From contig NZ_VKOG01000001.1 of assembly GCF_007474545.1 (NCBI RefSeq), positions 1,116,001 to 1,180,000 of the forward strand: a stretch of DNA of 64,000 bases, given 5' to 3'. The DNA is from Chryseobacterium binzhouense (lineage in GTDB: Bacteria > Bacteroidota > Bacteroidia > Flavobacteriales > Weeksellaceae). Position 1 is the stretch's first letter, and the number at the start of each line of letters is the position of its first letter. Of this stretch, positions 1-64,000 are shown piece after piece. The notes below the pieces were generated by a model, which made no database searches, was not told the DNA's origin, and worked only from the letters and a program-made list of their open reading frames with translations. The translations under genes were made by a program, and so were the position numbers.

Positions 1-1953
1 TTTAGGGAAAATTTTAGTTGCTGAAATATTATGGAAAACATTGGTGAGGTTGGCGTAAGAGTTTCCGTTGTTCTGATTAGAAACTTCTACCCATGCACTC
101 AGATTGATATTTTGGTTGAATAAATTGGTATATGAAACATTGGCAGAACTGCTCCAGAAGCTGATGTAGTCTCTGGCTCTGAGGTCATTTCTCTGGTTAA
201 AATCACTGTTGTCAATATAATTCCAGCCAAATCCTACATTTACATTAAGCTTGTTTTTGAAGAATGTCTGGTTGGTATTGGCATTGATAAAGTATTTATG
301 CACTTTTCCATTAAAATTTTGTGGCTGTGCAATAGTTTTATCAAATTCCGGAGTTGCTCCTTTTTCGGAAACATAGGCAGTCCAGTAATCCTGATTGGTA
401 AATGAATATCTTGCAGAAAGGAAATACTTCTTGAGAATCCCAAATTTCATATAAAGCCTGTCACTCGGATTAGGATTAAGATTCAGGTTGCCACGGTAAT
501 AAATTCCGTCATTATTCGGAATAAGAAAAGGATTAAATTCCGAATACCAAGGTCTCCAAAGGTATCTGTTGTACGTTAAACTCAGATCGTAGTTTTTGGA
601 AAAAGAATACTTCAGCAACAAGTTGGGTAATAATGTTCCGTACGATTCTTTTCTTTTTGCTCCTGAAACATCCTGACCTACAGAATAGTCAATATGTTCA
701 TAGCGCAATCCGACTCTGGTTTCTAATTTTTCAAAAAAAGTTTTACTGAAATTTGCATAAAGAGAATTGATGTTATCTTTATAACGGAAGATGTCATAAG
801 TCGGCAGGTTGCTCAGGTTATTCCCGTAAAGCTGATAAGGAATGACATTATTATTAAAATCCATTTTACCTCCTACTTCCATATTTCCTCCGGATTTTCC
901 CAAAGGCTGTGTGTAATCTACTTTAATATAGTAATTTCTTGACTGCTGTTCAGACAATATTCCTATTTTGTTGGCTTCAGTAAGAGCAGAAGATGTTTTG
1001 ATGAATAAATTGTCTTCATTGGAACCATCATAGTTTGACCCGATATTAACGTCCAGAATTTTATTCTTTTCTTTATCGTAATATTTGTAGAAGAAGTTTG
1101 TTCCTAAAGTTTTATTCAATACGGATGCGTTTTGGCTTTGACTGTATGAACTGTTGAATGCTCCATCCAAAAATCTTGTTCCATCTGCCTGAGAATAGCT
1201 GTTTCTGTTACCTTGATACGCTTCAAGGATGATTCCAACAGAGTTTTTATCATTAAGTTCGTATTCCGATGTAGAAGAAAGCGATGGATTTTTGCCTTTA
1301 AAAATATTTTCAGAGTCAATTTGTGTAACATCATTATTTTCGTACAGAGTATTGATGATAGAGTTTTTCTGAACGAAAGTATTATCACTATAGCTTCCGA
1401 TTAAAGTCTGTGTGAATTTATTTTTATGGTAATTCAGGTTAAAATTGGTGTATTGCGAGTTCTTGGTATTCTGACGGTTGTTGACGGTTACACTTCCTTT
1501 AATTCCTTCGTCATCACGTTTTTTTAGAACAATATTGATCACAGATCCCGATGTTTCATATCTTGATGACGGACTTGTAATGACCTCAATTTTCATTAAA
1601 TTATCAGCAGGGATGGTCTGCAGATAATCTTTCAGTTCCTTTCCTGTAAAAACAGATTTTCTGTCGTTGATATAAACAGTAACCTGTTCGCCTTCAGCTT
1701 TCAGAGCATCATTATTGTCAACACTTACCAATGGAGTCATTCTCAATACATCCCAAGTAGTATTTCCAGCCAGTATAGAGCTGTTGGCAACATTGAAAAC
1801 TGTACGGTCTACTTTGGATTCTACGGTGGGTTTGCGTGCGGTAAAAGTTACAGCTTCAATCTCTTTTTCTTTAGTTTTTACCGTATCGGTTTTTGCCTGA
1901 GCAAAAGTAAAGGTACCTGCCAATAGTGCAATAGGTACGAAAATGTTTCTCAT
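1..1953 (-). CDS. outer-membrane beta-barrel protein, TonB-receptor-like (3' end outside window)
   Basis: This is the first 651 codons of a gene that reads in from position 1953 and leaves the window without a stop. It begins with a signal peptide (MRNIFVPIALLAGTFTFAQA) and goes directly into a plug-like domain: the stretch with VDRTVFNV, TVYINDRKSVFTG and IEVITSPSSRYE is typical of the flavobacterial 'outer membrane beta-barrel family' relatives of TonB-dependent receptors. The rest is alternating, aromatic-rich beta-strand sequence expected of a large barrel. No carboxypeptidase-like N-terminal domain is present. It probably lies in the outer membrane; the substrate cannot be inferred. It is divergent from the secreted-protein pair that follows. 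Confidence 0.85.
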   Translation of the reverse strand, partial: MRNIFVPIALLAGTFTFAQAKTDTVKTKEKEIEAVTFTARKPTVESKVDRTVFNVANSSILAGNTTWDVLRMTPLVSVDNNDALKAEGEQVTVYINDRKSVFTGKELKDYLQTIPADNLMKIEVITSPSSRYETSGSVINIVLKKRDDEGIKGSVTVNNRQNTKNSQYTNFNLNYHKNKFTQTLIGSYSDNTFVQKNSIINTLYENNDVTQIDSENIFKGKNPSLSSTSEYELNDKNSVGIILEAYQGNRNSYSQADGTRFLDGAFNSSYSQSQNASVLNKTLGTNFFYKYYDKEKNKILDVNIGSNYDGSNEDNLFIKTSSALTEANKIGILSEQQSRNYYIKVDYTQPLGKSGGNMEVGGKMDFNNNVIPYQLYGNNLSNLPTYDIFRYKDNINSLYANFSKTFFEKLETRVGLRYEHIDYSVGQDVSGAKRKESYGTLLPNLLLKYSFSKNYDLSLTYNRYLWRPWYSEFNPFLIPNNDGIYYRGNLNLNPNPSDRLYMKFGILKKYFLSARYSFTNQDYWTAYVSEKGATPEFDKTIAQPQNFNGKVHKYFINANTNQTFFKNKLNVNVGFGWNYIDNSDFNQRNDLRARDYISFWSSSANVSYTNLFNQNINLSAWVEVSNQNNGNSYANLTNVFHNISATKIFPK

Positions 1954-2259
1954 GAAAACTTAATTTTATAAATAAGACACTTTAAAGGGAATATTTGTTA
2001 CATGAAAGCACTCATAAAATTTGTTAAATTTTTATTGTTAACCAAAAACCGTGTGGTATGTATTCGTTTTTCAGATAGATATTGATTTTAATTCAAATAT
2101 TAATGATAAATTTTAAAAAAAATAATTCACTATTGCGAATTGTTAAACATATTGCGTTTTTCGTATGACATAAATCATATAATCATAATATGTATGATAA
2201 TTAATATGTATTAAATATCAATTTCTATATTTTTACGATTCCTAGAAAACTATTGTGTG
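1954..2259. other. divergent intergenic region, AT-rich
   Basis: About 300 bases between two divergent genes. It must hold promoters for both directions, but I could not find a clean TAnnTTTG box on either strand. There are AT-rich runs and no strong hairpin or coding sequence. Confidence 0.5.
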
Positions 2260-4062
2260 ATGATAAAGTCTCTCTCAGCCCTTATCGGGCTAAGCATATC
2301 TATTTGCGTCTATTCTCAAAAACCGGTTTCAACAATTTATTCTGACTTCGGCGGCTTTTGGCAAAGTACTACTTCTCCGGCTACTCCCAATAACAATCAT
2401 AATCTACTGGCATTCACATGGGATGCTGATGGAAGCGGAACGGTTTATTCACCGATTACTTACAGTACCGGCGTGAATGATGCTGTTCTTAATACAAATG
2501 GAGTGGTTTTTCAGGCGGGAACTTTCATTTCTTTGCCAATTTATAATATTCCTACTCCGGGAAGCAATACTTTTATAGGAGTAGGACAAGCATTTGGAGG
2601 GAATGGCAATGTTTCTCCTGTTCCGGTAAATAATAATCTTGTGGAATATCTCTCTGACGGATTGAATGGATTAGGACTCGGAACTGCTATCTTTAATATT
2701 CCTCAGGGTTCAAGCATCAGCTTAAATACAATGGGCATTGTGCCGTCGTCAATAGGTGACGGTATACCAGATCTTATTTTTACACAAATGGGGGAGCCTT
2801 CCGGAGCTAATGATACTTTTTATTTTACAGATGCAAGTAATAATATCATAGGAAATACGTATTCTGTTGCATTTAATAGTGTACCCGTAATAGGTAACGC
2901 CTGCTGGAAGTTTTATAATGCCAATACAACTCCTCCGACTTATAATTCAAGTATTTCAAGTAACTGTACCCGTGCGATAAGAGTTTTGGCAGCTGACTGG
3001 TCAGAATTTGGTATTACGAGTGCTAATTATTCTCAGGCGATAAAATTGGTACAGACTTTTTCCGGTACTTCAGATCTTGCTTTTATTGGAGCTTATAATG
3101 AAGATTCTATCACCTTTGCGGCGAGTATCAACGGTTCTGTTTATAATGATAATAATGCTGGGGTTCCTGATGGAAATGCTTATCAGGGTGCAACGGTGAG
3201 ATTGTTTAATAATGGTACTGAAATCAGGTCAACGGTTACTGATGTCAACGGATTTTATTATTTTGATAACATCAATACCAATACTTATCAGGGACCTTAT
3301 GCAGTAACGCTTACTGTACCTTCAGGATTTGCTGTTGTAGGGAATAAAAGTGGTACAACCAGTAATAGTCTTAATGTTAATCTTACCAATAGCTCCTCCA
3401 GCGGAAATAATTTTGGAATCAATCGGCCACCGGTGGCTGTAAATGATAATTATTCTGTGCCAAAAAATACGCCGAAAACCTTTAATATTCTTGCGAATGA
3501 TTATGATTTTAATTCAGGCTTATTAGTCGCTTCGACTATTAATTTAGTACCGCCTTCCGGAGCTTCATCAGTCGTAAGTCAGAGTGGTGCTGTAAAAAGT
3601 TTTTCTGTGTCAGGACAAGGATCCTGGAGCGTGGATAATAGTGGTTTATTAACTTTTACGCCAGAAAATAATTTCTTCAATAATGCTTCTGTTGTAAACT
3701 ATACAGTGAAAGATAATGCGGGACTTACCAGTAATATTGCTTCAATTAATATTGCTGTTGATTACTGTTTCAAACCTGGAATTGGCGGTACTCCCGATGC
3801 TTATACAAATGTGGGTATTTCTACGCTTTCTCAGAGATACAGAAACTGGCCTGAAGGTCCGGGACTGAATCAGGGCGGAGTTCCTAATGGCTTTTTAGCA
3901 TTAAATTCTACCAACAAAGGAATGGTCATAACCCGGGTGGCAAATACTGGACTGATTAGCCAGCCTCAAAAAGGAATGATTCTCTACGATATTTCTGCTC
4001 AATGTGTGAAACTTTATGATGGTAATACATGGAAGTGTATCAAACGAAGCTGTAATGATTAA
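2260..4062 (+). CDS. secreted protein with SdrD-B-like domain and STNKG-type C-terminal module
   Basis: About 600 residues, exported by a signal peptide (MIKSLSALIGLSISICVYSQ). I start at the ATG at 2260; a GTG one codon earlier is also in frame. Residues about 1-285 are a low-complexity beta-rich region. Residues about 289-385 match the SdrD B-like fold (ASINGSVYNDNNAG, TDVNGFYYFDNI). An Ig/cadherin-like segment with VNDNYSVPKNT follows. The end contains LALNSTNKGMVITRV and ILYDISAQCVKLYDG, a module also seen in the next gene and in the gene at 20349. No T9SS tail of the usual type is visible. It is probably a cell-surface or adhesin-like protein, but no activity can be assigned. Confidence 0.8.
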   Translation: MIKSLSALIGLSISICVYSQKPVSTIYSDFGGFWQSTTSPATPNNNHNLLAFTWDADGSGTVYSPITYSTGVNDAVLNTNGVVFQAGTFISLPIYNIPTPGSNTFIGVGQAFGGNGNVSPVPVNNNLVEYLSDGLNGLGLGTAIFNIPQGSSISLNTMGIVPSSIGDGIPDLIFTQMGEPSGANDTFYFTDASNNIIGNTYSVAFNSVPVIGNACWKFYNANTTPPTYNSSISSNCTRAIRVLAADWSEFGITSANYSQAIKLVQTFSGTSDLAFIGAYNEDSITFAASINGSVYNDNNAGVPDGNAYQGATVRLFNNGTEIRSTVTDVNGFYYFDNINTNTYQGPYAVTLTVPSGFAVVGNKSGTTSNSLNVNLTNSSSSGNNFGINRPPVAVNDNYSVPKNTPKTFNILANDYDFNSGLLVASTINLVPPSGASSVVSQSGAVKSFSVSGQGSWSVDNSGLLTFTPENNFFNNASVVNYTVKDNAGLTSNIASINIAVDYCFKPGIGGTPDAYTNVGISTLSQRYRNWPEGPGLNQGGVPNGFLALNSTNKGMVITRVANTGLISQPQKGMILYDISAQCVKLYDGNTWKCIKRSCND

Positions 4063-4080
4063 TACTTTTAAATTTTTATA

Positions 4081-4614
4081 ATGATTAAATATATTCTTCC
4101 TCTATTAGTTGCAGGATTGGCAAACGCACAGGTAGCAATAGGTAAAGCTGAAGTGTCGGGAAGCAGTTCTATTCTGGAATTTGCCGGAAATGTTACGAAT
4201 ACCACAAATTCTCGCGGAATAATTCTTCCTGCAGTAAACTCTTCACCTGTTTTTCCGGTGGTTTCACCATCTACCAATAATCCTCAGAACGGCACATTTA
4301 TTTTTGACAAACAATCAAGAAAAGTCAGAATGTTTGAAAATGGAAGTTGGATAGATTTGTCTGATGAAGGAAATTCTGGCAGTATTATTCCTGTTGCTGG
4401 GTCAGAGGCAGGATCTGGTGTGATTATCGGTGCTCAGAATACCACTGCGCAAGGCGTTCTCGTACTTGAGTCGGCAGACAAAGCGCTTGTATTGCCCCAT
4501 ATCAGCAATCCGCATCTTACAGTAAAAAGTCCATATCCCGGAATGATGTGTTATGATATTGTAAGTGATTCTCTGGCAGTCTATGATGGCATCAACTGGA
4601 ATTTTTGGAAATAA
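4081..4614 (+). CDS. small secreted protein related to the C-terminus of the preceding protein
   Basis: A 177-residue protein with a short signal peptide (MIKYILPLLVAGLANAQ), beginning 18 bases after the previous stop, so almost certainly in the same operon. Two segments resemble the C-terminal module of the upstream protein: ILEFAGNVTNTTNSRGIILP near the start, and LVLESADKALVLPHI followed by GMMCYDIVSDSLAVYDGINW at the end. It therefore seems to be built of two copies of the STNKG/'YDG..W' unit without the SdrD or Ig parts. Its function is unknown; a shared surface structure with the upstream protein is an inference. Confidence 0.75.
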   Translation: MIKYILPLLVAGLANAQVAIGKAEVSGSSSILEFAGNVTNTTNSRGIILPAVNSSPVFPVVSPSTNNPQNGTFIFDKQSRKVRMFENGSWIDLSDEGNSGSIIPVAGSEAGSGVIIGAQNTTAQGVLVLESADKALVLPHISNPHLTVKSPYPGMMCYDIVSDSLAVYDGINWNFWK

Positions 4615-4658
4615 ACTAAAAATTCGTTTCAAGGTTATTGATTATCATTAAAATAAAA

Positions 4659-4676
4659 ACCCAGCCGAAGCTGGGT
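4659..4676 (-). terminator. hairpin with UUCG loop, terminator-like on the minus strand
   Basis: ACCCAGC (4659-4665) pairs with GCTGGGT (4670-4676). Read on the minus strand the loop is TTCG, the classic extra-stable tetraloop, and it is followed by TTTTTATTTT. On the plus strand no T-run follows, so as a terminator it points the wrong way for the gene at 4081. Confidence 0.55.
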
Positions 4677-4692
4677 AAAAACTAATAACCAT
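4677..4692. repeat. 16-base repeat motif, copy 1
   Basis: AAAAACTAATAACCAT is present here, directly after the hairpin, and again without change at 5776-5791. The sequences on either side of the two copies differ. Confidence 0.6.
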
Positions 4693-4768
4693 GAAAACTC
4701 AAATTAAACATGAGAATCGCTATAGTAATAACAATTTGTATGCCAAAAAACCAGCAGTTTTTTCATAA
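4691..4768 (+). CDS. possible 25-residue peptide
   Basis: An ATG placed at the end of the 16-base motif opens a frame of 25 codons closed by TAA (starts MKTQIKHENR, ends KKPAVFS). It is short and could be chance. The peptide is basic and polar and I recognise no family. Low confidence. Confidence 0.15.
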   Translation: MKTQIKHENRYSNNNLYAKKPAVFS

Positions 4769-4946
4769 TAAATGTTATAATTTGTTAAAATATTTTAAAG
4801 TTTTAAACTGATACTTATTTTACGTTAGCCAGTTATAATAAAGGTTTTCTTTTATTAATATTTTAATTTAATTATGCCGAAATCATAGCAGGTTTCTTTA
4901 ATAAAGAAAATAACAAAACCGGAAATATTTCTTTCATTATTTTTTG

Positions 4947-4954
4947 TACTTTTG
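4947..4954 (+). promoter_or_regulatory. promoter -7 box for ndk
   Basis: TACTTTTG fits the Bacteroidota TAnnTTTG element and lies 22 bases before the ndk ATG. I see no clear -33 TTTG at the ideal distance. Confidence 0.55.
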
Positions 4955-4976
4955 CGCCATTAAAAAACATTTATTT

Positions 4977-5393
4977 ATGTCAAATATTACGTTTACAATG
5001 ATTAAGCCTGATGCAGTTGCAGATGGTCATATTGGTGCTATTTTAGGGAAAATCGCTGAAGGCGGATTCAAAATTAAAGCATTAAAACTTACGCAGTTAA
5101 CTGTAGCAGATGCAAAAAAATTCTATGAAGTGCATGCCGAAAGACCTTTCTATGGTGAATTGGTTGATTTTATGAGTTCAGGGCCAATCGTTGCGGCTGT
5201 TTTAGAAAAAGAGAATGCTGTTGAAGATTTCAGAACATTAATTGGTTCTACAAATCCTGCAGAAGCTGCAGAAGGTACTATCAGAAAAATGTTTGCAAGA
5301 AGTATAGGAGAAAATGCTGTTCACGGTTCAGATTCTGATGAAAATGCACTTATTGAAGCTCAGTTTCACTTTTCAGGCAGAGAAATTTTCTAA
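4977..5393 (+). CDS. ndk: nucleoside diphosphate kinase
   Basis: Transfers the terminal phosphate from ATP to NDPs through a phospho-histidine intermediate, balancing the NTP and dNTP pools in the cytoplasm. The 138-residue product starts [14 protein letters not shown] and carries the active-site signature NAVHGSDS, whose His is the phosphate acceptor. The length is normal for the family. I chose the ATG at 4977 because an upstream in-frame ATG at 4944 lies before the promoter box and would add residues absent from the family. It is monocistronic, with its own promoter and a hairpin terminator just downstream. Confidence 0.95.
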
Positions 5394-5418
5394 GAAAAGA
5401 TTATTTTACATACTACAT

Positions 5419-5446
5419 AAATCCGGAATTTTTTTCGGATTTTTTA
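5419..5446 (+). terminator. terminator of ndk
   Basis: AAATCCG pairs with CGGATTT around a T-rich loop and is followed by a T-run, 25 bases after the ndk stop. Confidence 0.75.
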
Positions 5447-5534
5447 TTTAACCTGAGTTCGGGATAAGTTTTCTTAAACGCAATGTTAACAGAGGGATTC
5501 AATTATCAGGAATTCAGTTTTAAATATACACAAA

Positions 5535-5614
5535 GGCACTTCGACTACGCTCAGTATAAACTTTAACTTATCAAAGTAATACCATTTTGTCTTTTTTCCA
5601 ATAAACGAAGTGCC
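5535..5614. repeat. palindromic element, REP-like
   Basis: GGCACTTCG at 5535-5543 is matched by its exact reverse complement CGAAGTGCC at 5606-5614. The inside begins with ACTACGCTCAG. From memory, 'CTTCGACTACGCTCAG' sequences are scattered in flavobacterial genomes, so this is probably one end or a decayed copy of a dispersed repeat. Confidence 0.5.
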
Positions 5615-5646
5615 ATTGTTTAGCTTAAAACTTTCGAGGTTGTTTT

Positions 5647-5677
5647 AAATTGTCAAACTGCTTGTATGTGACAATTT
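5647..5677. repeat. 9-bp inverted repeat, possible RNA hairpin
   Basis: AAATTGTCA (5647-5655) and TGACAATTT (5669-5677) are perfect reverse complements around a 13-base loop. Confidence 0.5.
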
Positions 5678-5775
5678 GTCTTCACAAAAATACCGTGTTT
5701 TTACGGATAGTTTTCAATCTCAAATTTGCGCATCTTTACGAAGTAAAAACAAATAAAAGCTAAGCATCAATTTTC

Positions 5776-5791
5776 AAAAACTAATAACCAT
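5776..5791. repeat. 16-base repeat motif, copy 2
   Basis: Identical to 4677-4692 (AAAAACTAATAACCAT). Here it lies 22 bases before a plus-strand terminator. Confidence 0.6.
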
Positions 5792-5813
5792 ATAATTCTC
5801 TTTTATTTGTGAG

Positions 5814-5848
5814 AAAAGACAGTTTTTTTAAGCTGTCTTTTTCTTTTG
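5814..5848 (+). terminator. terminator of an unassigned transcript
   Basis: AAAAGACAG (5814-5822) pairs with CTGTCTTTT (5833-5841) and runs into T-rich DNA on the plus strand. The nearest upstream gene, ndk, already has its own terminator, so this one probably ends another transcript starting in the intergenic region. Confidence 0.6.
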
Positions 5849-5954
5849 CCATAGTTTTTTGGGGTAAACAACTGCTCCTGAAAAGGTGTTTTTCCTTATG
5901 ATATAGTTTTGATTTTGAGTCAACTTTGTCTCATTAATTTTAAAATAAAAAATC

Positions 5955-6581
5955 ATGAAAAATTGGAAACACATTCCGGCAAAAATGTCCTTAGTTAAAA
6001 ATTTAATTTTATCATTAAGCATATCTGTAGCTGCAATTTCGGTAAGCTGCAGTAAAGATGATGAAGCCGAACAGCCTGTACCAGTAGTTTACGCAGAAGA
6101 AAATCCTTTGGCGAAATATTATGAGAATACAGGATTTACGACATCTTCAGATTTTATTAATGCAGGAGATTACGAATTCGGACTCGCTTTTACACCGAAA
6201 GTGAAGGGTAAAATCAACGCTTTGGTTGCAAAACTTCCTGCGGCAAACTCAAGTCTGAGGGTTACTATATGGGATTATGCCACTAAGACAGTAATAAGAT
6301 CTGAAACAGTGAATGTAGGATCTGCCAATACCGAGATTGTAAAAAGTATTCCTGAACTGGTTTTGGAAAAAGATAAAATGTATCTTATATCAATGAATTC
6401 AAATGATTGGTATAAAAGAAATAAACCAGATAATTCTAATACGGTATATCCTGTAACCGCCGGAAACATTGTTTTTTCTGAATACAGATGGGTTTCAGGT
6501 ACAGCACAAAACTGGCCTACCAATGTATCTTCTAATTACAATGCAGGAGATTTAAGCTTTAAATTCCAGCAAATTGATTAA
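5955..6581 (+). CDS. secreted lipoprotein, DUF4082-like beta domain
   Basis: A 208-residue predicted lipoprotein. The hydrophobic leader ends in a lipobox-like ISVSC, with Cys32 as the likely lipidated residue, followed by an acidic linker (SKDDEAEQP). A second Met at residue 11 (position 5985) would give a more usual leader and may be the real start. The mature part has the pattern of a jelly-roll domain (GLAFTPKVKGKINALVAKLP, LRVTIWDYATKTVI), resembling DUF4082-type domains. It probably sits in the outer membrane or on the surface. No catalytic residues were recognised. It is a single gene ended by a strong bidirectional terminator. Confidence 0.75.
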   Translation: MKNWKHIPAKMSLVKNLILSLSISVAAISVSCSKDDEAEQPVPVVYAEENPLAKYYENTGFTTSSDFINAGDYEFGLAFTPKVKGKINALVAKLPAANSSLRVTIWDYATKTVIRSETVNVGSANTEIVKSIPELVLEKDKMYLISMNSNDWYKRNKPDNSNTVYPVTAGNIVFSEYRWVSGTAQNWPTNVSSNYNAGDLSFKFQQID

Positions 6582-6603
6582 CCAATTATTCTTATATATT
6601 AAC

Positions 6604-6637
6604 AAAAAGGCTGTTTCAACATTGAAACAGCCTTTTT
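6604..6637. terminator. bidirectional terminator
   Basis: AAAAAGGCTGTTTCAA pairs perfectly with TTGAAACAGCCTTTTT. It serves the lipoprotein gene on the plus strand and rpe on the minus strand. Confidence 0.85.
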
Positions 6638-6653
6638 AAGTCATAAAATCATA

Positions 6654-7304
6654 TTAAACTTTCAGTAGTTCAATAGTCCGTTCCGGAGATTCTGCAGAGA
6701 AAACTGCATTTCCGGCAACTAAAACATCTGCTCCTGCATCAAATAATTTCGAGGCATTGTCCAGATTAACCCCGCCGTCAATTTCAATCAACGCTGTGGA
6801 ATTGTTGCTGAGAATTAAATCCTTAGTTTCAGCGATTTTTTTGTAGGTGTTTTCAATAAACTTTTGTCCGCCAAATCCAGGATTGACACTCATCAGCAAA
6901 ACAAGATCTACATCTGCAATAATATCTTCCAGCATAAGAACAGGCGTAGAAGGATTCAGTACGACTCCTGCTTTCACCCCTTTGCTTTGAATATGGTGGA
7001 TGGTTCGGTGAAGATGGGTGCATGCTTCATAATGTACTGAGATAAGATCTGCTCCGTGATCAATAAATTCATCAATATATTTTTCTGGTTCTACAATCAT
7101 CAGATGGACATCTACAAACTTACTGGCATGCTTCTGCACAGTTTTCATGACCGGAAATCCAAATGAAATATTCGGGACAAATCTGCCATCCATTACATCA
7201 ATGTGAAACCAGTCTGCCTGAGAATTGTTCAGCATTTCGATATCTCTTTGCAGATTCCCGAAGTCTGCGGATAAAAGGGAAGGAGCAATAAGCTTCGTTT
7301 TCAT
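6654..7304 (-). CDS. rpe: ribulose-phosphate 3-epimerase
   Basis: Interconverts ribulose 5-phosphate and xylulose 5-phosphate in the pentose phosphate pathway. The 216-residue TIM barrel starts IAPSLLSADFGNLQRDI and contains WFHIDVMDGRFVPNISFG (metal-binding His/Asp), VDVHLMIVEP, the phosphate-binding loop region MSVNPGFGGQ, and ALIEIDGGV with the second catalytic Asp. Length and motif order are normal. It is followed on the opposite strand by the lipoprotein gene and shares its terminator. Confidence 0.95.
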   Translation of the reverse strand: MKTKLIAPSLLSADFGNLQRDIEMLNNSQADWFHIDVMDGRFVPNISFGFPVMKTVQKHASKFVDVHLMIVEPEKYIDEFIDHGADLISVHYEACTHLHRTIHHIQSKGVKAGVVLNPSTPVLMLEDIIADVDLVLLMSVNPGFGGQKFIENTYKKIAETKDLILSNNSTALIEIDGGVNLDNASKLFDAGADVLVAGNAVFSAESPERTIELLKV

Positions 7305-7337
7305 TTTTACTTTTTATACTTAATTTAGATTTATATT

Positions 7338-7637
7338 TTAAAAAGGATTAACAAAAATAAAATAATACAGTAAAATACTCACTGATACAATTACTTCGAT
7401 TACTGTTAATTTAATGTTGTTAATTTTAATCACTAACAGTCTGTCAATTATATAAAGTACTAATGGAACGACACTAAAGATCAGCAAGATTTCCAAAATC
7501 ATATTGTAAGCCGAACCAATTTTAGGAGGATCAAACAGTTTATAAAAAATTAAGAAAATGATATAAGTAAAATATAGCAAACTTACAATTGATATAAATG
7601 TTGGCTTCCTAATTAAATAATAAAAGACAGTTTTCAC
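7338..7637 (-). CDS. small membrane protein of unknown function
   Basis: A 99-residue protein with three likely membrane helices: residues about 14-33 (ISIVSLLYFTYIIFLIF), about 44-64 (MILEILLIFSVVPLVLYII) and about 77-97. The loops carry basic residues (IRKP, DRLLVIK). It begins only 2 bases after the stop of the M42 peptidase gene, so the two are probably cotranscribed. I recognise no family. Confidence 0.6.
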   Translation of the reverse strand: MKTVFYYLIRKPTFISIVSLLYFTYIIFLIFYKLFDPPKIGSAYNMILEILLIFSVVPLVLYIIDRLLVIKINNIKLTVIEVIVSVSILLYYFIFVNPF

Positions 7638-7639
7638 TA

Positions 7640-8716
7640 TTAATGGTATTTCAGCTTCATTTCCGGTGTGATTTTCAGAATCGTTTCATAAATCAGCTGA
7701 ATAACATTTCCCACATCTTCTTTCGCAACCATTTCTACTGTTGTGTGCATATAGCGCAAAGGTAAGGAAATCAGCGCACTCGGCACACCGCCGTTAGAAT
7801 GGGCAAATGCATCAGTATCTGTTCCGGTTGCTCTGCTTGCAGCGGCTCTTTGAAAAGGAATTTCTTTTTCTTTTGCAGTTTCGATGATCAGTTCCCTTAT
7901 CTTATGATGTACACTTGGCGCAAAAAATACTACAGGACCATTTCCACATTTTTGATCTCCTTCTTTTTTCTTCTCAATCATTGGAGTAGTTGTGTCATGG
8001 GTTACATCAGTAACAATAGCAATATTGGGCTTGATGGTATCCGCAATCATATCAGCTCCGTAAAGACCTACTTCTTCCTGCACAGAGTTGGTAATATATA
8101 ATCCGAATGGAATTGTTTTTTTATTTTCTTTTAGAAGTCTTGCTACTTCTGCGATCATAAATCCGCCGATTCTGTTATCCAAAGCGCGGCATACAAAATA
8201 CCGGTCATTCATTTCAAAAAACTCATCGGGATAGGTAATCATACATCCTACAAAAATTCCCAGATCTTCTACTTCCTGTTTTGATGTAGCTCCGCAGTCA
8301 ATAAATATATTTTCAATTTTAGGAGTAGGTTCGTTCTGGTTGGTACTTCTGGTGTGTATAGCAGGCCAGCCAAAAACTCCTTTTACAATTCCTTTTTCTC
8401 CGTGAATATGCACAACTTTTGACGGTGCAATAGTCTGATCAGAGCCACCGTTTCTTATAACATATATCAATCCGTCATCTGTAATATAGTTTACATACCA
8501 CGAGATTTCATCGGCGTGAGCCTCAATCACAACTTTAAATTCTGCTTCAGGATTGATGATTCCGTAGCAGGTTCCGTAATGATCAACTTCAATTTTATCT
8601 ACAAAAGCAGTGATGTATTCCATCCATATTTTTTGTCCTTCATGCTCATAGCCTGTTGGTGATGAGGTGTTTAAGTATTTTTCAAGGAATTTGATTGATT
8701 TCTTTTCAAATTTCAT
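7640..8716 (-). CDS. M42 family metallo-aminopeptidase
   Basis: A 358-residue cytoplasmic peptidase of the M42 (FrvX/glutamyl-aminopeptidase, TET-forming) family that removes N-terminal residues from peptides. Metal-binding and catalytic elements in order: VVIEAHADEISW (His67, Asp69), CRALDNRIGG (bridging Asp), TNSVQEEVGLYGA (catalytic Glu pair), IVTDVTHDT (Asp), and PLRYMHTTVEMV (last His). The length fits the family. Substrate preference cannot be read from the sequence. The small membrane protein follows 2 bases later. Confidence 0.92.
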   Translation of the reverse strand: MKFEKKSIKFLEKYLNTSSPTGYEHEGQKIWMEYITAFVDKIEVDHYGTCYGIINPEAEFKVVIEAHADEISWYVNYITDDGLIYVIRNGGSDQTIAPSKVVHIHGEKGIVKGVFGWPAIHTRSTNQNEPTPKIENIFIDCGATSKQEVEDLGIFVGCMITYPDEFFEMNDRYFVCRALDNRIGGFMIAEVARLLKENKKTIPFGLYITNSVQEEVGLYGADMIADTIKPNIAIVTDVTHDTTTPMIEKKKEGDQKCGNGPVVFFAPSVHHKIRELIIETAKEKEIPFQRAAASRATGTDTDAFAHSNGGVPSALISLPLRYMHTTVEMVAKEDVGNVIQLIYETILKITPEMKLKYH

Positions 8717-8769
8717 ATAAAAGGAATGATTTTTGTTGTTAAAATTTGCTATTAATACCTGTAAAAATA

Positions 8770-9474
8770 ATGAAATTTCATAAAATTGCCCTCCTTTTTC
8801 TGATCTTTTTGGGAGTGCATATATTTGGGCAGCGAGATTCTGTAATTACTAAGTCATTGGATCAATATCCTCAAGACCTGCTTCAGAAGGATGAATTTGG
8901 AAATCTGTATTATTACGATGAAAGGCAGAAAGCAAAAATCTACGAAATCAACGGTGAAACGGTGGTAGTAATGGATGAGCTTACGCTTTTAAACAAACCC
9001 AGATTCAATAATCAGTTAGATAAAAATTATTATTTCTTTCTTAATAAAAAACTGTACAGAGTATATCCTCTTTTTTTAACAGCATTGCAGCAGTACCGCG
9101 ATATTAAAGTGGAAATGGATGATATGAATACTTCAGCAAGACGTAAATATGTAAAAGACAGGCAGAATATGCTTGCTGATCAGTATGAAAAGCAGTTAAG
9201 AGATCTAACCACAACAGAAGGCCAGGTTTTTGCAAAGCTGATGAACCGTGCTACCGGTAAAAATGTTTTTGAGATTATAAAGGAACTTCGTGGAGGATGG
9301 AGTGCTTTCTGGTGGAATCTGAAAGGTAAAATGGCAGATATTGATTTGAAAGATCAATACAATCCTCACAGAAACCGAACTGATGAATATCTGGAGTCTT
9401 TGCTGCAATCTAACTGGAACTCGGGTTATTTGGAACCCTATCCTGGAGCAAAAGATTTTAGAGTTTCAAAATAA
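8770..9474 (+). CDS. secreted DUF4294-family protein
   Basis: About 234 residues with a signal peptide (MKFHKIALLFLIFLGVHIFG). I start at the ATG at 8770 because the longer frame from 8746 puts extra residues ahead of a clean leader. The body contains LYYYDERQKAKIYEINGE, FFLNKKLYRVYPLFLTALQQY and ELRGGWSAFWWNLKGKMADI, with a charged helical middle. This layout matches DUF4294 proteins, which are conserved in flavobacteria with no known activity. The next gene starts 8 bases downstream, suggesting an operon. Confidence 0.75.
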   Translation: MKFHKIALLFLIFLGVHIFGQRDSVITKSLDQYPQDLLQKDEFGNLYYYDERQKAKIYEINGETVVVMDELTLLNKPRFNNQLDKNYYFFLNKKLYRVYPLFLTALQQYRDIKVEMDDMNTSARRKYVKDRQNMLADQYEKQLRDLTTTEGQVFAKLMNRATGKNVFEIIKELRGGWSAFWWNLKGKMADIDLKDQYNPHRNRTDEYLESLLQSNWNSGYLEPYPGAKDFRVSK

Positions 9475-9482
9475 AGCGTTTA

Positions 9483-9896
9483 ATGAAAAAGATAATTATT
9501 GTTTACCTTGTCACATTTGTAGCAGGCTCTTTATTTTCCCAGCAGCTAGGAAGAGGGGATAAGAATTCTGAAGTTGATAAGAATGATTGTATCACTTTCA
9601 TAGATGAAGAAAAAATCAAAAGTAAGGTTGGATCTGACCGAAGATTGATTGGCTTTATTCCCGGAACTTTAGGCAGGGATAAAAAGAACAGACCTCCGCT
9701 GAATTGTGAGACAAGTCACGGAAAAATTACAATCTTCTACATTGTAAATAAAAATGGTGTTGTAATTTATGCAAGAAGAGATGCCAGTCTGGAAGATGTG
9801 TGCGTAGTTTCTTCGGTTGTCGGCTGGGTTCAGAAATACGTAAAAGCAGAGAGGTCCTCAGACTTGTCTTATGGCAGATATACTATTGATATTTAA
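9483..9896 (+). CDS. small secreted protein of unknown function
   Basis: 137 residues with a signal peptide (MKKIIIVYLVTFVAGSLFSQ). The mature protein has three Cys (DKNDCITF, PLNCETSH, EDVCVVSS), possibly forming a disulfide, and a segment ITIFYIVNKNGVVIYARRD loosely like the C-terminal domain of TonB. That likeness is weak and only a suggestion. It follows the DUF4294 gene closely. Its 3' end overlaps the convergent Nudix gene by 14 bases. Confidence 0.65.
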   Translation: MKKIIIVYLVTFVAGSLFSQQLGRGDKNSEVDKNDCITFIDEEKIKSKVGSDRRLIGFIPGTLGRDKKNRPPLNCETSHGKITIFYIVNKNGVVIYARRDASLEDVCVVSSVVGWVQKYVKAERSSDLSYGRYTIDI

Positions 9897-10305
9897 ATCG
9901 TTTTTTTAGTTTGTCAAAAACTATTCTGTCAACCGGCAGTGTGAAAGGATTTTCTTCCTGATCAATAGGAATCCATTCTGTTTTTTCGATGCACGGATCC
10001 AAAATAATAAAGTCTTCTTCGTTAATGATGTTGACAAGATAATACACTGTGATCAGCTGTTCATTATCCCTGAATCTCGAAACCAGAAAATCTTCCTGAG
10101 TATAAAGATGTTCAGCAATTTCTATGTTTACATTCAGTTCTTCCTCAAATTCTCTTTTAAGACATTCCGTCAAGCCTTCGCCATATTCCAGTCCGCCGCC
10201 GGGAAATTTCATTAAAGGCTGTCCGGCATATTCTTCAAAAAGGGTCAGAACTTTCATATCCTTTACAACGCATGCATACACTCTTACATTAAAGCTGTTG
10301 ATCAT
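9883..10305 (-). CDS. Nudix hydrolase
   Basis: A 140-residue cytoplasmic pyrophosphohydrolase. The Nudix box is complete: the Gly of GGGLEYGEG, then E, then REFEEEL with the metal-binding glutamates. The family cleaves nucleoside diphosphates linked to another group; the exact substrate (oxidised nucleotides, sugar nucleotides, others) cannot be told. It converges with, and overlaps by 14 bases, the secreted-protein gene on the plus strand. Confidence 0.88.
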   Translation of the reverse strand: MINSFNVRVYACVVKDMKVLTLFEEYAGQPLMKFPGGGLEYGEGLTECLKREFEEELNVNIEIAEHLYTQEDFLVSRFRDNEQLITVYYLVNIINEEDFIILDPCIEKTEWIPIDQEENPFTLPVDRIVFDKLKKRFKYQ

Positions 10306-10427
10306 AATAATAATTTGTAGAGCTAAAATAAGGAAAAATATTTTGAAACATATACCGAAAGCTGAAAGTGAACGTATATTATATACCTGATAAAAGAATG
10401 TCCGGGTTATAAATTTTCGGTTCTTTA

Positions 10428-11117
10428 CTATAATTTAACAGCGTTAATCATCTCTCTCTTTCCTGGAGGTCCCTGTTTTTTTTCTATTTTAAAATTAAGC
10501 TCTTCCAAAATTCTTCTCACGCTGCCTTTTGATGAGTAAGTGGTAAGCAACCCGTTTGAATCCATTTTCTCTGAAACCATTTCAAATAAAGGTTTTTCCC
10601 ACAAATCAGGCTGTACTCTTGCTCCGAAACAGTCAAAATAGACCAGGTTAATTTTTGGTAAATCAATATTTCTGAGATCAAAGAAGTCACATTGAATCTT
10701 TTTCAGGTGGAAACCTTTAATGATTTCTACTGAATTTTCCCATTCGCAGGTATGAATTTTATGATAAATATTTTTTAATTCAGGATTATCAAATAATTCA
10801 AAATAGGCAAGATCCTTAATTTCCGATTCATTTATGGGATATTTTTCAAGAGAATAATAATTGATGATATGATTTTTGTCAGTTTTTAAATATTCATTAA
10901 TTGTTACTAAAACATTCAAACCTGTTCCAAAACCGAGTTCTAAAATGTTAATTTCGTAATCATAAATTAAATTCAATCCATTTTTAATAAACACGTGTTC
11001 TGCTTCCTGCAATGCTCCGTGGTGAGAATGGTAGTTTTCATTTAATTCGTTGATGAATAGGGTTTTACTGCCGTCTTTTGTGGTTTTTATTTCTCTGTTC
11101 AAGGTATTTTTTTTCAA
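10428..11117 (-). CDS. mnmD: tRNA U34 methyltransferase MnmD
   Basis: 229 residues. A Rossmann SAM-dependent methyltransferase that completes the wobble-uridine modification mnm5(s2)U in tRNA. SAM motif I is NILELGFGTGLN; the DUF752 landmark NENYHSHHGALQEAEHVF precedes it, and the acidic INLVYFDCFG and LTTYSSKGSVRRIL segments follow. Only the methyltransferase is encoded: the FAD-dependent MnmC oxidase half of the enterobacterial fusion is absent, as is usual in Bacteroidota. It is divergent from ilvE. Confidence 0.88.
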   Translation of the reverse strand: MKKNTLNREIKTTKDGSKTLFINELNENYHSHHGALQEAEHVFIKNGLNLIYDYEINILELGFGTGLNVLVTINEYLKTDKNHIINYYSLEKYPINESEIKDLAYFELFDNPELKNIYHKIHTCEWENSVEIIKGFHLKKIQCDFFDLRNIDLPKINLVYFDCFGARVQPDLWEKPLFEMVSEKMDSNGLLTTYSSKGSVRRILEELNFKIEKKQGPPGKREMINAVKL

Positions 11118-11153
11118 ATTTAACCTAAAATTTTTATATTTAAAAAATTATGT

Positions 11154-11161
11154 TAAATTTG
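11154..11161 (+). promoter_or_regulatory. promoter -7 box for ilvE
   Basis: TAAATTTG, 25 bases before the ilvE ATG, matches the Bacteroidota -7 element. Confidence 0.5.
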
Positions 11162-11186
11162 TAGAACATCATAAAAATTTTAAGAA

Positions 11187-12257
11187 ATGATAATTCAAAA
11201 AACTGAAAACTCCAGAATTTCTGCTTTCGATCCTAATAATTTTTCTTTTGGTAATACTTTCATCGATCATATGGTGATCTGTGAGTACGAAAACGGAAAA
11301 TGGGGCGAGGTAAAATTGGTTCCATACGGTCCTTTGCTATTCACACCGGCGATGATGGGAGTAAATTACGGACAGGCATGCTTTGAAGGAATGAAAGCCT
11401 ACAAAGACAAAGACGGACAGGTTTTCCTTTTCAGGCCTGAGAAGAATTTTGAACGTATCAATAAATCTGCAAAGCGTCTTGCAATGCCAGAAGTAACTGA
11501 AGAAATGTTTCTTGAAGGATTAAAAGCATTGGTAGATATGGATAGAGACTGGATTCCTCAGGGTGAAGGAATGTCTTTATATATAAGACCGTTGATCTTC
11601 GCTACCGAAGAAGCTCTGAAAGCAAGAGTTGCCAATAAATATATGTTTGCTATTGTAGCTACACCGGCAAAAATGTACTATACGGAACCTGTTTCTGTAA
11701 AAATTTCAGATCATTATTCAAGAGCGGCTAATGGAGGAGTAGGATCTGCGAAAGCGGCAGGAAATTATGCAGCAGCATTTTACCCTACGCAATTAGCCAT
11801 CGAAGAAGGGTATGAGCAGATTATCTGGACAGATGATGCAACACACGAGTATTTTGAAGAAAGCGGAACTATGAATGTTTTCGTAAGAATCAATGATACT
11901 ATTTTCACACCGCCTACTTCAGAAAAAATTCTTGACGGTGTAACAAGAGACAGCTTTATTCAGCTTGCGAAAAAGAGAGGAATAGAAGTGAAGATAGAGC
12001 CTGTAAAAGTAAAAGACGTAATAGAAGCTCAGAAAAATGGAACTTTAAAAGAAGTGTGGGGAGTTGGGACCGCTGTAGTTACCACTGTTTTCCAGGCGCT
12101 GGGTTATAATGGAGAAAAACTTGAACTTCCTAGACTTTCGGATGAAGAAAGTTATGCAGTAACACTTAAAAATGATCTTGTAAGCTTGCAGACTAATCTT
12201 TCAGAAGACCCTTTCGGATGGAGAGTATTGGTAGATCATGCTATGGAAACTGTATAA
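11187..12257 (+). CDS. ilvE: branched-chain amino acid aminotransferase
   Basis: A 356-residue class IV PLP aminotransferase catalysing the last step of valine, leucine and isoleucine synthesis (and the first of their breakdown) with glutamate/2-oxoglutarate. Landmarks: NYGQACFEGMKAYK, LYIRPLIFATEE, the PLP-binding Lys in GGVGSAKAAGNYAA, YFEESGTMNVFV, and the phosphate-binding GVGTAVVTTV. The length is that of the longer, eukaryote-like BCAT form usual in this phylum. It has its own promoter box and a hairpin terminator right behind the stop. Confidence 0.93.
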   Translation: MIIQKTENSRISAFDPNNFSFGNTFIDHMVICEYENGKWGEVKLVPYGPLLFTPAMMGVNYGQACFEGMKAYKDKDGQVFLFRPEKNFERINKSAKRLAMPEVTEEMFLEGLKALVDMDRDWIPQGEGMSLYIRPLIFATEEALKARVANKYMFAIVATPAKMYYTEPVSVKISDHYSRAANGGVGSAKAAGNYAAAFYPTQLAIEEGYEQIIWTDDATHEYFEESGTMNVFVRINDTIFTPPTSEKILDGVTRDSFIQLAKKRGIEVKIEPVKVKDVIEAQKNGTLKEVWGVGTAVVTTVFQALGYNGEKLELPRLSDEESYAVTLKNDLVSLQTNLSEDPFGWRVLVDHAMETV

Positions 12258-12278
12258 TCTCTAATAAAATATTGATTG

Positions 12279-12303
12279 AAGCCGGAATTTTCCGGCTTTT
12301 TTT
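12279..12303 (+). terminator. terminator of ilvE
   Basis: AAGCCGGA pairs with TCCGGCTT around ATTT and is followed by a T-run. Confidence 0.85.
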
Positions 12304-12405
12304 ATTGAAGCAATGCTGTTTTGGATTGTAATTTGTTTTAAACTCCAGTATTTTTTCAAAGAGAATAACCGGAAAGTTTGACATCAAAATTACCATAAAA
12401 TTCCG

Positions 12406-12413
12406 TAATTTTG
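12406..12413 (+). promoter_or_regulatory. promoter -7 box for uvrA
   Basis: TAATTTTG, 35 bases before the uvrA ATG. A TTTG at 12377-12380 could be the -33 element, although the spacing of 25 is longer than usual. Confidence 0.5.
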
Positions 12414-12448
12414 CACAGCGTGATTTTCTGGTAAAATCGCTCCAAATT

Positions 12449-15280
12449 ATGAGTAAATCAACAGAATATATAGAAGTTTACGGTGCACGTGAACACAATC
12501 TTAAAAACATCAATGTAAAAATTCCGCGCAACGAATTGGTCGTTATTACCGGGCTTTCCGGCAGTGGAAAATCCTCACTGGCTTTCGACACCATTTTTGC
12601 TGAAGGTCAACGCCGATACATTGAAACTTTTTCTGCTTACGCAAGGCAGTTTTTAGGCGGGCTGGAACGTCCTGATGTAGATAAAATTGAAGGACTGTCT
12701 CCTGTAATTGCCATCGAACAGAAAACCACCAACAAGAATCCACGTTCTACCGTAGGAACGGTTACTGAACTGTACGACTTTCTCCGACTTTTATTCGCAA
12801 GGGTTTCAGATGCATATTCACAGACTACCGGAAAAAAACTGGTAAGCTATACCGAAGATCAGATTCTGGAAACCATCAAACAAAATTATAAAGGCGAAAA
12901 AATTATGCTGATGGCTCCCGTGGTGCGTTCCAGAAAAGGACATTACCATGAGCTTTTCGTACAGATGGCAAAAAAAGGTTACGGACAGGCAAGAATTGAC
13001 GGCGAATTGCAGGATATTGAATACGATCTGAAACTTGACCGTTATAAAACCCACGATATTGACATCGTAATCGACCGCTGGATTATTGGAGAAAGTGCTT
13101 CTGAAGCCAGAATGGAAAAATCTCTACGTACCGCCATGGAAATGGGAGAGGGCTTGATCGGCATTCAGAAATTAGGCAGCAATGAGATAGAATATTTTTC
13201 TAAAAATCTGATGGATGCAGAAACCGGTCATTCTTTGGCATTGCCGGAACCGAATACGTTTTCTTTTAATTCACCGAAAGGAAGCTGTCCCAATTGCAAA
13301 GGTTTGGGAACCATCAAAAAAATCAATACCGATTATTTTGTTGAAAATCCTAAATTATCAATTAATCAGGGAGGTTTGCTGCCTTTGGAAGATATTAAAT
13401 CAAACAAATATATTCTTTCCCAAATTAAAAATATTCTGGAAATCTTTGGACTGGATTTATCAACAGCTTTCAAAGATATACCGGAAGAGGCGCTGGATTA
13501 TATTTACAACGGATGTCATAAAGAATTCAATAAAGATCTTAAATACGCAGGAATTACCAAAAAGATAAAGGTAAGTTTTGATGGGCTGATTCCTTTCATG
13601 GAAGAAATCATTGAGGAACGAGAATCTTATGAAGCCATCATGCTGGAAAGACATTTTACAACGGAAGAAACCTGTCCGGTATGTAAAGGAACCCGTCTTC
13701 AGCAGGGAAGTCTGAGTTTTAAAATTGATGGAAAAAATATTGCGGAAGTCAATGCTTTGAGTTTAATTGATCTAAAAGAATGGCTTGCTGACGTAAAAGA
13801 TAAATTTTCTGAGAAAAATAAAATTATTGCTCATGAAATTTTAAAGGAAATAGAAACCAGATTGCAGTTCTTGTTGGATGTAGGTCTGGATTACCTGAGT
13901 CTGAGCAGAAGTTCCAGAACGCTTTCCGGTGGAGAATCCCAAAGAATCCGCCTTGCAACACAGATCGGTTCGCAGCTGGTAAATGTTCTTTATATTTTAG
14001 ACGAGCCAAGTATCGGGTTGCATCAAAGGGACAACGAAAGGTTGATTAATTCATTGAAAAATCTTCGTGACATCGGAAATTCCGTTTTGGTGGTAGAACA
14101 TGATAAAGACATGATTCTGGAAGCTGATGAAGTTTTAGATATTGGTCCGAGAGCCGGGAAATTTGGCGGAGAAATTCTTTGGCAGGGAAAACCTGAAGAT
14201 CTGGTAAAAGCTGATACGATTACAGCGCAATACATCAACGGAAAAAGAAAAATAGAAATTCCTGCGGAAAGACGAAAAGGAAATGGTAAAAATATTGTGT
14301 TAAAAGGTGCAACCGGAAACAATCTTAAAAATGTTACGCTTGATATTCCTTTAGGAAAACTGGTGGTGGTTTCAGGGATCTCCGGAAGTGGAAAATCTTC
14401 ATTGATCAACGGAACTTTGTATCCTATTCTTAACAAGCATTTTTACAGAGCTGTTCAGGAACCTTTGCCGTATAAAAAAATTGAAGGTCTTGATAATATT
14501 GATAAAATAGTAGATGTAGACCAGACTCCGATTGGAAGAACCCCACGTTCAAATCCTGCAACCTATACAGGAATGTTTACCGATATCCGAAATCTTTTTG
14601 CCGAATTGCCGGAATCTAAAATCCGAGGCTACAAGCCGGGAAGATTTTCTTTCAACGTAAAAGGCGGAAGATGCGAAACCTGTCAGGGAGGCGGTTTGAA
14701 GGTTATTGAGATGAATTTTTTACCCGATGTGTATGTTCACTGTGAAACCTGCAACGGAAAACGTTTCAACAGAGAAACGCTGGAAGTCCGTTACAAAGGG
14801 AAATCAATTTCTGATGTATTGGAGATGACGATTGATGAAGCCGTAGAGTTTTTCCAGCCGATTCCTAAAATTTTCGCAAAAGTAAAAACGCTGCATGATG
14901 TAGGATTAGGATACATTACTCTTGGACAGCAGTCTACCACGCTTTCGGGAGGCGAAGCGCAGCGTATCAAGCTGGCAACAGAACTTTCGAAAAGGCAGAC
15001 CGGAAACACTTTATATATTCTTGATGAACCGACAACCGGACTTCATTTTGAAGATGTAAAAATTCTGATGGAAGCCATTAATAAACTAGTTGAATTGGGC
15101 AACTCATTCATTATTATTGAACATAATATGGATGTCATTAAATTGGCAGATCATATCATCGACGTGGGTCCAGAAGGTGGAAAACACGGCGGACAAATTG
15201 TTGCACAGGGGACACCTGAGGAAATTGTAAAGTCTAAGAAGAGTTTGACGGGGAAGTTTTTGAAAAAGGAAATGGAATGA
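12449..15280 (+). CDS. uvrA: excinuclease ABC subunit A
   Basis: 943 residues. The damage-recognition ATPase of nucleotide excision repair, which loads UvrB on DNA. It has two ABC modules: Walker [15 protein letters not shown] near residue 33 and [14 protein letters not shown] in the second half, signatures [14 protein letters not shown] and [14 protein letters not shown], and Walker B segments [10 protein letters not shown] and [10 protein letters not shown]. The zinc-finger cysteines are present ([32 protein letters not shown]). Length is normal. It is followed by the repeat-bearing accessory island. Confidence 0.97.
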
Positions 15281-15304
15281 TAATATTTCCTTTTTTAACA
15301 TTTC

Positions 15305-15370
15305 ATTACCACTCTTCGTTTTGTTTTGCTCGTAAAGACTCGCTGCTTTTATTAGGAGGAGCAAAACAAA
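15305..15370. repeat. palindromic repeat, degenerate copy upstream of the GIY-YIG pseudogene
   Basis: TTTGTTTTGCTC (15320-15331) is exactly matched by GAGCAAAACAAA (15359-15370). The left part (CCAC.CTTCG...GCTCG.AAAGAC..GCTG) aligns in the same order with the element at 15723, so the two are diverged copies of one repeat in direct orientation flanking the broken GIY-YIG gene. Confidence 0.6.
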
Positions 15371-15398
15371 TAACTAAGTAATCCAAAGAATAAATACT

Positions 15399-15717
15399 AT
15401 GAGCCCGGTTTTATATATATTCTTACAAACAAAAATCACACAACCCTATATGTAGGAGCTACCTCACATATTGTTCAAAGAATCAACCAGCATAAAGACA
15501 AAATTTTTGAAAAGAGTTTTACGGCAATGTATAATTTAAACAAATTAGTTTACTATGAAGCTTTTCAGGAAATTGGTGATGCAATTAGTAGAGAAAAACA
15601 AATAAAAGGTGGCTCTCGTCAAAAGAAACTTGATTTAATCAATTCTAAAATCCAGAATGGCAATATTTGTATGATGAGATTATTGAAAATTATTCCAATC
15701 TAAATTTTCCTTTTTAG
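15399..15717 (+). pseudogene. GIY-YIG nuclease, inactivated by two one-base deletions
   Basis: The small single-domain GIY-YIG protein (about 100 residues, UvrC N-terminus-like) is readable only by changing frame twice. ATG at 15399 is followed by AGCCCGG; the nuclease frame begins one base out of register (GFIYILTNK, TTLYVGATS, REKQIKGGSRQKK, 15407 onward), as if one A were lost from ATGAAG. Near 15650 an AAAA run (family expectation about five A) shifts the frame again; past it the usual ending NPEWQYLYDEIIENY resumes and stops at the TAG at 15715. Tyr and Arg landmarks of the fold are intact, so the decay is recent, or the deletions are sequencing errors. Confidence 0.75.
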
Positions 15718-15722
15718 ATTTG

Positions 15723-15808
15723 GATTGCCACGCTTCACTTCGTTTCGCTCGCAAAGACGAGTCGCTGTCATTGCGAGTCTCGGAACGGAGTGAAGAGAAG
15801 AAGCAATC
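15723..15808. repeat. REP-like imperfect palindrome (CATTGCGAG type)
   Basis: An 86-base element: GATTGC at one end and GCAATC at the other, CTTCACT against AGTGAAG, and CTCGCAA against TTGCGAG, nested in the right order. It contains CATTGCGAG, the core of a repeat widely dispersed in flavobacterial genomes. It begins 6 bases after the GIY-YIG pseudogene stop. Confidence 0.7.
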
Positions 15809-15845
15809 TTCTAAATAAAATTCTGTAAACTGAGATAAATTACGG

Positions 15846-15874
15846 AAAACCACAATTCTAGTTGTGGTTTTTTT
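15846..15874 (+). terminator. hairpin terminator ahead of the defence operon
   Basis: AAAACCACAA (15846-15855) pairs perfectly with TTGTGGTTTT (15862-15871) and is followed by a T-run. It shields the operon that follows from upstream transcription. Confidence 0.75.
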
Positions 15875-15877
15875 ATT

Positions 15878-15885
15878 TACATTTG
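15878..15885 (+). promoter_or_regulatory. promoter -7 box of the ATPase/HNH operon
   Basis: TACATTTG matches TAnnTTTG and lies 16 bases before the ATPase ATG, directly after the terminator hairpin. The position expected for the -33 element falls inside that hairpin. Confidence 0.55.
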
Positions 15886-15901
15886 AGGAAAGCGAATAAA
15901 C

Positions 15902-17818
15902 ATGAGACTTGCAGCTGTTTATGTAAAAGAACACTTCTTATTTTCTGAACCGCAAACCATAAATTTAGGTGGAAAATATCTCTACACCATTATTCCAAGA
16001 AAAGGAACAGAAAATGAATACGATATTACAAGAGTAGAAAACCTAAATTTTATAAAGGGATTTTGGGGAGAAAATATTTCTTTGGTTTCTGCTATTGTTG
16101 GAGAGAATGGAGCAGGAAAAACGAGTGTCTTAAAAGAGTTTTGCACTTATGAAAATAATTATCCTAATACCTTTTTTATTTGGGAAGAAAACGAAGAAAT
16201 GAGTTTTACACAAATATATTATAATTCTAATACAAGAAATAAAGTTAAATTATTTGAAAACAATTTTTCAATAAATGATAAAAGTAATGAAATTTTAAAA
16301 GAGACACAACAAATATGTTTCAGTCCTTTTTTTGACTATGATATTGAGAAAGTCTTAGGAAACGGTTATTACTCTCGATATATAAATAGATTGAATAATA
16401 TAAATTCATTTGATATGTTAAATAAAGGAGGCATTACTGTTAAAACATTATTTCTAACTTTTGGAAATCTTTTAAATGAAAATGATCCTATAGATTTGAT
16501 GTCATTTATAAATAATGATACAATAAAAAACGTTAAATTTTGTGAAAAATTTAATGAATTTAAAGAAAAATTTGGTTTTTTAGATTATAATTTGGTTTTT
16601 ACAAATTCATTTATTTCTGATGAAAAAACATTTGATTTTTATCGTTTAAGTAAAGGTGAAAAAGAAGATATTAATTACACTCAAGATTATTTAAAAAAAG
16701 CTTTTGATTCAAATGAAAAAGAGCTTATAATAAGATATTATGATTTGAAATTTTTTCTACAGGATAAGATGAATTACTATTCAGAACGTTTTGTTTCTGA
16801 TTTTTATGCAAATTTAATTATTTATATAGATTATTATTTTGATGGTTTTCATGATTCCGTTTTAGCAAAAGTAAATGAAAGCAACAATATTAATCTTGAC
16901 AAAATAATAAGAGAATTATTAGCTGAAAGACAAAACAATATTTCAGAAAAAATTTTAGATTTATACAGTACTTTGTATAATGACGAAAGTAGTGGAAGAA
17001 TTGATCTTAAAACTATTATTAATGAATTTTATCATTATAAAAGAGCTGATGCTATTAAGATAATTAAATTGCAAAAGGAAATTTCTAATCTATATAAAAA
17101 GGGTGAAAATGCTGTTGCTGAAAAAAAATTATTGTATTATTATCCAGATAGAGTTTTATCATCGGGAGAAAAAACAATGATTAATCTATTTGCAACAATT
17201 TTTCATCCTGTTTCTGAATATATAAATAATGTAAAAGATATTGATAATCCTTTAAAAAATATAAAAAATATAATTCTCCTTTTAGATGAAGCTGATTTAG
17301 GATTTCATCCACAATGGAAGAAAAAATATGTTAAAATTCTTACGGATTTTTTACCAATAATGTTTGCAGAAATCCCAGGTTTTGAAAGTGTACAAATTAT
17401 TTTCACTACACACGATCCTTTAACATTGTCAGACATTCCCAATAGCAATGTTGTTTATTTAAAAAAAGAAGGAGAAAAAACAAAAGTTCTTAGCCAAAAT
17501 GAAAAACCTAAAAAATCTTTTGGAGCCAACATTACCGATTTATTAGCAGATAGTTTTTTTATAAATGATGGCTTGATTGGAGATTTTGCAAAAGGGAAGA
17601 TTGAGGAAGTGATTAAATTTCTGAAGAAAGAAAAATCAGAAATTAATTCTAAAGAAGAGTGTAAAAAAATAATCGAACTGATTGATGAGCCTTTAATGCG
17701 AGAAAAATTATTGGAAATGTATTATGAAGCTTTTGATGAAGAAAAATTAAAGGAAAAAGAATTGAAAATCTTAGAAGAATTGGCAAAAAAACATAATAAA
17801 AAAATTACAGATGCTTAA
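15902..17818 (+). CDS. AAA (ABC/OLD-like) ATPase of a Septu-type defence pair
   Basis: 638 residues. ATP-binding parts are complete: Walker A GENGAGKTS (residues 67-75), an ABC-like signature LSSGEK (419-424), Walker B ILLLDEAD (about 458-465) with LGFHPQW, and the switch His504 in TTHDP. About 340 mostly helical residues separate the two halves, as in SMC/RecF/OLD-like ATPases. The C-terminus is highly charged and helical. It overlaps the HNH gene by 8 bases, the arrangement of PtuA with PtuB in Septu anti-phage systems. Base composition is far below its neighbours (12 of 60 G+C in 16441-16500). Septu is the best guess; the ATPase/HNH pair of some retrons is the alternative, but no reverse transcriptase is nearby. 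Confidence 0.8.
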   Translation: MRLAAVYVKEHFLFSEPQTINLGGKYLYTIIPRKGTENEYDITRVENLNFIKGFWGENISLVSAIVGENGAGKTSVLKEFCTYENNYPNTFFIWEENEEMSFTQIYYNSNTRNKVKLFENNFSINDKSNEILKETQQICFSPFFDYDIEKVLGNGYYSRYINRLNNINSFDMLNKGGITVKTLFLTFGNLLNENDPIDLMSFINNDTIKNVKFCEKFNEFKEKFGFLDYNLVFTNSFISDEKTFDFYRLSKGEKEDINYTQDYLKKAFDSNEKELIIRYYDLKFFLQDKMNYYSERFVSDFYANLIIYIDYYFDGFHDSVLAKVNESNNINLDKIIRELLAERQNNISEKILDLYSTLYNDESSGRIDLKTIINEFYHYKRADAIKIIKLQKEISNLYKKGENAVAEKKLLYYYPDRVLSSGEKTMINLFATIFHPVSEYINNVKDIDNPLKNIKNIILLLDEADLGFHPQWKKKYVKILTDFLPIMFAEIPGFESVQIIFTTHDPLTLSDIPNSNVVYLKKEGEKTKVLSQNEKPKKSFGANITDLLADSFFINDGLIGDFAKGKIEEVIKFLKKEKSEINSKEECKKIIELIDEPLMREKLLEMYYEAFDEEKLKEKELKILEELAKKHNKKITDA

Positions 17819-18749
17819 AATTAATCCAACACAAGAAGCATTAGATTTTCACTACGAAAAAGTTTCTAAAATATTTGATAAAATAATTAATAGGGATATT
17901 GGAAATGGATTATTAGAAGACACTACAATTAAATTTATTAAAGGATATAAAAACATTCTTATAAAAGGAAAACCAGAATTACTTTTGAAAGTTCATCAGA
18001 AATTCAATAGAATAATTACAAATCAGGACTTTGAAAATTTGAAAACTTGTTTTAATAGAGCTTATGAAAATCAATTGCAAAAAAAACATGGTAAAGAATT
18101 TTTAGAAAAACTTAAAATAGATACTTGCATATATTGTAACAGAAATTACACCTTATATTTTGATGGAAATTTTGCAAGAGCAGAATTAGACCATTGGTTT
18201 CCGAAAGAAAAATTTCCTCTTTTAGCATTAAGTTTTTATAATTTAATCCCGAGTTGTCATTCTTGTAACCATAAAAAAGGAAATGGAGATAAAATAATTA
18301 AATCTAAATTCTTATATAATGAAAATGCTACCAATATTGAAATTCAAAACTGGTGGAATAATAAAGCATTGACAAAATTAATACATCCATATTCTAATAA
18401 AATTGATTTTAATTTCAGTTATAATGTGGAAGGTATAAATACATATAGCTCGAAGATTAAAGTCCAAAAAGATTCAATATCAGAAGAAACACTTAAGTTT
18501 AACAAAACAAAAGAAATCTACAGTGCCCACTCCAATAAAGAACTAAAAGATCTATTGGATTTGCGCTACAAATACTCAAAAAACTATTTAGACATTCTTT
18601 GTAATAAAACTTTTGAAGGATTAAATTTATCACAAGAAGAAGCGTACAGAATGATTTTCGGTATCGAAATCAACGAAGAAGATTACCATAAAAGACCTTT
18701 CTCAAAATTTAAACATGATATCATTGAAGAACTTAAAAAAAGTTTTTAA
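17811..18749 (+). CDS. HNH endonuclease of a Septu-type defence pair
   Basis: 312 residues. The nuclease core is a zinc-type HNH: CIYC (Cys106, Cys109), then LDHWFPK (Asp127, His128), then NLIPSCHSCNHKKG (Asn144, Cys149, Cys152, Asn153, His154). This matches the PtuB-like/TIGR02646-type layout. The N-terminal 100 residues are helical and probably bind the ATPase. The C-terminal 150 have no motif I know. The start codon overlaps the ATPase stop (ATGCTTAA), so translation is likely coupled. Expected role: DNA or nucleic-acid cutting released when the ATPase senses phage. Strongly AT-rich like its partner. Confidence 0.8.
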   Translation: MLKINPTQEALDFHYEKVSKIFDKIINRDIGNGLLEDTTIKFIKGYKNILIKGKPELLLKVHQKFNRIITNQDFENLKTCFNRAYENQLQKKHGKEFLEKLKIDTCIYCNRNYTLYFDGNFARAELDHWFPKEKFPLLALSFYNLIPSCHSCNHKKGNGDKIIKSKFLYNENATNIEIQNWWNNKALTKLIHPYSNKIDFNFSYNVEGINTYSSKIKVQKDSISEETLKFNKTKEIYSAHSNKELKDLLDLRYKYSKNYLDILCNKTFEGLNLSQEEAYRMIFGIEINEEDYHKRPFSKFKHDIIEELKKSF

Positions 18750-18770
18750 AATAATTTGAATTAGTATAAA

Positions 18771-18797
18771 AAAATCCGTCATCAAATGACGGATTTT
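18771..18797. terminator. bidirectional terminator
   Basis: AAAATCCGTCAT and ATGACGGATTTT are perfect 12-base complements around CAA. It closes the ATPase/HNH operon on the plus strand and fabI on the minus strand. Confidence 0.88.
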
Positions 18798-18820
18798 ATA
18801 TTTATAAACAAAAACAGAAA

Positions 18821-19630
18821 TTATTCTGTATCGTATTTGCTGATTACTTTTTGGGTAACTCCGGAGCTGCTGAATCCACCGTCGTGGAAAAGATTCTGCA
18901 TCGTAACTTTTTTGGTAAGATCTGAGAAAAGCGTTACACAGTAATCTGCACATTCCAAAGCAGTTGCGTTACCAAGAGGAGACATATCTTCGGCATAACC
19001 TAGAAAACCACCAAAACCTTTCACACCGCTTCCTGCTGTGGTTGGAGTAGGAGACTGGGATACAGTGTTGACACGCACTTTTCTTTCTCCCCAATAGTTT
19101 CCGAAAGTTCTTGCAATGCTTTCAAGATAAGCTTTGTTATCAGACATATCGTTATAATCCGGAAATGTTCTCTGAGCAGCAATATAAGTAAGTGCTAAAA
19201 TACTTCCCCATTCATTCATACAGTCTTTTTCGTACGCTACTCTCATTACTTTGTGGAAAGAAACAGCAGAGATGTCCCATCCTTTTTCCAACCAGTCATA
19301 GTTCATTTCTGTGTAATGTTTACCTTTTCTTACGTTGATAGACATTCCTATGGAGTGTAGAATAAAATCAATCTTACCAAATTTTGCGATAGCGGCATCA
19401 AAAAGCTTTTCAAGATCTTCAATAGAAGTTGCATCTGCACCAATTACTTCCGAGCCAGTTTTTTCTGCTAATCCGTTTAGCTCGCCCATTCTCAGAGCGA
19501 TGGGAGCATTAGATAAAATGAATTCAGCACCTTCTTCGTGGCATCTTTCAGCAACTTTCCATGCGATAGATTGTTCATTAAGGGCTCCAAAAATAATTCC
19601 CTTCTTGCCTTTAAGTAAACCGTATGACAT
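18821..19630 (-). CDS. fabI: enoyl-[acyl-carrier-protein] reductase (FabI)
   Basis: 269 residues. NAD(P)H-dependent reduction of trans-2-enoyl-ACP, the last step of each fatty-acid elongation cycle. A short-chain dehydrogenase of the FabI type: glycine-rich IIFGALNEQSIAW, GADATSIEDL, ILHSIGMS, the active-site Y-x6-K in YNDMSDNK, and VRVNTVSQSP. The family is the target of triclosan and related inhibitors. It is a single gene with its own promoter box upstream and a terminator shared with the defence operon. Confidence 0.95.
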   Translation of the reverse strand: MSYGLLKGKKGIIFGALNEQSIAWKVAERCHEEGAEFILSNAPIALRMGELNGLAEKTGSEVIGADATSIEDLEKLFDAAIAKFGKIDFILHSIGMSINVRKGKHYTEMNYDWLEKGWDISAVSFHKVMRVAYEKDCMNEWGSILALTYIAAQRTFPDYNDMSDNKAYLESIARTFGNYWGERKVRVNTVSQSPTPTTAGSGVKGFGGFLGYAEDMSPLGNATALECADYCVTLFSDLTKKVTMQNLFHDGGFSSSGVTQKVISKYDTE

Positions 19631-19654
19631 AATTTTTTAATGTTAATTTGATTA

Positions 19655-19662
19655 CAAATGTA
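19655..19662 (-). promoter_or_regulatory. promoter -7 box for fabI
   Basis: TACATTTG on the minus strand, 24 bases before the fabI ATG. Confidence 0.5.
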
Positions 19663-19689
19663 GCAATAATTTGTGTTTAGAGCATAATA

Positions 19690-19723
19690 AAAACGAAGCC
19701 TTCGTAAAAAAGACTTCGTTTTT
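19690..19723 (-). terminator. terminator of the gene at 19755-20054
   Basis: AAAACGAAG and CTTCGTTTT pair across a 15-base loop, and T-runs follow on either strand. On the minus strand it lies about 30 bases after the stop of the small acidic protein. Confidence 0.65.
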
Positions 19724-19754
19724 CTCTGATAATATATAAAAGACTAAAAAACTA

Positions 19755-20054
19755 TTAATTTGTTTTCTTGTTCCATTCTGCTTTTACATCTTCAGCAGCA
19801 TCTTTGGTTTTTTCCCAAGCGTCATTCGCTCCGTCTTTAACGTTTTCCCAGGTTTCTGATGCGTTGGCTTTTACTCTGTCGAACCAATCTTCCTGAGTCG
19901 CTTCCTGATCATTATTTCTTTTTTCGTTGATATAATCTCTCGCTCTGTCAGCTAAATCACTTACTTTCCATTTTGCATCATTAGCTGTATTTCTTAAAGA
20001 ATTTTCTGTGTTGTCAACCGCTTTCTCAGCTTTGTTGTAATCTTGATTTTCCAT
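19755..20054 (-). CDS. small amphipathic stress-type protein (LEA/YtxH-like)
   Basis: A 99-residue, highly charged, all-helical protein without a signal peptide, starting MENQDYNKAEKAVDNTENS. It is built of loose 11- to 18-residue helical repeats with W at regular positions (DAKWKVSD, NASETWENVKDGANDAWEK, AEWNKK). This pattern is seen in YtxH, LEA and CsbD-like stress proteins. A longer frame from 20177 would add a membrane segment, but the ATG at 20054 matches the family pattern better. Function is unknown; a general-stress role is inferred from composition only. Confidence 0.6.
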   Translation of the reverse strand: MENQDYNKAEKAVDNTENSLRNTANDAKWKVSDLADRARDYINEKRNNDQEATQEDWFDRVKANASETWENVKDGANDAWEKTKDAAEDVKAEWNKKTN

Positions 20055-20324
20055 AATATTGATATTTAGTGTTAATTGAATTACAGTAAAACAGACAAGA
20101 AGTGTTCCTAAAAGAAGAATTATTTTGTTAAACTTTTCATAAATCTTCAGTTTCTGGCAGTAATTGTCAGTAAACATCTATTTGTATAATTTCTATTCTA
20201 ATTGTAGCACAGTTTAATTTATCAATAGGAATTGCTGAAATTGTGAATTTATTTAGTTTTTATTGAATTTTATATTAATAATTATATTTTATGGTATTTT
20301 TATTCAATTTATTACTAATTTTCC

Positions 20325-20332
20325 TATTTTTG
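20325..20332 (+). promoter_or_regulatory. promoter -7 box
   Basis: TATTTTTG, 16 bases before the ATG of the YadA-head-like protein. Confidence 0.5.
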
Positions 20333-20348
20333 TATTAAATAAAAACTA

Positions 20349-21491
20349 ATGAAAACAAAATTTTTAACTGTTGCATTTATTGCTGTTCTTAATTTAAGTA
20401 ATATGTTTGGTCAGGTTGGGATAGGAACAACAGCTCCTCATTCATCATCTATTTTGCATCTTAACAGCACAAATAAAGGTCTTTTGCTGACAAGTATTTC
20501 TTTGTCATCTGTAACGGATGCCTCTACCATTCCATCACCTGCAACAGGACTCTTGGTCTGGAACAATGGGACTGGTGGACTTTCTCCCGCCGGATTATAT
20601 TATTGGAACAATTCTCAATGGAATTTTATATCCAATACTAGCAGCGGAAGCTCATCAACAGGATGGAGTACAAACGGAAATAATGCAGGATCATATTCCG
20701 GTGCTTCTACTACGCTGTCTATCGGAACTTCAACATTTGATGATTTGGTTTTTAAAGTGAATAATGCAAATGCAGGTCGTCTTGGAACTAACGGATCGGT
20801 TCTTTTTGGTACAGGAACTTCTTCTTCACAGAATGGTGTTGCTATAGAAACCAACTCGACAGCAAACAACAATGAAAGTACAGCAGTAGGAGCAGGTTCA
20901 AATGCCGCAGGTTTTCAGTCTGTGGCTTTGGGATACAATGCAAAAGCAACTTCAAATAATGCAACTGCTGTTGGTAACGACGCACAAGCCGGCGGACAAA
21001 ATTCTACTGCACTGGGTACAGGAACCAATGCATCGGGTCAAAATTCTACAGCATTAGGATTTGGAGCGTCAACAGCACAAGCTAATGCTATTGTTATAGG
21101 TAATAACAATGCTAACGTAGGGATCGGAACAAATACACCCAATACTTCTGCAAAAATAGATGTAAACGGACAATATAAGCTTGGAGAGAGGGGAAGCATT
21201 CACAAAAATCAGATAAGTTTTGAAGTATTTCCATCAGTTTCAATTGCTGGTTTGCAGTCAGGAAGAACTACAACAATCAATATTCCAATTCCTGCAGCAT
21301 TACAGCCAGCTTCTACACGTGCAAGTATTGTAGTTTCTCCGGCATCAGATTTTGCAGGAATTTCAGAATTTGGAATTAATAACCCACGCCTTACTTCCAC
21401 TTCCAACATAACGATCAATGTCACCAATATTACCAACGGAACGGCCAGTTTAAACTCAGGACATTTTTATGTAACAATCAATGAATTTTAA
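20349..21491 (+). CDS. secreted protein with YadA-like head repeats
   Basis: 380 residues with a signal peptide (MKTKFLTVAFIAVLNLSNMF). Residues about 24-95 hold the module HSSSILHLNSTNKGLLLTSI followed by GLYYWNNSQWNFI, the same unit as in the proteins at 2260 and 4081. Residues about 170-260 are 14-residue repeats with (S/A)TA(V/L)G at the turn (ESTAVGAGSNAAG, QSVALGYNAKA, NATAVGNDAQA, NSTALGTGTNASG), the left-handed beta-roll of trimeric autotransporter heads. The C-terminal 110 residues form a beta domain of unknown type, with no membrane-anchor barrel. Likely a surface fibre or adhesin. Confidence 0.8.
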   Translation: MKTKFLTVAFIAVLNLSNMFGQVGIGTTAPHSSSILHLNSTNKGLLLTSISLSSVTDASTIPSPATGLLVWNNGTGGLSPAGLYYWNNSQWNFISNTSSGSSSTGWSTNGNNAGSYSGASTTLSIGTSTFDDLVFKVNNANAGRLGTNGSVLFGTGTSSSQNGVAIETNSTANNNESTAVGAGSNAAGFQSVALGYNAKATSNNATAVGNDAQAGGQNSTALGTGTNASGQNSTALGFGASTAQANAIVIGNNNANVGIGTNTPNTSAKIDVNGQYKLGERGSIHKNQISFEVFPSVSIAGLQSGRTTTINIPIPAALQPASTRASIVVSPASDFAGISEFGINNPRLTSTSNITINVTNITNGTASLNSGHFYVTINEF

Positions 21492-21511
21492 ACCAAAATC
21501 AATATAAATGG

Positions 21512-21541
21512 AAAAGGATTGCAACCAGCAATCCTTTTTTT
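21512..21541. terminator. bidirectional terminator
   Basis: AAAAGGATTGC pairs with GCAATCCTTTT around AACCA, between convergent genes. Confidence 0.85.
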
Positions 21542-22394
21542 ACTTTATAATCCTTTCTAAAACCCATTCAATCAGTTTTCTTTCGGAAGCCTGATGGTCG
21601 GAAGAAAATTCACCGCGCCTTCTGTTGGCAATAACATTATTAACTGTAATTGCTTTATGACCTAATAATTTTGAGAATGCATAAATTGCAGAAGTTTCCA
21701 TTTCGAAATTGGTGATTCCCAGATCATTTAAGTTTTCAAGAAATTTTTCATCTAAAGCTTTTAAGCGAAGCTGTCTTCCCTGCGGCGCATAAAATCCCGG
21801 AAAAGTAGCGGTATTGCCGTGATAAGCTGCATCTTTATACAATTCGCCCAATTCTTCAGACCATTCGGAGAAATAAAGCATTGGCTTAATATTCAGATAA
21901 GGGAAATTTTCATAAAAGTTTTTAGAAAAATCATTTTCAAAATGATAATCCTGATAAAAATTCATCAATCCGTCTAAACCTACAACATTCTGGGTAACCA
22001 GCATATTATCTACCTTTACATCCGGATTTACACTTCCGCATGTTCCCATTCTGAAAAGACTTAACGACTGATGTTCTTTTTTGAATTCTTTGTTTTTCAG
22101 ATCAATATTCACCAAAGCATCAAGCTCATTCATGACGATATCAATATTTTCTGTACCAATTCCTGTAGACATCACAGAAATTCGTTCACCACGCAAAGTT
22201 CCGGTATGCGTATAAAATTCACGTTTATTCTTTTTGATTTCAATCGTATCAAAGTACTGCGAAACTTTCGGAACTCTGTCGGGGTCACCTACCAATATTA
22301 TTTTTTCAGCAATATCTTCAGGTAAAAGATTCAGATGATAAACACTTCCGTTCTCATTAAGCACCAGTTCTGAAGCAGCAAGTTTATTAAGCAT
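21540..22394 (-). CDS. nucleoside phosphorylase (uridine/purine phosphorylase family)
   Basis: A 284-residue PNP/UDP-family enzyme that splits a nucleoside with phosphate to base and ribose 1-phosphate in nucleotide salvage. Motifs: ILVGDPDRVPKVSQYF, the phosphate-binding VMSTGIGTENI, LFRMGTCGSVNPDV, and the nucleoside-binding ITNFEMETSAIYAF with the conserved Glu-Met-Glu. It is longer than E. coli Udp (253), like the variant common in this phylum. Base specificity cannot be fixed from sequence alone. Confidence 0.88.
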   Translation of the reverse strand: MLNKLAASELVLNENGSVYHLNLLPEDIAEKIILVGDPDRVPKVSQYFDTIEIKKNKREFYTHTGTLRGERISVMSTGIGTENIDIVMNELDALVNIDLKNKEFKKEHQSLSLFRMGTCGSVNPDVKVDNMLVTQNVVGLDGLMNFYQDYHFENDFSKNFYENFPYLNIKPMLYFSEWSEELGELYKDAAYHGNTATFPGFYAPQGRQLRLKALDEKFLENLNDLGITNFEMETSAIYAFSKLLGHKAITVNNVIANRRRGEFSSDHQASERKLIEWVLERIIK

Positions 22395-22663
22395 AATTAT
22401 TATAAGTTTATGTATTCAGTTTAATTTTTTGGGGAGTTAAAATTACTAAATTTTAGGTGAATAAAAGATAAACATTATTTAATTCGCTGTTAAAACTGCT
22501 CAGGAAAAGAAACTGCTAACTTCTTTTTTAATTTATTTACGATATAAGTAAACTTAAAAGGAAAATATTAATAGATACTTGGGTTTTAGCGGGAAATCCG
22601 ATGAATCATGAGACTATTGAGAAATTAAAAAAATAATGCCTCACACACAAATCTATTTTTAGA

Positions 22664-22987
22664 TTATCCGCCGACTCTTTTGGTTTTATAGCCCATTTCT
22701 TTCAGGATATTCATTATTTTATCCCGGTTGTCACCTTGTATGATAATCGTTCCGTCTTTTTCAGAACCACCTATTCCCAGCGTGGTTTTTATTTTTTTTG
22801 AAATTTTCTTCAAGTCTTCTTCACTGCCTTCCCATCCTTCAACTATGGTTACAGGTTTTCCGTTTCTGCCTTTTTTTTCAAACTTACAAACCAGAGGTTC
22901 TTTTTGCTTAAATTCTTCTTCAGGCATTTGAAAATCCTGTTCTTCATGTTCCGGGAAAAGGTTTTTGAGTTGATCACGTAAGTCCAT
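22664..22987 (-). CDS. SUI1/eIF1-like translation initiation factor (YciH family)
   Basis: 107 residues. The C-terminal part is a SUI1 domain (VCKFEKKGRNGKPVTIVEGW, LKKISKKIKTTLGIGGSEKDG, IIIQGDNRDKIMNILKEMGY), the bacterial homologue of eukaryotic eIF1. The N-terminal 35 residues are acidic and variable. The bacterial proteins are thought to influence start-site fidelity but are not essential. The 270 bases between it and the phosphorylase gene hold no convincing gene. Confidence 0.85.
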   Translation of the reverse strand: MDLRDQLKNLFPEHEEQDFQMPEEEFKQKEPLVCKFEKKGRNGKPVTIVEGWEGSEEDLKKISKKIKTTLGIGGSEKDGTIIIQGDNRDKIMNILKEMGYKTKRVGG

Positions 22988-23067
22988 AAAGCAAAATTAA
23001 AAATTATTGTTAATTTGATGTAACCTTTCCTTATATTTATTTGTCTTTTTATAATAATTCAACCACT

Positions 23068-24303
23068 ATGAGAAATATTATCTGCATTTTAACGACAATA
23101 TTATTGTCCTTTGGCATGGCAAAAGCACAGTCAGGGTTTTCAGAAAGTCCTCTGAATGCCATATTTGAAACTAAAGATGTTGACAACTTCTGGAAAGCAT
23201 TTGATGCTATGGAAACTTCAAAAAGCAATCCTTTTGAAGAATATATGAGCAGCGGTTCGCCGGGAGTGAAAGGGTTTACACCATACAGGATATTGAATGC
23301 CGACTCATTATACCTTATGGTAAAAAACAGAAAAGAAGATTATATAAAAAGTAAAAATGTTCTGTCTGAAATCGGTTATAAAGAAAAAAGAATAAAAGCT
23401 ATATACAGCGCATTGAAATATTGGTATCCGGAAGCTAAATTTCCGCCAGTATATTTTGTTTACGGACGTTTTAATTCCGGAGGTACGATTTCCCAGGACG
23501 GAATAATCATCGGAACGGAAATGCTTAAAGATCTGAACGGAATTACCGGGCTTATTGCACATGAGCTGATTCATTTTCAGCAGAATATCAAGGGAGACCA
23601 TTCTTTATTGAGACAGTCTCTGGTTGAAGGCAGTGCCGATTTTGTAAGTGAATTGGTGTCCGGAGAAAACATCAGCAATCCACACTTTAAGTACGGAGAA
23701 GCAAATTCTGAGCAGCTTTATAAGGAGTTTGTAACAAAACTGAAAGAGGACGATTTGCAGGACTGGCTTTATGGAACAAGCGGGAAGGATAACAGACCCA
23801 ATGATTTGGGGTATTGGATTGGTTATAAAATTACCGAAGCATATTTTAACAAGCAATCGGACAAGCACAAAGCAATTCAGAATATTCTGAATATAGAGAA
23901 TCCTCTATTATTTCTCAAAGAAAGCGGATTTTTGGATCCTTACATCAGAGAATATGTTAAAAAAAACAATACGAAATTCGATGACTTTTTTAAAGAATAT
24001 TCTGACGAAACTCATGAGGTAACCTTTATAGTCAATGTTCCTGATAAAAATGATGAAATTTATATTACCGGAAATCAGCCGGAACTGGGAAGCTGGAATC
24101 CATCTTCTTTGAAAATGAACAGAAAAAACAACTACCAAAGATACATTACCTTAAAAATTCACCTTCCTGCACAATTAAAATTTACAAAAGGAAATTGGGA
24201 CAAAGAAGCTGAAGTTTCAGGAATTGATAAAGGCAGCAATATAAAAATACAAACATTACCTTCAAAAACAATACGTTATCAGATAAAAGGGTATCGCAAT
24301 TAA
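23068..24303 (+). CDS. secreted HExxH metalloprotease with C-terminal CBM20-like domain
   Basis: 411 residues with a signal peptide (MRNIICILTTILLSFGMAKA). I start at the ATG at 23068; a TTG 27 bases upstream is also in frame. The zinc motif HELIH is at residues 165-169, and the following EGSADFVSE supplies a likely third ligand, as in gluzincin-type DUF2268 proteases. The last 95 residues (VTFIVNVPDKNDEIYITGNQ, LGSWNPSS, FTKGNWDKEAEV) look like a starch-binding CBM20 domain. This pairing of a protease and a carbohydrate-binding-like domain is unusual. Likely secreted or periplasmic. Confidence 0.78.
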   Translation: MRNIICILTTILLSFGMAKAQSGFSESPLNAIFETKDVDNFWKAFDAMETSKSNPFEEYMSSGSPGVKGFTPYRILNADSLYLMVKNRKEDYIKSKNVLSEIGYKEKRIKAIYSALKYWYPEAKFPPVYFVYGRFNSGGTISQDGIIIGTEMLKDLNGITGLIAHELIHFQQNIKGDHSLLRQSLVEGSADFVSELVSGENISNPHFKYGEANSEQLYKEFVTKLKEDDLQDWLYGTSGKDNRPNDLGYWIGYKITEAYFNKQSDKHKAIQNILNIENPLLFLKESGFLDPYIREYVKKNNTKFDDFFKEYSDETHEVTFIVNVPDKNDEIYITGNQPELGSWNPSSLKMNRKNNYQRYITLKIHLPAQLKFTKGNWDKEAEVSGIDKGSNIKIQTLPSKTIRYQIKGYRN

Positions 24304-24384
24304 GCAATGATTTTAATCTTTGTAGTCAATAATATTTCGTCGAAATTTAAGTCTTTCAAATTCTTCAATTCGCTTTAAAATCAA

Positions 24385-24392
24385 TAAATTTG
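24385..24392 (+). promoter_or_regulatory. promoter -7 box for gpmI
   Basis: TAAATTTG, 19 bases before the gpmI ATG. Confidence 0.5.
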
Positions 24393-24411
24393 TTTGTTAA
24401 ATAAATTTAAA

Positions 24412-25953
24412 ATGTCAAAAAAAGCAATATTAGCAATACTTGATGGTTGGGGTTTAGGAACAAATCCTAATGTTTCGGCATTAGCTCAGGCAAATACACC
24501 ATTTATAGACAGCTGTTATCAGAAATTCCCACACACAACTTTAGAAGCAAGCGGTTTGGCAGTAGGACTTCCTGCGGGACAAATGGGAAATTCCGAAGTA
24601 GGACATATGAATCTGGGAGCAGGAAGGGTTGTTTATCAGAATCTGGTAAAGCTCAATATGGCAGTAGAAAACGGAACTTTAGGACACGAAGAAGTTATTC
24701 AGCAGGCATTTGCTTATGCAAAAAGAGAAAATAAAAATGTGCATTTTATCGGTTTGGTTTCTAATGGTGGAGTGCATTCACATATCAATCATTTAAAAGG
24801 CTTATTATCTGCGGCCAAAGAGTTTGGTTTAAATGAAAACGTATTCGTTCATGCATTTACAGACGGCAGAGATTGTGATCCTTACTCAGGGCTCGGATTT
24901 ATTGAAGAACTTCAGAATCATATGCTTCATACTACTGGAAAGCTGGCTTCCGTGATCGGAAGATACTATGCGATGGACAGAGACAGAAGATGGGAGAGAG
25001 TAAAGCTGGCTTATGATGCTATGGTGGAAGGTATTGGTCTTCAGACTACAGATGCTGTTACGGCAATAAAAGCTTCATACGAAGAAAATGTAACAGACGA
25101 ATTCATCAAACCGATTGTAGTTGTAAACACTACACAGCTCGGAAATATTGTTCCGGTAGGAAAAATTGTAGATCATGATGTGGTAATCTGTTTCAACTTC
25201 CGTACAGACAGAGGAAGAGAAATTACCGAAGTACTTTGTCAGCATGATATGCCTGAGTATTTTATGCATAAACTGAATCTCCATTACATTACACTTACCA
25301 ATTATGACAAGACTTACCAAAATGTAAATGTTGTTTTTGACGAAGAAGTTTTGAGAGAAACAATGGGTGAGGTTTTAGAAAGAAATGGCAAGACACAAAT
25401 CAGAATTGCTGAAACCGAAAAATATCCTCACGTTACATTTTTCTTTTCCGGAGGTAGGGAAGAAGAGTTTCACGGTGAGAAAAGACTGCTGTGTCCAAGC
25501 CCAAAAGATGTTCCTACCTACGATCTGAAACCGGAAATGTCAGCTTACGAAATTACCAATGTTATTTTGCCTGAATTGAAAAATCAGACAGCAGATTTTA
25601 TTTGTTTAAATTTTGCCAACACAGATATGGTAGGTCATACCGGTGTTTTTGAAGCTGCTGTAAAAGCTGCCGAAACTGTTGATCAATGCATTGAAAAAGT
25701 AGCAACAATGGCTTATGAGAATGGCTACACAGTCTTTATTCTGGCAGATCATGGCAATTCGGATGTCATGATAAATGAAGACGGATCTCCAAACACACAG
25801 CATTCTACCAATCTTGTTCCGTTTATTGTAATGGATAAAGATAAAGAGTGGACTCTGAAACCAGGAAAACTGGGTGATGTGGCTCCTACTATATTACATA
25901 CAATGGATATTGAAATTCCTGCAGTAATGACAGGAGATATTTTGGTATCTTGA
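24412..25953 (+). CDS. gpmI: 2,3-bisphosphoglycerate-independent phosphoglycerate mutase
   Basis: 513 residues. Interconverts 3- and 2-phosphoglycerate in glycolysis using two Mn ions and a phosphoserine intermediate. An alkaline-phosphatase-fold enzyme: AILAILDGWGLG (metal Asp), MGNSEVGHMNLGAG with the catalytic Ser61, HAFTDGRDCDP, FNFRTDRGREIT, NFANTDMVGHTG and ILADHGNSDVM with the remaining metal ligands. The start is the ATG at 24412, since the family begins with this MSKKAILAI segment; a TTG six codons earlier falls just behind the promoter box. Confidence 0.95.
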   Translation: MSKKAILAILDGWGLGTNPNVSALAQANTPFIDSCYQKFPHTTLEASGLAVGLPAGQMGNSEVGHMNLGAGRVVYQNLVKLNMAVENGTLGHEEVIQQAFAYAKRENKNVHFIGLVSNGGVHSHINHLKGLLSAAKEFGLNENVFVHAFTDGRDCDPYSGLGFIEELQNHMLHTTGKLASVIGRYYAMDRDRRWERVKLAYDAMVEGIGLQTTDAVTAIKASYEENVTDEFIKPIVVVNTTQLGNIVPVGKIVDHDVVICFNFRTDRGREITEVLCQHDMPEYFMHKLNLHYITLTNYDKTYQNVNVVFDEEVLRETMGEVLERNGKTQIRIAETEKYPHVTFFFSGGREEEFHGEKRLLCPSPKDVPTYDLKPEMSAYEITNVILPELKNQTADFICLNFANTDMVGHTGVFEAAVKAAETVDQCIEKVATMAYENGYTVFILADHGNSDVMINEDGSPNTQHSTNLVPFIVMDKDKEWTLKPGKLGDVAPTILHTMDIEIPAVMTGDILVS

Positions 25954-26145
25954 TACAAAATAATAATCTTAAAATAGCGTTACAATAAGAGCGTGTTTAA
26001 TTTGTTTGCATAAGACTTTTGAAATATTATGTTAATTAAAAAGTTTTTGATAAGCAAACTCAGATAGTAATGCTATTTTTAATGATTTATATCAGGCATG
26101 GTATGAGATACATACGATATTATGCCCCAAATAATAAATAAATCA

Positions 26146-26153
26146 TATCTTTG
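26146..26153 (+). promoter_or_regulatory. promoter -7 box for the desaturase
   Basis: TATCTTTG, 23 bases before the ATG. A loose inverted repeat (GGCAT...ATGCC, about 26095-26126) lies upstream and could be an operator. Confidence 0.5.
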
Positions 26154-26176
26154 TAAATTATAAATTTTATTTTTAA

Positions 26177-27154
26177 ATGTACAATCAGCTGGTAAGAAAA
26201 GAGGTAATGAGTATTTTGGAGAAGGAAGTCAGTTCTTTTCTTGATAAATTTTTGACTCCGATAGAAAAAATATGGCAACCTTCAGATTTTTTACCTGATC
26301 CGTCAAGCGAAGATTTCAAACACGATTTAGACGAAATACAGACCTTTGCACGAGAAATGCCTTATGATCTTTTTGTAACCTTAATTGGTGACTGTATTAC
26401 AGAAGAAGCTCTACCGTCTTACGAATCATGGTTAATGGGTGTTGATGGCGTTAATCAGGAAGAAAAAGTAGGCTGGGCAAGCTGGGTAAGATCTTGGACT
26501 GCTGAGGAAAACAGACACGGAGATCTGCTGAACAAATACCTTTATCTCTGCGGAAGAGTAAATATGAGAGAAGTAGAAATTACAACTCAGTATTTAATCA
26601 GTGACGGTTTTGATCTGGGAACAAGTATGGATCCTTACAGAAATTTTGTCTATACCAGTTTTCAGGAAACAGCAACCAATATTTCTCACAGAAGAGTAGG
26701 TACACTGGCTAAGCAGTCAGGAAACGGTAAACTGGCAAAAATGTGCGGAGTAATTGCAGCAGACGAAGCAAGACACGCAAAAGCTTATAAACATTTTGTA
26801 ACTAAAATTTTAGAGCTTGATCCTTCAGAAATGATTTTAGCGTTTGAAGATATGATGCGGAAAAAAATCGTAATGCCTGCTCACATGATGAGACAGTCTG
26901 GTCAGAAAGCCGGAGAACTTTGGGGGCATTTTTCAGATGCAGCGCAAAGATGTATGGTCTACACAGGTCAGGATTACATCAATATTATGAAAGAGCTTCT
27001 TGATGAATGGAAAATTGAGCATGTAACAGGTCTTACCGAAAAAGCAGAAAAAGCACAGGAATATTTAATGAAACTTCCTTCCAGATTGCAAAAAATAACA
27101 GACAGATTATCCACACCGGATTTACAGTTTGAATTCAGCTGGGTGAAGAACTAA
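26177..27154 (+). CDS. acyl-ACP desaturase (soluble di-iron, stearoyl-ACP type)
   Basis: 325 residues. Introduces a double bond in acyl chains bound to ACP using O2 and ferredoxin, adjusting membrane fluidity. The two iron-binding helices show TAEENRHGD and AADEARHAK, and a further Glu is in SFQETATNISHRR. This is the soluble family of plant stearoyl-ACP desaturases and mycobacterial DesA, not a membrane desaturase. It is a single gene with its own promoter and a hairpin terminator. Thermal or fatty-acid control is plausible but not shown. Confidence 0.9.
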   Translation: MYNQLVRKEVMSILEKEVSSFLDKFLTPIEKIWQPSDFLPDPSSEDFKHDLDEIQTFAREMPYDLFVTLIGDCITEEALPSYESWLMGVDGVNQEEKVGWASWVRSWTAEENRHGDLLNKYLYLCGRVNMREVEITTQYLISDGFDLGTSMDPYRNFVYTSFQETATNISHRRVGTLAKQSGNGKLAKMCGVIAADEARHAKAYKHFVTKILELDPSEMILAFEDMMRKKIVMPAHMMRQSGQKAGELWGHFSDAAQRCMVYTGQDYINIMKELLDEWKIEHVTGLTEKAEKAQEYLMKLPSRLQKITDRLSTPDLQFEFSWVKN

Positions 27155-27176
27155 AATATTTTAATTAAATTATAAA

Positions 27177-27210
27177 TGAGAGTGCTGATTGTTTTTCGGC
27201 ACTCTTTTAT
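27177..27210 (+). terminator. terminator of the desaturase gene
   Basis: AGAGTGC pairs with GCACTCT across a T-rich loop and is followed by TTTT. Confidence 0.7.
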
Positions 27211-27218
27211 TTATTTCT

Positions 27219-27226
27219 TATCTTTG
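27219..27226 (+). promoter_or_regulatory. promoter -7 box
   Basis: TATCTTTG, 21 bases before the ATG of the HAD-like gene. Confidence 0.5.
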
Positions 27227-27247
27227 CACAGCTAAAAACGCAACAAA

Positions 27248-27679
27248 ATGTTAAATAATAAAAAAATTGCTGTAGATTTTGACGGAACGATTGTAGAGGA
27301 TGCATATCCTTCAATCGGTAAACCTAAAATTTTCGCATTTGAAACCCTCAAAAAACTTCAGTCACAAGGCTTTAGATTGATACTGTGGACTTACAGACAC
27401 GGGAAAACTTTGGACGAAGCAGTAGAATTTTGCAGACAAAACGGGATAGAATTTTATGCTGTCAATTCCAGTTTTGACGGAGAAGTTTTTGATCCTCAGA
27501 CACAATCAAGAAAACTTGATGCAGATTGGTTTATAGATGACAGAAATCTGGGAGGCTTTCCTGGTTGGGGCGAAATATACAATATCATCAACGAAAGAAT
27601 TGAATTTCGCGTTGAAGGTAAAGAAGTTTTAGCTTATTCAAAACTTAAAAAAGAAAAGAAAAAAGGACTGTTCTGGTAA
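27248..27679 (+). CDS. HAD-superfamily hydrolase, BT0820-like
   Basis: A 143-residue compact HAD phosphohydrolase without a cap. Motif I is IAVDFDGTIVED (nucleophile Asp and acid/base Asp), motif II WTYRHG, and the motif IV acidic pair ADWFIDDRNLGG. It is close to the small Bacteroidetes family typified by BT0820, which is thought to act on phosphorylated small molecules. Substrate is unknown. The C-terminus is lysine-rich (KLKKEKKKG). Confidence 0.8.
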   Translation: MLNNKKIAVDFDGTIVEDAYPSIGKPKIFAFETLKKLQSQGFRLILWTYRHGKTLDEAVEFCRQNGIEFYAVNSSFDGEVFDPQTQSRKLDADWFIDDRNLGGFPGWGEIYNIINERIEFRVEGKEVLAYSKLKKEKKKGLFW

Positions 27680-27688
27680 ATCAAGAAA

Positions 27689-27803
27689 TTAGAAGTTAGT
27701 AATTAGAAAATAGTTCTAAACGGTGCTTCAAATTACTGGTCAGAAAATATAGATGTTTGCTGTTATTTAAAACTAATATCTAACATCTAATATCTAACAT
27801 CAA
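27689..27803. repeat. TAG/CTA simple-sequence element with inverted and direct repeats
   Basis: The left arm TTAGAAGTTAGTAATTAG is nearly the reverse complement of the right arm CTAATATCTAACATCTAA (15 of 18 bases), and the right arm continues as a tandem (ATCTAACATCTAATATCTAAC). It lies just upstream of map. Such low-complexity elements occur between genes in this group; here it may form a long hairpin. Confidence 0.5.
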
Positions 27804-27810
27804 AAAATAA

Positions 27811-28620
27811 ATGATTCAATTAAAAAATATAGACGAACTTCGTCTGATGAAGCAAAGTGCTCAGTTGGTTTCCAGAACCTTAGGAATGTTGGCAAAAGAA
27901 ATCAAACCGGGAGTTACTACTTTGCATTTAGATAAATTAGCGCACGAATTCATAAAAGATCATGGTGCACAGCCCGCTTTTTTAGGATATGGAGGTTTTC
28001 CTTATTCACTGTGTATTTCACCTAACGAACAGGTGGTGCATGGTTTTCCTAGCAAAGAAGAAATAAAGGAAGGAGATGTGCTTTCTGTAGATTGCGGCGT
28101 TATTCTCAATGGTTTTGTAGGTGATCATGCATATACTTTTGAAATTGGTGAAGTAAAACCAAAAACCCAAAAGCTATTAAAAGTTGCTAAAGAATCTCTA
28201 TATAAAGGAATTGAGCAGTGTGTAAAAGGAAAAAGGATAGGAGATATTTCTCATGCTATTCAAACACATTGTGAAAAAGAAGGATACGGAGTGGTAAGAG
28301 AGCTTGTTGGTCATGGAGTCGGAAGACAAATGCACGAAGATCCTCAGGTTCCGAATTACGGAAGACAGGGAAGCGGAAAAGTAATCAAAGATGGTTTGAC
28401 TATCGCTATTGAGCCGATGATCAATCTCGGAACAGAAAAAGTAAAGTTCCATAACGACGGATGGACGGTTACTACGCTAGACAATCAACCTTCTGCACAT
28501 TTTGAGCATGATGTGGCGGTAATTAACGGTAAACCTGTTTTATTGTCTACTTTCCAGTATATTTATGATGCTTTAGGAATTGTAACAGATGAGGAAAAAG
28601 CTTTTCAACTGGATTTTTAA
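27811..28620 (+). CDS. map: methionine aminopeptidase, type I
   Basis: 269 residues. Removes the initiator Met from new proteins after deformylation. The pita-bread fold metal ligands are seen: SVDCGVILNGFVGDHA (two Asp), LVGHGVGRQMHEDP (His), TIAIEPMINLG (Glu) and SAHFEHDVAV (Glu). The substrate His is in YSLCISPNEQVVHG. It is followed with no gap (TAA then ATG) by the methyltransferase gene, so the two are cotranscribed. Confidence 0.95.
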   Translation: MIQLKNIDELRLMKQSAQLVSRTLGMLAKEIKPGVTTLHLDKLAHEFIKDHGAQPAFLGYGGFPYSLCISPNEQVVHGFPSKEEIKEGDVLSVDCGVILNGFVGDHAYTFEIGEVKPKTQKLLKVAKESLYKGIEQCVKGKRIGDISHAIQTHCEKEGYGVVRELVGHGVGRQMHEDPQVPNYGRQGSGKVIKDGLTIAIEPMINLGTEKVKFHNDGWTVTTLDNQPSAHFEHDVAVINGKPVLLSTFQYIYDALGIVTDEEKAFQLDF

Positions 28621-29388
28621 ATGAAAAAGCTGACTAAGTTTTTGCTCAATAAAATTCCTCGTCCGATGCTTATTCAAATGAGTGTTTGGGCGAGACCGCT
28701 TATTTATCAGTTTTTTAAAGGAGATCAGTTTTTTGATCCTATTGACGGAAAATCATACAGGAAATTTCTTCCTTACGGCTATGGTAAACAAAGAGAAAAT
28801 GCTTTATCTCCGGGAACTTTAAGTCTGGAAAGACATCGGCAGATGTACCTTTATCTGCAGAATGAAACCGATTTTTTTATTAAAAATTATAAAGTACTTC
28901 ATATTGCTCCCGAACAGGAATTTTTAAGGAAATTCAAAAGAATGAGCAATATCAACTACATATCGGCAGATTTATATTCTCCGATTGTAGATGTAAAAGC
29001 AGATATTTTAGATTTGCCCTTCCCGGATGAAAGTTTTGACATCGTTTTTTGTAATCATGTTTTAGAACACATTCAGGATGATACCAAAGCTATGAAAGAG
29101 CTCTATCGTGTTATGAAGCCTGGAGGATGGGGAATTTTACAGGTTCCTATGAAAAACTCTTTAGAAAAAACTTATGAAGATTTTTCTATTACAGACCCAA
29201 AAGAAAGGCAGAAACATTTTGGACAGTATGACCATGTCCGATGGTATGGAATGGATTATTTTGACCGTTTGCGAAATGCCGGATTTGAAGCTGAAGCTAA
29301 TTATTATTCTCAAAAGTTTTCTGACGAAGAAATCAAAAAATATGGTTTGAGAAAAAATGAAATTCTCCCGGTAGTATTTAAAAAATAA
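28621..29388 (+). CDS. class I SAM-dependent methyltransferase
   Basis: 255 residues. SAM-binding signature near the middle: VLHIAPEQEFLRKF, YISADLYSP, VKADILDLPFPDESFDIVFC and HVLEHIQDDTKAMKELYRVMKPGG. These are standard Methyltransf_11 features; the substrate is unknown. The start codon follows the map stop directly, so translation is likely coupled to map. An N-terminal 70-residue helical part (FYQFFKGDQFFDPIDG) is conserved in flavobacteria. Confidence 0.85.
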   Translation: MKKLTKFLLNKIPRPMLIQMSVWARPLIYQFFKGDQFFDPIDGKSYRKFLPYGYGKQRENALSPGTLSLERHRQMYLYLQNETDFFIKNYKVLHIAPEQEFLRKFKRMSNINYISADLYSPIVDVKADILDLPFPDESFDIVFCNHVLEHIQDDTKAMKELYRVMKPGGWGILQVPMKNSLEKTYEDFSITDPKERQKHFGQYDHVRWYGMDYFDRLRNAGFEAEANYYSQKFSDEEIKKYGLRKNEILPVVFKK

Positions 29389-29421
29389 AAAACAGGCTTT
29401 AGAAATTCTGAAGCCTGTTTT
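29387..29421. terminator. bidirectional terminator
   Basis: AAAAAACAGGCTT pairs with AAGCCTGTTTTTT, between convergent genes. Confidence 0.85.
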
Positions 29422-29422
29422 T

Positions 29423-30124
29423 TTATTTCTTGATGATAAATTCAGATGTATGATTTTCAATACTCAGGATATATTGTCCTTTTGCAAAATTGCTCATATC
29501 TATTTTCTGCAGCTGTCCGGAAGTAAGTGTTTCAAACAATATTTTACCTGAAACATCATAAATCTTCAGAGCAAGATTTTTTTCTGAAGAATCTATCATA
29601 ATATAATCTGATGTAGGATTCGGAAACACCTTAAATAATTTCTTTATGGAAGCTTCTTTGGTGCTGAGAAAAGAATTGTTGTAAAATACTTTATTTCCGT
29701 CAGCAGTATTAGTAATGATCAATGTTTTTGCAGTTCCGTTATTCAGAATTTCATAATTAAAAACAGCTCCGTTTGCCACTAAATAAAAATCACAATTTTT
29801 CTGATCATAAGGTCTTGCGTTTTGCCAATTGGTTCCCCAATAATCGGCTAGAGTACAAGCTCCGCTGGTTTTAGTAAAAGAATTTTGAGTTGCTGAAAAA
29901 ACTATTTGTACACCTGCAGTATTAAAATATCTCGAGCTGAAGGTATATAAAGATCCGTTCTGCACAAATGATGATGTCGTAAGACTTTGATCCATCATGG
30001 GTGAGTTGGTAGTCTGTCCGTTCATCTGAATTTGGGAAATATACCAGCTATTGTTGAAAAGCTCAGGATTTTGTGCAGAAATCAGTCCGCCAATCAGAGT
30101 CAGACAGAGTAAAGTTTTTTTCAT
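29423..30124 (-). CDS. T9SS type A sorting-domain protein
   Basis: 233 residues with a signal peptide (MKKTLLCLTLIGGLISAQ). The C-terminal 75 residues are a type IX secretion sorting domain: KVFPNPTSDYIMI, LKIYDVSGKILFE and KGQYILSIENHTSEFIIKK. The N-terminal part (LFNNSWYISQIQMNGQTTN) is a lipocalin-like or extracellular beta region of unknown role. It should cross the outer membrane by T9SS and be anchored on the surface or released. Confidence 0.82.
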   Translation of the reverse strand: MKKTLLCLTLIGGLISAQNPELFNNSWYISQIQMNGQTTNSPMMDQSLTTSSFVQNGSLYTFSSRYFNTAGVQIVFSATQNSFTKTSGACTLADYWGTNWQNARPYDQKNCDFYLVANGAVFNYEILNNGTAKTLIITNTADGNKVFYNNSFLSTKEASIKKLFKVFPNPTSDYIMIDSSEKNLALKIYDVSGKILFETLTSGQLQKIDMSNFAKGQYILSIENHTSEFIIKK

Positions 30125-30163
30125 GGAATTATTTTTTTAAAGTTACAAATTTTTTTGAAAAAA

Positions 30164-30490
30164 TTAGTGTGAAACAGCTTTCAATCCAATTACAGAACCA
30201 ATTAAGGTACTGATGAAGAATATTCTCCAAAAACTTACTGGATCTTTGAAAAAGAAGATCCCAATCAAGACGGTTCCTACAGCCCCAATTCCGGTCCAGA
30301 CTGCATAAGCGGTTCCGATAGGCAAAGTTTGGGTAGCTTTGATTAATAATAGCATACTGATCGTTAAGCAGACCAAAAACCCGGCGAACCATGCATACAT
30401 TTCGTTTCCGGTGGTTTCTTTTACTTTTCCGAGGCACGATGCGAAAGCTACTTCGAACAGTCCCGCAATGATTAAAATAATCCAGTTCAT
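30164..30490 (-). CDS. SMR-family efflux transporter (SugE/Gdx-like)
   Basis: 108 residues with four membrane helices. The membrane-embedded Glu13 of the SMR family is in AGLFEVAFASCLG, and LPIGTAYAVWTGIGAVGT in helix 3 is the hallmark of the group. SugE/Gdx members export guanidinium; EmrE-like ones export quaternary ammonium drugs. The sequence is closer to SugE. I found no guanidine riboswitch in the 120 bases before it. It functions as a dimer in the inner membrane. Confidence 0.85.
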   Translation of the reverse strand: MNWIILIIAGLFEVAFASCLGKVKETTGNEMYAWFAGFLVCLTISMLLLIKATQTLPIGTAYAVWTGIGAVGTVLIGIFFFKDPVSFWRIFFISTLIGSVIGLKAVSH

Positions 30491-30564
30491 AATTTATCTC
30501 TTATTTTAATGTCAAAAATAAACCTTTTAAATATAATGATGAAGGCAGGCAAATTTTGTTTTAG

Positions 30565-30572
30565 TAACTTTG
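30565..30572 (+). promoter_or_regulatory. promoter -7 box for era
   Basis: TAACTTTG, 41 bases before the era ATG. Between the two lies a small direct repeat (AACTTTAAAC twice). Confidence 0.45.
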
Positions 30573-30613
30573 TAAAACTTTAAACGTAGAACATTAAACT
30601 TTAAACAAAATAA

Positions 30614-31489
30614 ATGCACAAAGCAGGATTTGTAAACATCGTTGGAAAACCAAATGCAGGAAAATCTACTCTTCTTAATCAATTGATGGGAGAGAAGCTG
30701 GCAATTGTAACACAGAAAGCCCAAACAACACGACATAGAATTTTTGGAATTTATAATGAGGAAGACTTACAGATTGTATTCTCTGATACACCAGGAGTTT
30801 TAGATCCCAAATACGGTCTTCAGGAAAAAATGATGGATTTTGTCAAAGATTCTTTGCAGGACGCTGATGTTTTTCTTTTTATTGTAGATGTTACAGATAA
30901 AGCCGATCCTTCAGAGTTTCTTATAGATAAACTGAATAAAATTCCTGTTCCGGTATTGCTTTTATTGAACAAAGTAGATCAAACCAATCAGGAAGGTTTG
31001 GAAAAACTGGTAACGGAGTGGCACGAAAGAATTCCGAAAGCTGAAATTCTTCCAATTTCGGCACTAAATGCTTTTAATACAGATATCATTCTTCCAAAGC
31101 TAAAATCTATGCTTCCGGAAAGTCCGGCATACTACGATAAAGATATGTACACAGACAAACCGGAAAGATTTTTTGTAAACGAAGCCATCAGAGAAAAAAT
31201 TCTTTTAAACTATGATAAAGAAATTCCTTATTCGGTAGAAGTAGTGACCGAAATGTTCAAAGAAAAAGAAGGAATTATTTTTATTGATTCTATTATTTAT
31301 GTAGAGAGAGATACCCAAAAAGGAATTTTAATTGGGCATAAAGGCGAGGCGATCAAAAAAGTAGGAACCGAAGCTAGAATTGATTTAGAAAAATTCTTTG
31401 ACAAAAAAATTCATCTGAATCTTTTCGTAAAAGTAAAGAAAGACTGGAGGAAAAACGATCGTGATCTTAAAAATTTTGGCTACAGATAA
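30614..31489 (+). CDS. era: GTPase Era
   Basis: 291 residues. An essential ribosome-biogenesis GTPase that binds 16S rRNA near its 3' end. G1 is GKPNAGKSTLLNQL, G2 TTRHRI, G3 DTPGVLDP, G4 LNKVDQ and G5 ISALNAF. The C-terminal KH domain is complete (GIIFIDSIIYVERDTQKG, ILIGHKGEAIKKVGTEA). Length is normal. Confidence 0.96.
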   Translation: MHKAGFVNIVGKPNAGKSTLLNQLMGEKLAIVTQKAQTTRHRIFGIYNEEDLQIVFSDTPGVLDPKYGLQEKMMDFVKDSLQDADVFLFIVDVTDKADPSEFLIDKLNKIPVPVLLLLNKVDQTNQEGLEKLVTEWHERIPKAEILPISALNAFNTDIILPKLKSMLPESPAYYDKDMYTDKPERFFVNEAIREKILLNYDKEIPYSVEVVTEMFKEKEGIIFIDSIIYVERDTQKGILIGHKGEAIKKVGTEARIDLEKFFDKKIHLNLFVKVKKDWRKNDRDLKNFGYR

Positions 31490-31555
31490 ACTAAAAAACC
31501 AATATCCATCGCTGTATTAAAAGATTTTATTATCTTTAATTTTAAAATTTATTCA

Positions 31556-31984
31556 ATGATCTATTTTAACTCGAAAACCACTCCTGTAATTTTTGATATT
31601 GTTATTTTTATAGTAAGATTATTGGTTGGATTTGCGATGATTTCTCACGGATTTCCCAAACTTCAGATGCTGATTGAGGGCGGAGATATCCAGTTTTTTG
31701 ATTTTATAGGACTAGGTCCGAGAATAACTTTAGGATTAACGGTCTTTGCTGAATTTGTTTGTTCGATTTTTATCATATTAGGACTTTTCACCAGAGTTGC
31801 GGCAGGTTTTCTGGTTTTTACTATGATGATAGCAGCGTTTGTTGTACACGGCTCAGATCCTTTCAATAAAAGAGAGATGAGTCTTTTGTATCTTTCAATT
31901 TATCTGATTATCATTTCATTGGGAGCCGGGAAAATTTCAGTAGATCACATGATCGAAAAAAGGAGAAGAAATTCAGAATGGTAA
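31556..31984 (+). CDS. DoxX-family membrane protein
   Basis: 142 residues with four membrane helices. LVGFAMISHGFPKLQ in helix 1 and FAEFVCSIFIILGLFTRVAAG are the recurring DoxX signatures, as is HGSDPFNKREMSLLYL. DoxX proteins are small inner-membrane proteins related to quinone-linked redox subunits; here the function is unknown. It begins 66 bases after era and may share its transcript. Confidence 0.85.
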   Translation: MIYFNSKTTPVIFDIVIFIVRLLVGFAMISHGFPKLQMLIEGGDIQFFDFIGLGPRITLGLTVFAEFVCSIFIILGLFTRVAAGFLVFTMMIAAFVVHGSDPFNKREMSLLYLSIYLIIISLGAGKISVDHMIEKRRRNSEW

Positions 31985-32000
31985 ACTTATTTGATATAAA

Positions 32001-32041
32001 TAAAAATCCCGAAGCATTTAAAAATGTTCCGGGATTTTTTA
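32001..32041. terminator. bidirectional terminator
   Basis: AAAAATCCCG...CGGGATTTTTT with an inner imperfect stem, between the convergent DoxX and aldolase genes. Confidence 0.82.
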
Positions 32042-32055
32042 TTGTGAAAATAAAT

Positions 32056-32709
32056 TTAAGCTAATTTCTGAGAATCTGCTACAAACTGAGCCAGTCCGCT
32101 GTCTGTCAAAGGATGCTTCAGCAGACTCAAGATCGGAGGAAGCGGTGAAGTGATAACATCTGCACCGATTTTAGCACAATCTATAATGTGCATAGAGTGA
32201 CGGATGGAAGCTGCTAAAATTTCGGTTTCATACATATAATTATCAAAAATCAATCTGATTTCCTGAATTAAATTTAAACCGTCTGTCGTAATATCATCTA
32301 ATCTTCCTAAAAATGGAGAAACGTAAGTTGCGCCTGCTTTTGCTGCCAAAAGAGCCTGTCCCGGAGAGAAAATGAGTGTACAGTTGGTTTTGATTCCTTT
32401 ATCTGAAAAATATTTTAAAGCCTTAATTCCGTCTTTAATCATCGGGATTTTCACCACAATATTCGGGTGGATTGCCGCAAGTTCATCACCTTCTTTGATC
32501 ATTTCTTCATACGTAGTAGAAAGCACTTCTGCAGAAATATCTCCGTCTACAATTTCGCAGATCGCTTTATAATGATTTTTGATTGCTTCCGCTCCCTGAA
32601 TTCCTTCTTTAGCCATCAATGAAGGATTTGTCGTTACACCATCCAGAATTCCAAGATCTTTTGCTTCCTTAATCTGCTCCAAATTGGCAGTGTCAATAAA
32701 AAATTTCAT
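32056..32709 (-). CDS. transaldolase / fructose-6-phosphate aldolase family (TalC-type)
   Basis: 217 residues. A small, single-domain transaldolase that makes a Schiff base with the Lys of [17 protein letters not shown]. It opens [20 protein letters not shown], and [13 protein letters not shown] and [14 protein letters not shown] are group signatures. It could act as transaldolase in the pentose phosphate pathway or as fructose-6-phosphate aldolase; short length (about 215) does not decide which. It works near rpe in metabolism but is not linked to it on the DNA. Confidence 0.88.
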
Positions 32710-32730
32710 TCGTTTATAGATTTATTCGCA

Positions 32731-32738
32731 CAAAGATA
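32731..32738 (-). promoter_or_regulatory. promoter -7 box for the aldolase
   Basis: TATCTTTG on the minus strand, 21 bases before the ATG. Confidence 0.5.
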
Positions 32739-32788
32739 ATCATTCCTTTGTAATTCATGGTTTCACTAATAAAATGATTAGTTTTAAT

Positions 32789-32796
32789 TATCTTTG
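32789..32796 (+). promoter_or_regulatory. promoter -7 box for pepE
   Basis: TATCTTTG, 37 bases before the pepE ATG. It is divergent from the aldolase box 50 bases away. Confidence 0.5.
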
Positions 32797-32833
32797 TTTT
32801 TGTCAGAAAAATTAATTAAACATTAATCATATC

Positions 32834-33526
32834 ATGAACATCATATTGGCTTCGACCTCTACACTTTTCGGCGGAAATTATCTGGAATATTTAAAAGAAG
32901 AATTAGTAAAGCTCTACGATGGAGTAGATGAAATTATTTTTATTCCTTTTGCCAGACCGGGAGGAATTTCTCATGAAGAATATACCCAGAAAGCACAATC
33001 TTTTTTTGAAACATTAAATATTAAAGTAAAAGGTCTGCATGAATTTGAAGATAAAACTGAGGCTGTGAATGCTGCAAAAGCATATTTTACAGGCGGCGGA
33101 AATACTTTTTTGCTGGTTAAAACTTTACATGAAGAAAATTTGATGTCTGTTTTAAAGCAAAACATAGAAAGCGGAAAGCCTTATTTAGGATGCAGCGCCG
33201 GAAGCAATATTGGCGGACAAAATATGAAAACAACCAATGATATGCCGATCGTTTATCCACCGAGTTTTGATTGTATGGGGTTGGTTCCTTTTAATATAAA
33301 TCCTCATTATCTTGACCCAAACCCCGACTTGAAACACAATGGAGAAACTAGGGAAACCAGAATTAAAGAATTTTTAACACAAAACGATGTTAAAGTTGTA
33401 GGGCTTCGTGAAGGGAATTGGATCAGAAGAATAGCAGATGAAATAACCGTTGAAGGCAGCGAACTGACAAAAATTTTTGAGAAAGGAAAAGAGCCTTATG
33501 AAATAGAGGCAGGAAGTAGATTGTAG
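32834..33526 (+). CDS. pepE: dipeptidase E
   Basis: 230 residues. A serine peptidase of family S51 that hydrolyses dipeptides with N-terminal aspartate. The nucleophile is in YLGCSAGSNIG, the preceding AYFTGGGNTFLLVKTL is the family signature, and INPHYLDPNPD supplies the catalytic-site His region. Cytoplasmic, no signal peptide. It is divergent from the aldolase gene. Confidence 0.9.
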   Translation: MNIILASTSTLFGGNYLEYLKEELVKLYDGVDEIIFIPFARPGGISHEEYTQKAQSFFETLNIKVKGLHEFEDKTEAVNAAKAYFTGGGNTFLLVKTLHEENLMSVLKQNIESGKPYLGCSAGSNIGGQNMKTTNDMPIVYPPSFDCMGLVPFNINPHYLDPNPDLKHNGETRETRIKEFLTQNDVKVVGLREGNWIRRIADEITVEGSELTKIFEKGKEPYEIEAGSRL

Positions 33527-33588
33527 TTTGATTTCTGTATTTGATGTTCAGCAAAGTGTTATTATGACAAATTTTTAAATTATTTTTC

Positions 33589-34962
33589 GTGAAAAACGTA
33601 CTCATCATATCTATTCTTTCCACGCAGATTATTATTGCTCAAAATATTGCGCAGAAATTAGATAATGCCACAAAAAATCTGATGAACTCACCTTCAGCCA
33701 TTTCATCAAACTTATCGTTGTATGTAGCTGATGAAAGTGGAAATCTCATCTATGAATTCAACGGCAATAAAGGACTTTCAACCGCCTCTACCCAAAAGAT
33801 TTTTACCGCTGCAGCTGCTCTGGAAACTTTGGGCAGTAATTATACATACACAACAACTTCTTCATATTCAGGAAACATTTCAGATGGAAATCTGAATGGG
33901 AATCTGTACATTTCTTCCAATGGTGATCCTACTTTAGGAAGCTGGAGATATGACGGCTATAAGCCGGAAAACTTTAAGCAAAAGTTTGTGGAAGCTGTGA
34001 AAAAGTCAGGAATTAAAAAGATTTCGGGGGATTTGATTGTTGATGATTCTTATTTCGATCATCAGACTATTCCGGGAGGCTGGCCTTGGGATGATTTAGG
34101 AAATTATTACGGAGCCGGAGTCTGGGGGGTAAACTGGCGCGAAAACCAGTTTGATATTAACATCAGCGGAACCGATTTCAAAAGTTTTTCATATCCTTTG
34201 GAAGGAGTGAGATGGCTGAATGATTTAACAGCTGCCGGAAGTTCTGATCAAAGTCTGATTTTTACGGCTCCTCATTCTGATGTTGCTTTAATCAACGGAA
34301 GTTTGCCCGCCGGAAAAGTGACCACCGTTTCAGGATCTGTACCCAATCCGCCTTTGCAGCTGGGCGCTGAAGCAGTAAAATGGCTGCAGGAATCGGGAAT
34401 TGAAGTTTCAGGAAAAATAATAACAAGTTCCCGGCTGGAAATCGAAGGTAAAAAGATGCAAGAAGCATCTGTAAATAATGTTATCTTAAACTACAAGTCA
34501 CCAACTTTAGACAAAATTGTCTACTGGTTTTTAAGAAAAAGTGTGAATCTTTATGGTGAAACTTTAGTAAAAACTTTAGGTAAAGAAAAAAAGGCAAATC
34601 CAAGTTTCAGAAGCGGGATTTCTTTTTTAAAAGAATTCTGGACATCAAAGGGAATCAATTCCAACATGATTAATTTTGCAGACGGAAGCGGACTTTCTCC
34701 ACAAAATTATGTTTCGGCAAAAGCTGAAGTTCAGGCTTTGATATATGCTAAAAAACAACCTTGGTTTGAAGCATATTATGAAGGCTTTCCAACGCAGGAC
34801 AATGGGATGAAAATGAAAAGCGGGACAATAAGAGATACCAAATCTTACGCAGGATATCATACCTCAAAAGACGGAAAGAAATATGTATATTCTATCATTA
34901 TCAACAATTTTCCGGGAAGCGGAAGTGCGGAGCTGCAGAAAATTTTAAATGTTTTAAAATAA
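33589..34962 (+). CDS. dacB: D-alanyl-D-alanine carboxypeptidase/endopeptidase (PBP4 family)
   Basis: 457 residues. Periplasmic class-C penicillin-binding protein that trims peptide stems and cross-links of peptidoglycan. SxxK is STQK (Ser67, Lys70), the second motif is in DGSGLSPQN, and the third is MKSGTIRD near the end. A signal peptide starts the protein (MKNVLIISILSTQIIIAQ). The start codon is GTG; no nearby ATG would preserve the leader. Five bases after its stop comes the histidine kinase gene, in one operon. Confidence 0.9.
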   Translation: MKNVLIISILSTQIIIAQNIAQKLDNATKNLMNSPSAISSNLSLYVADESGNLIYEFNGNKGLSTASTQKIFTAAAALETLGSNYTYTTTSSYSGNISDGNLNGNLYISSNGDPTLGSWRYDGYKPENFKQKFVEAVKKSGIKKISGDLIVDDSYFDHQTIPGGWPWDDLGNYYGAGVWGVNWRENQFDINISGTDFKSFSYPLEGVRWLNDLTAAGSSDQSLIFTAPHSDVALINGSLPAGKVTTVSGSVPNPPLQLGAEAVKWLQESGIEVSGKIITSSRLEIEGKKMQEASVNNVILNYKSPTLDKIVYWFLRKSVNLYGETLVKTLGKEKKANPSFRSGISFLKEFWTSKGINSNMINFADGSGLSPQNYVSAKAEVQALIYAKKQPWFEAYYEGFPTQDNGMKMKSGTIRDTKSYAGYHTSKDGKKYVYSIIINNFPGSGSAELQKILNVLK

Positions 34963-34967
34963 AAATA

Positions 34968-36122
34968 TTGAAAAAAAGAACCATTTTAGGCAGGTTAAAT
35001 AATTGGTTTATTTTTATGATGATGACTATTGTGGTGATCGCAATCGTTATATCTTCCACTCTGGTTATCAATTATCTAAAAAGAGAAGAGATCAAAAGGG
35101 TTGATATTTTGGTCAATGCCATCAAATTTCAGCAGGATGCAGTCACGCCCAGTCTGGAGGTTCAGGAGTTGCTGCTGAATATTTACAGTTCAAATACCAC
35201 CATTCCGGTTATTATTTTAGATAAAAATGATCAGGTAATTGAGTTTAAAAATTTACCCAAAGAAGTAGGATCTGAAGCCAAAGATGTGATTGCTCTTGCC
35301 AAAAGCATGGCAAAAAAATATCCGGTGATTGAAATAAAAGTAGCGGGAGGAAATGATCAGTTTGTTTATTATGACAATTCAAAAGCACTTAATTACCTTC
35401 AATACTCGCCTTATTTACTAGGTTTATTTGTGTTGAGTTATTTTCTTTTTTCATTTTGGTTTTTAAGAACAGTTAAAAAAACGGATGAAGGCTATTTGTG
35501 GGCGGGACTGGCAAAAGAAACTGCGCACCAGATCGGAACTCCGTTATCATCAATGATCGGCTGGATGGAAATTATGAAGCTGGAAAACCCGGATTCAGAC
35601 GGAATTATAGAAATAGAAAAAGATATTGAAAGACTGAGAACCATTTCAGAAAGATTTTCAAAAATCGGTTCGGTTCCGGAGCTTAATGACATGAACTTCA
35701 ATGAAACCATTCAGGAAAACTTTGATTATCTAAGAACGAGAATTTCAAAAAAAATCAACTTCACCCTGCAGATTCCCACTTATAATATTCTGGTTCCTCA
35801 CAATAAAATTCTGATGAGCTGGGTAATCGAGAATCTGGTAAAAAATGCTGTAGACGCAATGAAAGGAGAGGGTACTTTGAAGATGTCGGTTTTTGAGCGT
35901 AATAAAAATATTCTGGTAGAAGTAAAAGACAATGGAAGCGGAATGACAAAATATCAGGCAAATAATGCTTTCAAGCCAGGTTATTCCACTAAAAAACGAG
36001 GTTGGGGATTGGGGTTAAGTTTAGCTAAAAGAGTAGTGCAGGAATATCACAACGGCGATATCAGAATTTCTCAGACTGAAGTAGGAAAAGGCAGCACTTT
36101 CAGAATTCTGATTAAGAAGTGA
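34968..36122 (+). CDS. sensor histidine kinase
   Basis: 384 residues. Two membrane segments (about 14-36 and 144-165) bracket a roughly 105-residue periplasmic sensor. The phosphoacceptor is His187 in KETAHQIGTPLSSM, followed by the ATPase domain: ENLVKNAVDAMKG (N box), VKDNGSGMT (G1) and GWGLGLSLAKRVV (G2). No response regulator lies beside it, so the partner is elsewhere. It starts with TTG, five bases after dacB. The place next to dacB suggests an envelope signal; that is an inference. Confidence 0.88.
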   Translation: MKKRTILGRLNNWFIFMMMTIVVIAIVISSTLVINYLKREEIKRVDILVNAIKFQQDAVTPSLEVQELLLNIYSSNTTIPVIILDKNDQVIEFKNLPKEVGSEAKDVIALAKSMAKKYPVIEIKVAGGNDQFVYYDNSKALNYLQYSPYLLGLFVLSYFLFSFWFLRTVKKTDEGYLWAGLAKETAHQIGTPLSSMIGWMEIMKLENPDSDGIIEIEKDIERLRTISERFSKIGSVPELNDMNFNETIQENFDYLRTRISKKINFTLQIPTYNILVPHNKILMSWVIENLVKNAVDAMKGEGTLKMSVFERNKNILVEVKDNGSGMTKYQANNAFKPGYSTKKRGWGLGLSLAKRVVQEYHNGDIRISQTEVGKGSTFRILIKK

Positions 36123-36162
36123 ATTAGGATAAAAGCTACATAAAAAAAGTAAAAATTTTCAC

Positions 36163-36170
36163 TATTTTTG
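36163..36170 (+). promoter_or_regulatory. promoter -7 box, close to the start codon
   Basis: TATTTTTG ends 4 bases before the ATG of the ABC ATPase. With normal spacing, transcription would begin at or near the start codon. Confidence 0.45.
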
Positions 36171-36174
36171 AAAC

Positions 36175-36843
36175 ATGATTAAAGCTAAAAACATCCATAA
36201 ATCATATGGAAATCTGGAAGTACTGAAAGGAGTTGATATTCACATAAAAACTGGTGAAGTAGTGTCTATTGTAGGAGAATCTGGTGCGGGAAAATCTACG
36301 CTTCTTCAGATCTTAGGAACATTAGACAGCCCGTCTAATCCTAAAAATTACGATACTGAAATCACACTGAACGGAGAATCATTTATCAACATGAATGATA
36401 AGCAGATCTCAAAATTCAGAAATCAGAATATTGGTTTTGTTTTTCAGTTCCATCAGTTACTGCCGGAATTTACTGCTTTAGAAAATGTATTGCTGCCTAC
36501 CAAAATTGCGGGAAGCATCGAAAAAGAAGCCTTAGAAAAGGCACATCAGCTTTTTGAAGATCTTAAAATTGCCCAGAGACTGCATCATAAACCAAATCAG
36601 CTTTCAGGAGGAGAAGCACAAAGAGTAGCAGTGGCAAGAGCGTTGATCAATTCGCCTAAAATTATCTATGCAGATGAGCCAACCGGAAATCTGGATTCAA
36701 AAAATGCAGATGATCTTCACCGCCTATTCTTTGATCTGAGAGATAAGTACAACCAGACTTTTGTCATTGTAACTCATAATCCCCAATTGGCGGAAATTAC
36801 TGATCGTAAATTGGTAATGAAAGACGGAATGATTATAGAATAA
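36175..36843 (+). CDS. ABC transporter ATP-binding protein, LolD/MacB type
   Basis: 222 residues. Walker [13 protein letters not shown]-loop [17 protein letters not shown], signature [15 protein letters not shown], Walker [14 protein letters not shown] and H-loop VTHNPQ. The [16 protein letters not shown] stretch and length match LolD of the lipoprotein-release complex or the related MacB/FtsE group. The permeases (LolC/E) are not adjacent. It probably energises an inner-membrane mechanotransmission-type transporter. Confidence 0.85.
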
Positions 36844-36847
36844 TTTT

Positions 36848-37423
36848 TTGTATGAAATTTTTAGTGTGCATTTTATCTTTTTTACATCCTTCAATGCCAT
36901 AAAAGCTCAGGATACGAAGGACGTTTTATCAAAAGAGAAAATAACTAAACTGAAAAACTATCTGAAAGATAAAAATTATAATCAGGATCTGGCAATTTTC
37001 ATCAATTTTAAAATTCATTCAGGTAAATACAGATACATTGTTTATGATCTTAAAAATGATAAAGTTTTGCAGAAAGCAATCGTTTCTCATGGATCGGGTT
37101 CTGTGATTTCCAATTCAGATAAGCTGCGTTTTTCAAATACAGAAAACTCTTACCAGTCATCTTTGGGAAAATATGAAATTCAGGAAAGTTACGAAGGAAA
37201 ATTTGGTAAATCATATCGGATGAAGGGACTGGATTCCAGCAACAATAATGCGAAACAGCGAGCCATTGTTTTGCATTCTTACGATTGTATTCCTGATAAA
37301 GAATCTTATCAACCGTCTTGTTTAAGCTTAGGGTGTCCGATGCTTTCAAAAAAAGCCTTTAAAGAAACCGCTAAATTTCTGGATTCATCAAAAAAACCTG
37401 TGATTTTATATGCATTTTACTAA
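36848..37423 (+). CDS. L,D-transpeptidase (YkuD_2-type) with frameshifted signal peptide
   Basis: The catalytic part (HSYDCIPDKES, SLGCPML with the nucleophilic Cys) is a murein L,D-transpeptidase-type domain, about 170 residues. The leader is broken in register. ATG at 36852 begins a good signal peptide (MKFLVCILSFLH...) but stops after 16 codons. The main frame continues TSFNAIKAQDTKD. Adding one T to the six-T run near 36887 would join them into a normal leader. The coordinates given follow the main frame from a TTG at 36848, whose leader lacks positive charge. So the gene is frameshifted, phase-variable or affected by an assembly error. Confidence 0.75.
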   Translation: MYEIFSVHFIFFTSFNAIKAQDTKDVLSKEKITKLKNYLKDKNYNQDLAIFINFKIHSGKYRYIVYDLKNDKVLQKAIVSHGSGSVISNSDKLRFSNTENSYQSSLGKYEIQESYEGKFGKSYRMKGLDSSNNNAKQRAIVLHSYDCIPDKESYQPSCLSLGCPMLSKKAFKETAKFLDSSKKPVILYAFY

Positions 37424-37449
37424 ATTTGTGTTGATAAAAACACAAAAAG

Positions 37450-38127
37450 ATGTCTATAAAATTTTTAGCTGAAGATGACCGACCAAGGGAAAAGTTCCTG
37501 CTGAAAGGCAAAAATGCACTTTCTGATTCCGAACTTTTAGCGATTATTATGGGTAGCGGAAGCCGTGATGAGACAGCTGTTGAACTGGCAAGAAAAATTT
37601 TGGGTTCGGTAAATAACAATTGGCATCAGCTTAGTCTGCTTACGATTAAAGATTTAATGAAATTTAAAGGCGTAGGAGAAGTGAAAGCAATTACAATTGC
37701 GTCATCTTTGGAGATCGGAAGAAGAAGAGCCAGTCAGGAAATTCCCGAAAAACCTCAGATTTCCGGAAGCTTAGATGCCTATAATGTTTTAAAATTCCAT
37801 TTGTCAGATTTAAGAACGGAAGAATTTTGGGCTGTCTTTCTGAATCAGAGCAATAAAGTGATACATATTGCACAGCTCACACAGGGCGGAATCAGTCAGT
37901 CGATTGTAGATGTCAGAGTTTTATTTAAAACAGCTTTAGAACACTTTTCAACCGGAATTATTGTGGCGCACAATCATCCTTCGGGAAACAAAAAACCGAG
38001 TACTGAAGATATTAATATTACTAAAAAAATAAAAGATGCCGGAAACCTGATGAATATTCAGCTTCTGGACCATTTGATTATTACTCAAAACGCTTATCTT
38101 AGCTTTGCCGATGAAGGTTTATTATGA
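37450..38127 (+). CDS. radC: RadC-family JAB/MPN protein
   Basis: 225 residues (UPF0758). N-terminal helix-hairpin-helix part (LLKGKNALSDSELLAIIMGS, LMKFKGVGEVKAITI) and a C-terminal JAMM metalloprotease-like domain with HNHPSGNKKPSTED as the zinc motif. Called RadC for a disputed DNA-repair role; its real function is uncertain. It ends in a four-base overlap (ATGA) with the next gene. Confidence 0.92.
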   Translation: MSIKFLAEDDRPREKFLLKGKNALSDSELLAIIMGSGSRDETAVELARKILGSVNNNWHQLSLLTIKDLMKFKGVGEVKAITIASSLEIGRRRASQEIPEKPQISGSLDAYNVLKFHLSDLRTEEFWAVFLNQSNKVIHIAQLTQGGISQSIVDVRVLFKTALEHFSTGIIVAHNHPSGNKKPSTEDINITKKIKDAGNLMNIQLLDHLIITQNAYLSFADEGLL

Positions 38128-39032
38128 TTAGAAGATTAAAGTATCACGAAATAGATTTTAACAAATATTCAAGTTGTCTTGAAAATTCATTTCAGCGGAA
38201 ATATTCCGCAGCAAGACTATTTTTGGATATTACTTCTGATAAAAAATGGGAGCTTTTGGTTTACAAAGATTACGAAGCTGTAATGCCGGTTCCTTATGTT
38301 TTTAAACTGGGAAAGAAAATTGTTCATAACCCGATGCTTTGTCAACAGCTTGGTATTTTTTCCAAAACAGATGATGTTGAAATCAATGAAGCTTTTCTGC
38401 ATTTTCTGGAACAGAACTATCTTATCAGAATTTATACTTTTAATGAACACAACCAGTTTAAAACCTCTTTAAAAACCAAAAAAAATTTTCTAATTGCTCC
38501 TGATGATTATGAGAGAGTATATTCCAGATATTCACCCAAAAGAAAAAGAAAGCTGAGACTTGATGAGGATGTGGTCAATCATTCTGAAATAAGAAAAATA
38601 AGTTTTGCTGAAGCTGAAGGTTTTATTAGACAAAACTTTTTGGGAGCAAGCAAAGAAGAGGATATTGATTCTTTTTTGAACATTTTTAAAAAGATGGCTG
38701 ATGAAAATTGTATTGAAATTACGGCATTTTTTCTTCATGGAAAAATAATCAATACCATTATTACCTATATTGATGATTGTACAGCTGCGCTTTTAGGAAC
38801 TTTCAATGATAAAGAATATGTGAAAATTTCAGGAGCTTCGGTATTGATAGATCATGCCATAAAAGAGAATATTGGCAACAGAATTTTCGATTTTGAAGGA
38901 GGCGAAATTCCCAATGTGGAAGAGTTTTTTCGGGGCTTTCGTCCGGAATTGCGTCCCTATCGTTTAATAGAATATTCCAAAAAAGAGCTTATCAGAAAAA
39001 TGATCACGTTGAAGTTTATCATAAAATCGTAA
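38124..39032 (+). CDS. GNAT/FemAB-like acyltransferase
   Basis: 302 residues. The N-terminal half is a beta-rich domain (KKWELLVYKDYEAVMPVPYV) and the C-terminal half a GNAT-like fold (CIEITAFFLHGKIINTI, YVKISGASVLIDHAI, FDFEGGEIPNVEEFFRGFRP). Proteins of this shape are related to FemAB aminoacyltransferases and hypothetical GNATs in flavobacteria. The substrate is unknown. Its start overlaps the radC stop by four bases. A protein with a somewhat similar layout is encoded at 61551. Confidence 0.72.
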   Translation: MIRRLKYHEIDFNKYSSCLENSFQRKYSAARLFLDITSDKKWELLVYKDYEAVMPVPYVFKLGKKIVHNPMLCQQLGIFSKTDDVEINEAFLHFLEQNYLIRIYTFNEHNQFKTSLKTKKNFLIAPDDYERVYSRYSPKRKRKLRLDEDVVNHSEIRKISFAEAEGFIRQNFLGASKEEDIDSFLNIFKKMADENCIEITAFFLHGKIINTIITYIDDCTAALLGTFNDKEYVKISGASVLIDHAIKENIGNRIFDFEGGEIPNVEEFFRGFRPELRPYRLIEYSKKELIRKMITLKFIIKS

Positions 39033-39102
39033 TTTAATGTACTCTTAAACTTCTTTGTGAATATTATTTCCTACATTTATATCTGTTTTTGAATCATAGA
39101 AA

Positions 39103-40035
39103 ATGCTTAATAAAATTCGTCAGTATAAGCTTCCTTACATCATCTATAATTTTTTCAACAAAAAAAAATTGGAACATAATATTCCGCTTTATAAAAAATA
39201 CGGAATTGATAAAAGCTATTTTTCCAGCATTTCGAGCAAAGATTTTGCACACCTTCCACATCACGAAAGGAAGTTTGACGCTCAAAAACTTTATAATACA
39301 GAATTTTACAAAAATTTATCCGAAGAAAATAAGCTGAGCGCACAGGGTTTTGATGAAAACGGATTTTTGGTACTCAGGAATTATCTTTCACCTGAAACTG
39401 CGGATCAGATCAACAGCGAGATAGACCGGCTTCTGAAAGACGGAATCATTAAGTTCCGATATGCCGGAAAACTGATGTTTGTCATTCATCATTCTGAAAT
39501 CTTAAAAAATATCGGAAATGATAAAAAACTACTCGAATTTTTATCTGTTTTAATGGACGGTGATGCTAAACTATTTCAGAGTATCAATTTTATCAACGGA
39601 AGCCAGCAGAAGACTCATTCAGACAGTATTCACATGACAACTTATCCTTTAGGCGGATTGTTGGGAGTTTGGATCGCTTTGGAAGATGTGGAGGAAAGCA
39701 ATGGTGCATTACATTACATTCCTAAAAGTCATAAACTTCCCTATTTTTTGAATTCTGATTATGATAATGAAGGAACATCGCTTAAAATCGGTAAAAAAAG
39801 CTACAAAGCCTACGAAGAATTTCTTGAAGAAAAAGTAAAAGAGCTGGGACTGAAAAAAGAGGTTTTCAGAGCAAAAAAAGGAGATCTTTTGATATGGCAT
39901 GCTAATATTTTACATGGCGGAGAACCCCATCTAGATAAAAACAGAACAAGGAAAAGCCTTGTTTACCACTATTTTGATGCAAAAAGTGTGTGTTATCATG
40001 AGGTTACCCAAAGACCTGCATTATTTGAGCTGTAA
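39103..40035 (+). CDS. phytanoyl-CoA dioxygenase family protein
   Basis: 310 residues. A non-haem Fe(II)/2-oxoglutarate-dependent oxygenase. The iron ligands are HSD in QKTHSDSIHM (His, Asp) and the distal His in LIWHANILHGGEPHL. GVWIALEDVEESNGALHYIP is the PhyH signature. Substrate unknown; family members hydroxylate lipids, halogenated compounds or secondary metabolites. It lies 70 bases after the GNAT gene, possibly in the same transcript. Confidence 0.85.
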   Translation: MLNKIRQYKLPYIIYNFFNKKKLEHNIPLYKKYGIDKSYFSSISSKDFAHLPHHERKFDAQKLYNTEFYKNLSEENKLSAQGFDENGFLVLRNYLSPETADQINSEIDRLLKDGIIKFRYAGKLMFVIHHSEILKNIGNDKKLLEFLSVLMDGDAKLFQSINFINGSQQKTHSDSIHMTTYPLGGLLGVWIALEDVEESNGALHYIPKSHKLPYFLNSDYDNEGTSLKIGKKSYKAYEEFLEEKVKELGLKKEVFRAKKGDLLIWHANILHGGEPHLDKNRTRKSLVYHYFDAKSVCYHEVTQRPALFEL

Positions 40036-40051
40036 ATTCATAAAATATTAT

Positions 40052-40059
40052 TAATTTTG
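40052..40059 (+). promoter_or_regulatory. promoter -7 box
   Basis: TAATTTTG, 12 bases before the ATG of the next gene. Confidence 0.5.
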
Positions 40060-40071
40060 CATCCTTAAATT

Positions 40072-40584
40072 ATGTCAGACTTCTCAGAGTATTTTCCGTA
40101 TGCTGCGGCATTAGTTATTGCAATTCCTTTTTTGGTTTTGCTCAGACAGTTTGTTTATACTTACATTAATTTAAAAAATCAGGAATTAAAATTACTTTCC
40201 GTCAAGTCAAATTCTGAAAACAAGACTCATTCTTACGAAAGAATGACTTTATTTTTAGAAAGAATAAAACCATCCAATCTTATTCAGAAATTCGACAAAG
40301 ATTTGGCGGTACACGAGTTTATTTTTCTTACTGAAAAAACCATCAGCGAAGAATTTGAATATAATGCGTCACAGCAGTTGTATATCACCAAAAATTCATG
40401 GCAGAATATTGTAGATTCTAAAAACGCTATTATTGATCTGCTGCACAAAACGTATGAAAGTCTGAATAACAATCCTGATCTTAATGAATTTAAAACTGTT
40501 TTCATTATGAATTATATGAATGAAAACGATTTTATCGGAGCAACGATTGAGGATTTAAGACGAGAAATTTTAATAATTGCCTAA
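40072..40584 (+). CDS. conserved hypothetical protein with one membrane helix
   Basis: 170 residues. One N-terminal membrane segment (AAALVIAIPFLVLLRQFVYTYI) and a soluble, helical C-terminal part that starts with a basic linker (KNQELKLLSVKSN). Motifs such as LAVHEFIFLTEKTISEEFEYN and EFKTVFIMNYMNENDFIGATIE are conserved-looking, but I do not know the family. It precedes ppa by 21 bases, so cotranscription is likely. Confidence 0.7.
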   Translation: MSDFSEYFPYAAALVIAIPFLVLLRQFVYTYINLKNQELKLLSVKSNSENKTHSYERMTLFLERIKPSNLIQKFDKDLAVHEFIFLTEKTISEEFEYNASQQLYITKNSWQNIVDSKNAIIDLLHKTYESLNNNPDLNEFKTVFIMNYMNENDFIGATIEDLRREILIIA

Positions 40585-40605
40585 TTAAAAAAATAAATAT
40601 AAATA

Positions 40606-41217
40606 ATGATTCCAAATTTTAAAGCGCATCCATGGCACGGAATTTCTGCAGGGGAAGATTCGCCAAACATTGTTAATGTTTTTGTTGAAATTGTTCCTTC
40701 AGATACGATCAAATATGAAATTGATAAAGTAACAGGTTATCTTAAAGTTGACCGTCCGCAAAAGTTTTCAAACATTATTCCTGCATTATACGGGTTTGTA
40801 CCGAGAACATACTGCCACAATGAAGTAATGAAACTTGCTATTGAAAGCGGTGCAAATGATGTAACAATGGGTGATCACGATCCATTGGATATCTGCGTTT
40901 TAAGCTCGCACAACATCCATGCAGGAGGGCTTTTGATGGAAGCTATTCCAATCGGCGGATTTAAAATGATTGACGGAGGTGAAGCAGATGATAAAATTGT
41001 AGCGGTAATGATCAACGATCATGCTTTTGGTCATTTCAGAGATATTTCTGAACTTCCGGCTGCTGAAGTTAACCGTCTGATGCACTATTTTCTTACATAC
41101 AAAAACTTACCGGATGAGCCTGCAAAATGCAGAATTCAGGAAGTTTACGGAGCAGACCACGCCAAAAAAGTGATCGAAGCATCCAAAAGAGATTATTCAG
41201 AAAAATTCGGAGGTTAA
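40606..41217 (+). CDS. ppa: inorganic pyrophosphatase (family I)
   Basis: 203 residues. Hydrolyses pyrophosphate to phosphate and so drives biosynthesis forward. Family-I landmarks: NVFVEIVPSDTIKYEIDK, VDRPQKFSNIIPALYGFVP, and the metal-binding GDHDPLDICVLS with several Asp. Soluble and cytoplasmic. It sits just ahead of the membrane pyrophosphatase gene, so the two routes of pyrophosphate use are side by side. Confidence 0.93.
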   Translation: MIPNFKAHPWHGISAGEDSPNIVNVFVEIVPSDTIKYEIDKVTGYLKVDRPQKFSNIIPALYGFVPRTYCHNEVMKLAIESGANDVTMGDHDPLDICVLSSHNIHAGGLLMEAIPIGGFKMIDGGEADDKIVAVMINDHAFGHFRDISELPAAEVNRLMHYFLTYKNLPDEPAKCRIQEVYGADHAKKVIEASKRDYSEKFGG

Positions 41218-41387
41218 GTTTATTTAAGATTTCGAAATTGTATATATGGCAGATGAGCAATCATCTGCTTTTTTTATGTAGTAAATTAAAAATTTAGCAT
41301 TATTATTAATAAGTCATAAATTTTTAGAATGTTTTATGGAAATAATTGATTATATTTAAAAATATATTACCAAAAAAATATTAAACT

Positions 41388-44123
41388 ATGAGCTTATTTA
41401 TGTTAGTGCCAATTTTTGGCGTTATTGCATTACTTTACACTTTTCTTCAAAGCAACTGGGTGAGCCGGCAAAATGCTGGAAACGAAAAAATGAAGCAGAT
41501 CAGCGGATATATTGCTGATGGCGCAATGGCTTTTTTAAAAGCTGAGTATAAAATTCTTACTTATTTTGTCATTATTGTTGCTATTCTTTTAGCATTTATG
41601 GGAATGAGCAATGCCAATTCTCACTGGAGTATTGGAGTTGCTTTTGTAATCGGAGCGGTATTTTCTGCTTTGGCAGGCTTTATCGGAATGAAGATCGCCA
41701 CAAAAGCCAATGTACGAACAGCAGAAGCTGCAAAAACTTCTCTATCCAAAGCTTTGAAAGTTTCCTTCACAGGAGGCTCTGTAATGGGTATGGGAGTTGC
41801 TGGATTGGCAGTTCTGGGATTGGGAGCTTTATATTTGATTATTAAGCAGATTTTCGCACCCAATTCATCTGTAGATTCTCACGAAATGGAAAAGACGATA
41901 GAAATCCTTACCGGATTTTCCCTGGGAGCAGAATCTATTGCATTATTTGCAAGAGTTGGTGGAGGAATTTATACAAAAGCTGCCGATGTGGGTGCAGATT
42001 TGGTAGGAAAAGTTGAAGCAGGAATTCCAGAGGATGATCCTCGAAATCCTGCGACCATTGCAGATAATGTAGGTGATAATGTAGGTGATGTTGCAGGAAT
42101 GGGTGCTGATTTGTTTGGTTCTTATGTAGCAACGGTTCTGGCAACAATGGTTTTAGGACGAGAAACGGTTTCTGTGGATGATTTCGGCGGATTTGCCCCA
42201 ATCTTATTACCAATGCTTATTGCAGGAACAGGAATTTTGTTTTCTATTATCGGAACTTTTTTTGTTAAAATAAGTGATAACGAAGGTGCGTCTACTTCTA
42301 ATGTACAGAATGCTCTTAATCTCGGAAATTGGAGCAGTATCATCATTACAGCAATTGCATCTTATTTTTTAGTGACTTATTTGTTACCGGAAAAAATGGT
42401 TCTCAGAGGGTTTGAATTTACTAAGAATGGAGTATTTGGAGCTATCATTGTGGGTCTGGTTGTAGGAACCTTAATGAGCATCATTACAGAATATTATACA
42501 GCGATGGGGAAAAGACCTGTTTCCAGTATCGTAAGACAATCTTCAACAGGTCATGCAACCAATATTATCGGTGGACTTTCCGTGGGTATGGAATCTACCT
42601 TTTTACCAATAATCGTTTTAGCAGGCGGAATTTATGGTTCGTATTTATGTGCCGGACTTTACGGAGTTGCTATCGCCGCAGCAGGAATGATGGCTACAAC
42701 TGCAATGCAGCTTGCCATTGATGCATTCGGACCTATTGCAGACAACGCAGGTGGAATTGCTGAGATGAGCGAACTGCCAAAAGAAGTTCGTGAAAATACA
42801 GATATTCTGGATGCGGTAGGAAATACAACTGCAGCTTCTGGAAAAGGTTTTGCCATTGCTTCTGCAGCATTAACAGCATTGGCGTTGTTTGCAGCATTTG
42901 TCGGTATTGCAGGAATTGACGGAATTGATATTTACAAGGCAGATGTTTTGGCGGGACTTTTTGTAGGCGGAATGATTCCTTTTATTTTTTCTTCACTGGC
43001 TATTACAGCGGTTGGTCAGGCTGCGATGGCAATGGTAGAAGAAGTAAGAAGACAGTTCAGAGAAATTCCTGGAATTTTAGAAGGAAAAGGAGAACCCGAA
43101 TACCAGAAATGTGTTGCTATTTCTACTGATGCTTCTATCAAAAAAATGATGCTTCCCGGAGCTATCGCTATTGCATCTCCATTATTGATAGGATTTATTT
43201 TCGGACCTGAAGTCTTAGGCGGATTTCTTGCCGGAGCAACGGTATCCGGAGTTTTGATGGGGATTTTTCAGAATAATGCGGGCGGAGCTTGGGATAATGC
43301 CAAAAAATCTTTTGAAAAGGGTGTTGACATTAACGGACAGACTTACTACAAAGGTTCTGAACCTCACAAAGCTTCTGTAACTGGTGATACAGTAGGTGAT
43401 CCTTTCAAAGATACTTCAGGACCTTCTATGAATATTCTGATCAAATTAATGTCAATCGTTTCACTGGTTATTGCGCCTACTTTGGCAGTTTTACACAAAG
43501 ATAAAATTGATGCCAACCGAAAAGCAAAAATAGAAAGCCTTACCGGAGTTAATTCAAATTCAATCATAAGTACGGAAAATGATAATTCTCAGGAAATGTC
43601 ATCTCCTGAAATTATGAAAGGTCAGCTAAATGAATTTGGTGATTTTGTTTATGAAACAGGACAAATGAGAGACGTAAAACTCAGCAATGGCAATACAATT
43701 TCTTTAGGCGAAAACAGTCAGCTTTTCTATTTGAATAATAAATTGACTAAAAAGGATAAAGAATTGTTAAATCCTGAAAAATGGTTTACAATAGAAAATT
43801 TATATTTTGAAAGCGGATCAAGCGACTTAAGAGCAGGTTCGGAAAGTCATCTTAAAAATCTGGCAGAAATAATAAATGCTTATCCTGAATTAAGAATTAA
43901 ACTGGGAGGCTACACCGATAATTCAGGAAGCGAAGAAACCAATCTGAAGCTTTCTAATTTACGAGCTCAAACAGCAAAACTCAAATTACTTGAAATGGGA
44001 ATTGCGGGAGACAGAATAGAAGCAGAAGGTTATGGTTCACAGTTTCCTCTTTGTACGATGGATGAAAGTGATGAATGCCATGCTAAAAACAGACGTTTAG
44101 ATGTACGGGTTTTAGCTTACTAA
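41388..44123 (+). CDS. hppA: membrane ion-translocating pyrophosphatase fused to an OmpA domain
   Basis: 911 residues. Residues 1 to about 705 are an M-PPase, with about 16 membrane helices, that pumps Na+ or H+ with pyrophosphate energy. Substrate loop [20 protein letters not shown] and [13 protein letters not shown] are present; Ala rather than Lys in GNTTAA points to the K+-dependent subfamily, in which Na+ pumps are common. After a roughly 90-residue linker, residues 801-911 are an OmpA-type domain ([34 protein letters not shown]) that may bind peptidoglycan. Periplasmic C-termini of M-PPases make this topologically sensible. The usual length without the extension is near 700. Confidence 0.92.
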
Positions 44124-44142
44124 ATAAAAAATAATTAATTAT

Positions 44143-44173
44143 AAAGCACTGCTTATTGGCGGTGCTTTGTTTT
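44143..44173. terminator. bidirectional terminator
   Basis: AAAGCAC pairs with GTGCTTT and is followed by T-runs, between convergent hppA and aminotransferase genes. Confidence 0.75.
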
Positions 44174-45312
44174 TAAAGGTTTTTCCTGAGATGTTCTAAT
44201 GCATGAATGATAAGTTCGTCTTTTTTTGCGAAGCTGAATCTTATATAGTCTGAATTTTGTCTGGAGGTGTAAAAAGCAGATAAGGGCAGACAGGAGACTT
44301 TCTTTTCTACCGTAAGCCATTTTGAAAACTCAATATCTGTCATTGTTTTATTCAAGTTTCTGAAATTTACAATCTGGAAAAAACCGCCTTCTGCCTGAGA
44401 TTCAATTTGAAGCGGAGTTTCCTTAATTAGACTGATAAAGATATCTCTTTTATGCTGCAACATTTCCTGGTTTTCTTTAGGATCGAAAACTTTTAGGTAT
44501 TGTGCAATGGCATACTGACACGGCGCATTGGTGCTGTAAGAGATATACTGCTGATAACTTCTGAAATTTTTGAGCAGATTCTCATTGGAAATAAGATAGC
44601 TTACTTTCCAGCCGGTTGCGTGAAACATTTTTCCAAAAGAAAAGATACAGAATGTTCTTTTTTTTAATTCGGGATGAAGAAACGAGCTGTAATGATCTAC
44701 GGAATCATAACAGTAAAGATCATAAATTTCTTCTGAAATTAAATAAATTTCTCGGTTTTTAATCAATTCATAAAGCTGATTCCAGTCTTCTTTTTTCCAG
44801 ATTTTTCCTGTAGGATTCTGAGGAGAGTTAACTATAATTGCTTTTGTTTTATCTGAAAAACATTTCTGTAATTTTTCCCAGTTTATACTAAAATCAGTTT
44901 CCAAATCATAATAAACAGGAATTCCGCCATTGATAACAATAGATGGTGCATAAGTATAATAAGAAGGCTGAATAACAACAACTTCGTCGCCAATATCTAA
45001 AATGGACTTTAAAGAAGTAAAAAGAGCAAATGTAGAGCAGGGCACAATATTAACCTCATTTCGATTAATGATTAAACTGTGCTTTCTTTTAGCATGAAGA
45101 TTTATAATTCCCTCAATGAGCATTTCATTTCCTGCAAGTGATTCATAACTGTGCGAACAATCATCTGCAGCTTCTTTGAGATAGTTACGTAAACGTACAT
45201 CTACTTCAAAATCGGGCAGCCCTAATGACAAATCATAACTTTGATGTCTCGAAGCGAGTTCAGACATCTCAGTGAAAAATGTAAAATCATTAAATCCGTA
45301 ATTATTTACCAT
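44173..45312 (-). CDS. PLP aminotransferase (methionine aminotransferase/YbdL-like)
   Basis: 379 residues, class I/II fold. The PLP Lys is in SFGKMFHATGWKVSYL, and NSPQNPTGKIW and YLISEEIYDLY carry the other ligands (Asn, Tyr). LSLGLPDFEV and YESLAGNEMLI are as in methionine and kynurenine-type aminotransferases (YbdL, KAT). Role probably in the methionine salvage or amino-acid pool; the substrate is inferred. Start at the ATG at 45312; a TTG at 45324 is in frame. Confidence 0.88.
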   Translation of the reverse strand: MVNNYGFNDFTFFTEMSELASRHQSYDLSLGLPDFEVDVRLRNYLKEAADDCSHSYESLAGNEMLIEGIINLHAKRKHSLIINRNEVNIVPCSTFALFTSLKSILDIGDEVVVIQPSYYTYAPSIVINGGIPVYYDLETDFSINWEKLQKCFSDKTKAIIVNSPQNPTGKIWKKEDWNQLYELIKNREIYLISEEIYDLYCYDSVDHYSSFLHPELKKRTFCIFSFGKMFHATGWKVSYLISNENLLKNFRSYQQYISYSTNAPCQYAIAQYLKVFDPKENQEMLQHKRDIFISLIKETPLQIESQAEGGFFQIVNFRNLNKTMTDIEFSKWLTVEKKVSCLPLSAFYTSRQNSDYIRFSFAKKDELIIHALEHLRKNL

Positions 45313-45439
45313 AGGCTTTATCAAATATATAAAAAAATAGTTTTGCTAATACAGCTAAAATATTTTTAGTATTTTTAAACCAATAATTCTTAATCTGCTA
45401 TTTTTTATTCAAAGCAGTCGTTTTTAAACAAATATTTAT

Positions 45440-46492
45440 ATGAGAAAAATACTAATACCACTTTTATCTGTAGTTATTTTAAGCAGTTGTGGATCCGCAA
45501 ACATTTCAGAAAGTACGAAAAAAACTGATGTTTCAAATTCAAGTAGTTTAAAAAATAATAAGGCTTTTAATTCTGCATATCAGCAAATTAAGATTGATAA
45601 TTTGAAGAAAAACTTAACAGTAATTGCTTCTGATGAAATGGAGGGAAGAGACACCGGAAGTCCGGGGCAGAAAAAAGCGGGTGAGTATATGATCAACTTT
45701 TATAAAGATTTAGGTATTTCTTATCCTAAACAACTAGGTTCATATTACCAGAAAGTTCCGGCTTCATTTATGAAACAGAGAGGCGGCTGGAATTTGCCCG
45801 ACTCAGAAAATATTCTTGCTTTTATTGAAGGAACTGAGAAACCGGAAGAAATTATTGTTATTTCTGCTCATTATGATCATGTAGGAAGTAAAAATGGTGT
45901 TGTTTATAACGGCGCAGACGACGATGGAAGCGGAACTGTTGCTGTGATGCAGATTGCAAAAGCTTTTCAGGCTGCTAAAAAAGCAGGAAACGGTCCTAAA
46001 AGATCAATTTTATTTCTTCATGTTACAGGAGAAGAACATGGGCTTTTCGGTTCTGAGTATTATGCAGATCATCCTGTTTTTCCATTAGCAAATACCGTTG
46101 CAGATCTCAATATTGATATGATTGGTCGTGATGATCCAGAAAACAGAGGCAAAAATTATGTCTATGTAATTGGTTCGGAAATGTTAAGCTCAGAACTGAA
46201 AGTAATCAATGAACAAGCTAATAAAGCAACGAATAATCTTGAGCTGAATTATAAGTATGATGATCCTAAAGATCCGGATAGATTATATTACAGGTCAGAT
46301 CACTATAATTTTGCCAAAAACAATATTCCTGTTGCATTTTTCTTTGACGGAATTCATGAAGATTATCACAAACCTACTGATGATGTGGACAAAATAGATT
46401 TTTCTTTATTACAGAAAAGAACTCAGCTTGTTTTTGCTACTGCTTGGGAACTGGCAAACCGAAAAGATAGAATTGTGGTAGACAAAAAATAG
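45440..46492 (+). CDS. M28-family metallopeptidase, lipoprotein
   Basis: 350 residues. Lipoprotein leader (MRKILIPLLSVVILSSC, Cys17). The zinc aminopeptidase domain has SAHYDHVG, YNGADDDGSGTVAV, HVTGEEHGLFGSEYY (catalytic Glu), NIDMIGRDDP and HEDYHKPTDD, all standard for M28. It should release N-terminal residues from peptides at the outer membrane. No PA domain is inserted. Confidence 0.92.
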   Translation: MRKILIPLLSVVILSSCGSANISESTKKTDVSNSSSLKNNKAFNSAYQQIKIDNLKKNLTVIASDEMEGRDTGSPGQKKAGEYMINFYKDLGISYPKQLGSYYQKVPASFMKQRGGWNLPDSENILAFIEGTEKPEEIIVISAHYDHVGSKNGVVYNGADDDGSGTVAVMQIAKAFQAAKKAGNGPKRSILFLHVTGEEHGLFGSEYYADHPVFPLANTVADLNIDMIGRDDPENRGKNYVYVIGSEMLSSELKVINEQANKATNNLELNYKYDDPKDPDRLYYRSDHYNFAKNNIPVAFFFDGIHEDYHKPTDDVDKIDFSLLQKRTQLVFATAWELANRKDRIVVDKK

Positions 46493-46510
46493 ATTTTACT
46501 AAGTCAGAAG

Positions 46511-46879
46511 ATGATGAATCAGCAAATTAAATCAGTCCGTCCATTTATTGGAGCTAAAAACTTCACCGTCAGCAGAGAGTTTTATAAAGATTTAGGGTTT
46601 GAAGAAAATATTCTTCAGCCCAATCTTTCTGTTTTTAAAAAAGAAAATTTTGCCTTTTATCTACAGGATTATTATGCAAAAGAATGGATTGATAATACAA
46701 TGATTTTTGTAGAAGTCGAAAATACTGATGATTTTTGGAAAGAATTATCTTCATTGAATTTGCAGGAGAAATACTCTGATGTAAAACTGGTTCCTGTGAG
46801 AATAATGGATTGGGGTAAAGAATGTTTTCTGCATGATCCTTCAGGTATTTTATGGCATTTCGGAGAATTTTTTAATTAA
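46511..46879 (+). CDS. VOC (glyoxalase/bleomycin-resistance) superfamily protein
   Basis: 122 residues. A single VOC-type domain: RPFIGAKNFTVSREFYKDLGF at the start and FLHDPSGILWHFGEF at the end, with NFAFYLQDYYAKEW between. It lacks a full set of metal ligands, so binding rather than catalysis is possible. It lies 18 bases after the peptidase gene and 7 before the endonuclease V gene, all likely one operon. Confidence 0.82.
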   Translation: MMNQQIKSVRPFIGAKNFTVSREFYKDLGFEENILQPNLSVFKKENFAFYLQDYYAKEWIDNTMIFVEVENTDDFWKELSSLNLQEKYSDVKLVPVRIMDWGKECFLHDPSGILWHFGEFFN

Positions 46880-46886
46880 TGATCAT

Positions 46887-47393
46887 ATGATTTACGCTTT
46901 CGATACGTATTATTATGACAATTTCGCTAAAACAGTCTGTATCGCTTTTGAAAATTGGAATTCTGAAAAGGAAACTTCTGTTTACTCAGAAAACATATCT
47001 ATTACTGCTGATTATGAAAGTGGTGCGTTCTACAAAAGAGAATTGCCGTGTATTCTGCATTTATTGAAAAAAATTACTTTAAATGAAGGAGATGTGATAA
47101 TTGTTGATGGCTATGTGAGCTTAAACTCAGAGGGCAAGTTAGGCTTGGGAGGTTACCTGTTTAAAGAACTTGATGAAAGATACCCTGTTGTTGGAGTTGC
47201 AAAAAATAAATTTTCGGAAGAAAATATCAACAGAGCAGAAGTTTTGCGAGGTGGAAGCAAAACACCTTTATATGTAACTGTTGCCGGAGCAGATATTTCA
47301 GAAATTCAAATAAAGATTCAGGAAATGCATGGTGAATTCCGAATCCCGTCACTTCTCAAAAAGCTGGATCAGCTAACCAGAGTCAGCCAATAA
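46887..47393 (+). CDS. endonuclease V-like protein, divergent
   Basis: 168 residues. The three acidic residues of endonuclease V seem present as Asp6 in MIYAFDTYYY, Glu52 in YKRELPCILHLL and Asp74 in IIVDGYVSL. GLGGYLFKELDERYPVVGVAKN and LRGGSKTPLYVT follow the family order. EndoV cuts near deoxyinosine in DNA or inosine in RNA. It is shorter than the E. coli enzyme (about 223). The start is the ATG at 46887; a longer in-frame version would overlap the VOC gene. Confidence 0.75.
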   Translation: MIYAFDTYYYDNFAKTVCIAFENWNSEKETSVYSENISITADYESGAFYKRELPCILHLLKKITLNEGDVIIVDGYVSLNSEGKLGLGGYLFKELDERYPVVGVAKNKFSEENINRAEVLRGGSKTPLYVTVAGADISEIQIKIQEMHGEFRIPSLLKKLDQLTRVSQ

Positions 47394-47464
47394 AAGAATC
47401 CGCTCTTTAGAAGCGGATCCAGTAGATAAATACATCTCATTTTTTAAATTAGACAACAACAAAA

Positions 47465-47500
47465 AAGCACAGCCGACGATGCTGTGCTTAAATTTTTATT
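47465..47500 (+). terminator. terminator of the M28/VOC/EndoV operon
   Basis: AAGCACAGC pairs perfectly with GCTGTGCTT around CGACGAT; a T-rich tract follows. Confidence 0.72.
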
Positions 47501-47733
47501 TTAAATTTAATTGCAATTCCGGAATCGAAAAAAGCAAAATTTAGATACATTGGATTTGTTTTACATAGTAAATTTAGAGATAAATATTGATAAAATATGT
47601 AAACTGAATGTTAAAATTCACATTTTATCAACATAAAAATATGAATAATTATTTTTAAATATAAGTGAAATACATAATAAAAGATTATTATTAGCTTTTT
47701 AACTTATATTTTTTATTTATAAGTATTAATGAT

Positions 47734-47741
47734 TATATTTG
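47734..47741 (+). promoter_or_regulatory. promoter -7 box almost touching the start codon
   Basis: TATATTTG, ending 4 bases before the ATG at 47746. Standard spacing would place the transcription start at or near the A of the ATG, so the mRNA may be leaderless. Confidence 0.5.
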
Positions 47742-47745
47742 CAGA

Positions 47746-48351
47746 ATGATTGCCGTCATCACCGGAGATATTATCAATTCGCAGCAGTCTGCGACAGAAG
47801 TATGGATTACCAGACTTAAAAACCTTCTCGAAAATTGGGGAAGCACTCCGCAAGCATGGGAAATTTACAGAGGTGATGAGTTTCAGCTGAAATGTAAAAT
47901 AGACGATGTTTTCTGGTATTTCTTAGCCATAAAATCATTAATCAAGAGCCAGGAGAATTTAGATGTAAGAATTGCCATTGGCATCGGACATGAAAATTTT
48001 TCGTCCGAAAAAATCACAGAATCTAACGGCTCTGCGTATGTAAACTCGGGAAGACTTCTGAATGAACTTAAAAGTGACGGACATACTGTTTCAATAAAAA
48101 CATCTAATGACCGTGTGGATCGTGATCTGAATATTCTATTGAAATGGGCATCCAAAGATTTTGATAACTGGACAATGGCTACTTCGGAAATTGTTCACGA
48201 AATGATCATGAATCCCAACAGTACACAGGAAGATTTAGCAAAAAAATTTAACATTTCACAGTCTTCTGTAAGTCAAAGGCTGAAACGCGCCAATTACGAA
48301 CTCATTGTAGAGACTAATCAATATTTTAAAAAGAAAATTTCAGAACTGTAA
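47746..48351 (+). CDS. SatD-family protein with HTH domain
   Basis: 201 residues. The N-terminal part (MIAVITGDIINSQQ, AWEIYRGDEFQLKC, VRIAIGIG) has the look of SatD-family domains, with a nucleotidyl-cyclase-like arrangement. The C-terminal 60 residues are a winged helix (TQEDLAKKFNISQSSVSQRLKRA). SatD members are linked to a DUF3307 partner, and one follows here after one base. Probably a regulator responding to an unknown signal. It may be translated from a leaderless message. Confidence 0.78.
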   Translation: MIAVITGDIINSQQSATEVWITRLKNLLENWGSTPQAWEIYRGDEFQLKCKIDDVFWYFLAIKSLIKSQENLDVRIAIGIGHENFSSEKITESNGSAYVNSGRLLNELKSDGHTVSIKTSNDRVDRDLNILLKWASKDFDNWTMATSEIVHEMIMNPNSTQEDLAKKFNISQSSVSQRLKRANYELIVETNQYFKKKISEL

Positions 48352-48352
48352 A

Positions 48353-49048
48353 ATGATTTTTGTTCAGCTCATATTGGCGCATTTACTTGGAGACTTTATT
48401 CTTCAGCCAAATTCATGGGTTGCAGAGAAAGAAAGCAAAAAGCTGAAAAGCAAATATTTATACCTTCATGTTCTCATTCACACGATTCTGAGTTTCATTT
48501 TCCTTTGGAATACCGAACTTTGGTGGATTGCCGTTTTGGTAGGGTTTTCACATTTTATTATTGATGCTGCAAAGCTGAGCTTCCAGACGGTAAAATCTAA
48601 AAAATCATGGTTCTTTATTGATCAGGCTTTGCATATTGCAGTGATTGCAGGAATTTCCTTTTATTTCAATGAATTTAATTTTGATTTTCTTAAAAATCAG
48701 GAGTTTTTAAAAATCATTATGGCAGCTTTGTTTTTAACGACACCGGCTTCCATTTTCATCAAGATATTATTGTCTTCGTGGACTCCGGTTTCCGAAACTC
48801 AAAACAATATACAGACTGAATCTTTATCAAGTGCCGGAAAATATATCGGGATTTTAGAACGATTATTGGTTTTCACCTTTATTGTAGTCAATCATTGGGA
48901 AGGCGTAGGTTTTATGATCGCTGCGAAATCTGTTTTCAGATTCAGTGATCTTGCTCAGGCAAAGCAGAGGAAGTTAACCGAATATGTTCTTATCGGAACT
49001 CTTTTAAGTTTCGGAATGGCAGTTTTAACAGGAATTTTAGTTAAGTAA
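48353..49048 (+). CDS. DUF3307 membrane protein
   Basis: 231 residues with several membrane helices. The N-terminal DUF3307 part holds ILAHLLGDFILQPNSWVAEK and LYLHVLIHTILSF with conserved His and Asp in the membrane (HFIIDAAKLSFQ). It starts one base after the SatD gene, so translation is coupled. Such SatD/DUF3307 pairs recur in bacteria; what they do is unknown. Confidence 0.82.
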   Translation: MIFVQLILAHLLGDFILQPNSWVAEKESKKLKSKYLYLHVLIHTILSFIFLWNTELWWIAVLVGFSHFIIDAAKLSFQTVKSKKSWFFIDQALHIAVIAGISFYFNEFNFDFLKNQEFLKIIMAALFLTTPASIFIKILLSSWTPVSETQNNIQTESLSSAGKYIGILERLLVFTFIVVNHWEGVGFMIAAKSVFRFSDLAQAKQRKLTEYVLIGTLLSFGMAVLTGILVK

Positions 49049-49078
49049 TATATCAATCTAATAAAAGTAATTGTAGAA

Positions 49079-49798
49079 ATGGAAAAGAAAGAAATGTTGT
49101 ACGAAGGTAAGGCAAAACAGGTTTTTGCAACCGATAATCCTAATGAAGTAGTGGTGCGTTTTAAAGACGATGCTACTGCATTCAATGCTCAGAAAAGAGG
49201 GTCTGTAGACCTTAAAGGAGAGATGAACAATGCGATCACCACTCTTATTTTTGAATATCTGAATGAAAAAGGGATTAAGACTCATTTCATTAAACAACTG
49301 AACGAAAGAGAGCAGTTGGTAAGAAAAGTATCTATCATTCCTTTGGAAATGGTGGTAAGAAACTATTCCGCTGGAAGCATGGCTCAGAGATTAGGAGTGG
49401 AAGAAGGAATAAAATCTCCGGTTACCATCTTCGATATCTGTTACAAAAAAGACGAATTGGGAGATCCGCTTATCAACGATCACCACGCAGTGTTCTTAGG
49501 TGCGGCAACGTATGAGGAACTTGATGAAATGTATGAATTAACTTCAGACATCAATGAAATCTTAATTGATCTTTTCGATAAAATGAACATCATCCTTGTA
49601 GATTTCAAAATTGAATTAGGGAAAACTGCAGATGGTGAAATTATTCTTGCTGACGAAATTTCTCCTGATACATGCAGGCTTTGGGACAAAGATACTATGA
49701 AGAAACTGGATAAAGACAGATTCAGAAGAGATCTTGGTGAAGTTACCGAAGCGTATGTTGAGATTTATAACAGATTGAAAGCTGTTCTTAACAAATAA
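49079..49798 (+). CDS. purC: phosphoribosylaminoimidazole-succinocarboxamide synthase
   Basis: 239 residues. Joins CAIR and aspartate with ATP to form SAICAR in purine synthesis. Starts [20 protein letters not shown], with [33 protein letters not shown] and [14 protein letters not shown] as signature regions. Length is normal. It precedes purF by 90 bases, separated by a long inverted repeat. Confidence 0.95.
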
Positions 49799-49800
49799 AT

Positions 49801-49865
49801 GTAGAGTAAGCAGATGTAAATTTATTTAACATAATATTTAAATTTACATCTAACTGAAGATCTAC
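49801..49865. repeat. inverted repeat between purC and purF
   Basis: GATGTAAATTT (49813-49823) and AAATTTACATC (49840-49850) are exact complements; an outer GTAGA/TCTAC pair lengthens the hairpin. No T-run follows. It could be a processing or attenuation element, or a dispersed simple repeat. Confidence 0.5.
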
Positions 49866-49888
49866 AAAAAATCTATATAGAAATAAAA

Positions 49889-51388
49889 ATGAAAAGTTTA
49901 GACATTCATAAAAGTGAATATTTAAAACAATTTGAAACTCAAACCTACGGAAGAAATCTTTTCAGAACGCAGGAAGAAGAAAGATTAGACGCTCCCAACG
50001 AAGAGTGCGGTATATTCGGAATGTATTCTGATAATGATCTGGATACATTTTCTCTTTCACAGTTCGGGCTTTTTGCACTTCAGCACAGAGGGCAGGAAGC
50101 TTGTGGTATTTCTGTTCTTAAAAACGGAAGAATTACCAATATGAAAGATGAAGGTCTGGTTTTGGATGTTTATAAAGAGATCGCAGATCCTGAAACTTTT
50201 ATGGGAAATTCTGCCATCGGCCACACCCGTTATACAACTGCAGGAGACAAAAAGAAATATAATTTCCAGCCTTTTTTTGCTAAAAACGAATATGATCAGA
50301 TTATTCTTTCGATTGCTCATAACGGAAATTTAACCAATGCAAAAGAGCTGAAAGCTGAGCTTGAAGCTGAAGGTGTTGTGTTCAGAGCAACTTCCGATTC
50401 TGAAGTGATTTTAAGATTGATTCAGAAAAATCTTGATCTTGGGCTTCGCGGAGCGATCAAAGCGACAATGGAGAAGATTGAAGGAGCTTATTCTGTAGTC
50501 GGAATGACGAGAAACAAATTCTTTGCATTCAGAGATTTCAATGGAATCCGTCCTTTGGTTTTAGGAGCAATTAACGAAAATTCTTATGTGGTTGCTTCTG
50601 AATCTGTAGCGCTGGACGCTGTTGGAGCACAATACGTACGTGATATTTTACCGGGAGAAATTATTTATACCAATGAAAATGAGCCTGGAAAACTTCACTC
50701 CATTATGGTTGATGAAGCAAAAGCAAAACAAAGAATCTGTTCTTTTGAATATATTTATTTTGCAAGACCCGATTCTTCACTTGAAAACATCAATGTTTAC
50801 GAGATCAGGGAAAAATCAGGAGAAAAAATCTGGCATCAGGCTCCTGTAGAAGCAGATGTTGTGATCGGTGTTCCGGATTCCGGAGTACCAGCTGCAATTG
50901 GTTTTTCCAAGGCTTCAGGAATTCCTTTCCGTCCGGTTTTAATTAAAAACAGATACATCGGAAGAAGTTTCATCGTACCGACTCAGGAAATGAGAGAAAG
51001 GGTAGTAAACCTTAAACTGAACCCGATTATTTCTGAAATTAAAGATAAAAGAGTGGTTATTATTGATGACTCCATCGTACGTGGAACTACTTCAAAAAGA
51101 CTGGTTAAGATCCTGAAAGATGCAGGAGTGAAAGAAATTCATTTCAGAAGTGTTTCTCCACCGATTATTGCGCCCTGTTATTTAGGAATTGATACTCCTT
51201 CAAAAGACGATCTTATTTCTGCCAATATGACTACGGAAGAACTAAGAAAATATTTAGGAGTTGATTCTTTAGAATTTTTGAGTGTTGAAAATTTAAAAGA
51301 AATTTTAGGTTCTGCCAATCACTGCTTCGGATGTTTTACTGAAGAATATCCGGTGGGAAAAGGAGAGGAAGTGGAATTATTTAATTAA
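49889..51388 (+). CDS. purF: amidophosphoribosyltransferase
   Basis: 499 residues. First committed step of purine synthesis (PRPP + glutamine to phosphoribosylamine). The glutaminase nucleophile is Cys40 in PNEECGIFGMY, so a 39-residue propeptide has to be removed. ALQHRGQEACGI, IGHTRYTTAGD and the PRPP loop VVIIDDSIVRGTTS are present. C-terminal CFGCFTEEYP is the group's ending. It follows purC. Confidence 0.95.
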   Translation: MKSLDIHKSEYLKQFETQTYGRNLFRTQEEERLDAPNEECGIFGMYSDNDLDTFSLSQFGLFALQHRGQEACGISVLKNGRITNMKDEGLVLDVYKEIADPETFMGNSAIGHTRYTTAGDKKKYNFQPFFAKNEYDQIILSIAHNGNLTNAKELKAELEAEGVVFRATSDSEVILRLIQKNLDLGLRGAIKATMEKIEGAYSVVGMTRNKFFAFRDFNGIRPLVLGAINENSYVVASESVALDAVGAQYVRDILPGEIIYTNENEPGKLHSIMVDEAKAKQRICSFEYIYFARPDSSLENINVYEIREKSGEKIWHQAPVEADVVIGVPDSGVPAAIGFSKASGIPFRPVLIKNRYIGRSFIVPTQEMRERVVNLKLNPIISEIKDKRVVIIDDSIVRGTTSKRLVKILKDAGVKEIHFRSVSPPIIAPCYLGIDTPSKDDLISANMTTEELRKYLGVDSLEFLSVENLKEILGSANHCFGCFTEEYPVGKGEEVELFN

Positions 51389-51416
51389 AAAGATCTCAAA
51401 GATCAGATATTCCTAT

Positions 51417-51455
51417 AAAAAAAGTTTATTGAAATTGTTTCAATAAACTTTTTTG
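51417..51455. terminator. bidirectional terminator
   Basis: AAAGTTTATTGAAA...TTTCAATAAACTTTTTT, between purF and the convergent channel gene. Confidence 0.85.
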
Positions 51456-51477
51456 TTTGTTGTTCTTTTACATATAA

Positions 51478-52347
51478 TTAATCATTCGCTTGTTTATCAC
51501 CCACAATATTGATGCTTGTAGGAGTTACCAAAGGAATTTTGATTTCGTCTAATTTAGTTTTAATCTGTGATAAAGCATTACTTTTTACCTGAACTATATT
51601 GGCTCCAACAGCTAGCCAGAATTTTACCTGTAAAGTGAAATTTCCTTGTTTGTAATTAGTAAAATTCACCTCTGCTGTTTCGGGACGATCAGTATTTGGC
51701 AGATTTCTGATCACTTCTAAAATGCTGTTTTGTGCCTTATGGATATCTTCATCTGCCGGAATTTCAAAATCTAATATGATTCTTCTTTGCGGAGAAGCAG
51801 AGATGTTGTAGAAAGGTGCATTGAATATGACCTGATTGGGAATATATGCTTTTTTACCATCATCAGTAATAATTTTTGTTGTAAGAAAGCCAATATCCTG
51901 CACTGTTCCGGAATGATTTCCTATTGTGATATAATCGCCTGTTTTAAATGCTTTGTCTATACCAATCAGCATTCCTGAAAATATACTTGATACAAGATCT
52001 TTCAGGGCAACTCCTGCAATAACTCCTGCCACTCCAAGGCTTCCGATAAATTTCCATAAAAAGCTGCTGAATCCCATGATTTCCAATGCAACAAAAGTAC
52101 CCAGAAGCATGATGATGAATCTGAAAATTCCGATAATAGTGACTACAGAACCTTCCTTTTTACTGTTAGGAAAAATTTTGTGCATAAGATTTACTGCAGC
52201 TTTACTCAGGTATTTGCTGAACATCAGAAAGAATGAAAAGACGATGATTCCGACTACCAGTTTCGGAGTAAATTGTGCAAATTTCACATACCAGTTCTCT
52301 AATACTCGGTAGACCATGTCAAAATAGCTGCGACTGGTTTTTTCCAT
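51478..52347 (-). CDS. MscS-type mechanosensitive ion channel
   Basis: 289 residues. Three membrane helices near the N-terminus, then the MscS pore and beta domain: FIGSLGVAGVIAGVALKDLV is the pore-helix signature, then LIGIDKAFKTGDYITIGNHSG and PNQVIFNAPFYNISA. It opens under membrane tension to release solutes. Start at the ATG at 52347, the start used by close relatives; upstream frame adds 29 residues without a family match. It is divergent from the peroxiredoxin gene. Confidence 0.9.
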   Translation of the reverse strand: MEKTSRSYFDMVYRVLENWYVKFAQFTPKLVVGIIVFSFFLMFSKYLSKAAVNLMHKIFPNSKKEGSVVTIIGIFRFIIMLLGTFVALEIMGFSSFLWKFIGSLGVAGVIAGVALKDLVSSIFSGMLIGIDKAFKTGDYITIGNHSGTVQDIGFLTTKIITDDGKKAYIPNQVIFNAPFYNISASPQRRIILDFEIPADEDIHKAQNSILEVIRNLPNTDRPETAEVNFTNYKQGNFTLQVKFWLAVGANIVQVKSNALSQIKTKLDEIKIPLVTPTSINIVGDKQAND

Positions 52348-52386
52348 ATTTTTTTTTAACAAAAATATAAAATTCTTTAAAATTGT

Positions 52387-52417
52387 TTTGTTGGTTTCAG
52401 AAAGTCTATTAAATTTG
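52387..52417 (+). promoter_or_regulatory. promoter of the peroxiredoxin gene
   Basis: TTTG (52387-52390), 19 bases, then TAAATTTG (52410-52417): the full Bacteroidota -33/-7 pattern, 23 bases before the ATG. Confidence 0.65.
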
Positions 52418-52440
52418 TAGACTAATAAAAGCAAAATATT

Positions 52441-53076
52441 ATGTCAATTAAATTAGGAGATACAGCACCGGATTTTCAGGCAGAATCCAGTTTGGGAATA
52501 ATCAATTTTTATGATTACTTAGGAGATTCCTGGGGAATTTTATTTTCTCATCCTGCAGATTTTACACCTGTGTGCACTACGGAACTTGGTTTCACTTCAA
52601 AACTTCAGTCGGAATTTGAAAAAAAGAATACGAAAGTTATTGCATTAAGTGTAGATGGAGTAGAAGATCATAAAAAGTGGATTAAAGACATTAATGATAC
52701 CCAAAATACGCAGGTACAATTTCCTATCATAGCAGACAAAGACCGGAAGATTTCTGAGCTTTATGATTTCATTCATCCTAATGCTTCAGCTACGGCAACC
52801 GTTCGTTCTCTTCTGATTATTGACCCGGAAAAAAAAGTAAGACTTATTATTACCTATCCAGCTTCTACAGGCAGAAATTTCAATGAAATCAGCAGGGTTT
52901 TAGATTCATTACAATTGGTAGATGAATATAAAGTGGCAACACCTGTTAACTGGACAGATGGTGATGATGTAATTATTCCACCTGCTGTTTCTACTGACGA
53001 TGCAGAAAAGCTTTATCCAAAAGGTGTTAAAGAAATCAAACCTTATTTAAGATATACACCTCAGCCAAACAAATAG
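52441..53076 (+). CDS. 1-Cys peroxiredoxin (Prx6 type)
   Basis: 211 residues. Reduces peroxides. The peroxidatic Cys45 is in HPADFTPVCTTELGF and is the only cysteine of the protein, so a resolving partner has to be supplied from outside. The long C-terminal part (VATPVNWTDGDDVIIPPAV) is the Prx6 dimer arm. Cytoplasmic. It has its own promoter. Confidence 0.93.
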   Translation: MSIKLGDTAPDFQAESSLGIINFYDYLGDSWGILFSHPADFTPVCTTELGFTSKLQSEFEKKNTKVIALSVDGVEDHKKWIKDINDTQNTQVQFPIIADKDRKISELYDFIHPNASATATVRSLLIIDPEKKVRLIITYPASTGRNFNEISRVLDSLQLVDEYKVATPVNWTDGDDVIIPPAVSTDDAEKLYPKGVKEIKPYLRYTPQPNK

Positions 53077-53117
53077 CAATTGTTTTTTTTATTTATTATA
53101 TAGTTTAGTTTTAATTG

Positions 53118-53153
53118 AAAAAGCGGCTCGGAATAATTTCCGAACCGCTTTTG
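53118..53153. terminator. bidirectional terminator
   Basis: AAAAGCGG.TCGGAA and TTCCGA.CCGCTTTT form a long stem with one mismatch, between convergent genes. Confidence 0.8.
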
Positions 53154-53182
53154 TTGTTTATTTAATAATAGTTTATTCAATA

Positions 53183-53773
53183 TTATTGAGCATCGTTTGC
53201 TATTTGCTTAGCTTTTGATGTTGGGATAAAGATACTGAAACCTACATTAAAAGTAATATTAGAGTTTAAACCTTCATTACCAAAACCTGTTTGTCCTCTG
53301 TATTTTACCAAACCTTCCAAACCAATGTTCGGGGTGATAAAATAAGAATAACCAGGACCTACACCAAAGTCAAAACCTGTTGTAGAGTTTCCGTTTTCTA
53401 CGCTGCGACCTCCTAAACCTGCATTAGCTTCGAAAAACCAACGACCATGATTTAATAAATTATCAACTCCTTTTTCACCTGGTGAAAGATAATATCTTCC
53501 TAAACCACCAACTCCGTAAATGAACTCAGTCGGGCTGCCGTTCGTAACTTTATTGATACCTAGATCTACATATCCACCGACAGCAACATTATCTTCAATG
53601 AAATATGCACCTCTTGGCTGAATCTGAATGTTATATCCACCTCCTGTATTCAATCCAAAATTACTTGAAATCAAGCTGCTTCCAACCATCCAGTTACCTC
53701 TTTGGATCTGTGCATTTGCTGTAGTAGCTAATCCTGCAACGGCTAATATTCCTGTAAGAATTAGTTTTTTCAT
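53183..53773 (-). CDS. outer-membrane beta-barrel protein (OmpA/OmpX-like porin family)
   Basis: 196 residues with a signal peptide (MKKLILTGILAVAGLATTANA). The mature part alternates hydrophobic and glycine-rich strands (WMVGSSLISSNFGLNTGG, NVAVGGYVDLGINK, GWFFEANAGLGG-type) expected of an eight-stranded barrel. No peptidoglycan-binding domain. Function unknown; a small outer-membrane protein of the porin-family type. Confidence 0.82.
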   Translation of the reverse strand: MKKLILTGILAVAGLATTANAQIQRGNWMVGSSLISSNFGLNTGGGYNIQIQPRGAYFIEDNVAVGGYVDLGINKVTNGSPTEFIYGVGGLGRYYLSPGEKGVDNLLNHGRWFFEANAGLGGRSVENGNSTTGFDFGVGPGYSYFITPNIGLEGLVKYRGQTGFGNEGLNSNITFNVGFSIFIPTSKAKQIANDAQ

Positions 53774-53934
53774 AATTTATAATTTAATAATTAATGTTTA
53801 CTATTTTGAATAAATTATGAAACACAATTAATGTGCCAAACCATCCTGTTATGAAGCTTTTTAATAAAAAACAGTCAATTTTGTCATAATATACTTATGT
53901 GGAAAATTGAAGTTATTTTTAATGATATGATAAT

Positions 53935-54450
53935 TTAAATCAACAATAAAACCACAGCAGCAACAAGCCCTGCAACTGTGAATTTAATTCCACGTTTGAA
54001 TGCTTTACTTTTTGGGTTAAACATCCAGAAGCTTGATATAACGAAGAAAAAGAGACAAATCCCGAAAAATGCATTTAGAGGCGAAAATCTATCTTTAGAC
54101 TGAGATTTGTGAAGTTTTGCCATTTTATCCAAAATGAAAGGCAGCTCTTTTTTTGTGTATTTTGCTTCTCCTGTTACAGAGTTATAAGTTCCCTGTTTGA
54201 ATTTAAGAATGGTTCCTTCTGTTTTTTCAACCTCAAAATTCTTAATTTTCAGTTCTTTACCAAGCGCTTTTTCATCAAGATTTTTTTCGATGATTTTTTC
54301 ATATTTTTTTTCTTTTTTAAGAAAGTCGGTATCTCTGTAAATGAGCAAGACGCCACTTACAGCGTAAATTGTCATAATGCCTGCCATGAAATACCCCAGA
54401 TATCGGTGGGTAATTCTCATGAAACTTCTTGTGTCTTTAATCTTATCCAT
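53935..54450 (-). CDS. PepSY-associated membrane protein, companion of the siderophore receptor
   Basis: 171 residues. The first membrane helix has ITHRYLGYFMAGIMTIYAVSGVLLIYR, the PepSY_TM signature; after a roughly 85-residue periplasmic part two more helices follow (FFGICLFFFVISSFW, FTVAGLVAAVVLLL). Such short PepSY proteins are encoded with siderophore receptors and may reduce the iron complex. It follows the receptor in the same direction by about 80 bases. Start taken at the ATG at 54450; an earlier ATG at 54489 is possible. Confidence 0.8.
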   Translation of the reverse strand: MDKIKDTRSFMRITHRYLGYFMAGIMTIYAVSGVLLIYRDTDFLKKEKKYEKIIEKNLDEKALGKELKIKNFEVEKTEGTILKFKQGTYNSVTGEAKYTKKELPFILDKMAKLHKSQSKDRFSPLNAFFGICLFFFVISSFWMFNPKSKAFKRGIKFTVAGLVAAVVLLLI

Positions 54451-54528
54451 GTATTGTTTTATTTCAAATAGTAAAAGTGGAAACCTCAAAATTCAGTTAC
54501 CACTTTCCAATAATTTATCTTGTTGAAC

Positions 54529-56811
54529 TTAGAGTTTATAGGTTAATGTAAAATAATAGTTTCTTGGTGCAATTGGGTTTACAGAATAATTTTCGTGTAC
54601 ATTGTAGTTTACTGTGTCAAAAAGATTACCCACTCTTGCCTGGATCATGAATTTTTTCCATTCATAAGCTGCTGATAGTGATACAGTAGTGTAGTCATCC
54701 AACTCAAAAACTCTGCTTATACCGTTTCTTTTTTGTAAGCTGTTGGCACCGGTTTTTGTGTCGTTCCATCCTGCAAGTCTGTCACCTATGTAATATATTC
54801 CGGCTCCAAATTTTAATCCGGGAACAAATTTTGTGAATTTATAAAATACAGATGCATTTGCTGTTGTAGCAGGAGTTCTTACTAATCTTTGGTTTTCAAC
54901 ATACCCAAACATTTCCGGAGTATCCAGATAAACAGAATGGTTATATGAAAAACCACCAATAATAGATAAATTTTCATTAGGATTCCCTGTAATATCCAGT
55001 TCAACACCTCGGCTTCTCATTTTTCCTGCAAAATCTTTTGTAAGACCTGTAGGATCTATAGGGTTGCCATTGTCATCCAATGCATTCTGGTAATAATTTC
55101 TGTAGAAAATCTGATAAACTGTCAGGTTAACTGCTAATGAATTATTCCAAAGATTTTTTTTGGCACCCACTTCGTACTGATCAATATTAGTAGGAGTAAG
55201 AGCTTCATTATTTCTTAGCTTACCAACATTGGCTGCAAACGAGTTGGTATATGTGGCAAATGCAGAAAAGTTATCATTAGGCATATACACGAAACCTAAT
55301 TTTGGAGATATTGCCTGATCTGATGAAGCTGAATTATCTACCAGCTTTTTAACTTCTTTAGAATCAATATTTACCAAACCGTTTGTTACGGTTTTAAATG
55401 CAGTATTAATGGTAGGCATATTTTCAATATATGACCAACGTAATCCGGCAATTACTTTGAATTCTTTAGTTAGGCTGATAAAATCCTGAGCATAGACACC
55501 TATTCTTCTCGTATTGATTCTGTTTTTTTCTAATTTTTCTGATTCAGGCATATTTCCACCTATCCAGGATTCTGGGTTGTCAAGATAAAGCAGACCATTG
55601 CTGTTCCCATTGGTTCCGTAAAGATAACTTGTTCCGTAAGCACGTCTGGTGGTGGGATTATAGTAGCTGTAAGCGTCGGCTGTACCATAATCTGCATCAG
55701 TTCCGAATAATACTTTATGATTAATTTTTCCCGTATTAAACTCTCCATTCAGATTTACCTGTGCAGACGTATAGTTTTGTTCATTATAGGTTCTGTTCAA
55801 TGGTCTCTTCCATGTCAGTCTGTCGCTTACATAGCCCCACTGAACTCTTTCTGTTGAAAAATAATCTTTTGTATAGTTCTGATAAGAAGCTGTAGCATTC
55901 AAAGTCCATCTTTCGCTGAACTGATGATTAAAAGTAATATTGGTAGTAGCCTGTTCTACATTTTGAAATTGCCAATCTGTTCCTAAAAACGAATTTCTTG
56001 GCAGAAGATTATTTAATTTAAAAGTATAACCATCTCGCTCGGTAATAGCTCCAATTCCAAAATCAGGAGTGAAATTATTCTTAAGATAATCAGCTTCAAT
56101 GATTAATTGAGATTTTTCACTCAAATTAAAAAGAAAAGAAGGATTAAAATAATATTTTTCCGATTGTACTACATCTCTGAAACTTTCAGCATATTCATAG
56201 GTTCCATTAACTCTGAATGCTGCGTTTTTTGAAAGCGGACCATAAATATCAACCATTGGTTTATAAGAATTCCAGCTTCCGGCGTTCATTCCTACACTTC
56301 CTCCGAAATTAAATCTCGGTTTTTTAGTAATCATATTAATAACACCACCTGCAGCAGTATTTCCGTACAGCATTGCATTAGCACCTTTTAAAACTTCCAC
56401 TCTTTCCAAGCCTGTTACTTCTGGAAAAACACCGCTGTTGACTCTGGAACCATTTTTGAAAATATTATCATTTCCTAAAATAAAACCTCTTCCTCCAAAG
56501 CTATCCTGTGAATTTCCTCTTGAGGAAGTTACATAAATACCATTTACATTCTGAAGAACATCACTTAGCTGTTTTGCCTGTTGCTGCTCAATGATTTCGT
56601 GAGTTACAATAGCGATCGGCTGAGGAGTTTCCATCATCGTAAGATTAGACTTTGTAGATAAAGGTCTCGCTTTGTTGGGGTTTCCTGTCTTATGAAGATT
56701 CACATCTTCAATAGTTTGAATTTTAAGGGTATCACTTTCAATATATTTCAGCTGCGCATCCAAAGAAATGGTTGCGAATATTAATCCTATTGTTGCAAGC
56801 TGCTTTTTCAT
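54529..56811 (-). CDS. TonB-dependent siderophore receptor
   Basis: 760 residues. Signal peptide (MKKQLATIGLIFATISLDAQ), then a plug (IAIVTHEIIEQQQAKQLSDV, VEVLKGANAMLYGNTAAGGV, INMITKKP) and a long barrel ending in RNYYFTLTYKL with the terminal aromatic. The plug and barrel match the TIGR01783 siderophore-receptor type; the actual siderophore is unknown. It is followed by the PepSY-type gene. A Fur-box-like palindrome and a promoter box lie upstream. Confidence 0.93.
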   Translation of the reverse strand: MKKQLATIGLIFATISLDAQLKYIESDTLKIQTIEDVNLHKTGNPNKARPLSTKSNLTMMETPQPIAIVTHEIIEQQQAKQLSDVLQNVNGIYVTSSRGNSQDSFGGRGFILGNDNIFKNGSRVNSGVFPEVTGLERVEVLKGANAMLYGNTAAGGVINMITKKPRFNFGGSVGMNAGSWNSYKPMVDIYGPLSKNAAFRVNGTYEYAESFRDVVQSEKYYFNPSFLFNLSEKSQLIIEADYLKNNFTPDFGIGAITERDGYTFKLNNLLPRNSFLGTDWQFQNVEQATTNITFNHQFSERWTLNATASYQNYTKDYFSTERVQWGYVSDRLTWKRPLNRTYNEQNYTSAQVNLNGEFNTGKINHKVLFGTDADYGTADAYSYYNPTTRRAYGTSYLYGTNGNSNGLLYLDNPESWIGGNMPESEKLEKNRINTRRIGVYAQDFISLTKEFKVIAGLRWSYIENMPTINTAFKTVTNGLVNIDSKEVKKLVDNSASSDQAISPKLGFVYMPNDNFSAFATYTNSFAANVGKLRNNEALTPTNIDQYEVGAKKNLWNNSLAVNLTVYQIFYRNYYQNALDDNGNPIDPTGLTKDFAGKMRSRGVELDITGNPNENLSIIGGFSYNHSVYLDTPEMFGYVENQRLVRTPATTANASVFYKFTKFVPGLKFGAGIYYIGDRLAGWNDTKTGANSLQKRNGISRVFELDDYTTVSLSAAYEWKKFMIQARVGNLFDTVNYNVHENYSVNPIAPRNYYFTLTYKL

Positions 56812-56851
56812 GTTCGTTTTATTGTTATTTAGAGCGGTTTTAAATAGTACG

Positions 56852-56859
56852 CAAATGTA
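56852..56859 (-). promoter_or_regulatory. promoter -7 box for the siderophore receptor
   Basis: TACATTTG on the minus strand, 40 bases before the ATG. Confidence 0.5.
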
Positions 56860-56890
56860 AATTATTATTTAGAATTAATAAAAACTATAA

Positions 56891-56906
56891 AATGATATTT
56901 ATCATT
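56891..56906. promoter_or_regulatory. possible Fur box
   Basis: AATGATA, TT, TATCATT: a 7-bp inverted repeat, in the divergent region before the siderophore receptor and similar to the GATAATGAT/ATCATTATC core of Fur sites. It lies about 32 bases upstream of the receptor -7 box, so it could overlap or flank the -33 region. Confidence 0.4.
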
Positions 56907-56967
56907 AATTGGTTATTTAGAGAAGAGGATGTTTCCTGCTTTTATGAGGATTCAAAGGGAATTATAA

Positions 56968-56975
56968 TATCTTTG
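56968..56975 (+). promoter_or_regulatory. promoter -7 box for the oxidoreductase
   Basis: TATCTTTG, 15 bases before the ATG at 56991. Confidence 0.5.
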
Positions 56976-56990
56976 TTAAAAATTTAGAGT

Positions 56991-58046
56991 ATGCAATTAA
57001 TTAAAGCAGGACTGTGTGCGTTTGGAATGAGCGGTAAAGTTTTTCATGCTCCGTTTTTGAAAGAACATCCTGGCTTCTTTATTTCAGCAATTGTTGAGAG
57101 GAATAAGGAAGAATCTAAGGAAAAATATCCTGATGCAACTATTTACCGCTCGGTGGAAGAGATGCTTAATCATGCAGATATTGATCTGGTTATCGTAAAT
57201 ACTCCCGTTCAGACACATTTTGATTTTGTTAAAAAAGCTTTACAAGCAGGGAAAAATGTTGTTGTTGAAAAACCTTTTACTGTAAATGCTGCTGAAGCTG
57301 AGGAATTATCGGAATTAGCCAAAGAAAAAGGTTTGTTTTTAAGTGTCTACCAAAACAGAAGATTTGACAGAGATTTTCTAAAGGTGAAAGAAATTTTGTC
57401 GGGCGGAAAGCTTGGAGAATTGAAGGAGGTAGAAATTCGTTTCGACAGATTTAGAACTGAAGCAGGAGGTAAAGAACATAAAGAAAGTCCGAAGCATAAA
57501 GGTTCTGGAACACTTCATGACTTAGGAGCACATCTTATAGATCAGGCAACTTTGTTTTTTGGGTTTCCTGATAAGATTTTTGCTGATGTTTTTTCGATGA
57601 AAGGGGAGAATTTTGCCAATGATTATTTTGAAATTTTACTCTATTATAAAAATCATTTTATCGTACGATTAAAATCAAGTACATTTTCTAAAGAAGCCCA
57701 TTATGCTTACAGTCTTCATGGTTCCAAAGGCAGTTTTTTGCAGGAGCGAAGCGACAATCAGGAAAATGAACTGATTGCAGGAGCCATTCCTGTTTATGGA
57801 AAAGACTGGACAAAGCCTTTACAGCAACAGGATGGAATTCTCAATTTCGTTGATAAAAATCAGAAAACCGAGCGGATTCTCACATTAAGCGAGCCGGGAA
57901 ACTATATGAACTATTATCAGCAGATTTACGAACATATTGTTTTTGGATACCCGCTTCCATCGCCAGCCGAAGAAATTATTCAGAATATGAAAATTATTGA
58001 AGCAGCGATAGAAAGTGCTAAAGAAGAAAAAGTGGTTTATTTATAA
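56991..58046 (+). CDS. Gfo/Idh/MocA-family oxidoreductase
   Basis: 351 residues. NAD(P)-binding Rossmann part with GLCAFGMSGKVFHAPFL, DLVIVNTPVQTHFDF and VVVEKPFTVNAAEAEEL (the EKP motif, catalytic Lys), then a beta-sheet dimer domain (GSGTLHDLGAHLIDQA). Acts on sugars or similar alcohols; the substrate is unknown. Close to E. coli YdgJ-type. It is divergent from the siderophore receptor. Confidence 0.88.
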   Translation: MQLIKAGLCAFGMSGKVFHAPFLKEHPGFFISAIVERNKEESKEKYPDATIYRSVEEMLNHADIDLVIVNTPVQTHFDFVKKALQAGKNVVVEKPFTVNAAEAEELSELAKEKGLFLSVYQNRRFDRDFLKVKEILSGGKLGELKEVEIRFDRFRTEAGGKEHKESPKHKGSGTLHDLGAHLIDQATLFFGFPDKIFADVFSMKGENFANDYFEILLYYKNHFIVRLKSSTFSKEAHYAYSLHGSKGSFLQERSDNQENELIAGAIPVYGKDWTKPLQQQDGILNFVDKNQKTERILTLSEPGNYMNYYQQIYEHIVFGYPLPSPAEEIIQNMKIIEAAIESAKEEKVVYL

Positions 58047-58167
58047 GGTTTTAGGGTTGGGATAATAAGAGAGTTTTGATTTATAGAAAAATAATTGATA
58101 AACAAACTCTTTTGGTCTAAAAAACAGCCTTTACGACTCTAAAACTCTCAAAAGCCCTTTATTTCAA

Positions 58168-60060
58168 CTATGCTTCTCCTAAGATTTCCTGAAGTTCCAG
58201 CCATCTCATTTCGTGATTTTCAAGCTTTTCTGAAATTGTTTCGAGTTCTGCTGACAAACCTGCTATTTTTTCATAATCGGTTTCATTATTAAGCTTTTCT
58301 AAAATTTCAGCTCTGTTTTTTTCGAAATCCGGCATTTCCTTTTCAATTGTTTCTAGCTCTCGCTGCTCTTTGAAAGAAAGTTTCTTTTTTGCGGTAACAG
58401 GAGGATTGGTTGCAGGAAGTTTTTTTTCAGGAGTTTCGGTTTTATCCTCTGTTTTTTGATTTCCTGATTCAGTTTTTTTACTATCTCTGTATTCGGAAAA
58501 GTTTCCGGTAAAGTCTTTAATTTTTCCGTTGCCTTCAAACGCCAGAATATGATCTACGATTCTGTCCATAAAATAACGGTCGTGGGAAACGATAATCAAA
58601 GAACCCTGAAATTGCTGTAAAAAGTTTTCTAATACCGTTAAAGTAGGAAGATCCAGATCATTGGTAGGTTCGTCAAAAATCAAAAAGTTTGGATTCTGAT
58701 ACAGGATATACATCAGGTGCAGTCTTCTTTTTTCGCCTCCCGAAAGTTTGGAAATAGGAGAGTACTGCGTTTGGTCATCAAAAAGAAATAATCTTAAAAA
58801 CTGCGATGCAGAAAGACTTTTTCCGTTGGCTAAAGGATAATGTTCTGCTACTTCTCTGATGAAATCAATCACTCTTTCATCTTCTTTATACTGAAGTCCT
58901 TTTTGTGAAAAATATCCAAAATGGATGGTTTCTCCGGTTTCGATTTCTCCGTTGTCAGCTTTTTCAAATCCCTGAATGATATTTAATAAAGTAGATTTCC
59001 CGGCTCCGTTTTTACCCACAATACCCACTTTTTCACCTCTCTGGAAAGAATAACTGAAGTCTTTCAACAAAACTTTGTCTCCAAAACTTTTATCAATATT
59101 TTTGAGCTCCAGGATTTTGTTTCCTAATCTTTTCATTTCAAAATCAAGTTCTAGACCTTGTTTCCTGGTATCAGTTTTAGCAACTTTTTCCGTTTCGTAG
59201 AAAGAATCAATTCGTGATTTTGACTTAGTGGTTCTGGCTTTCGGCTGTCTTCTCATCCATTCCAGTTCCTTTCTGTAAAGGTTGTTTGCTTTATCAATGG
59301 TGGCATTCAGATTATCTTCACGAATCATTTTATTCTCAAGATATGTTGCGTAAGCACCGTTATGAACATATAAGTTCTGATCTTCCATTTCCCAGATAGT
59401 ATCACAAACACTGTCGAGAAAATAACGATCGTGAGTAACCAACAGTAATGTTATTTTTGCCTTATTCAGATAGTTTTCCAGCCATTCTACCATTTCAACG
59501 TCCAGGTGATTGGTTGGCTCATCCATAATCAATAGAGTATGGCGGTGTTCAGCTCTGGTCTCTGTTAAAAGTTTTGCCAAAGCTACACGTTTAATCTGTC
59601 CTCCTGAAAGATTTCCCATTTTGGCATTCAGGTCTGTAATTTTGAGCTGGGAAAGAATCTGTTTCATTTCGTTTTCCAGATCCCAGGCTTTATGCACTTC
59701 CATTTGTGCCAAAGCATTTTCTATAAAATCGGTATCAGTAGAATGCAGAGATTGATGATAGTTTTTCAGTGCCTGAATCGGTTCAGAATCCAGCGTCATC
59801 ATATATTCATCAATGGTGAGCTGAGAATCAAAATCAATTTCCTGATCAAATAAAACTACCTGAATATCTTTGTTGATAATTACAGTTCCGCTGTCGGCAA
59901 TTTCTTTACCCATCAAAATTTTAAGAAGAGTAGATTTTCCGCTGCCGTTTTTGGCAACAATGGCAATTTTATCCCCTTCATTGATATTAAAACCGATGTT
60001 TTTAAATAAAGTTTTTATTCCGTACGATTTGGTAAGATTCTCAGCAGCAACGTAATTCAT
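58168..60060 (-). CDS. ABC-F ATPase (Uup-like)
   Basis: 630 residues with two ABC domains and no membrane part: Walker A VAKNGSGKSTLL and [12 protein letters not shown], signatures LSGGQIKRVALA and LSGGEKRRLHLM, Walker B LLIMDEPTNHLD and FLIFDEPTNDLD. The interdomain linker is short and basic (RRQPKARTTKSKS), and a C-terminal charged coiled coil is present as in Uup. ABC-F proteins act on ribosomes or DNA; resistance is not implied. Start taken at 60060 (MNYVAAENLTKSYG), where the family begins. Confidence 0.92.
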   Translation of the reverse strand: MNYVAAENLTKSYGIKTLFKNIGFNINEGDKIAIVAKNGSGKSTLLKILMGKEIADSGTVIINKDIQVVLFDQEIDFDSQLTIDEYMMTLDSEPIQALKNYHQSLHSTDTDFIENALAQMEVHKAWDLENEMKQILSQLKITDLNAKMGNLSGGQIKRVALAKLLTETRAEHRHTLLIMDEPTNHLDVEMVEWLENYLNKAKITLLLVTHDRYFLDSVCDTIWEMEDQNLYVHNGAYATYLENKMIREDNLNATIDKANNLYRKELEWMRRQPKARTTKSKSRIDSFYETEKVAKTDTRKQGLELDFEMKRLGNKILELKNIDKSFGDKVLLKDFSYSFQRGEKVGIVGKNGAGKSTLLNIIQGFEKADNGEIETGETIHFGYFSQKGLQYKEDERVIDFIREVAEHYPLANGKSLSASQFLRLFLFDDQTQYSPISKLSGGEKRRLHLMYILYQNPNFLIFDEPTNDLDLPTLTVLENFLQQFQGSLIIVSHDRYFMDRIVDHILAFEGNGKIKDFTGNFSEYRDSKKTESGNQKTEDKTETPEKKLPATNPPVTAKKKLSFKEQRELETIEKEMPDFEKNRAEILEKLNNETDYEKIAGLSAELETISEKLENHEMRWLELQEILGEA

Positions 60061-60204
60061 CTGATATATAAATTTTGTGGCACAAAAGTACAAAATATAA
60101 AAATCTGCCGACAACAAAAAACATTTTAGTTTCGATTCGTTAGTGTTTAAATCTAACCTTAAAAATAATTATCCCGAAAAACAATATTAACTTATAATGA
60201 ACGA

Positions 60205-61419
60205 TCAATCTGCTTTTTTCATCGCAGCACTTGCGGTAAATCCGTGTATGGCAATAGAGAGAAGAATGGTAAATAAAACCAATGTCCATAATTCATTTTC
60301 ATTTTCAAAATCAAATTTAGAAAGAGCAAAAGAGAGATAAAACACAGATCCCATTCCACGGATTCCGAAAAAACCGACTACAAGTTTATCCCGAAAATTG
60401 AGTGTGTTTTTTCTGAGTGCTATCCAGCCGAATAACGGACGTACTACCAGAAGAAATACAAGACCAAAACCTACTGTTTGCCATGTTATATTTTCTAAAC
60501 TTCCCATCACCACACTTCCTCCAAGCAGAATAAGCAAAATACACAACAGAAGTCTTTCTATCTGATCAGTAAAAGAATGAAGCTCATCATGATATTCATG
60601 TTTTTTCTCGTAATGACGGAAGGTGACGGCACATACAAAGACCGAGATGAAGCCGTATCCTGAGATGAGTTCGGTACATCCATAAACTAAAAGTGTCGCA
60701 GCTACCGCAAGAAGTCCGTCACTGGTTTTCAGGAATTGGTATTTTTTTGCAGCATCAAATACTATATATCCCAGAGTTTTTCCTGCTATAAATCCGATAA
60801 GGAGTCCTATTCCTATACGGTAAATTACATCATACGTAAACCATTTGAAAAAGCTTACGTCATGCCCAGACATTGAAAAACCGATAACTACGGCAAGCCA
60901 TGAAAAAGGAAATGCCACTCCATCATTAATTCCTGCTTCTGCTGTAAGAATAAATTTTGTCTTACTTGTATGTTTTTCATTGGGAGGTCCCACCTGTACA
61001 TCAGATGCCAAAACGGGATCTGTAGGAGCCAGAACTGCTCCCAGTAAAACTGCTGAAGCCAAACCTAGACCTAATATATAATATCCTAAGAGAAATACAG
61101 CAGAAATACATAAAAGCATTGTTATAAAGACCAGCTTTAGCGGAGAAGACCAGTTTTTAAAAGAAAATTTCTGATCAATTTTTAATCCTGTGCCCATTAA
61201 GGAAATAATAACAATAAGCTCAGAAAGGTGAAGCGTAAAATCAAGATTATCTCCGGGAATGGGGTTGGGTAAATGTTGTGGAAAAAGTAAATAAATAAGA
61301 CCTCCAAATAAGACGTAAAATACAGAATAAGAAATTCCTGTATATTGAGATAGTTTTGGCATCCAAACCATTAAAAATGCTGCAAGACCTGCAAAAGTTA
61401 ATATTAATACATAATCCAT
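60205..61419 (-). CDS. cation:proton antiporter (CPA1/NhaP type)
   Basis: 404 residues with about 12 membrane helices. The ion-binding segment is LAPTDPVLASDVQVG, then AGINDGVAFPFSWLAV with the conserved Asn-Asp, both standard for CPA1. FGIRGMGSVFYLSFAL near the end is conserved as well. It exchanges Na+ or K+ for protons. No C-terminal cytosolic domain. Start at the ATG at 61419, directly before the first helix. Confidence 0.9.
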   Translation of the reverse strand: MDYVLILTFAGLAAFLMVWMPKLSQYTGISYSVFYVLFGGLIYLLFPQHLPNPIPGDNLDFTLHLSELIVIISLMGTGLKIDQKFSFKNWSSPLKLVFITMLLCISAVFLLGYYILGLGLASAVLLGAVLAPTDPVLASDVQVGPPNEKHTSKTKFILTAEAGINDGVAFPFSWLAVVIGFSMSGHDVSFFKWFTYDVIYRIGIGLLIGFIAGKTLGYIVFDAAKKYQFLKTSDGLLAVAATLLVYGCTELISGYGFISVFVCAVTFRHYEKKHEYHDELHSFTDQIERLLLCILLILLGGSVVMGSLENITWQTVGFGLVFLLVVRPLFGWIALRKNTLNFRDKLVVGFFGIRGMGSVFYLSFALSKFDFENENELWTLVLFTILLSIAIHGFTASAAMKKAD

Positions 61420-61531
61420 CCTGTAATTGTAATCTGGTTTAAAACAATATTCCAAGCAAATTTTCAGCCACAATAAATAAAAATATTGATGATTGTATAT
61501 TGAAAAACAAACTACATTATAATTTAAAGAC

Positions 61532-61539
61532 TACATTTG
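61532..61539 (+). promoter_or_regulatory. promoter -7 box
   Basis: TACATTTG, 11 bases before the ATG at 61551. It sits between that ATG and an upstream in-frame TTG, which supports the later start. Confidence 0.5.
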
Positions 61540-61550
61540 TGGACATTTTT

Positions 61551-62681
61551 ATGGCTTATCACTTTAAAATTTTCACCTCTGTTTCAGAACTTCCGGATGA
61601 CTGGGATTTTACTATAGGACAATACAATGTTATGCTGTCAAAATCCTACTTTTATACTTTAGAAGAGTCTAAACCAAAGAACATGAAATGTGTTTTCGCA
61701 GGTTTTTTTGATCGTAATGAATTGATTGGAGGGGCTTTGATTCAGTATCTGAGTTTTTCAGAACATAAAACATTTCAGAAAAACGAAATTTTATGCAGCA
61801 TCAGAAATTTTATTACAAAACAGTTCAGCCGCGATTTATTGATTCTTGGAAATAATATGCTCACCGGGCAAAACGGATTTTATTTTAATCTTTCAAAAAT
61901 CACCTCAGAAAATGCAATACTGTTATTGGATGAAGCCTCACTGGAGTCTCAACACCTGTTTGGTAAACCATCCCTTGTTTCGTTCAAAGATTATCAGAAA
62001 AGTTTTCTAAAACATTTTGAAACCAAAAACTTTGAGAAGTATTACAGATTTTCTGTTCAGCCCAACATGATTTTAAACATCAGGAAAGAATGGAAGAGCA
62101 TAGAAAATTATTCTCTTGATTTTTCTAAAAAGTATAGAGCAAGATTTAAATCTGCCAAAAAAAAGCTGGACGGCATTCATAGAAATGAATTGATTATTGA
62201 AGAGATTAAAAAATATCAGCATGATATGAATGCTCTTTATCAGAATGTAGCTGAAAATGCACCATTCAACACTTTTTTTCTTCGTGAAAATCATTTTGAA
62301 TCCATGAAGTTTCATCTGGGTCACAAATTCAGGGTATTCGGGTATTTTTTAGAAGGAAAACTGATTGGTTTTTATACTTTAATCATCAATAATAAAGATG
62401 TTGATACTTATTTTCTTGGGTACGATAAAGAAATTCAGAAGGAAAAACAAATTTATCTGAATATGCTTTTTGATATGGTAGAATTTGGCATCGAAAACCG
62501 TTTTGAAAGAATAATTTTTGGCAGAACGGCTTTAGAAATAAAGTCTACGATTGGTGCAGAACCTGTTGAAATTTTTGGATTAATCCGGCATAAAAACAAA
62601 TGGGTTAATTTCCTGATGGAAAAGATTTTTACTTCAGTTAATCCAAAAACCGAATGGATTCAGCGCAAACCGTTTAAATAA
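61551..62681 (+). CDS. GNAT/FemAB-like acyltransferase
   Basis: 376 residues. The C-terminal half is a GNAT-type domain (FRVFGYFLEGKLIGFYTLII, KEKQIYLNMLFDMVEFGIEN, RIIFGRTALEIKSTIGAEP). The N-terminal half has a second, similar-looking but unmatched domain (YNVMLSKSYFYTLEESKP, VFAGFFDRNELIGGALIQYL). This two-domain layout recalls FemAB and Acetyltransf_6 proteins. Substrate unknown. I start at 61551 because a promoter box lies just before it. Confidence 0.7.
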   Translation: MAYHFKIFTSVSELPDDWDFTIGQYNVMLSKSYFYTLEESKPKNMKCVFAGFFDRNELIGGALIQYLSFSEHKTFQKNEILCSIRNFITKQFSRDLLILGNNMLTGQNGFYFNLSKITSENAILLLDEASLESQHLFGKPSLVSFKDYQKSFLKHFETKNFEKYYRFSVQPNMILNIRKEWKSIENYSLDFSKKYRARFKSAKKKLDGIHRNELIIEEIKKYQHDMNALYQNVAENAPFNTFFLRENHFESMKFHLGHKFRVFGYFLEGKLIGFYTLIINNKDVDTYFLGYDKEIQKEKQIYLNMLFDMVEFGIENRFERIIFGRTALEIKSTIGAEPVEIFGLIRHKNKWVNFLMEKIFTSVNPKTEWIQRKPFK

Positions 62682-62776
62682 AAATATTTCTAAATTTGGT
62701 TAAAAAGGTTTTAAGCTTTCAAATTTCTTATCAATGATAATGAATATTAATTCAGAAATATCATAAAACTTCTAAA

Positions 62777-64000
62777 TTATTCTTTGATAAATTTTTCATA
62801 GTAAATATTGTTCTTGGTTTTTACTTTCAGATAATAGGTGCCTTTTGCAAAGTCTTCCACCTGAACAGATTTTTGAACAGATTTTATAATAAATTTACCC
62901 AGATTATCATAGATTTCGACAGCCGTTACTTCTTCTACAGTTGCAATATTCAGGATGGTTTTTACAGGATTCGGAAAAATTGCAATTTTATTTCTTTTTA
63001 CAAGTTCAGAAGTATTTAATGTTGAATTATAAAAATTTCCAAAATTTAAAATTCCGTATCCCATCTGATCAGTATGAGTGGGATAGAGTGAAGCAGTCTG
63101 CCGGAGTTTGGTTCTCATCAAATCTCTGTTCATGGTAGGAAACGCCTGTATGAGACAGGCAACGCCGCCTGCGGCAACAGGAGTTGAGAGAGAAGTTCCT
63201 GTAGAAGTTGTCACAGAATTGTTGTTAACCGTTACCGTATTGGTACCTCTTGCACTTGCATCTGGTTTTACAGCACCGAGAGAATTGGGTCCGTAGGAAG
63301 AAAATCCTGAAGAATTTCCTGCTGAATCTACGGCTCCTATAGTAAAAACTTTGGTATTATCTGCCGGTGTTGTAAGGTAATGCCACGAATTCTGCCCGGA
63401 ATTGCCTGCTGCAAATAAAACAAAAATGCCTTTGTTGACAGCAATTTCGCTTCCTCTTGCGATGAAGGATGTTGATCCGTTCAGATGAGCATAGGTATAA
63501 TTGTATTTAGGATCATCAAAGATATTGTAGCCCAGAGAAGTCGTAATGATGTCAACTCCTTTTCGGTCGGCTTCTTCAGCGGCTTCAATCCAATATAATT
63601 CTTCTTCCGGAATCTCAACAGCCGCATTTTCGCTTCTGTAAAGATAAAAATCAGCATCAGGAGCAGAACCAACAAACGAATCTGCGATATATCCGCCGAT
63701 TGTTCCTAAAACAATTGTTCCGTGATAATTTAAAGACGGATTGTAAATGTCGGTATTTTTGGCTACAAAATCATAGCCGCCTTTAATTTTATTCTGAGTC
63801 CATAATCTGGAAAATGCAGAACCGGTATTTACGCTAGGAAATCCGGTATCAATGACGGCAATGGTAACGCCCGTTCCCGTATATCCTGCAAGATGAAGAG
63901 GTCTGAGATTGATCTGATCAATCTGTTCGGAACCTGCGCCGTACCCAAAAACAGTTAAGTTTTTTTGTTGAGCTTCAAAATCAGACCATTTATTTGTTGT
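62777..64000 (-). CDS. subtilisin-family serine protease with T9SS tail (5' end outside window)
   Basis: The last 407 residues of an S8 protease whose beginning lies beyond 64000. The triad is complete in the visible part: Asp in IAVIDTGFPSV, His in NYHGTIVLGTIGG, Ser in TGTSLSTPVAAG, plus oxyanion Asn in LFAAGNSGQN. The C-terminal 75 residues (AIFPNPVKTILNI, VEIYDNLGKFII, KGTYYLKVKTKNNIYYEKFIKE) are a type A sorting domain for type IX secretion. Expected outside the cell or on its surface, degrading proteins. The frame stays open to the window edge. Confidence 0.93.
   Translation of the reverse strand, partial: TTNKWSDFEAQQKNLTVFGYGAGSEQIDQINLRPLHLAGYTGTGVTIAVIDTGFPSVNTGSAFSRLWTQNKIKGGYDFVAKNTDIYNPSLNYHGTIVLGTIGGYIADSFVGSAPDADFYLYRSENAAVEIPEEELYWIEAAEEADRKGVDIITTSLGYNIFDDPKYNYTYAHLNGSTSFIARGSEIAVNKGIFVLFAAGNSGQNSWHYLTTPADNTKVFTIGAVDSAGNSSGFSSYGPNSLGAVKPDASARGTNTVTVNNNSVTTSTGTSLSTPVAAGGVACLIQAFPTMNRDLMRTKLRQTASLYPTHTDQMGYGILNFGNFYNSTLNTSELVKRNKIAIFPNPVKTILNIATVEEVTAVEIYDNLGKFIIKSVQKSVQVEDFAKGTYYLKVKTKNNIYYEKFIKE

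Follow-up and report, generated by a model that had tools for sequence, protein, structure and literature searches.

The window, a 64,000-nucleotide stretch of the Chryseobacterium binzhouense genome, carries a compact two-gene operon between uvrA (12449-15280, forward strand) on its left and fabI (18821-19630, reverse strand, convergent to the pair) on its right. The first gene (15902-17818, forward strand; 638 aa) encodes a PtuA-like ATPase, PDC-M62A, and the second (17811-18749, forward strand; 312 aa) a PtuB-like HNH nuclease, PDC-M62B; both are called from an ORF and a PADLOC model, and the two ORFs share 8 nt, in agreement with the overlap and the placement that a sequence-only reading had described. 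Between uvrA and the operon lies a spacer of about 550 bp (15285-15837), which holds a GIY-YIG fragment (frame 15434-15700, PF01541 at 1.1e-11) and about 130 bp also present, in diverged form, in the closest relative found (G081), as aligned to locus L112.

The pair is flanked by hairpins. On the uvrA side stands a leader hairpin of 13 bp with a T run (15844-15873, forward strand; fold -13.4 kcal/mol, z -4.87), terminator-like in form and kept at the 5' edge of related cassettes, followed by a TAnnTTTG box (TACATTTG, 15878-15885, forward strand). This putative promoter element, which we take to be the Bacteroidota -7 box consensus, starts 24 nt 5' of the ATG, so that 16 nt separate box and start codon; sites of the sigma-70 type were not above chance (19 vs 23.2 in shuffles). 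On the other side, a 12-bp hairpin (18771-18797) separating the pair from the convergent fabI is called terminator-like on both strands; with that hairpin counted on both, there are three such calls vs 0.8 +/- 1.0 in shuffles. These elements lie where they had been placed from the letters alone. By eye, G081 also has a hairpin at the place of the end hairpin, of different sequence. Rfam gave no match up to E 1 at 15200-18900, a library that need not cover every retron RNA.

In G081 the genes on both sides are collinear with those of the window, at 89.5-92% DNA identity, and the site is empty: the uvrA-fabI interval, proposed earlier as the place to compare, measures 237 bp from stop to stop (246 bp between aligned ends) vs 3,540 in the window. 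In the alignment the extra DNA lies between the diverged stretch shared with G081 and the hairpin on the fabI side. DNA homology with four loci that have the pair at uvrA (L130, L178, L189, L199) starts at 15835-15844, stops at 18749-18757 and is interrupted by gaps. Bounded by both comparisons, the cassette runs from about 15838 to 18757, about 2.9 kb. Judged by these sequences, it is a unit that one of two close relatives has at this site and the other lacks, which would fit either gain in the window or loss in G081.

Relatives of the pair are patchily distributed. PDC-M62B matches were found in 70 of the 174 genus genomes and in 28 of 395 phylum genomes (E<=0.001, some of the matches short or weak). 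An ATPase ORF lies beside the nuclease in 59 of 60 loci, upstream in 58; in L128 it is downstream, L175 retains a remnant of the nuclease and no ATPase, and L176 repeats L130. Fetched by nuclease motifs, all of a further 80 loci (the best 80 of 187, from named genomes, many of them the same places as in the set of 60) have an ATPase ORF no more than 200 nt upstream, a few of these being only fragments. We rejected carriage by phages: no phage matched the pair, and two scans of viral contigs confirmed no relative. Among plasmid records, 28 match the ATPase, all below 60% identity and none with 80% coverage.

The cassette is AT-rich, as had been noticed from base counts: G+C is 24.6% in 15838-18757 vs 35.1% in the remaining window, and the operon region is the window's lowest-G+C stretch of 2.9 kb (in steps of 100). 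What did not survive is the use of this composition as a sign of arrival. In 77 of the 80 related loci the operon has a lower G+C than its flanks (mean 28.9 vs 36.2%), and because this is usual for the PDC-M62 family we reject low G+C as evidence of recent transfer. The dispersed repeats that had been suspected beside the pair, and with them a dispersed-repeat target, were likewise abandoned: 15700-15840 has no second genomic copy at E<=0.001 (28 first-look candidates), and its only other copy, a diverged one, is at the same place in G081.

The leader is shared more widely than by this operon. Searched as AACCACAA-N(3,9)-TTGTGGTTTTTTTATTTA, with the reversed pattern as control, it occurs in 12 of the 174 genus genomes (control, 0 hits), at uvrA in 11 of the 12 and elsewhere in L268. 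At 10 of the 11 uvrA leaders the hairpin is within tens of bases of the uvrA stop; the remaining one is that of the window, where the 550-bp spacer with its GIY-YIG fragment intervenes. Nine of the 11 precede a PDC-M62 pair (G164 from positions) and two (G159, G162) precede LRR-Roc-type proteins, of which the G159 protein, when scanned, was LRR-Roc-COR-TIR; a near-identical leader stands at one NACHT site (L305). Since it precedes either PDC-M62 pairs or LRR-Roc genes at uvrA, the uvrA 3' end is a variable slot for immune-type genes. We considered whether the leader is simply a general uvrA terminator and rejected this for the leader sequence, which is found in 12 of the 174 genomes only; different hairpins stand at the end of other uvrA genes, in 27 of 90 of a GAATTTG type.

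A match to uvrA was found in all 174 genomes, and 90 of the 3' ends were read, ordered by uvrA similarity and not at random, 30 of them for 1.5 kb only. These 90 comprise two PDC-M62 pairs, three LRR-Roc genes, one LRR-Roc remnant and two NACHT-type genes, with another first ORF at 47; at the other 35, no 70-aa ORF starts in the first 240 nt. In G108, a tenth case of PDC-M62 at uvrA, the ATPase is broken and the leader is absent in its exact form. Taken over the genus, immune-type genes (10 PDC-M62, three LRR-Roc, two NACHT, plus one remnant) stand at the uvrA 3' end in at least 15 of 174 genomes, a lower bound because not every one of the 174 ends was read. The slot is not exclusive to immune genes, because most sites have other genes or none. 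In a scan of 105 of the 147 neighbours (leaving aside L241-L257, fragments of broken ATPases and several more), 384 PADLOC models were counted vs 3 in the control, where fabI itself was dropped from the 50; the control is weak, because this is a count of models, inflated by the many specificity models, and mad3 also matches UvrA.

The ATPase carries GENGAGKTS at 67-75 (Walker A, K73), LSSGEK at 419-424 (signature, S420/G422), DEAD at 462-465 (Walker B, D462-E463) and TH504 (switch, H504), read from the ORF translation and in agreement with the alignments, just as the sequence-only reading had them. Between these motifs lies a variable middle (about 76-410) that is poorly predicted, with pLDDT <50 at 142-193. 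The predicted structure has a PtuA-type ATPase fold with Walker A and B. In E-value order the first Foldseek row is AriA of PARIS, not PtuA; TM-scores are low throughout (0.15-0.38), and SMC heads score level with the lowest PtuA rows.

In the nuclease the motifs CIYC (106-109), LDHWFPK (126-132) and NLIPSCHSCNHKKG (144-157) are at the positions originally given. Invariant in the 81 aligned nucleases, that of the window included, are C106, C109, D127, H128, N144, C149, C152 and N153, so that the last residue of the proposed active site has to be revised: H154, named in the sequence-only reading, is neither invariant nor at 90% among the 81, and is below 80% among 58. The cysteines at 106, 109, 149 and 152 presumably have a zinc role. 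The model predicts a PtuB-type HNH fold with His and Asn 16 residues apart (H128/N144), the pair in the Septu PtuB reference being H75/N91 (PMC13096335). The C-terminus had been thought unlike anything known, and we reject its novelty: the PDC-M62B profile covers up to 325 of its 328 positions, and the predicted structure can be aligned with PtuB as far as residues 306-312 (only 188-206 of 312 residues aligned). It includes a conserved tail, KRPFSKFKHDI, at 294-304. A profile built from the 81 nucleases found one PDB sequence, at only 0.0015.

As to family, the best PADLOC models are PDC-M62A for the ATPase (PDLC04735, 7.3e-64, residues 1-628 on 1-620 of 633) and PDC-M62B for the nuclease (PDLC04743, 2.3e-38, 1-310 on 1-325 of 328), and the genes are adjacent as expected of this family, by the 8-nt overlap here and by distances within 200 nt in 80 of 80 related loci. 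The earlier expectation of matches to Septu and to TIGR02646 was borne out in that PtuA (1.9e-21), PtuB (7.7e-10) and TIGR02646 all matched; it failed in rank and strength, both Septu models ranking under PDC-M62 in PADLOC, NCBIfam PtuA (46.2 of 500) and PtuB (23.8 of 150) falling far under their cut-offs, and TIGR02646 also remaining under its own. The restriction-associated ATPase model TIGR04435 reached 46.2 bits vs a curated cut-off of 300. By its sequence, then, the pair is a member of the catalogued candidate family PDC-M62, allied to Septu; it is not to be filed as Septu itself, because PtuA and PtuB are neither the best PADLOC models nor over the NCBIfam cut-offs. The suggestion of a new subtype was rejected, as the PADLOC 2023 library already holds full-length PDC-M62A and PDC-M62B models. 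A Bacillus cereus survey treats PDC systems as unpublished candidates, reports 203 PDC-M62 calls that duplicated Septu calls in PADLOC output (Septu was kept) and places PDC-M62 among the candidates renamed by DefenseFinder (PMC11811056). Among the open-licence papers searched, no published test of PDC-M62 defence was found.

The description of a Septu-like islet between uvrA and fabI is supported by its family models, folds, patchy distribution, empty site and shared slot, with defence as its putative role. By sequence the two genes go together, with catalytic residues intact, predicted PtuA and PtuB folds, patchy occurrence, presence or absence at a single site in close relatives, a shared leader in a slot for immune-type genes, and internal recombination, and we consider it probable that they form a PDC-M62 immune operon working like the PtuAB of Septu and of retron I-A. 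By this analogy its function is likely abortive defence. The ATPase heads would oligomerise with ATP and restrain the HNH subunit until a phage-made signal or a drop in ATP, probably sensed by the variable ATPase middle, releases the HNH domain to cut nucleic acid, and growth of the infected cell would stop before phage release. The ATPase C-lobe probably docks on the conserved HNH tail (241-312), and residues 1-100 of the nuclease probably form an exchangeable target or control module. As the target, tRNA seems somewhat likelier than DNA. PtuAB targets vary, the literature describing cleavage of tRNA-Tyr by Septu EcB88 and its depletion by the PtuAB of retron-Eco7, with retron-Eco4 probably inactive on tRNA and the Septu of E. 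coli ATCC 25922 cited as DNA-cutting. RlaP-type RNA-repair genes flank the pair in four genus genomes (G004, G107, G157, G173), with a 4-nt overlap between the HNH stop and the RlaP2 start in two of them and a distance of 1 nt in the other two, and in G091 RlaP is 1.2 kb downstream of the pair. Such genes next to other PDC-M62 members are a hint toward an RNA target; the neighbourhood may instead be a second slot and not a functional link, because most genomes of the genus have RlaP (158 of 174; the window's genome has one match, 2e-6).

Other readings of the pair deserve weighing. It might consist of orphaned effectors from a type I-A retron whose reverse transcriptase and msDNA lie elsewhere in the genome, as the closest folds include retron I-A PtuA and PtuB, the weak NCBIfam match TIGR02646 is a retron HNH family, and the genome does have one reverse transcriptase ORF. 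That sole RVT_1 ORF, however, is on contig C9, the window being on C1, with no reverse transcriptase in the operon; Rfam is silent over 15200-18900, and the pair has a leader and promoter box of its own, so that we find an orphan retron very improbable. HNH enzymes are common among homing nucleases, and presence or absence at one site, with a common leader at uvrA, is what might be expected if the nuclease cut empty uvrA sites and thereby spread the cassette. Yet in L359 an LRR-Roc-COR-TIR gene without a Pfam HNH occupies the uvrA slot behind the same leader, only 10 of the 70 genus genomes with a PDC-M62B match showed PDC-M62 at uvrA (some, though not all, of the other sites having been read), and an ATPase partner and a PtuB fold are, to our knowledge, not those of homing enzymes; we give a homing-type element equally little credence. 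An anti-plasmid or general DNA-damage system, with a Rad50/SMC-like ATPase and a nuclease, acting on something other than phage, is unlikely, if less so than these two.

Within the operon, divergence is uneven. Compared with L130 of G060, the ATPase is 79% identical over 1-75, 23% over 161-410 and 69% over 411-600, and the nuclease 90% over 241-312 and 17% over 1-100 (19% and 25% by other counting); over nuclease 1-100 it is instead L173, L178 and L151 that resemble the window, at 63-65%, and for 101-160 the nearest (88%) is L180 of Flavobacterium soyangense. In a tree built from the conserved blocks (ATPase 1-75 and 411-600 with HNH 241-312; 32 operons) the window's partners are L130 and L148 (support 91/98), whereas a tree of HNH 1-165 joins it with L148, L151 and L173 (93/100) and places L130 far away. 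The window and L148 stay together in both trees. In the AU test each data set rejects the other's grouping (p 1.2e-5 and 3.8e-9), the groups having been chosen after the trees were seen, the 91/98 group not being starred and L130 forming a long branch in the HNH tree. Among 53 operons, 62 pairs have HNH tails that are at least 75% identical, and in 22 of these identity over HNH 1-100 is no higher than 30%; the main three ATPase segments covary (0.60-0.66), and HNH 1-100 barely correlates with any ATPase segment (0.07-0.19). A search for coupling between the ATPase middle and the HNH N-terminus showed none (rank correlation 0.07). Of the HNH segments it is the tail that tracks ATPase 411-600 best (0.41 vs 0.16-0.25), which weakly suggests that the tail docks on the ATPase. 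The comparison supports an operon that is a mosaic, whose modules would have been exchanged between species.

All parts taken jointly, PDC-M62 might be a combinatorial immune system with a plug-in socket at uvrA, a reading we offer tentatively and on the doubtful side of even. Homologous exchange would be anchored on the leader and on the conserved ATPase and HNH-tail blocks, the ATPase and the N-terminal half of the HNH protein would be shuffled independently, and the tail (KRPxSKxxxDI), as the docking contact, would remain matched to the ATPase C-lobe; at uvrA, the cassettes would take turns with immune genes of the LRR-Roc-COR-TIR and NACHT types, all preceded by a common leader of about 70 nt.

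The finding is sound and ordinary in kind; less ordinary are the uvrA slot with its shared leader and the modular mosaic, for neither of which we found a prior report in the titles and abstract openings of open-licence papers. The PDC-M62 family was already known in PADLOC; new are the empty site in G081, the leader and uvrA slot, and the operon mosaic. Fold and active site tie a common candidate family to the PtuAB mechanism, its natural alleles differ block by block, so that PtuAB-like sensing and target choice could be compared without constructs, and the uvrA 3' end in Chryseobacterium is a concrete place to seek further immune genes.

Among known systems the pair stands closest to PDC-M62 of PADLOC, whose models both proteins match at full length, and nothing found excludes membership. 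With Septu it shares an ABC/SMC-type ATPase with an HNH protein, the same folds and the same His-Asn spacing; its proteins, however, are longer (638 and 312 aa vs 465 aa in 8ee4_A and 234 residues in 8eea_G), the PtuA and PtuB models are much weaker on it, and their NCBIfam equivalog cut-offs are missed. The effectors of type I-A retrons (the PtuAB of Ec78/Eco7 and Ec83) are the nearest solved folds and presumably follow the same effector logic, but the window pair has no adjacent reverse transcriptase, and no msr-msd was seen there. Polymorphic toxins are built from exchangeable modules, a conserved part being joined to swapped parts by recombination; the operon resembles them in recombining a constant part with swapped ones and differs in that here the N-terminal half of the nuclease is swapped and the C-terminal tail is constant.

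The 3′ end of uvrA, the first variable slot of the genus, can also hold large NLR-like genes, which lie immediately 3′ of uvrA at several loci from other genomes: LRR-Roc genes in L310, L316 and L359 and NACHT genes in L305 and L311. Both of the LRR-Roc proteins that were scanned (L310 and L359) carry a TIR domain as well, and the leader upstream of the L305 NACHT gene is of the same type as that of the PDC-M62 cassette (the PtuA-like ATPase and PtuB-like HNH nuclease genes with their 5′ leader). In the window itself, a GIY-YIG domain fragment (15434-15700; PF01541, 1.1e-11) is located between uvrA and this cassette. A hairpin of the leader pattern was also seen away from uvrA, at L268, 3′ of an ORF that by eye resembles an NADH dehydrogenase subunit; this one is probably a chance terminator.

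G081, the closest relative found, carries an extra segment of ~5 kb (594-5687 of its locus, L112) that the window lacks. This segment has the G081 equivalents of two window genes, 22664 and 21540, on either side, and it encodes proteins of 742 aa and 613 aa as well as one that, judged by eye, appears rich in leucine.

A second variable slot may exist between two RlaP (PF10127, RNA repair) genes: of the 20 RlaP loci studied (L362-L381), 5 have RlaP1 and RlaP2 side by side, 13 have other genes between the two, and 2 showed only one RlaP gene. Two RlaP genes flank PDC-M62 pairs in four genomes of the genus, and in a fifth an RlaP gene is 1.2 kb away from the pair (L137, L150, L152, L155 and L173 for the five genomes together).

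The PDC-M62 genes can also be arranged differently: in L127 (2418-7676), two ATPase genes of the family enclose a single HNH gene, all in the same orientation. Among the scanned neighbors of PDC-M62 pairs (loci L178-L240), 5 of 105 were type I restriction specificity proteins.
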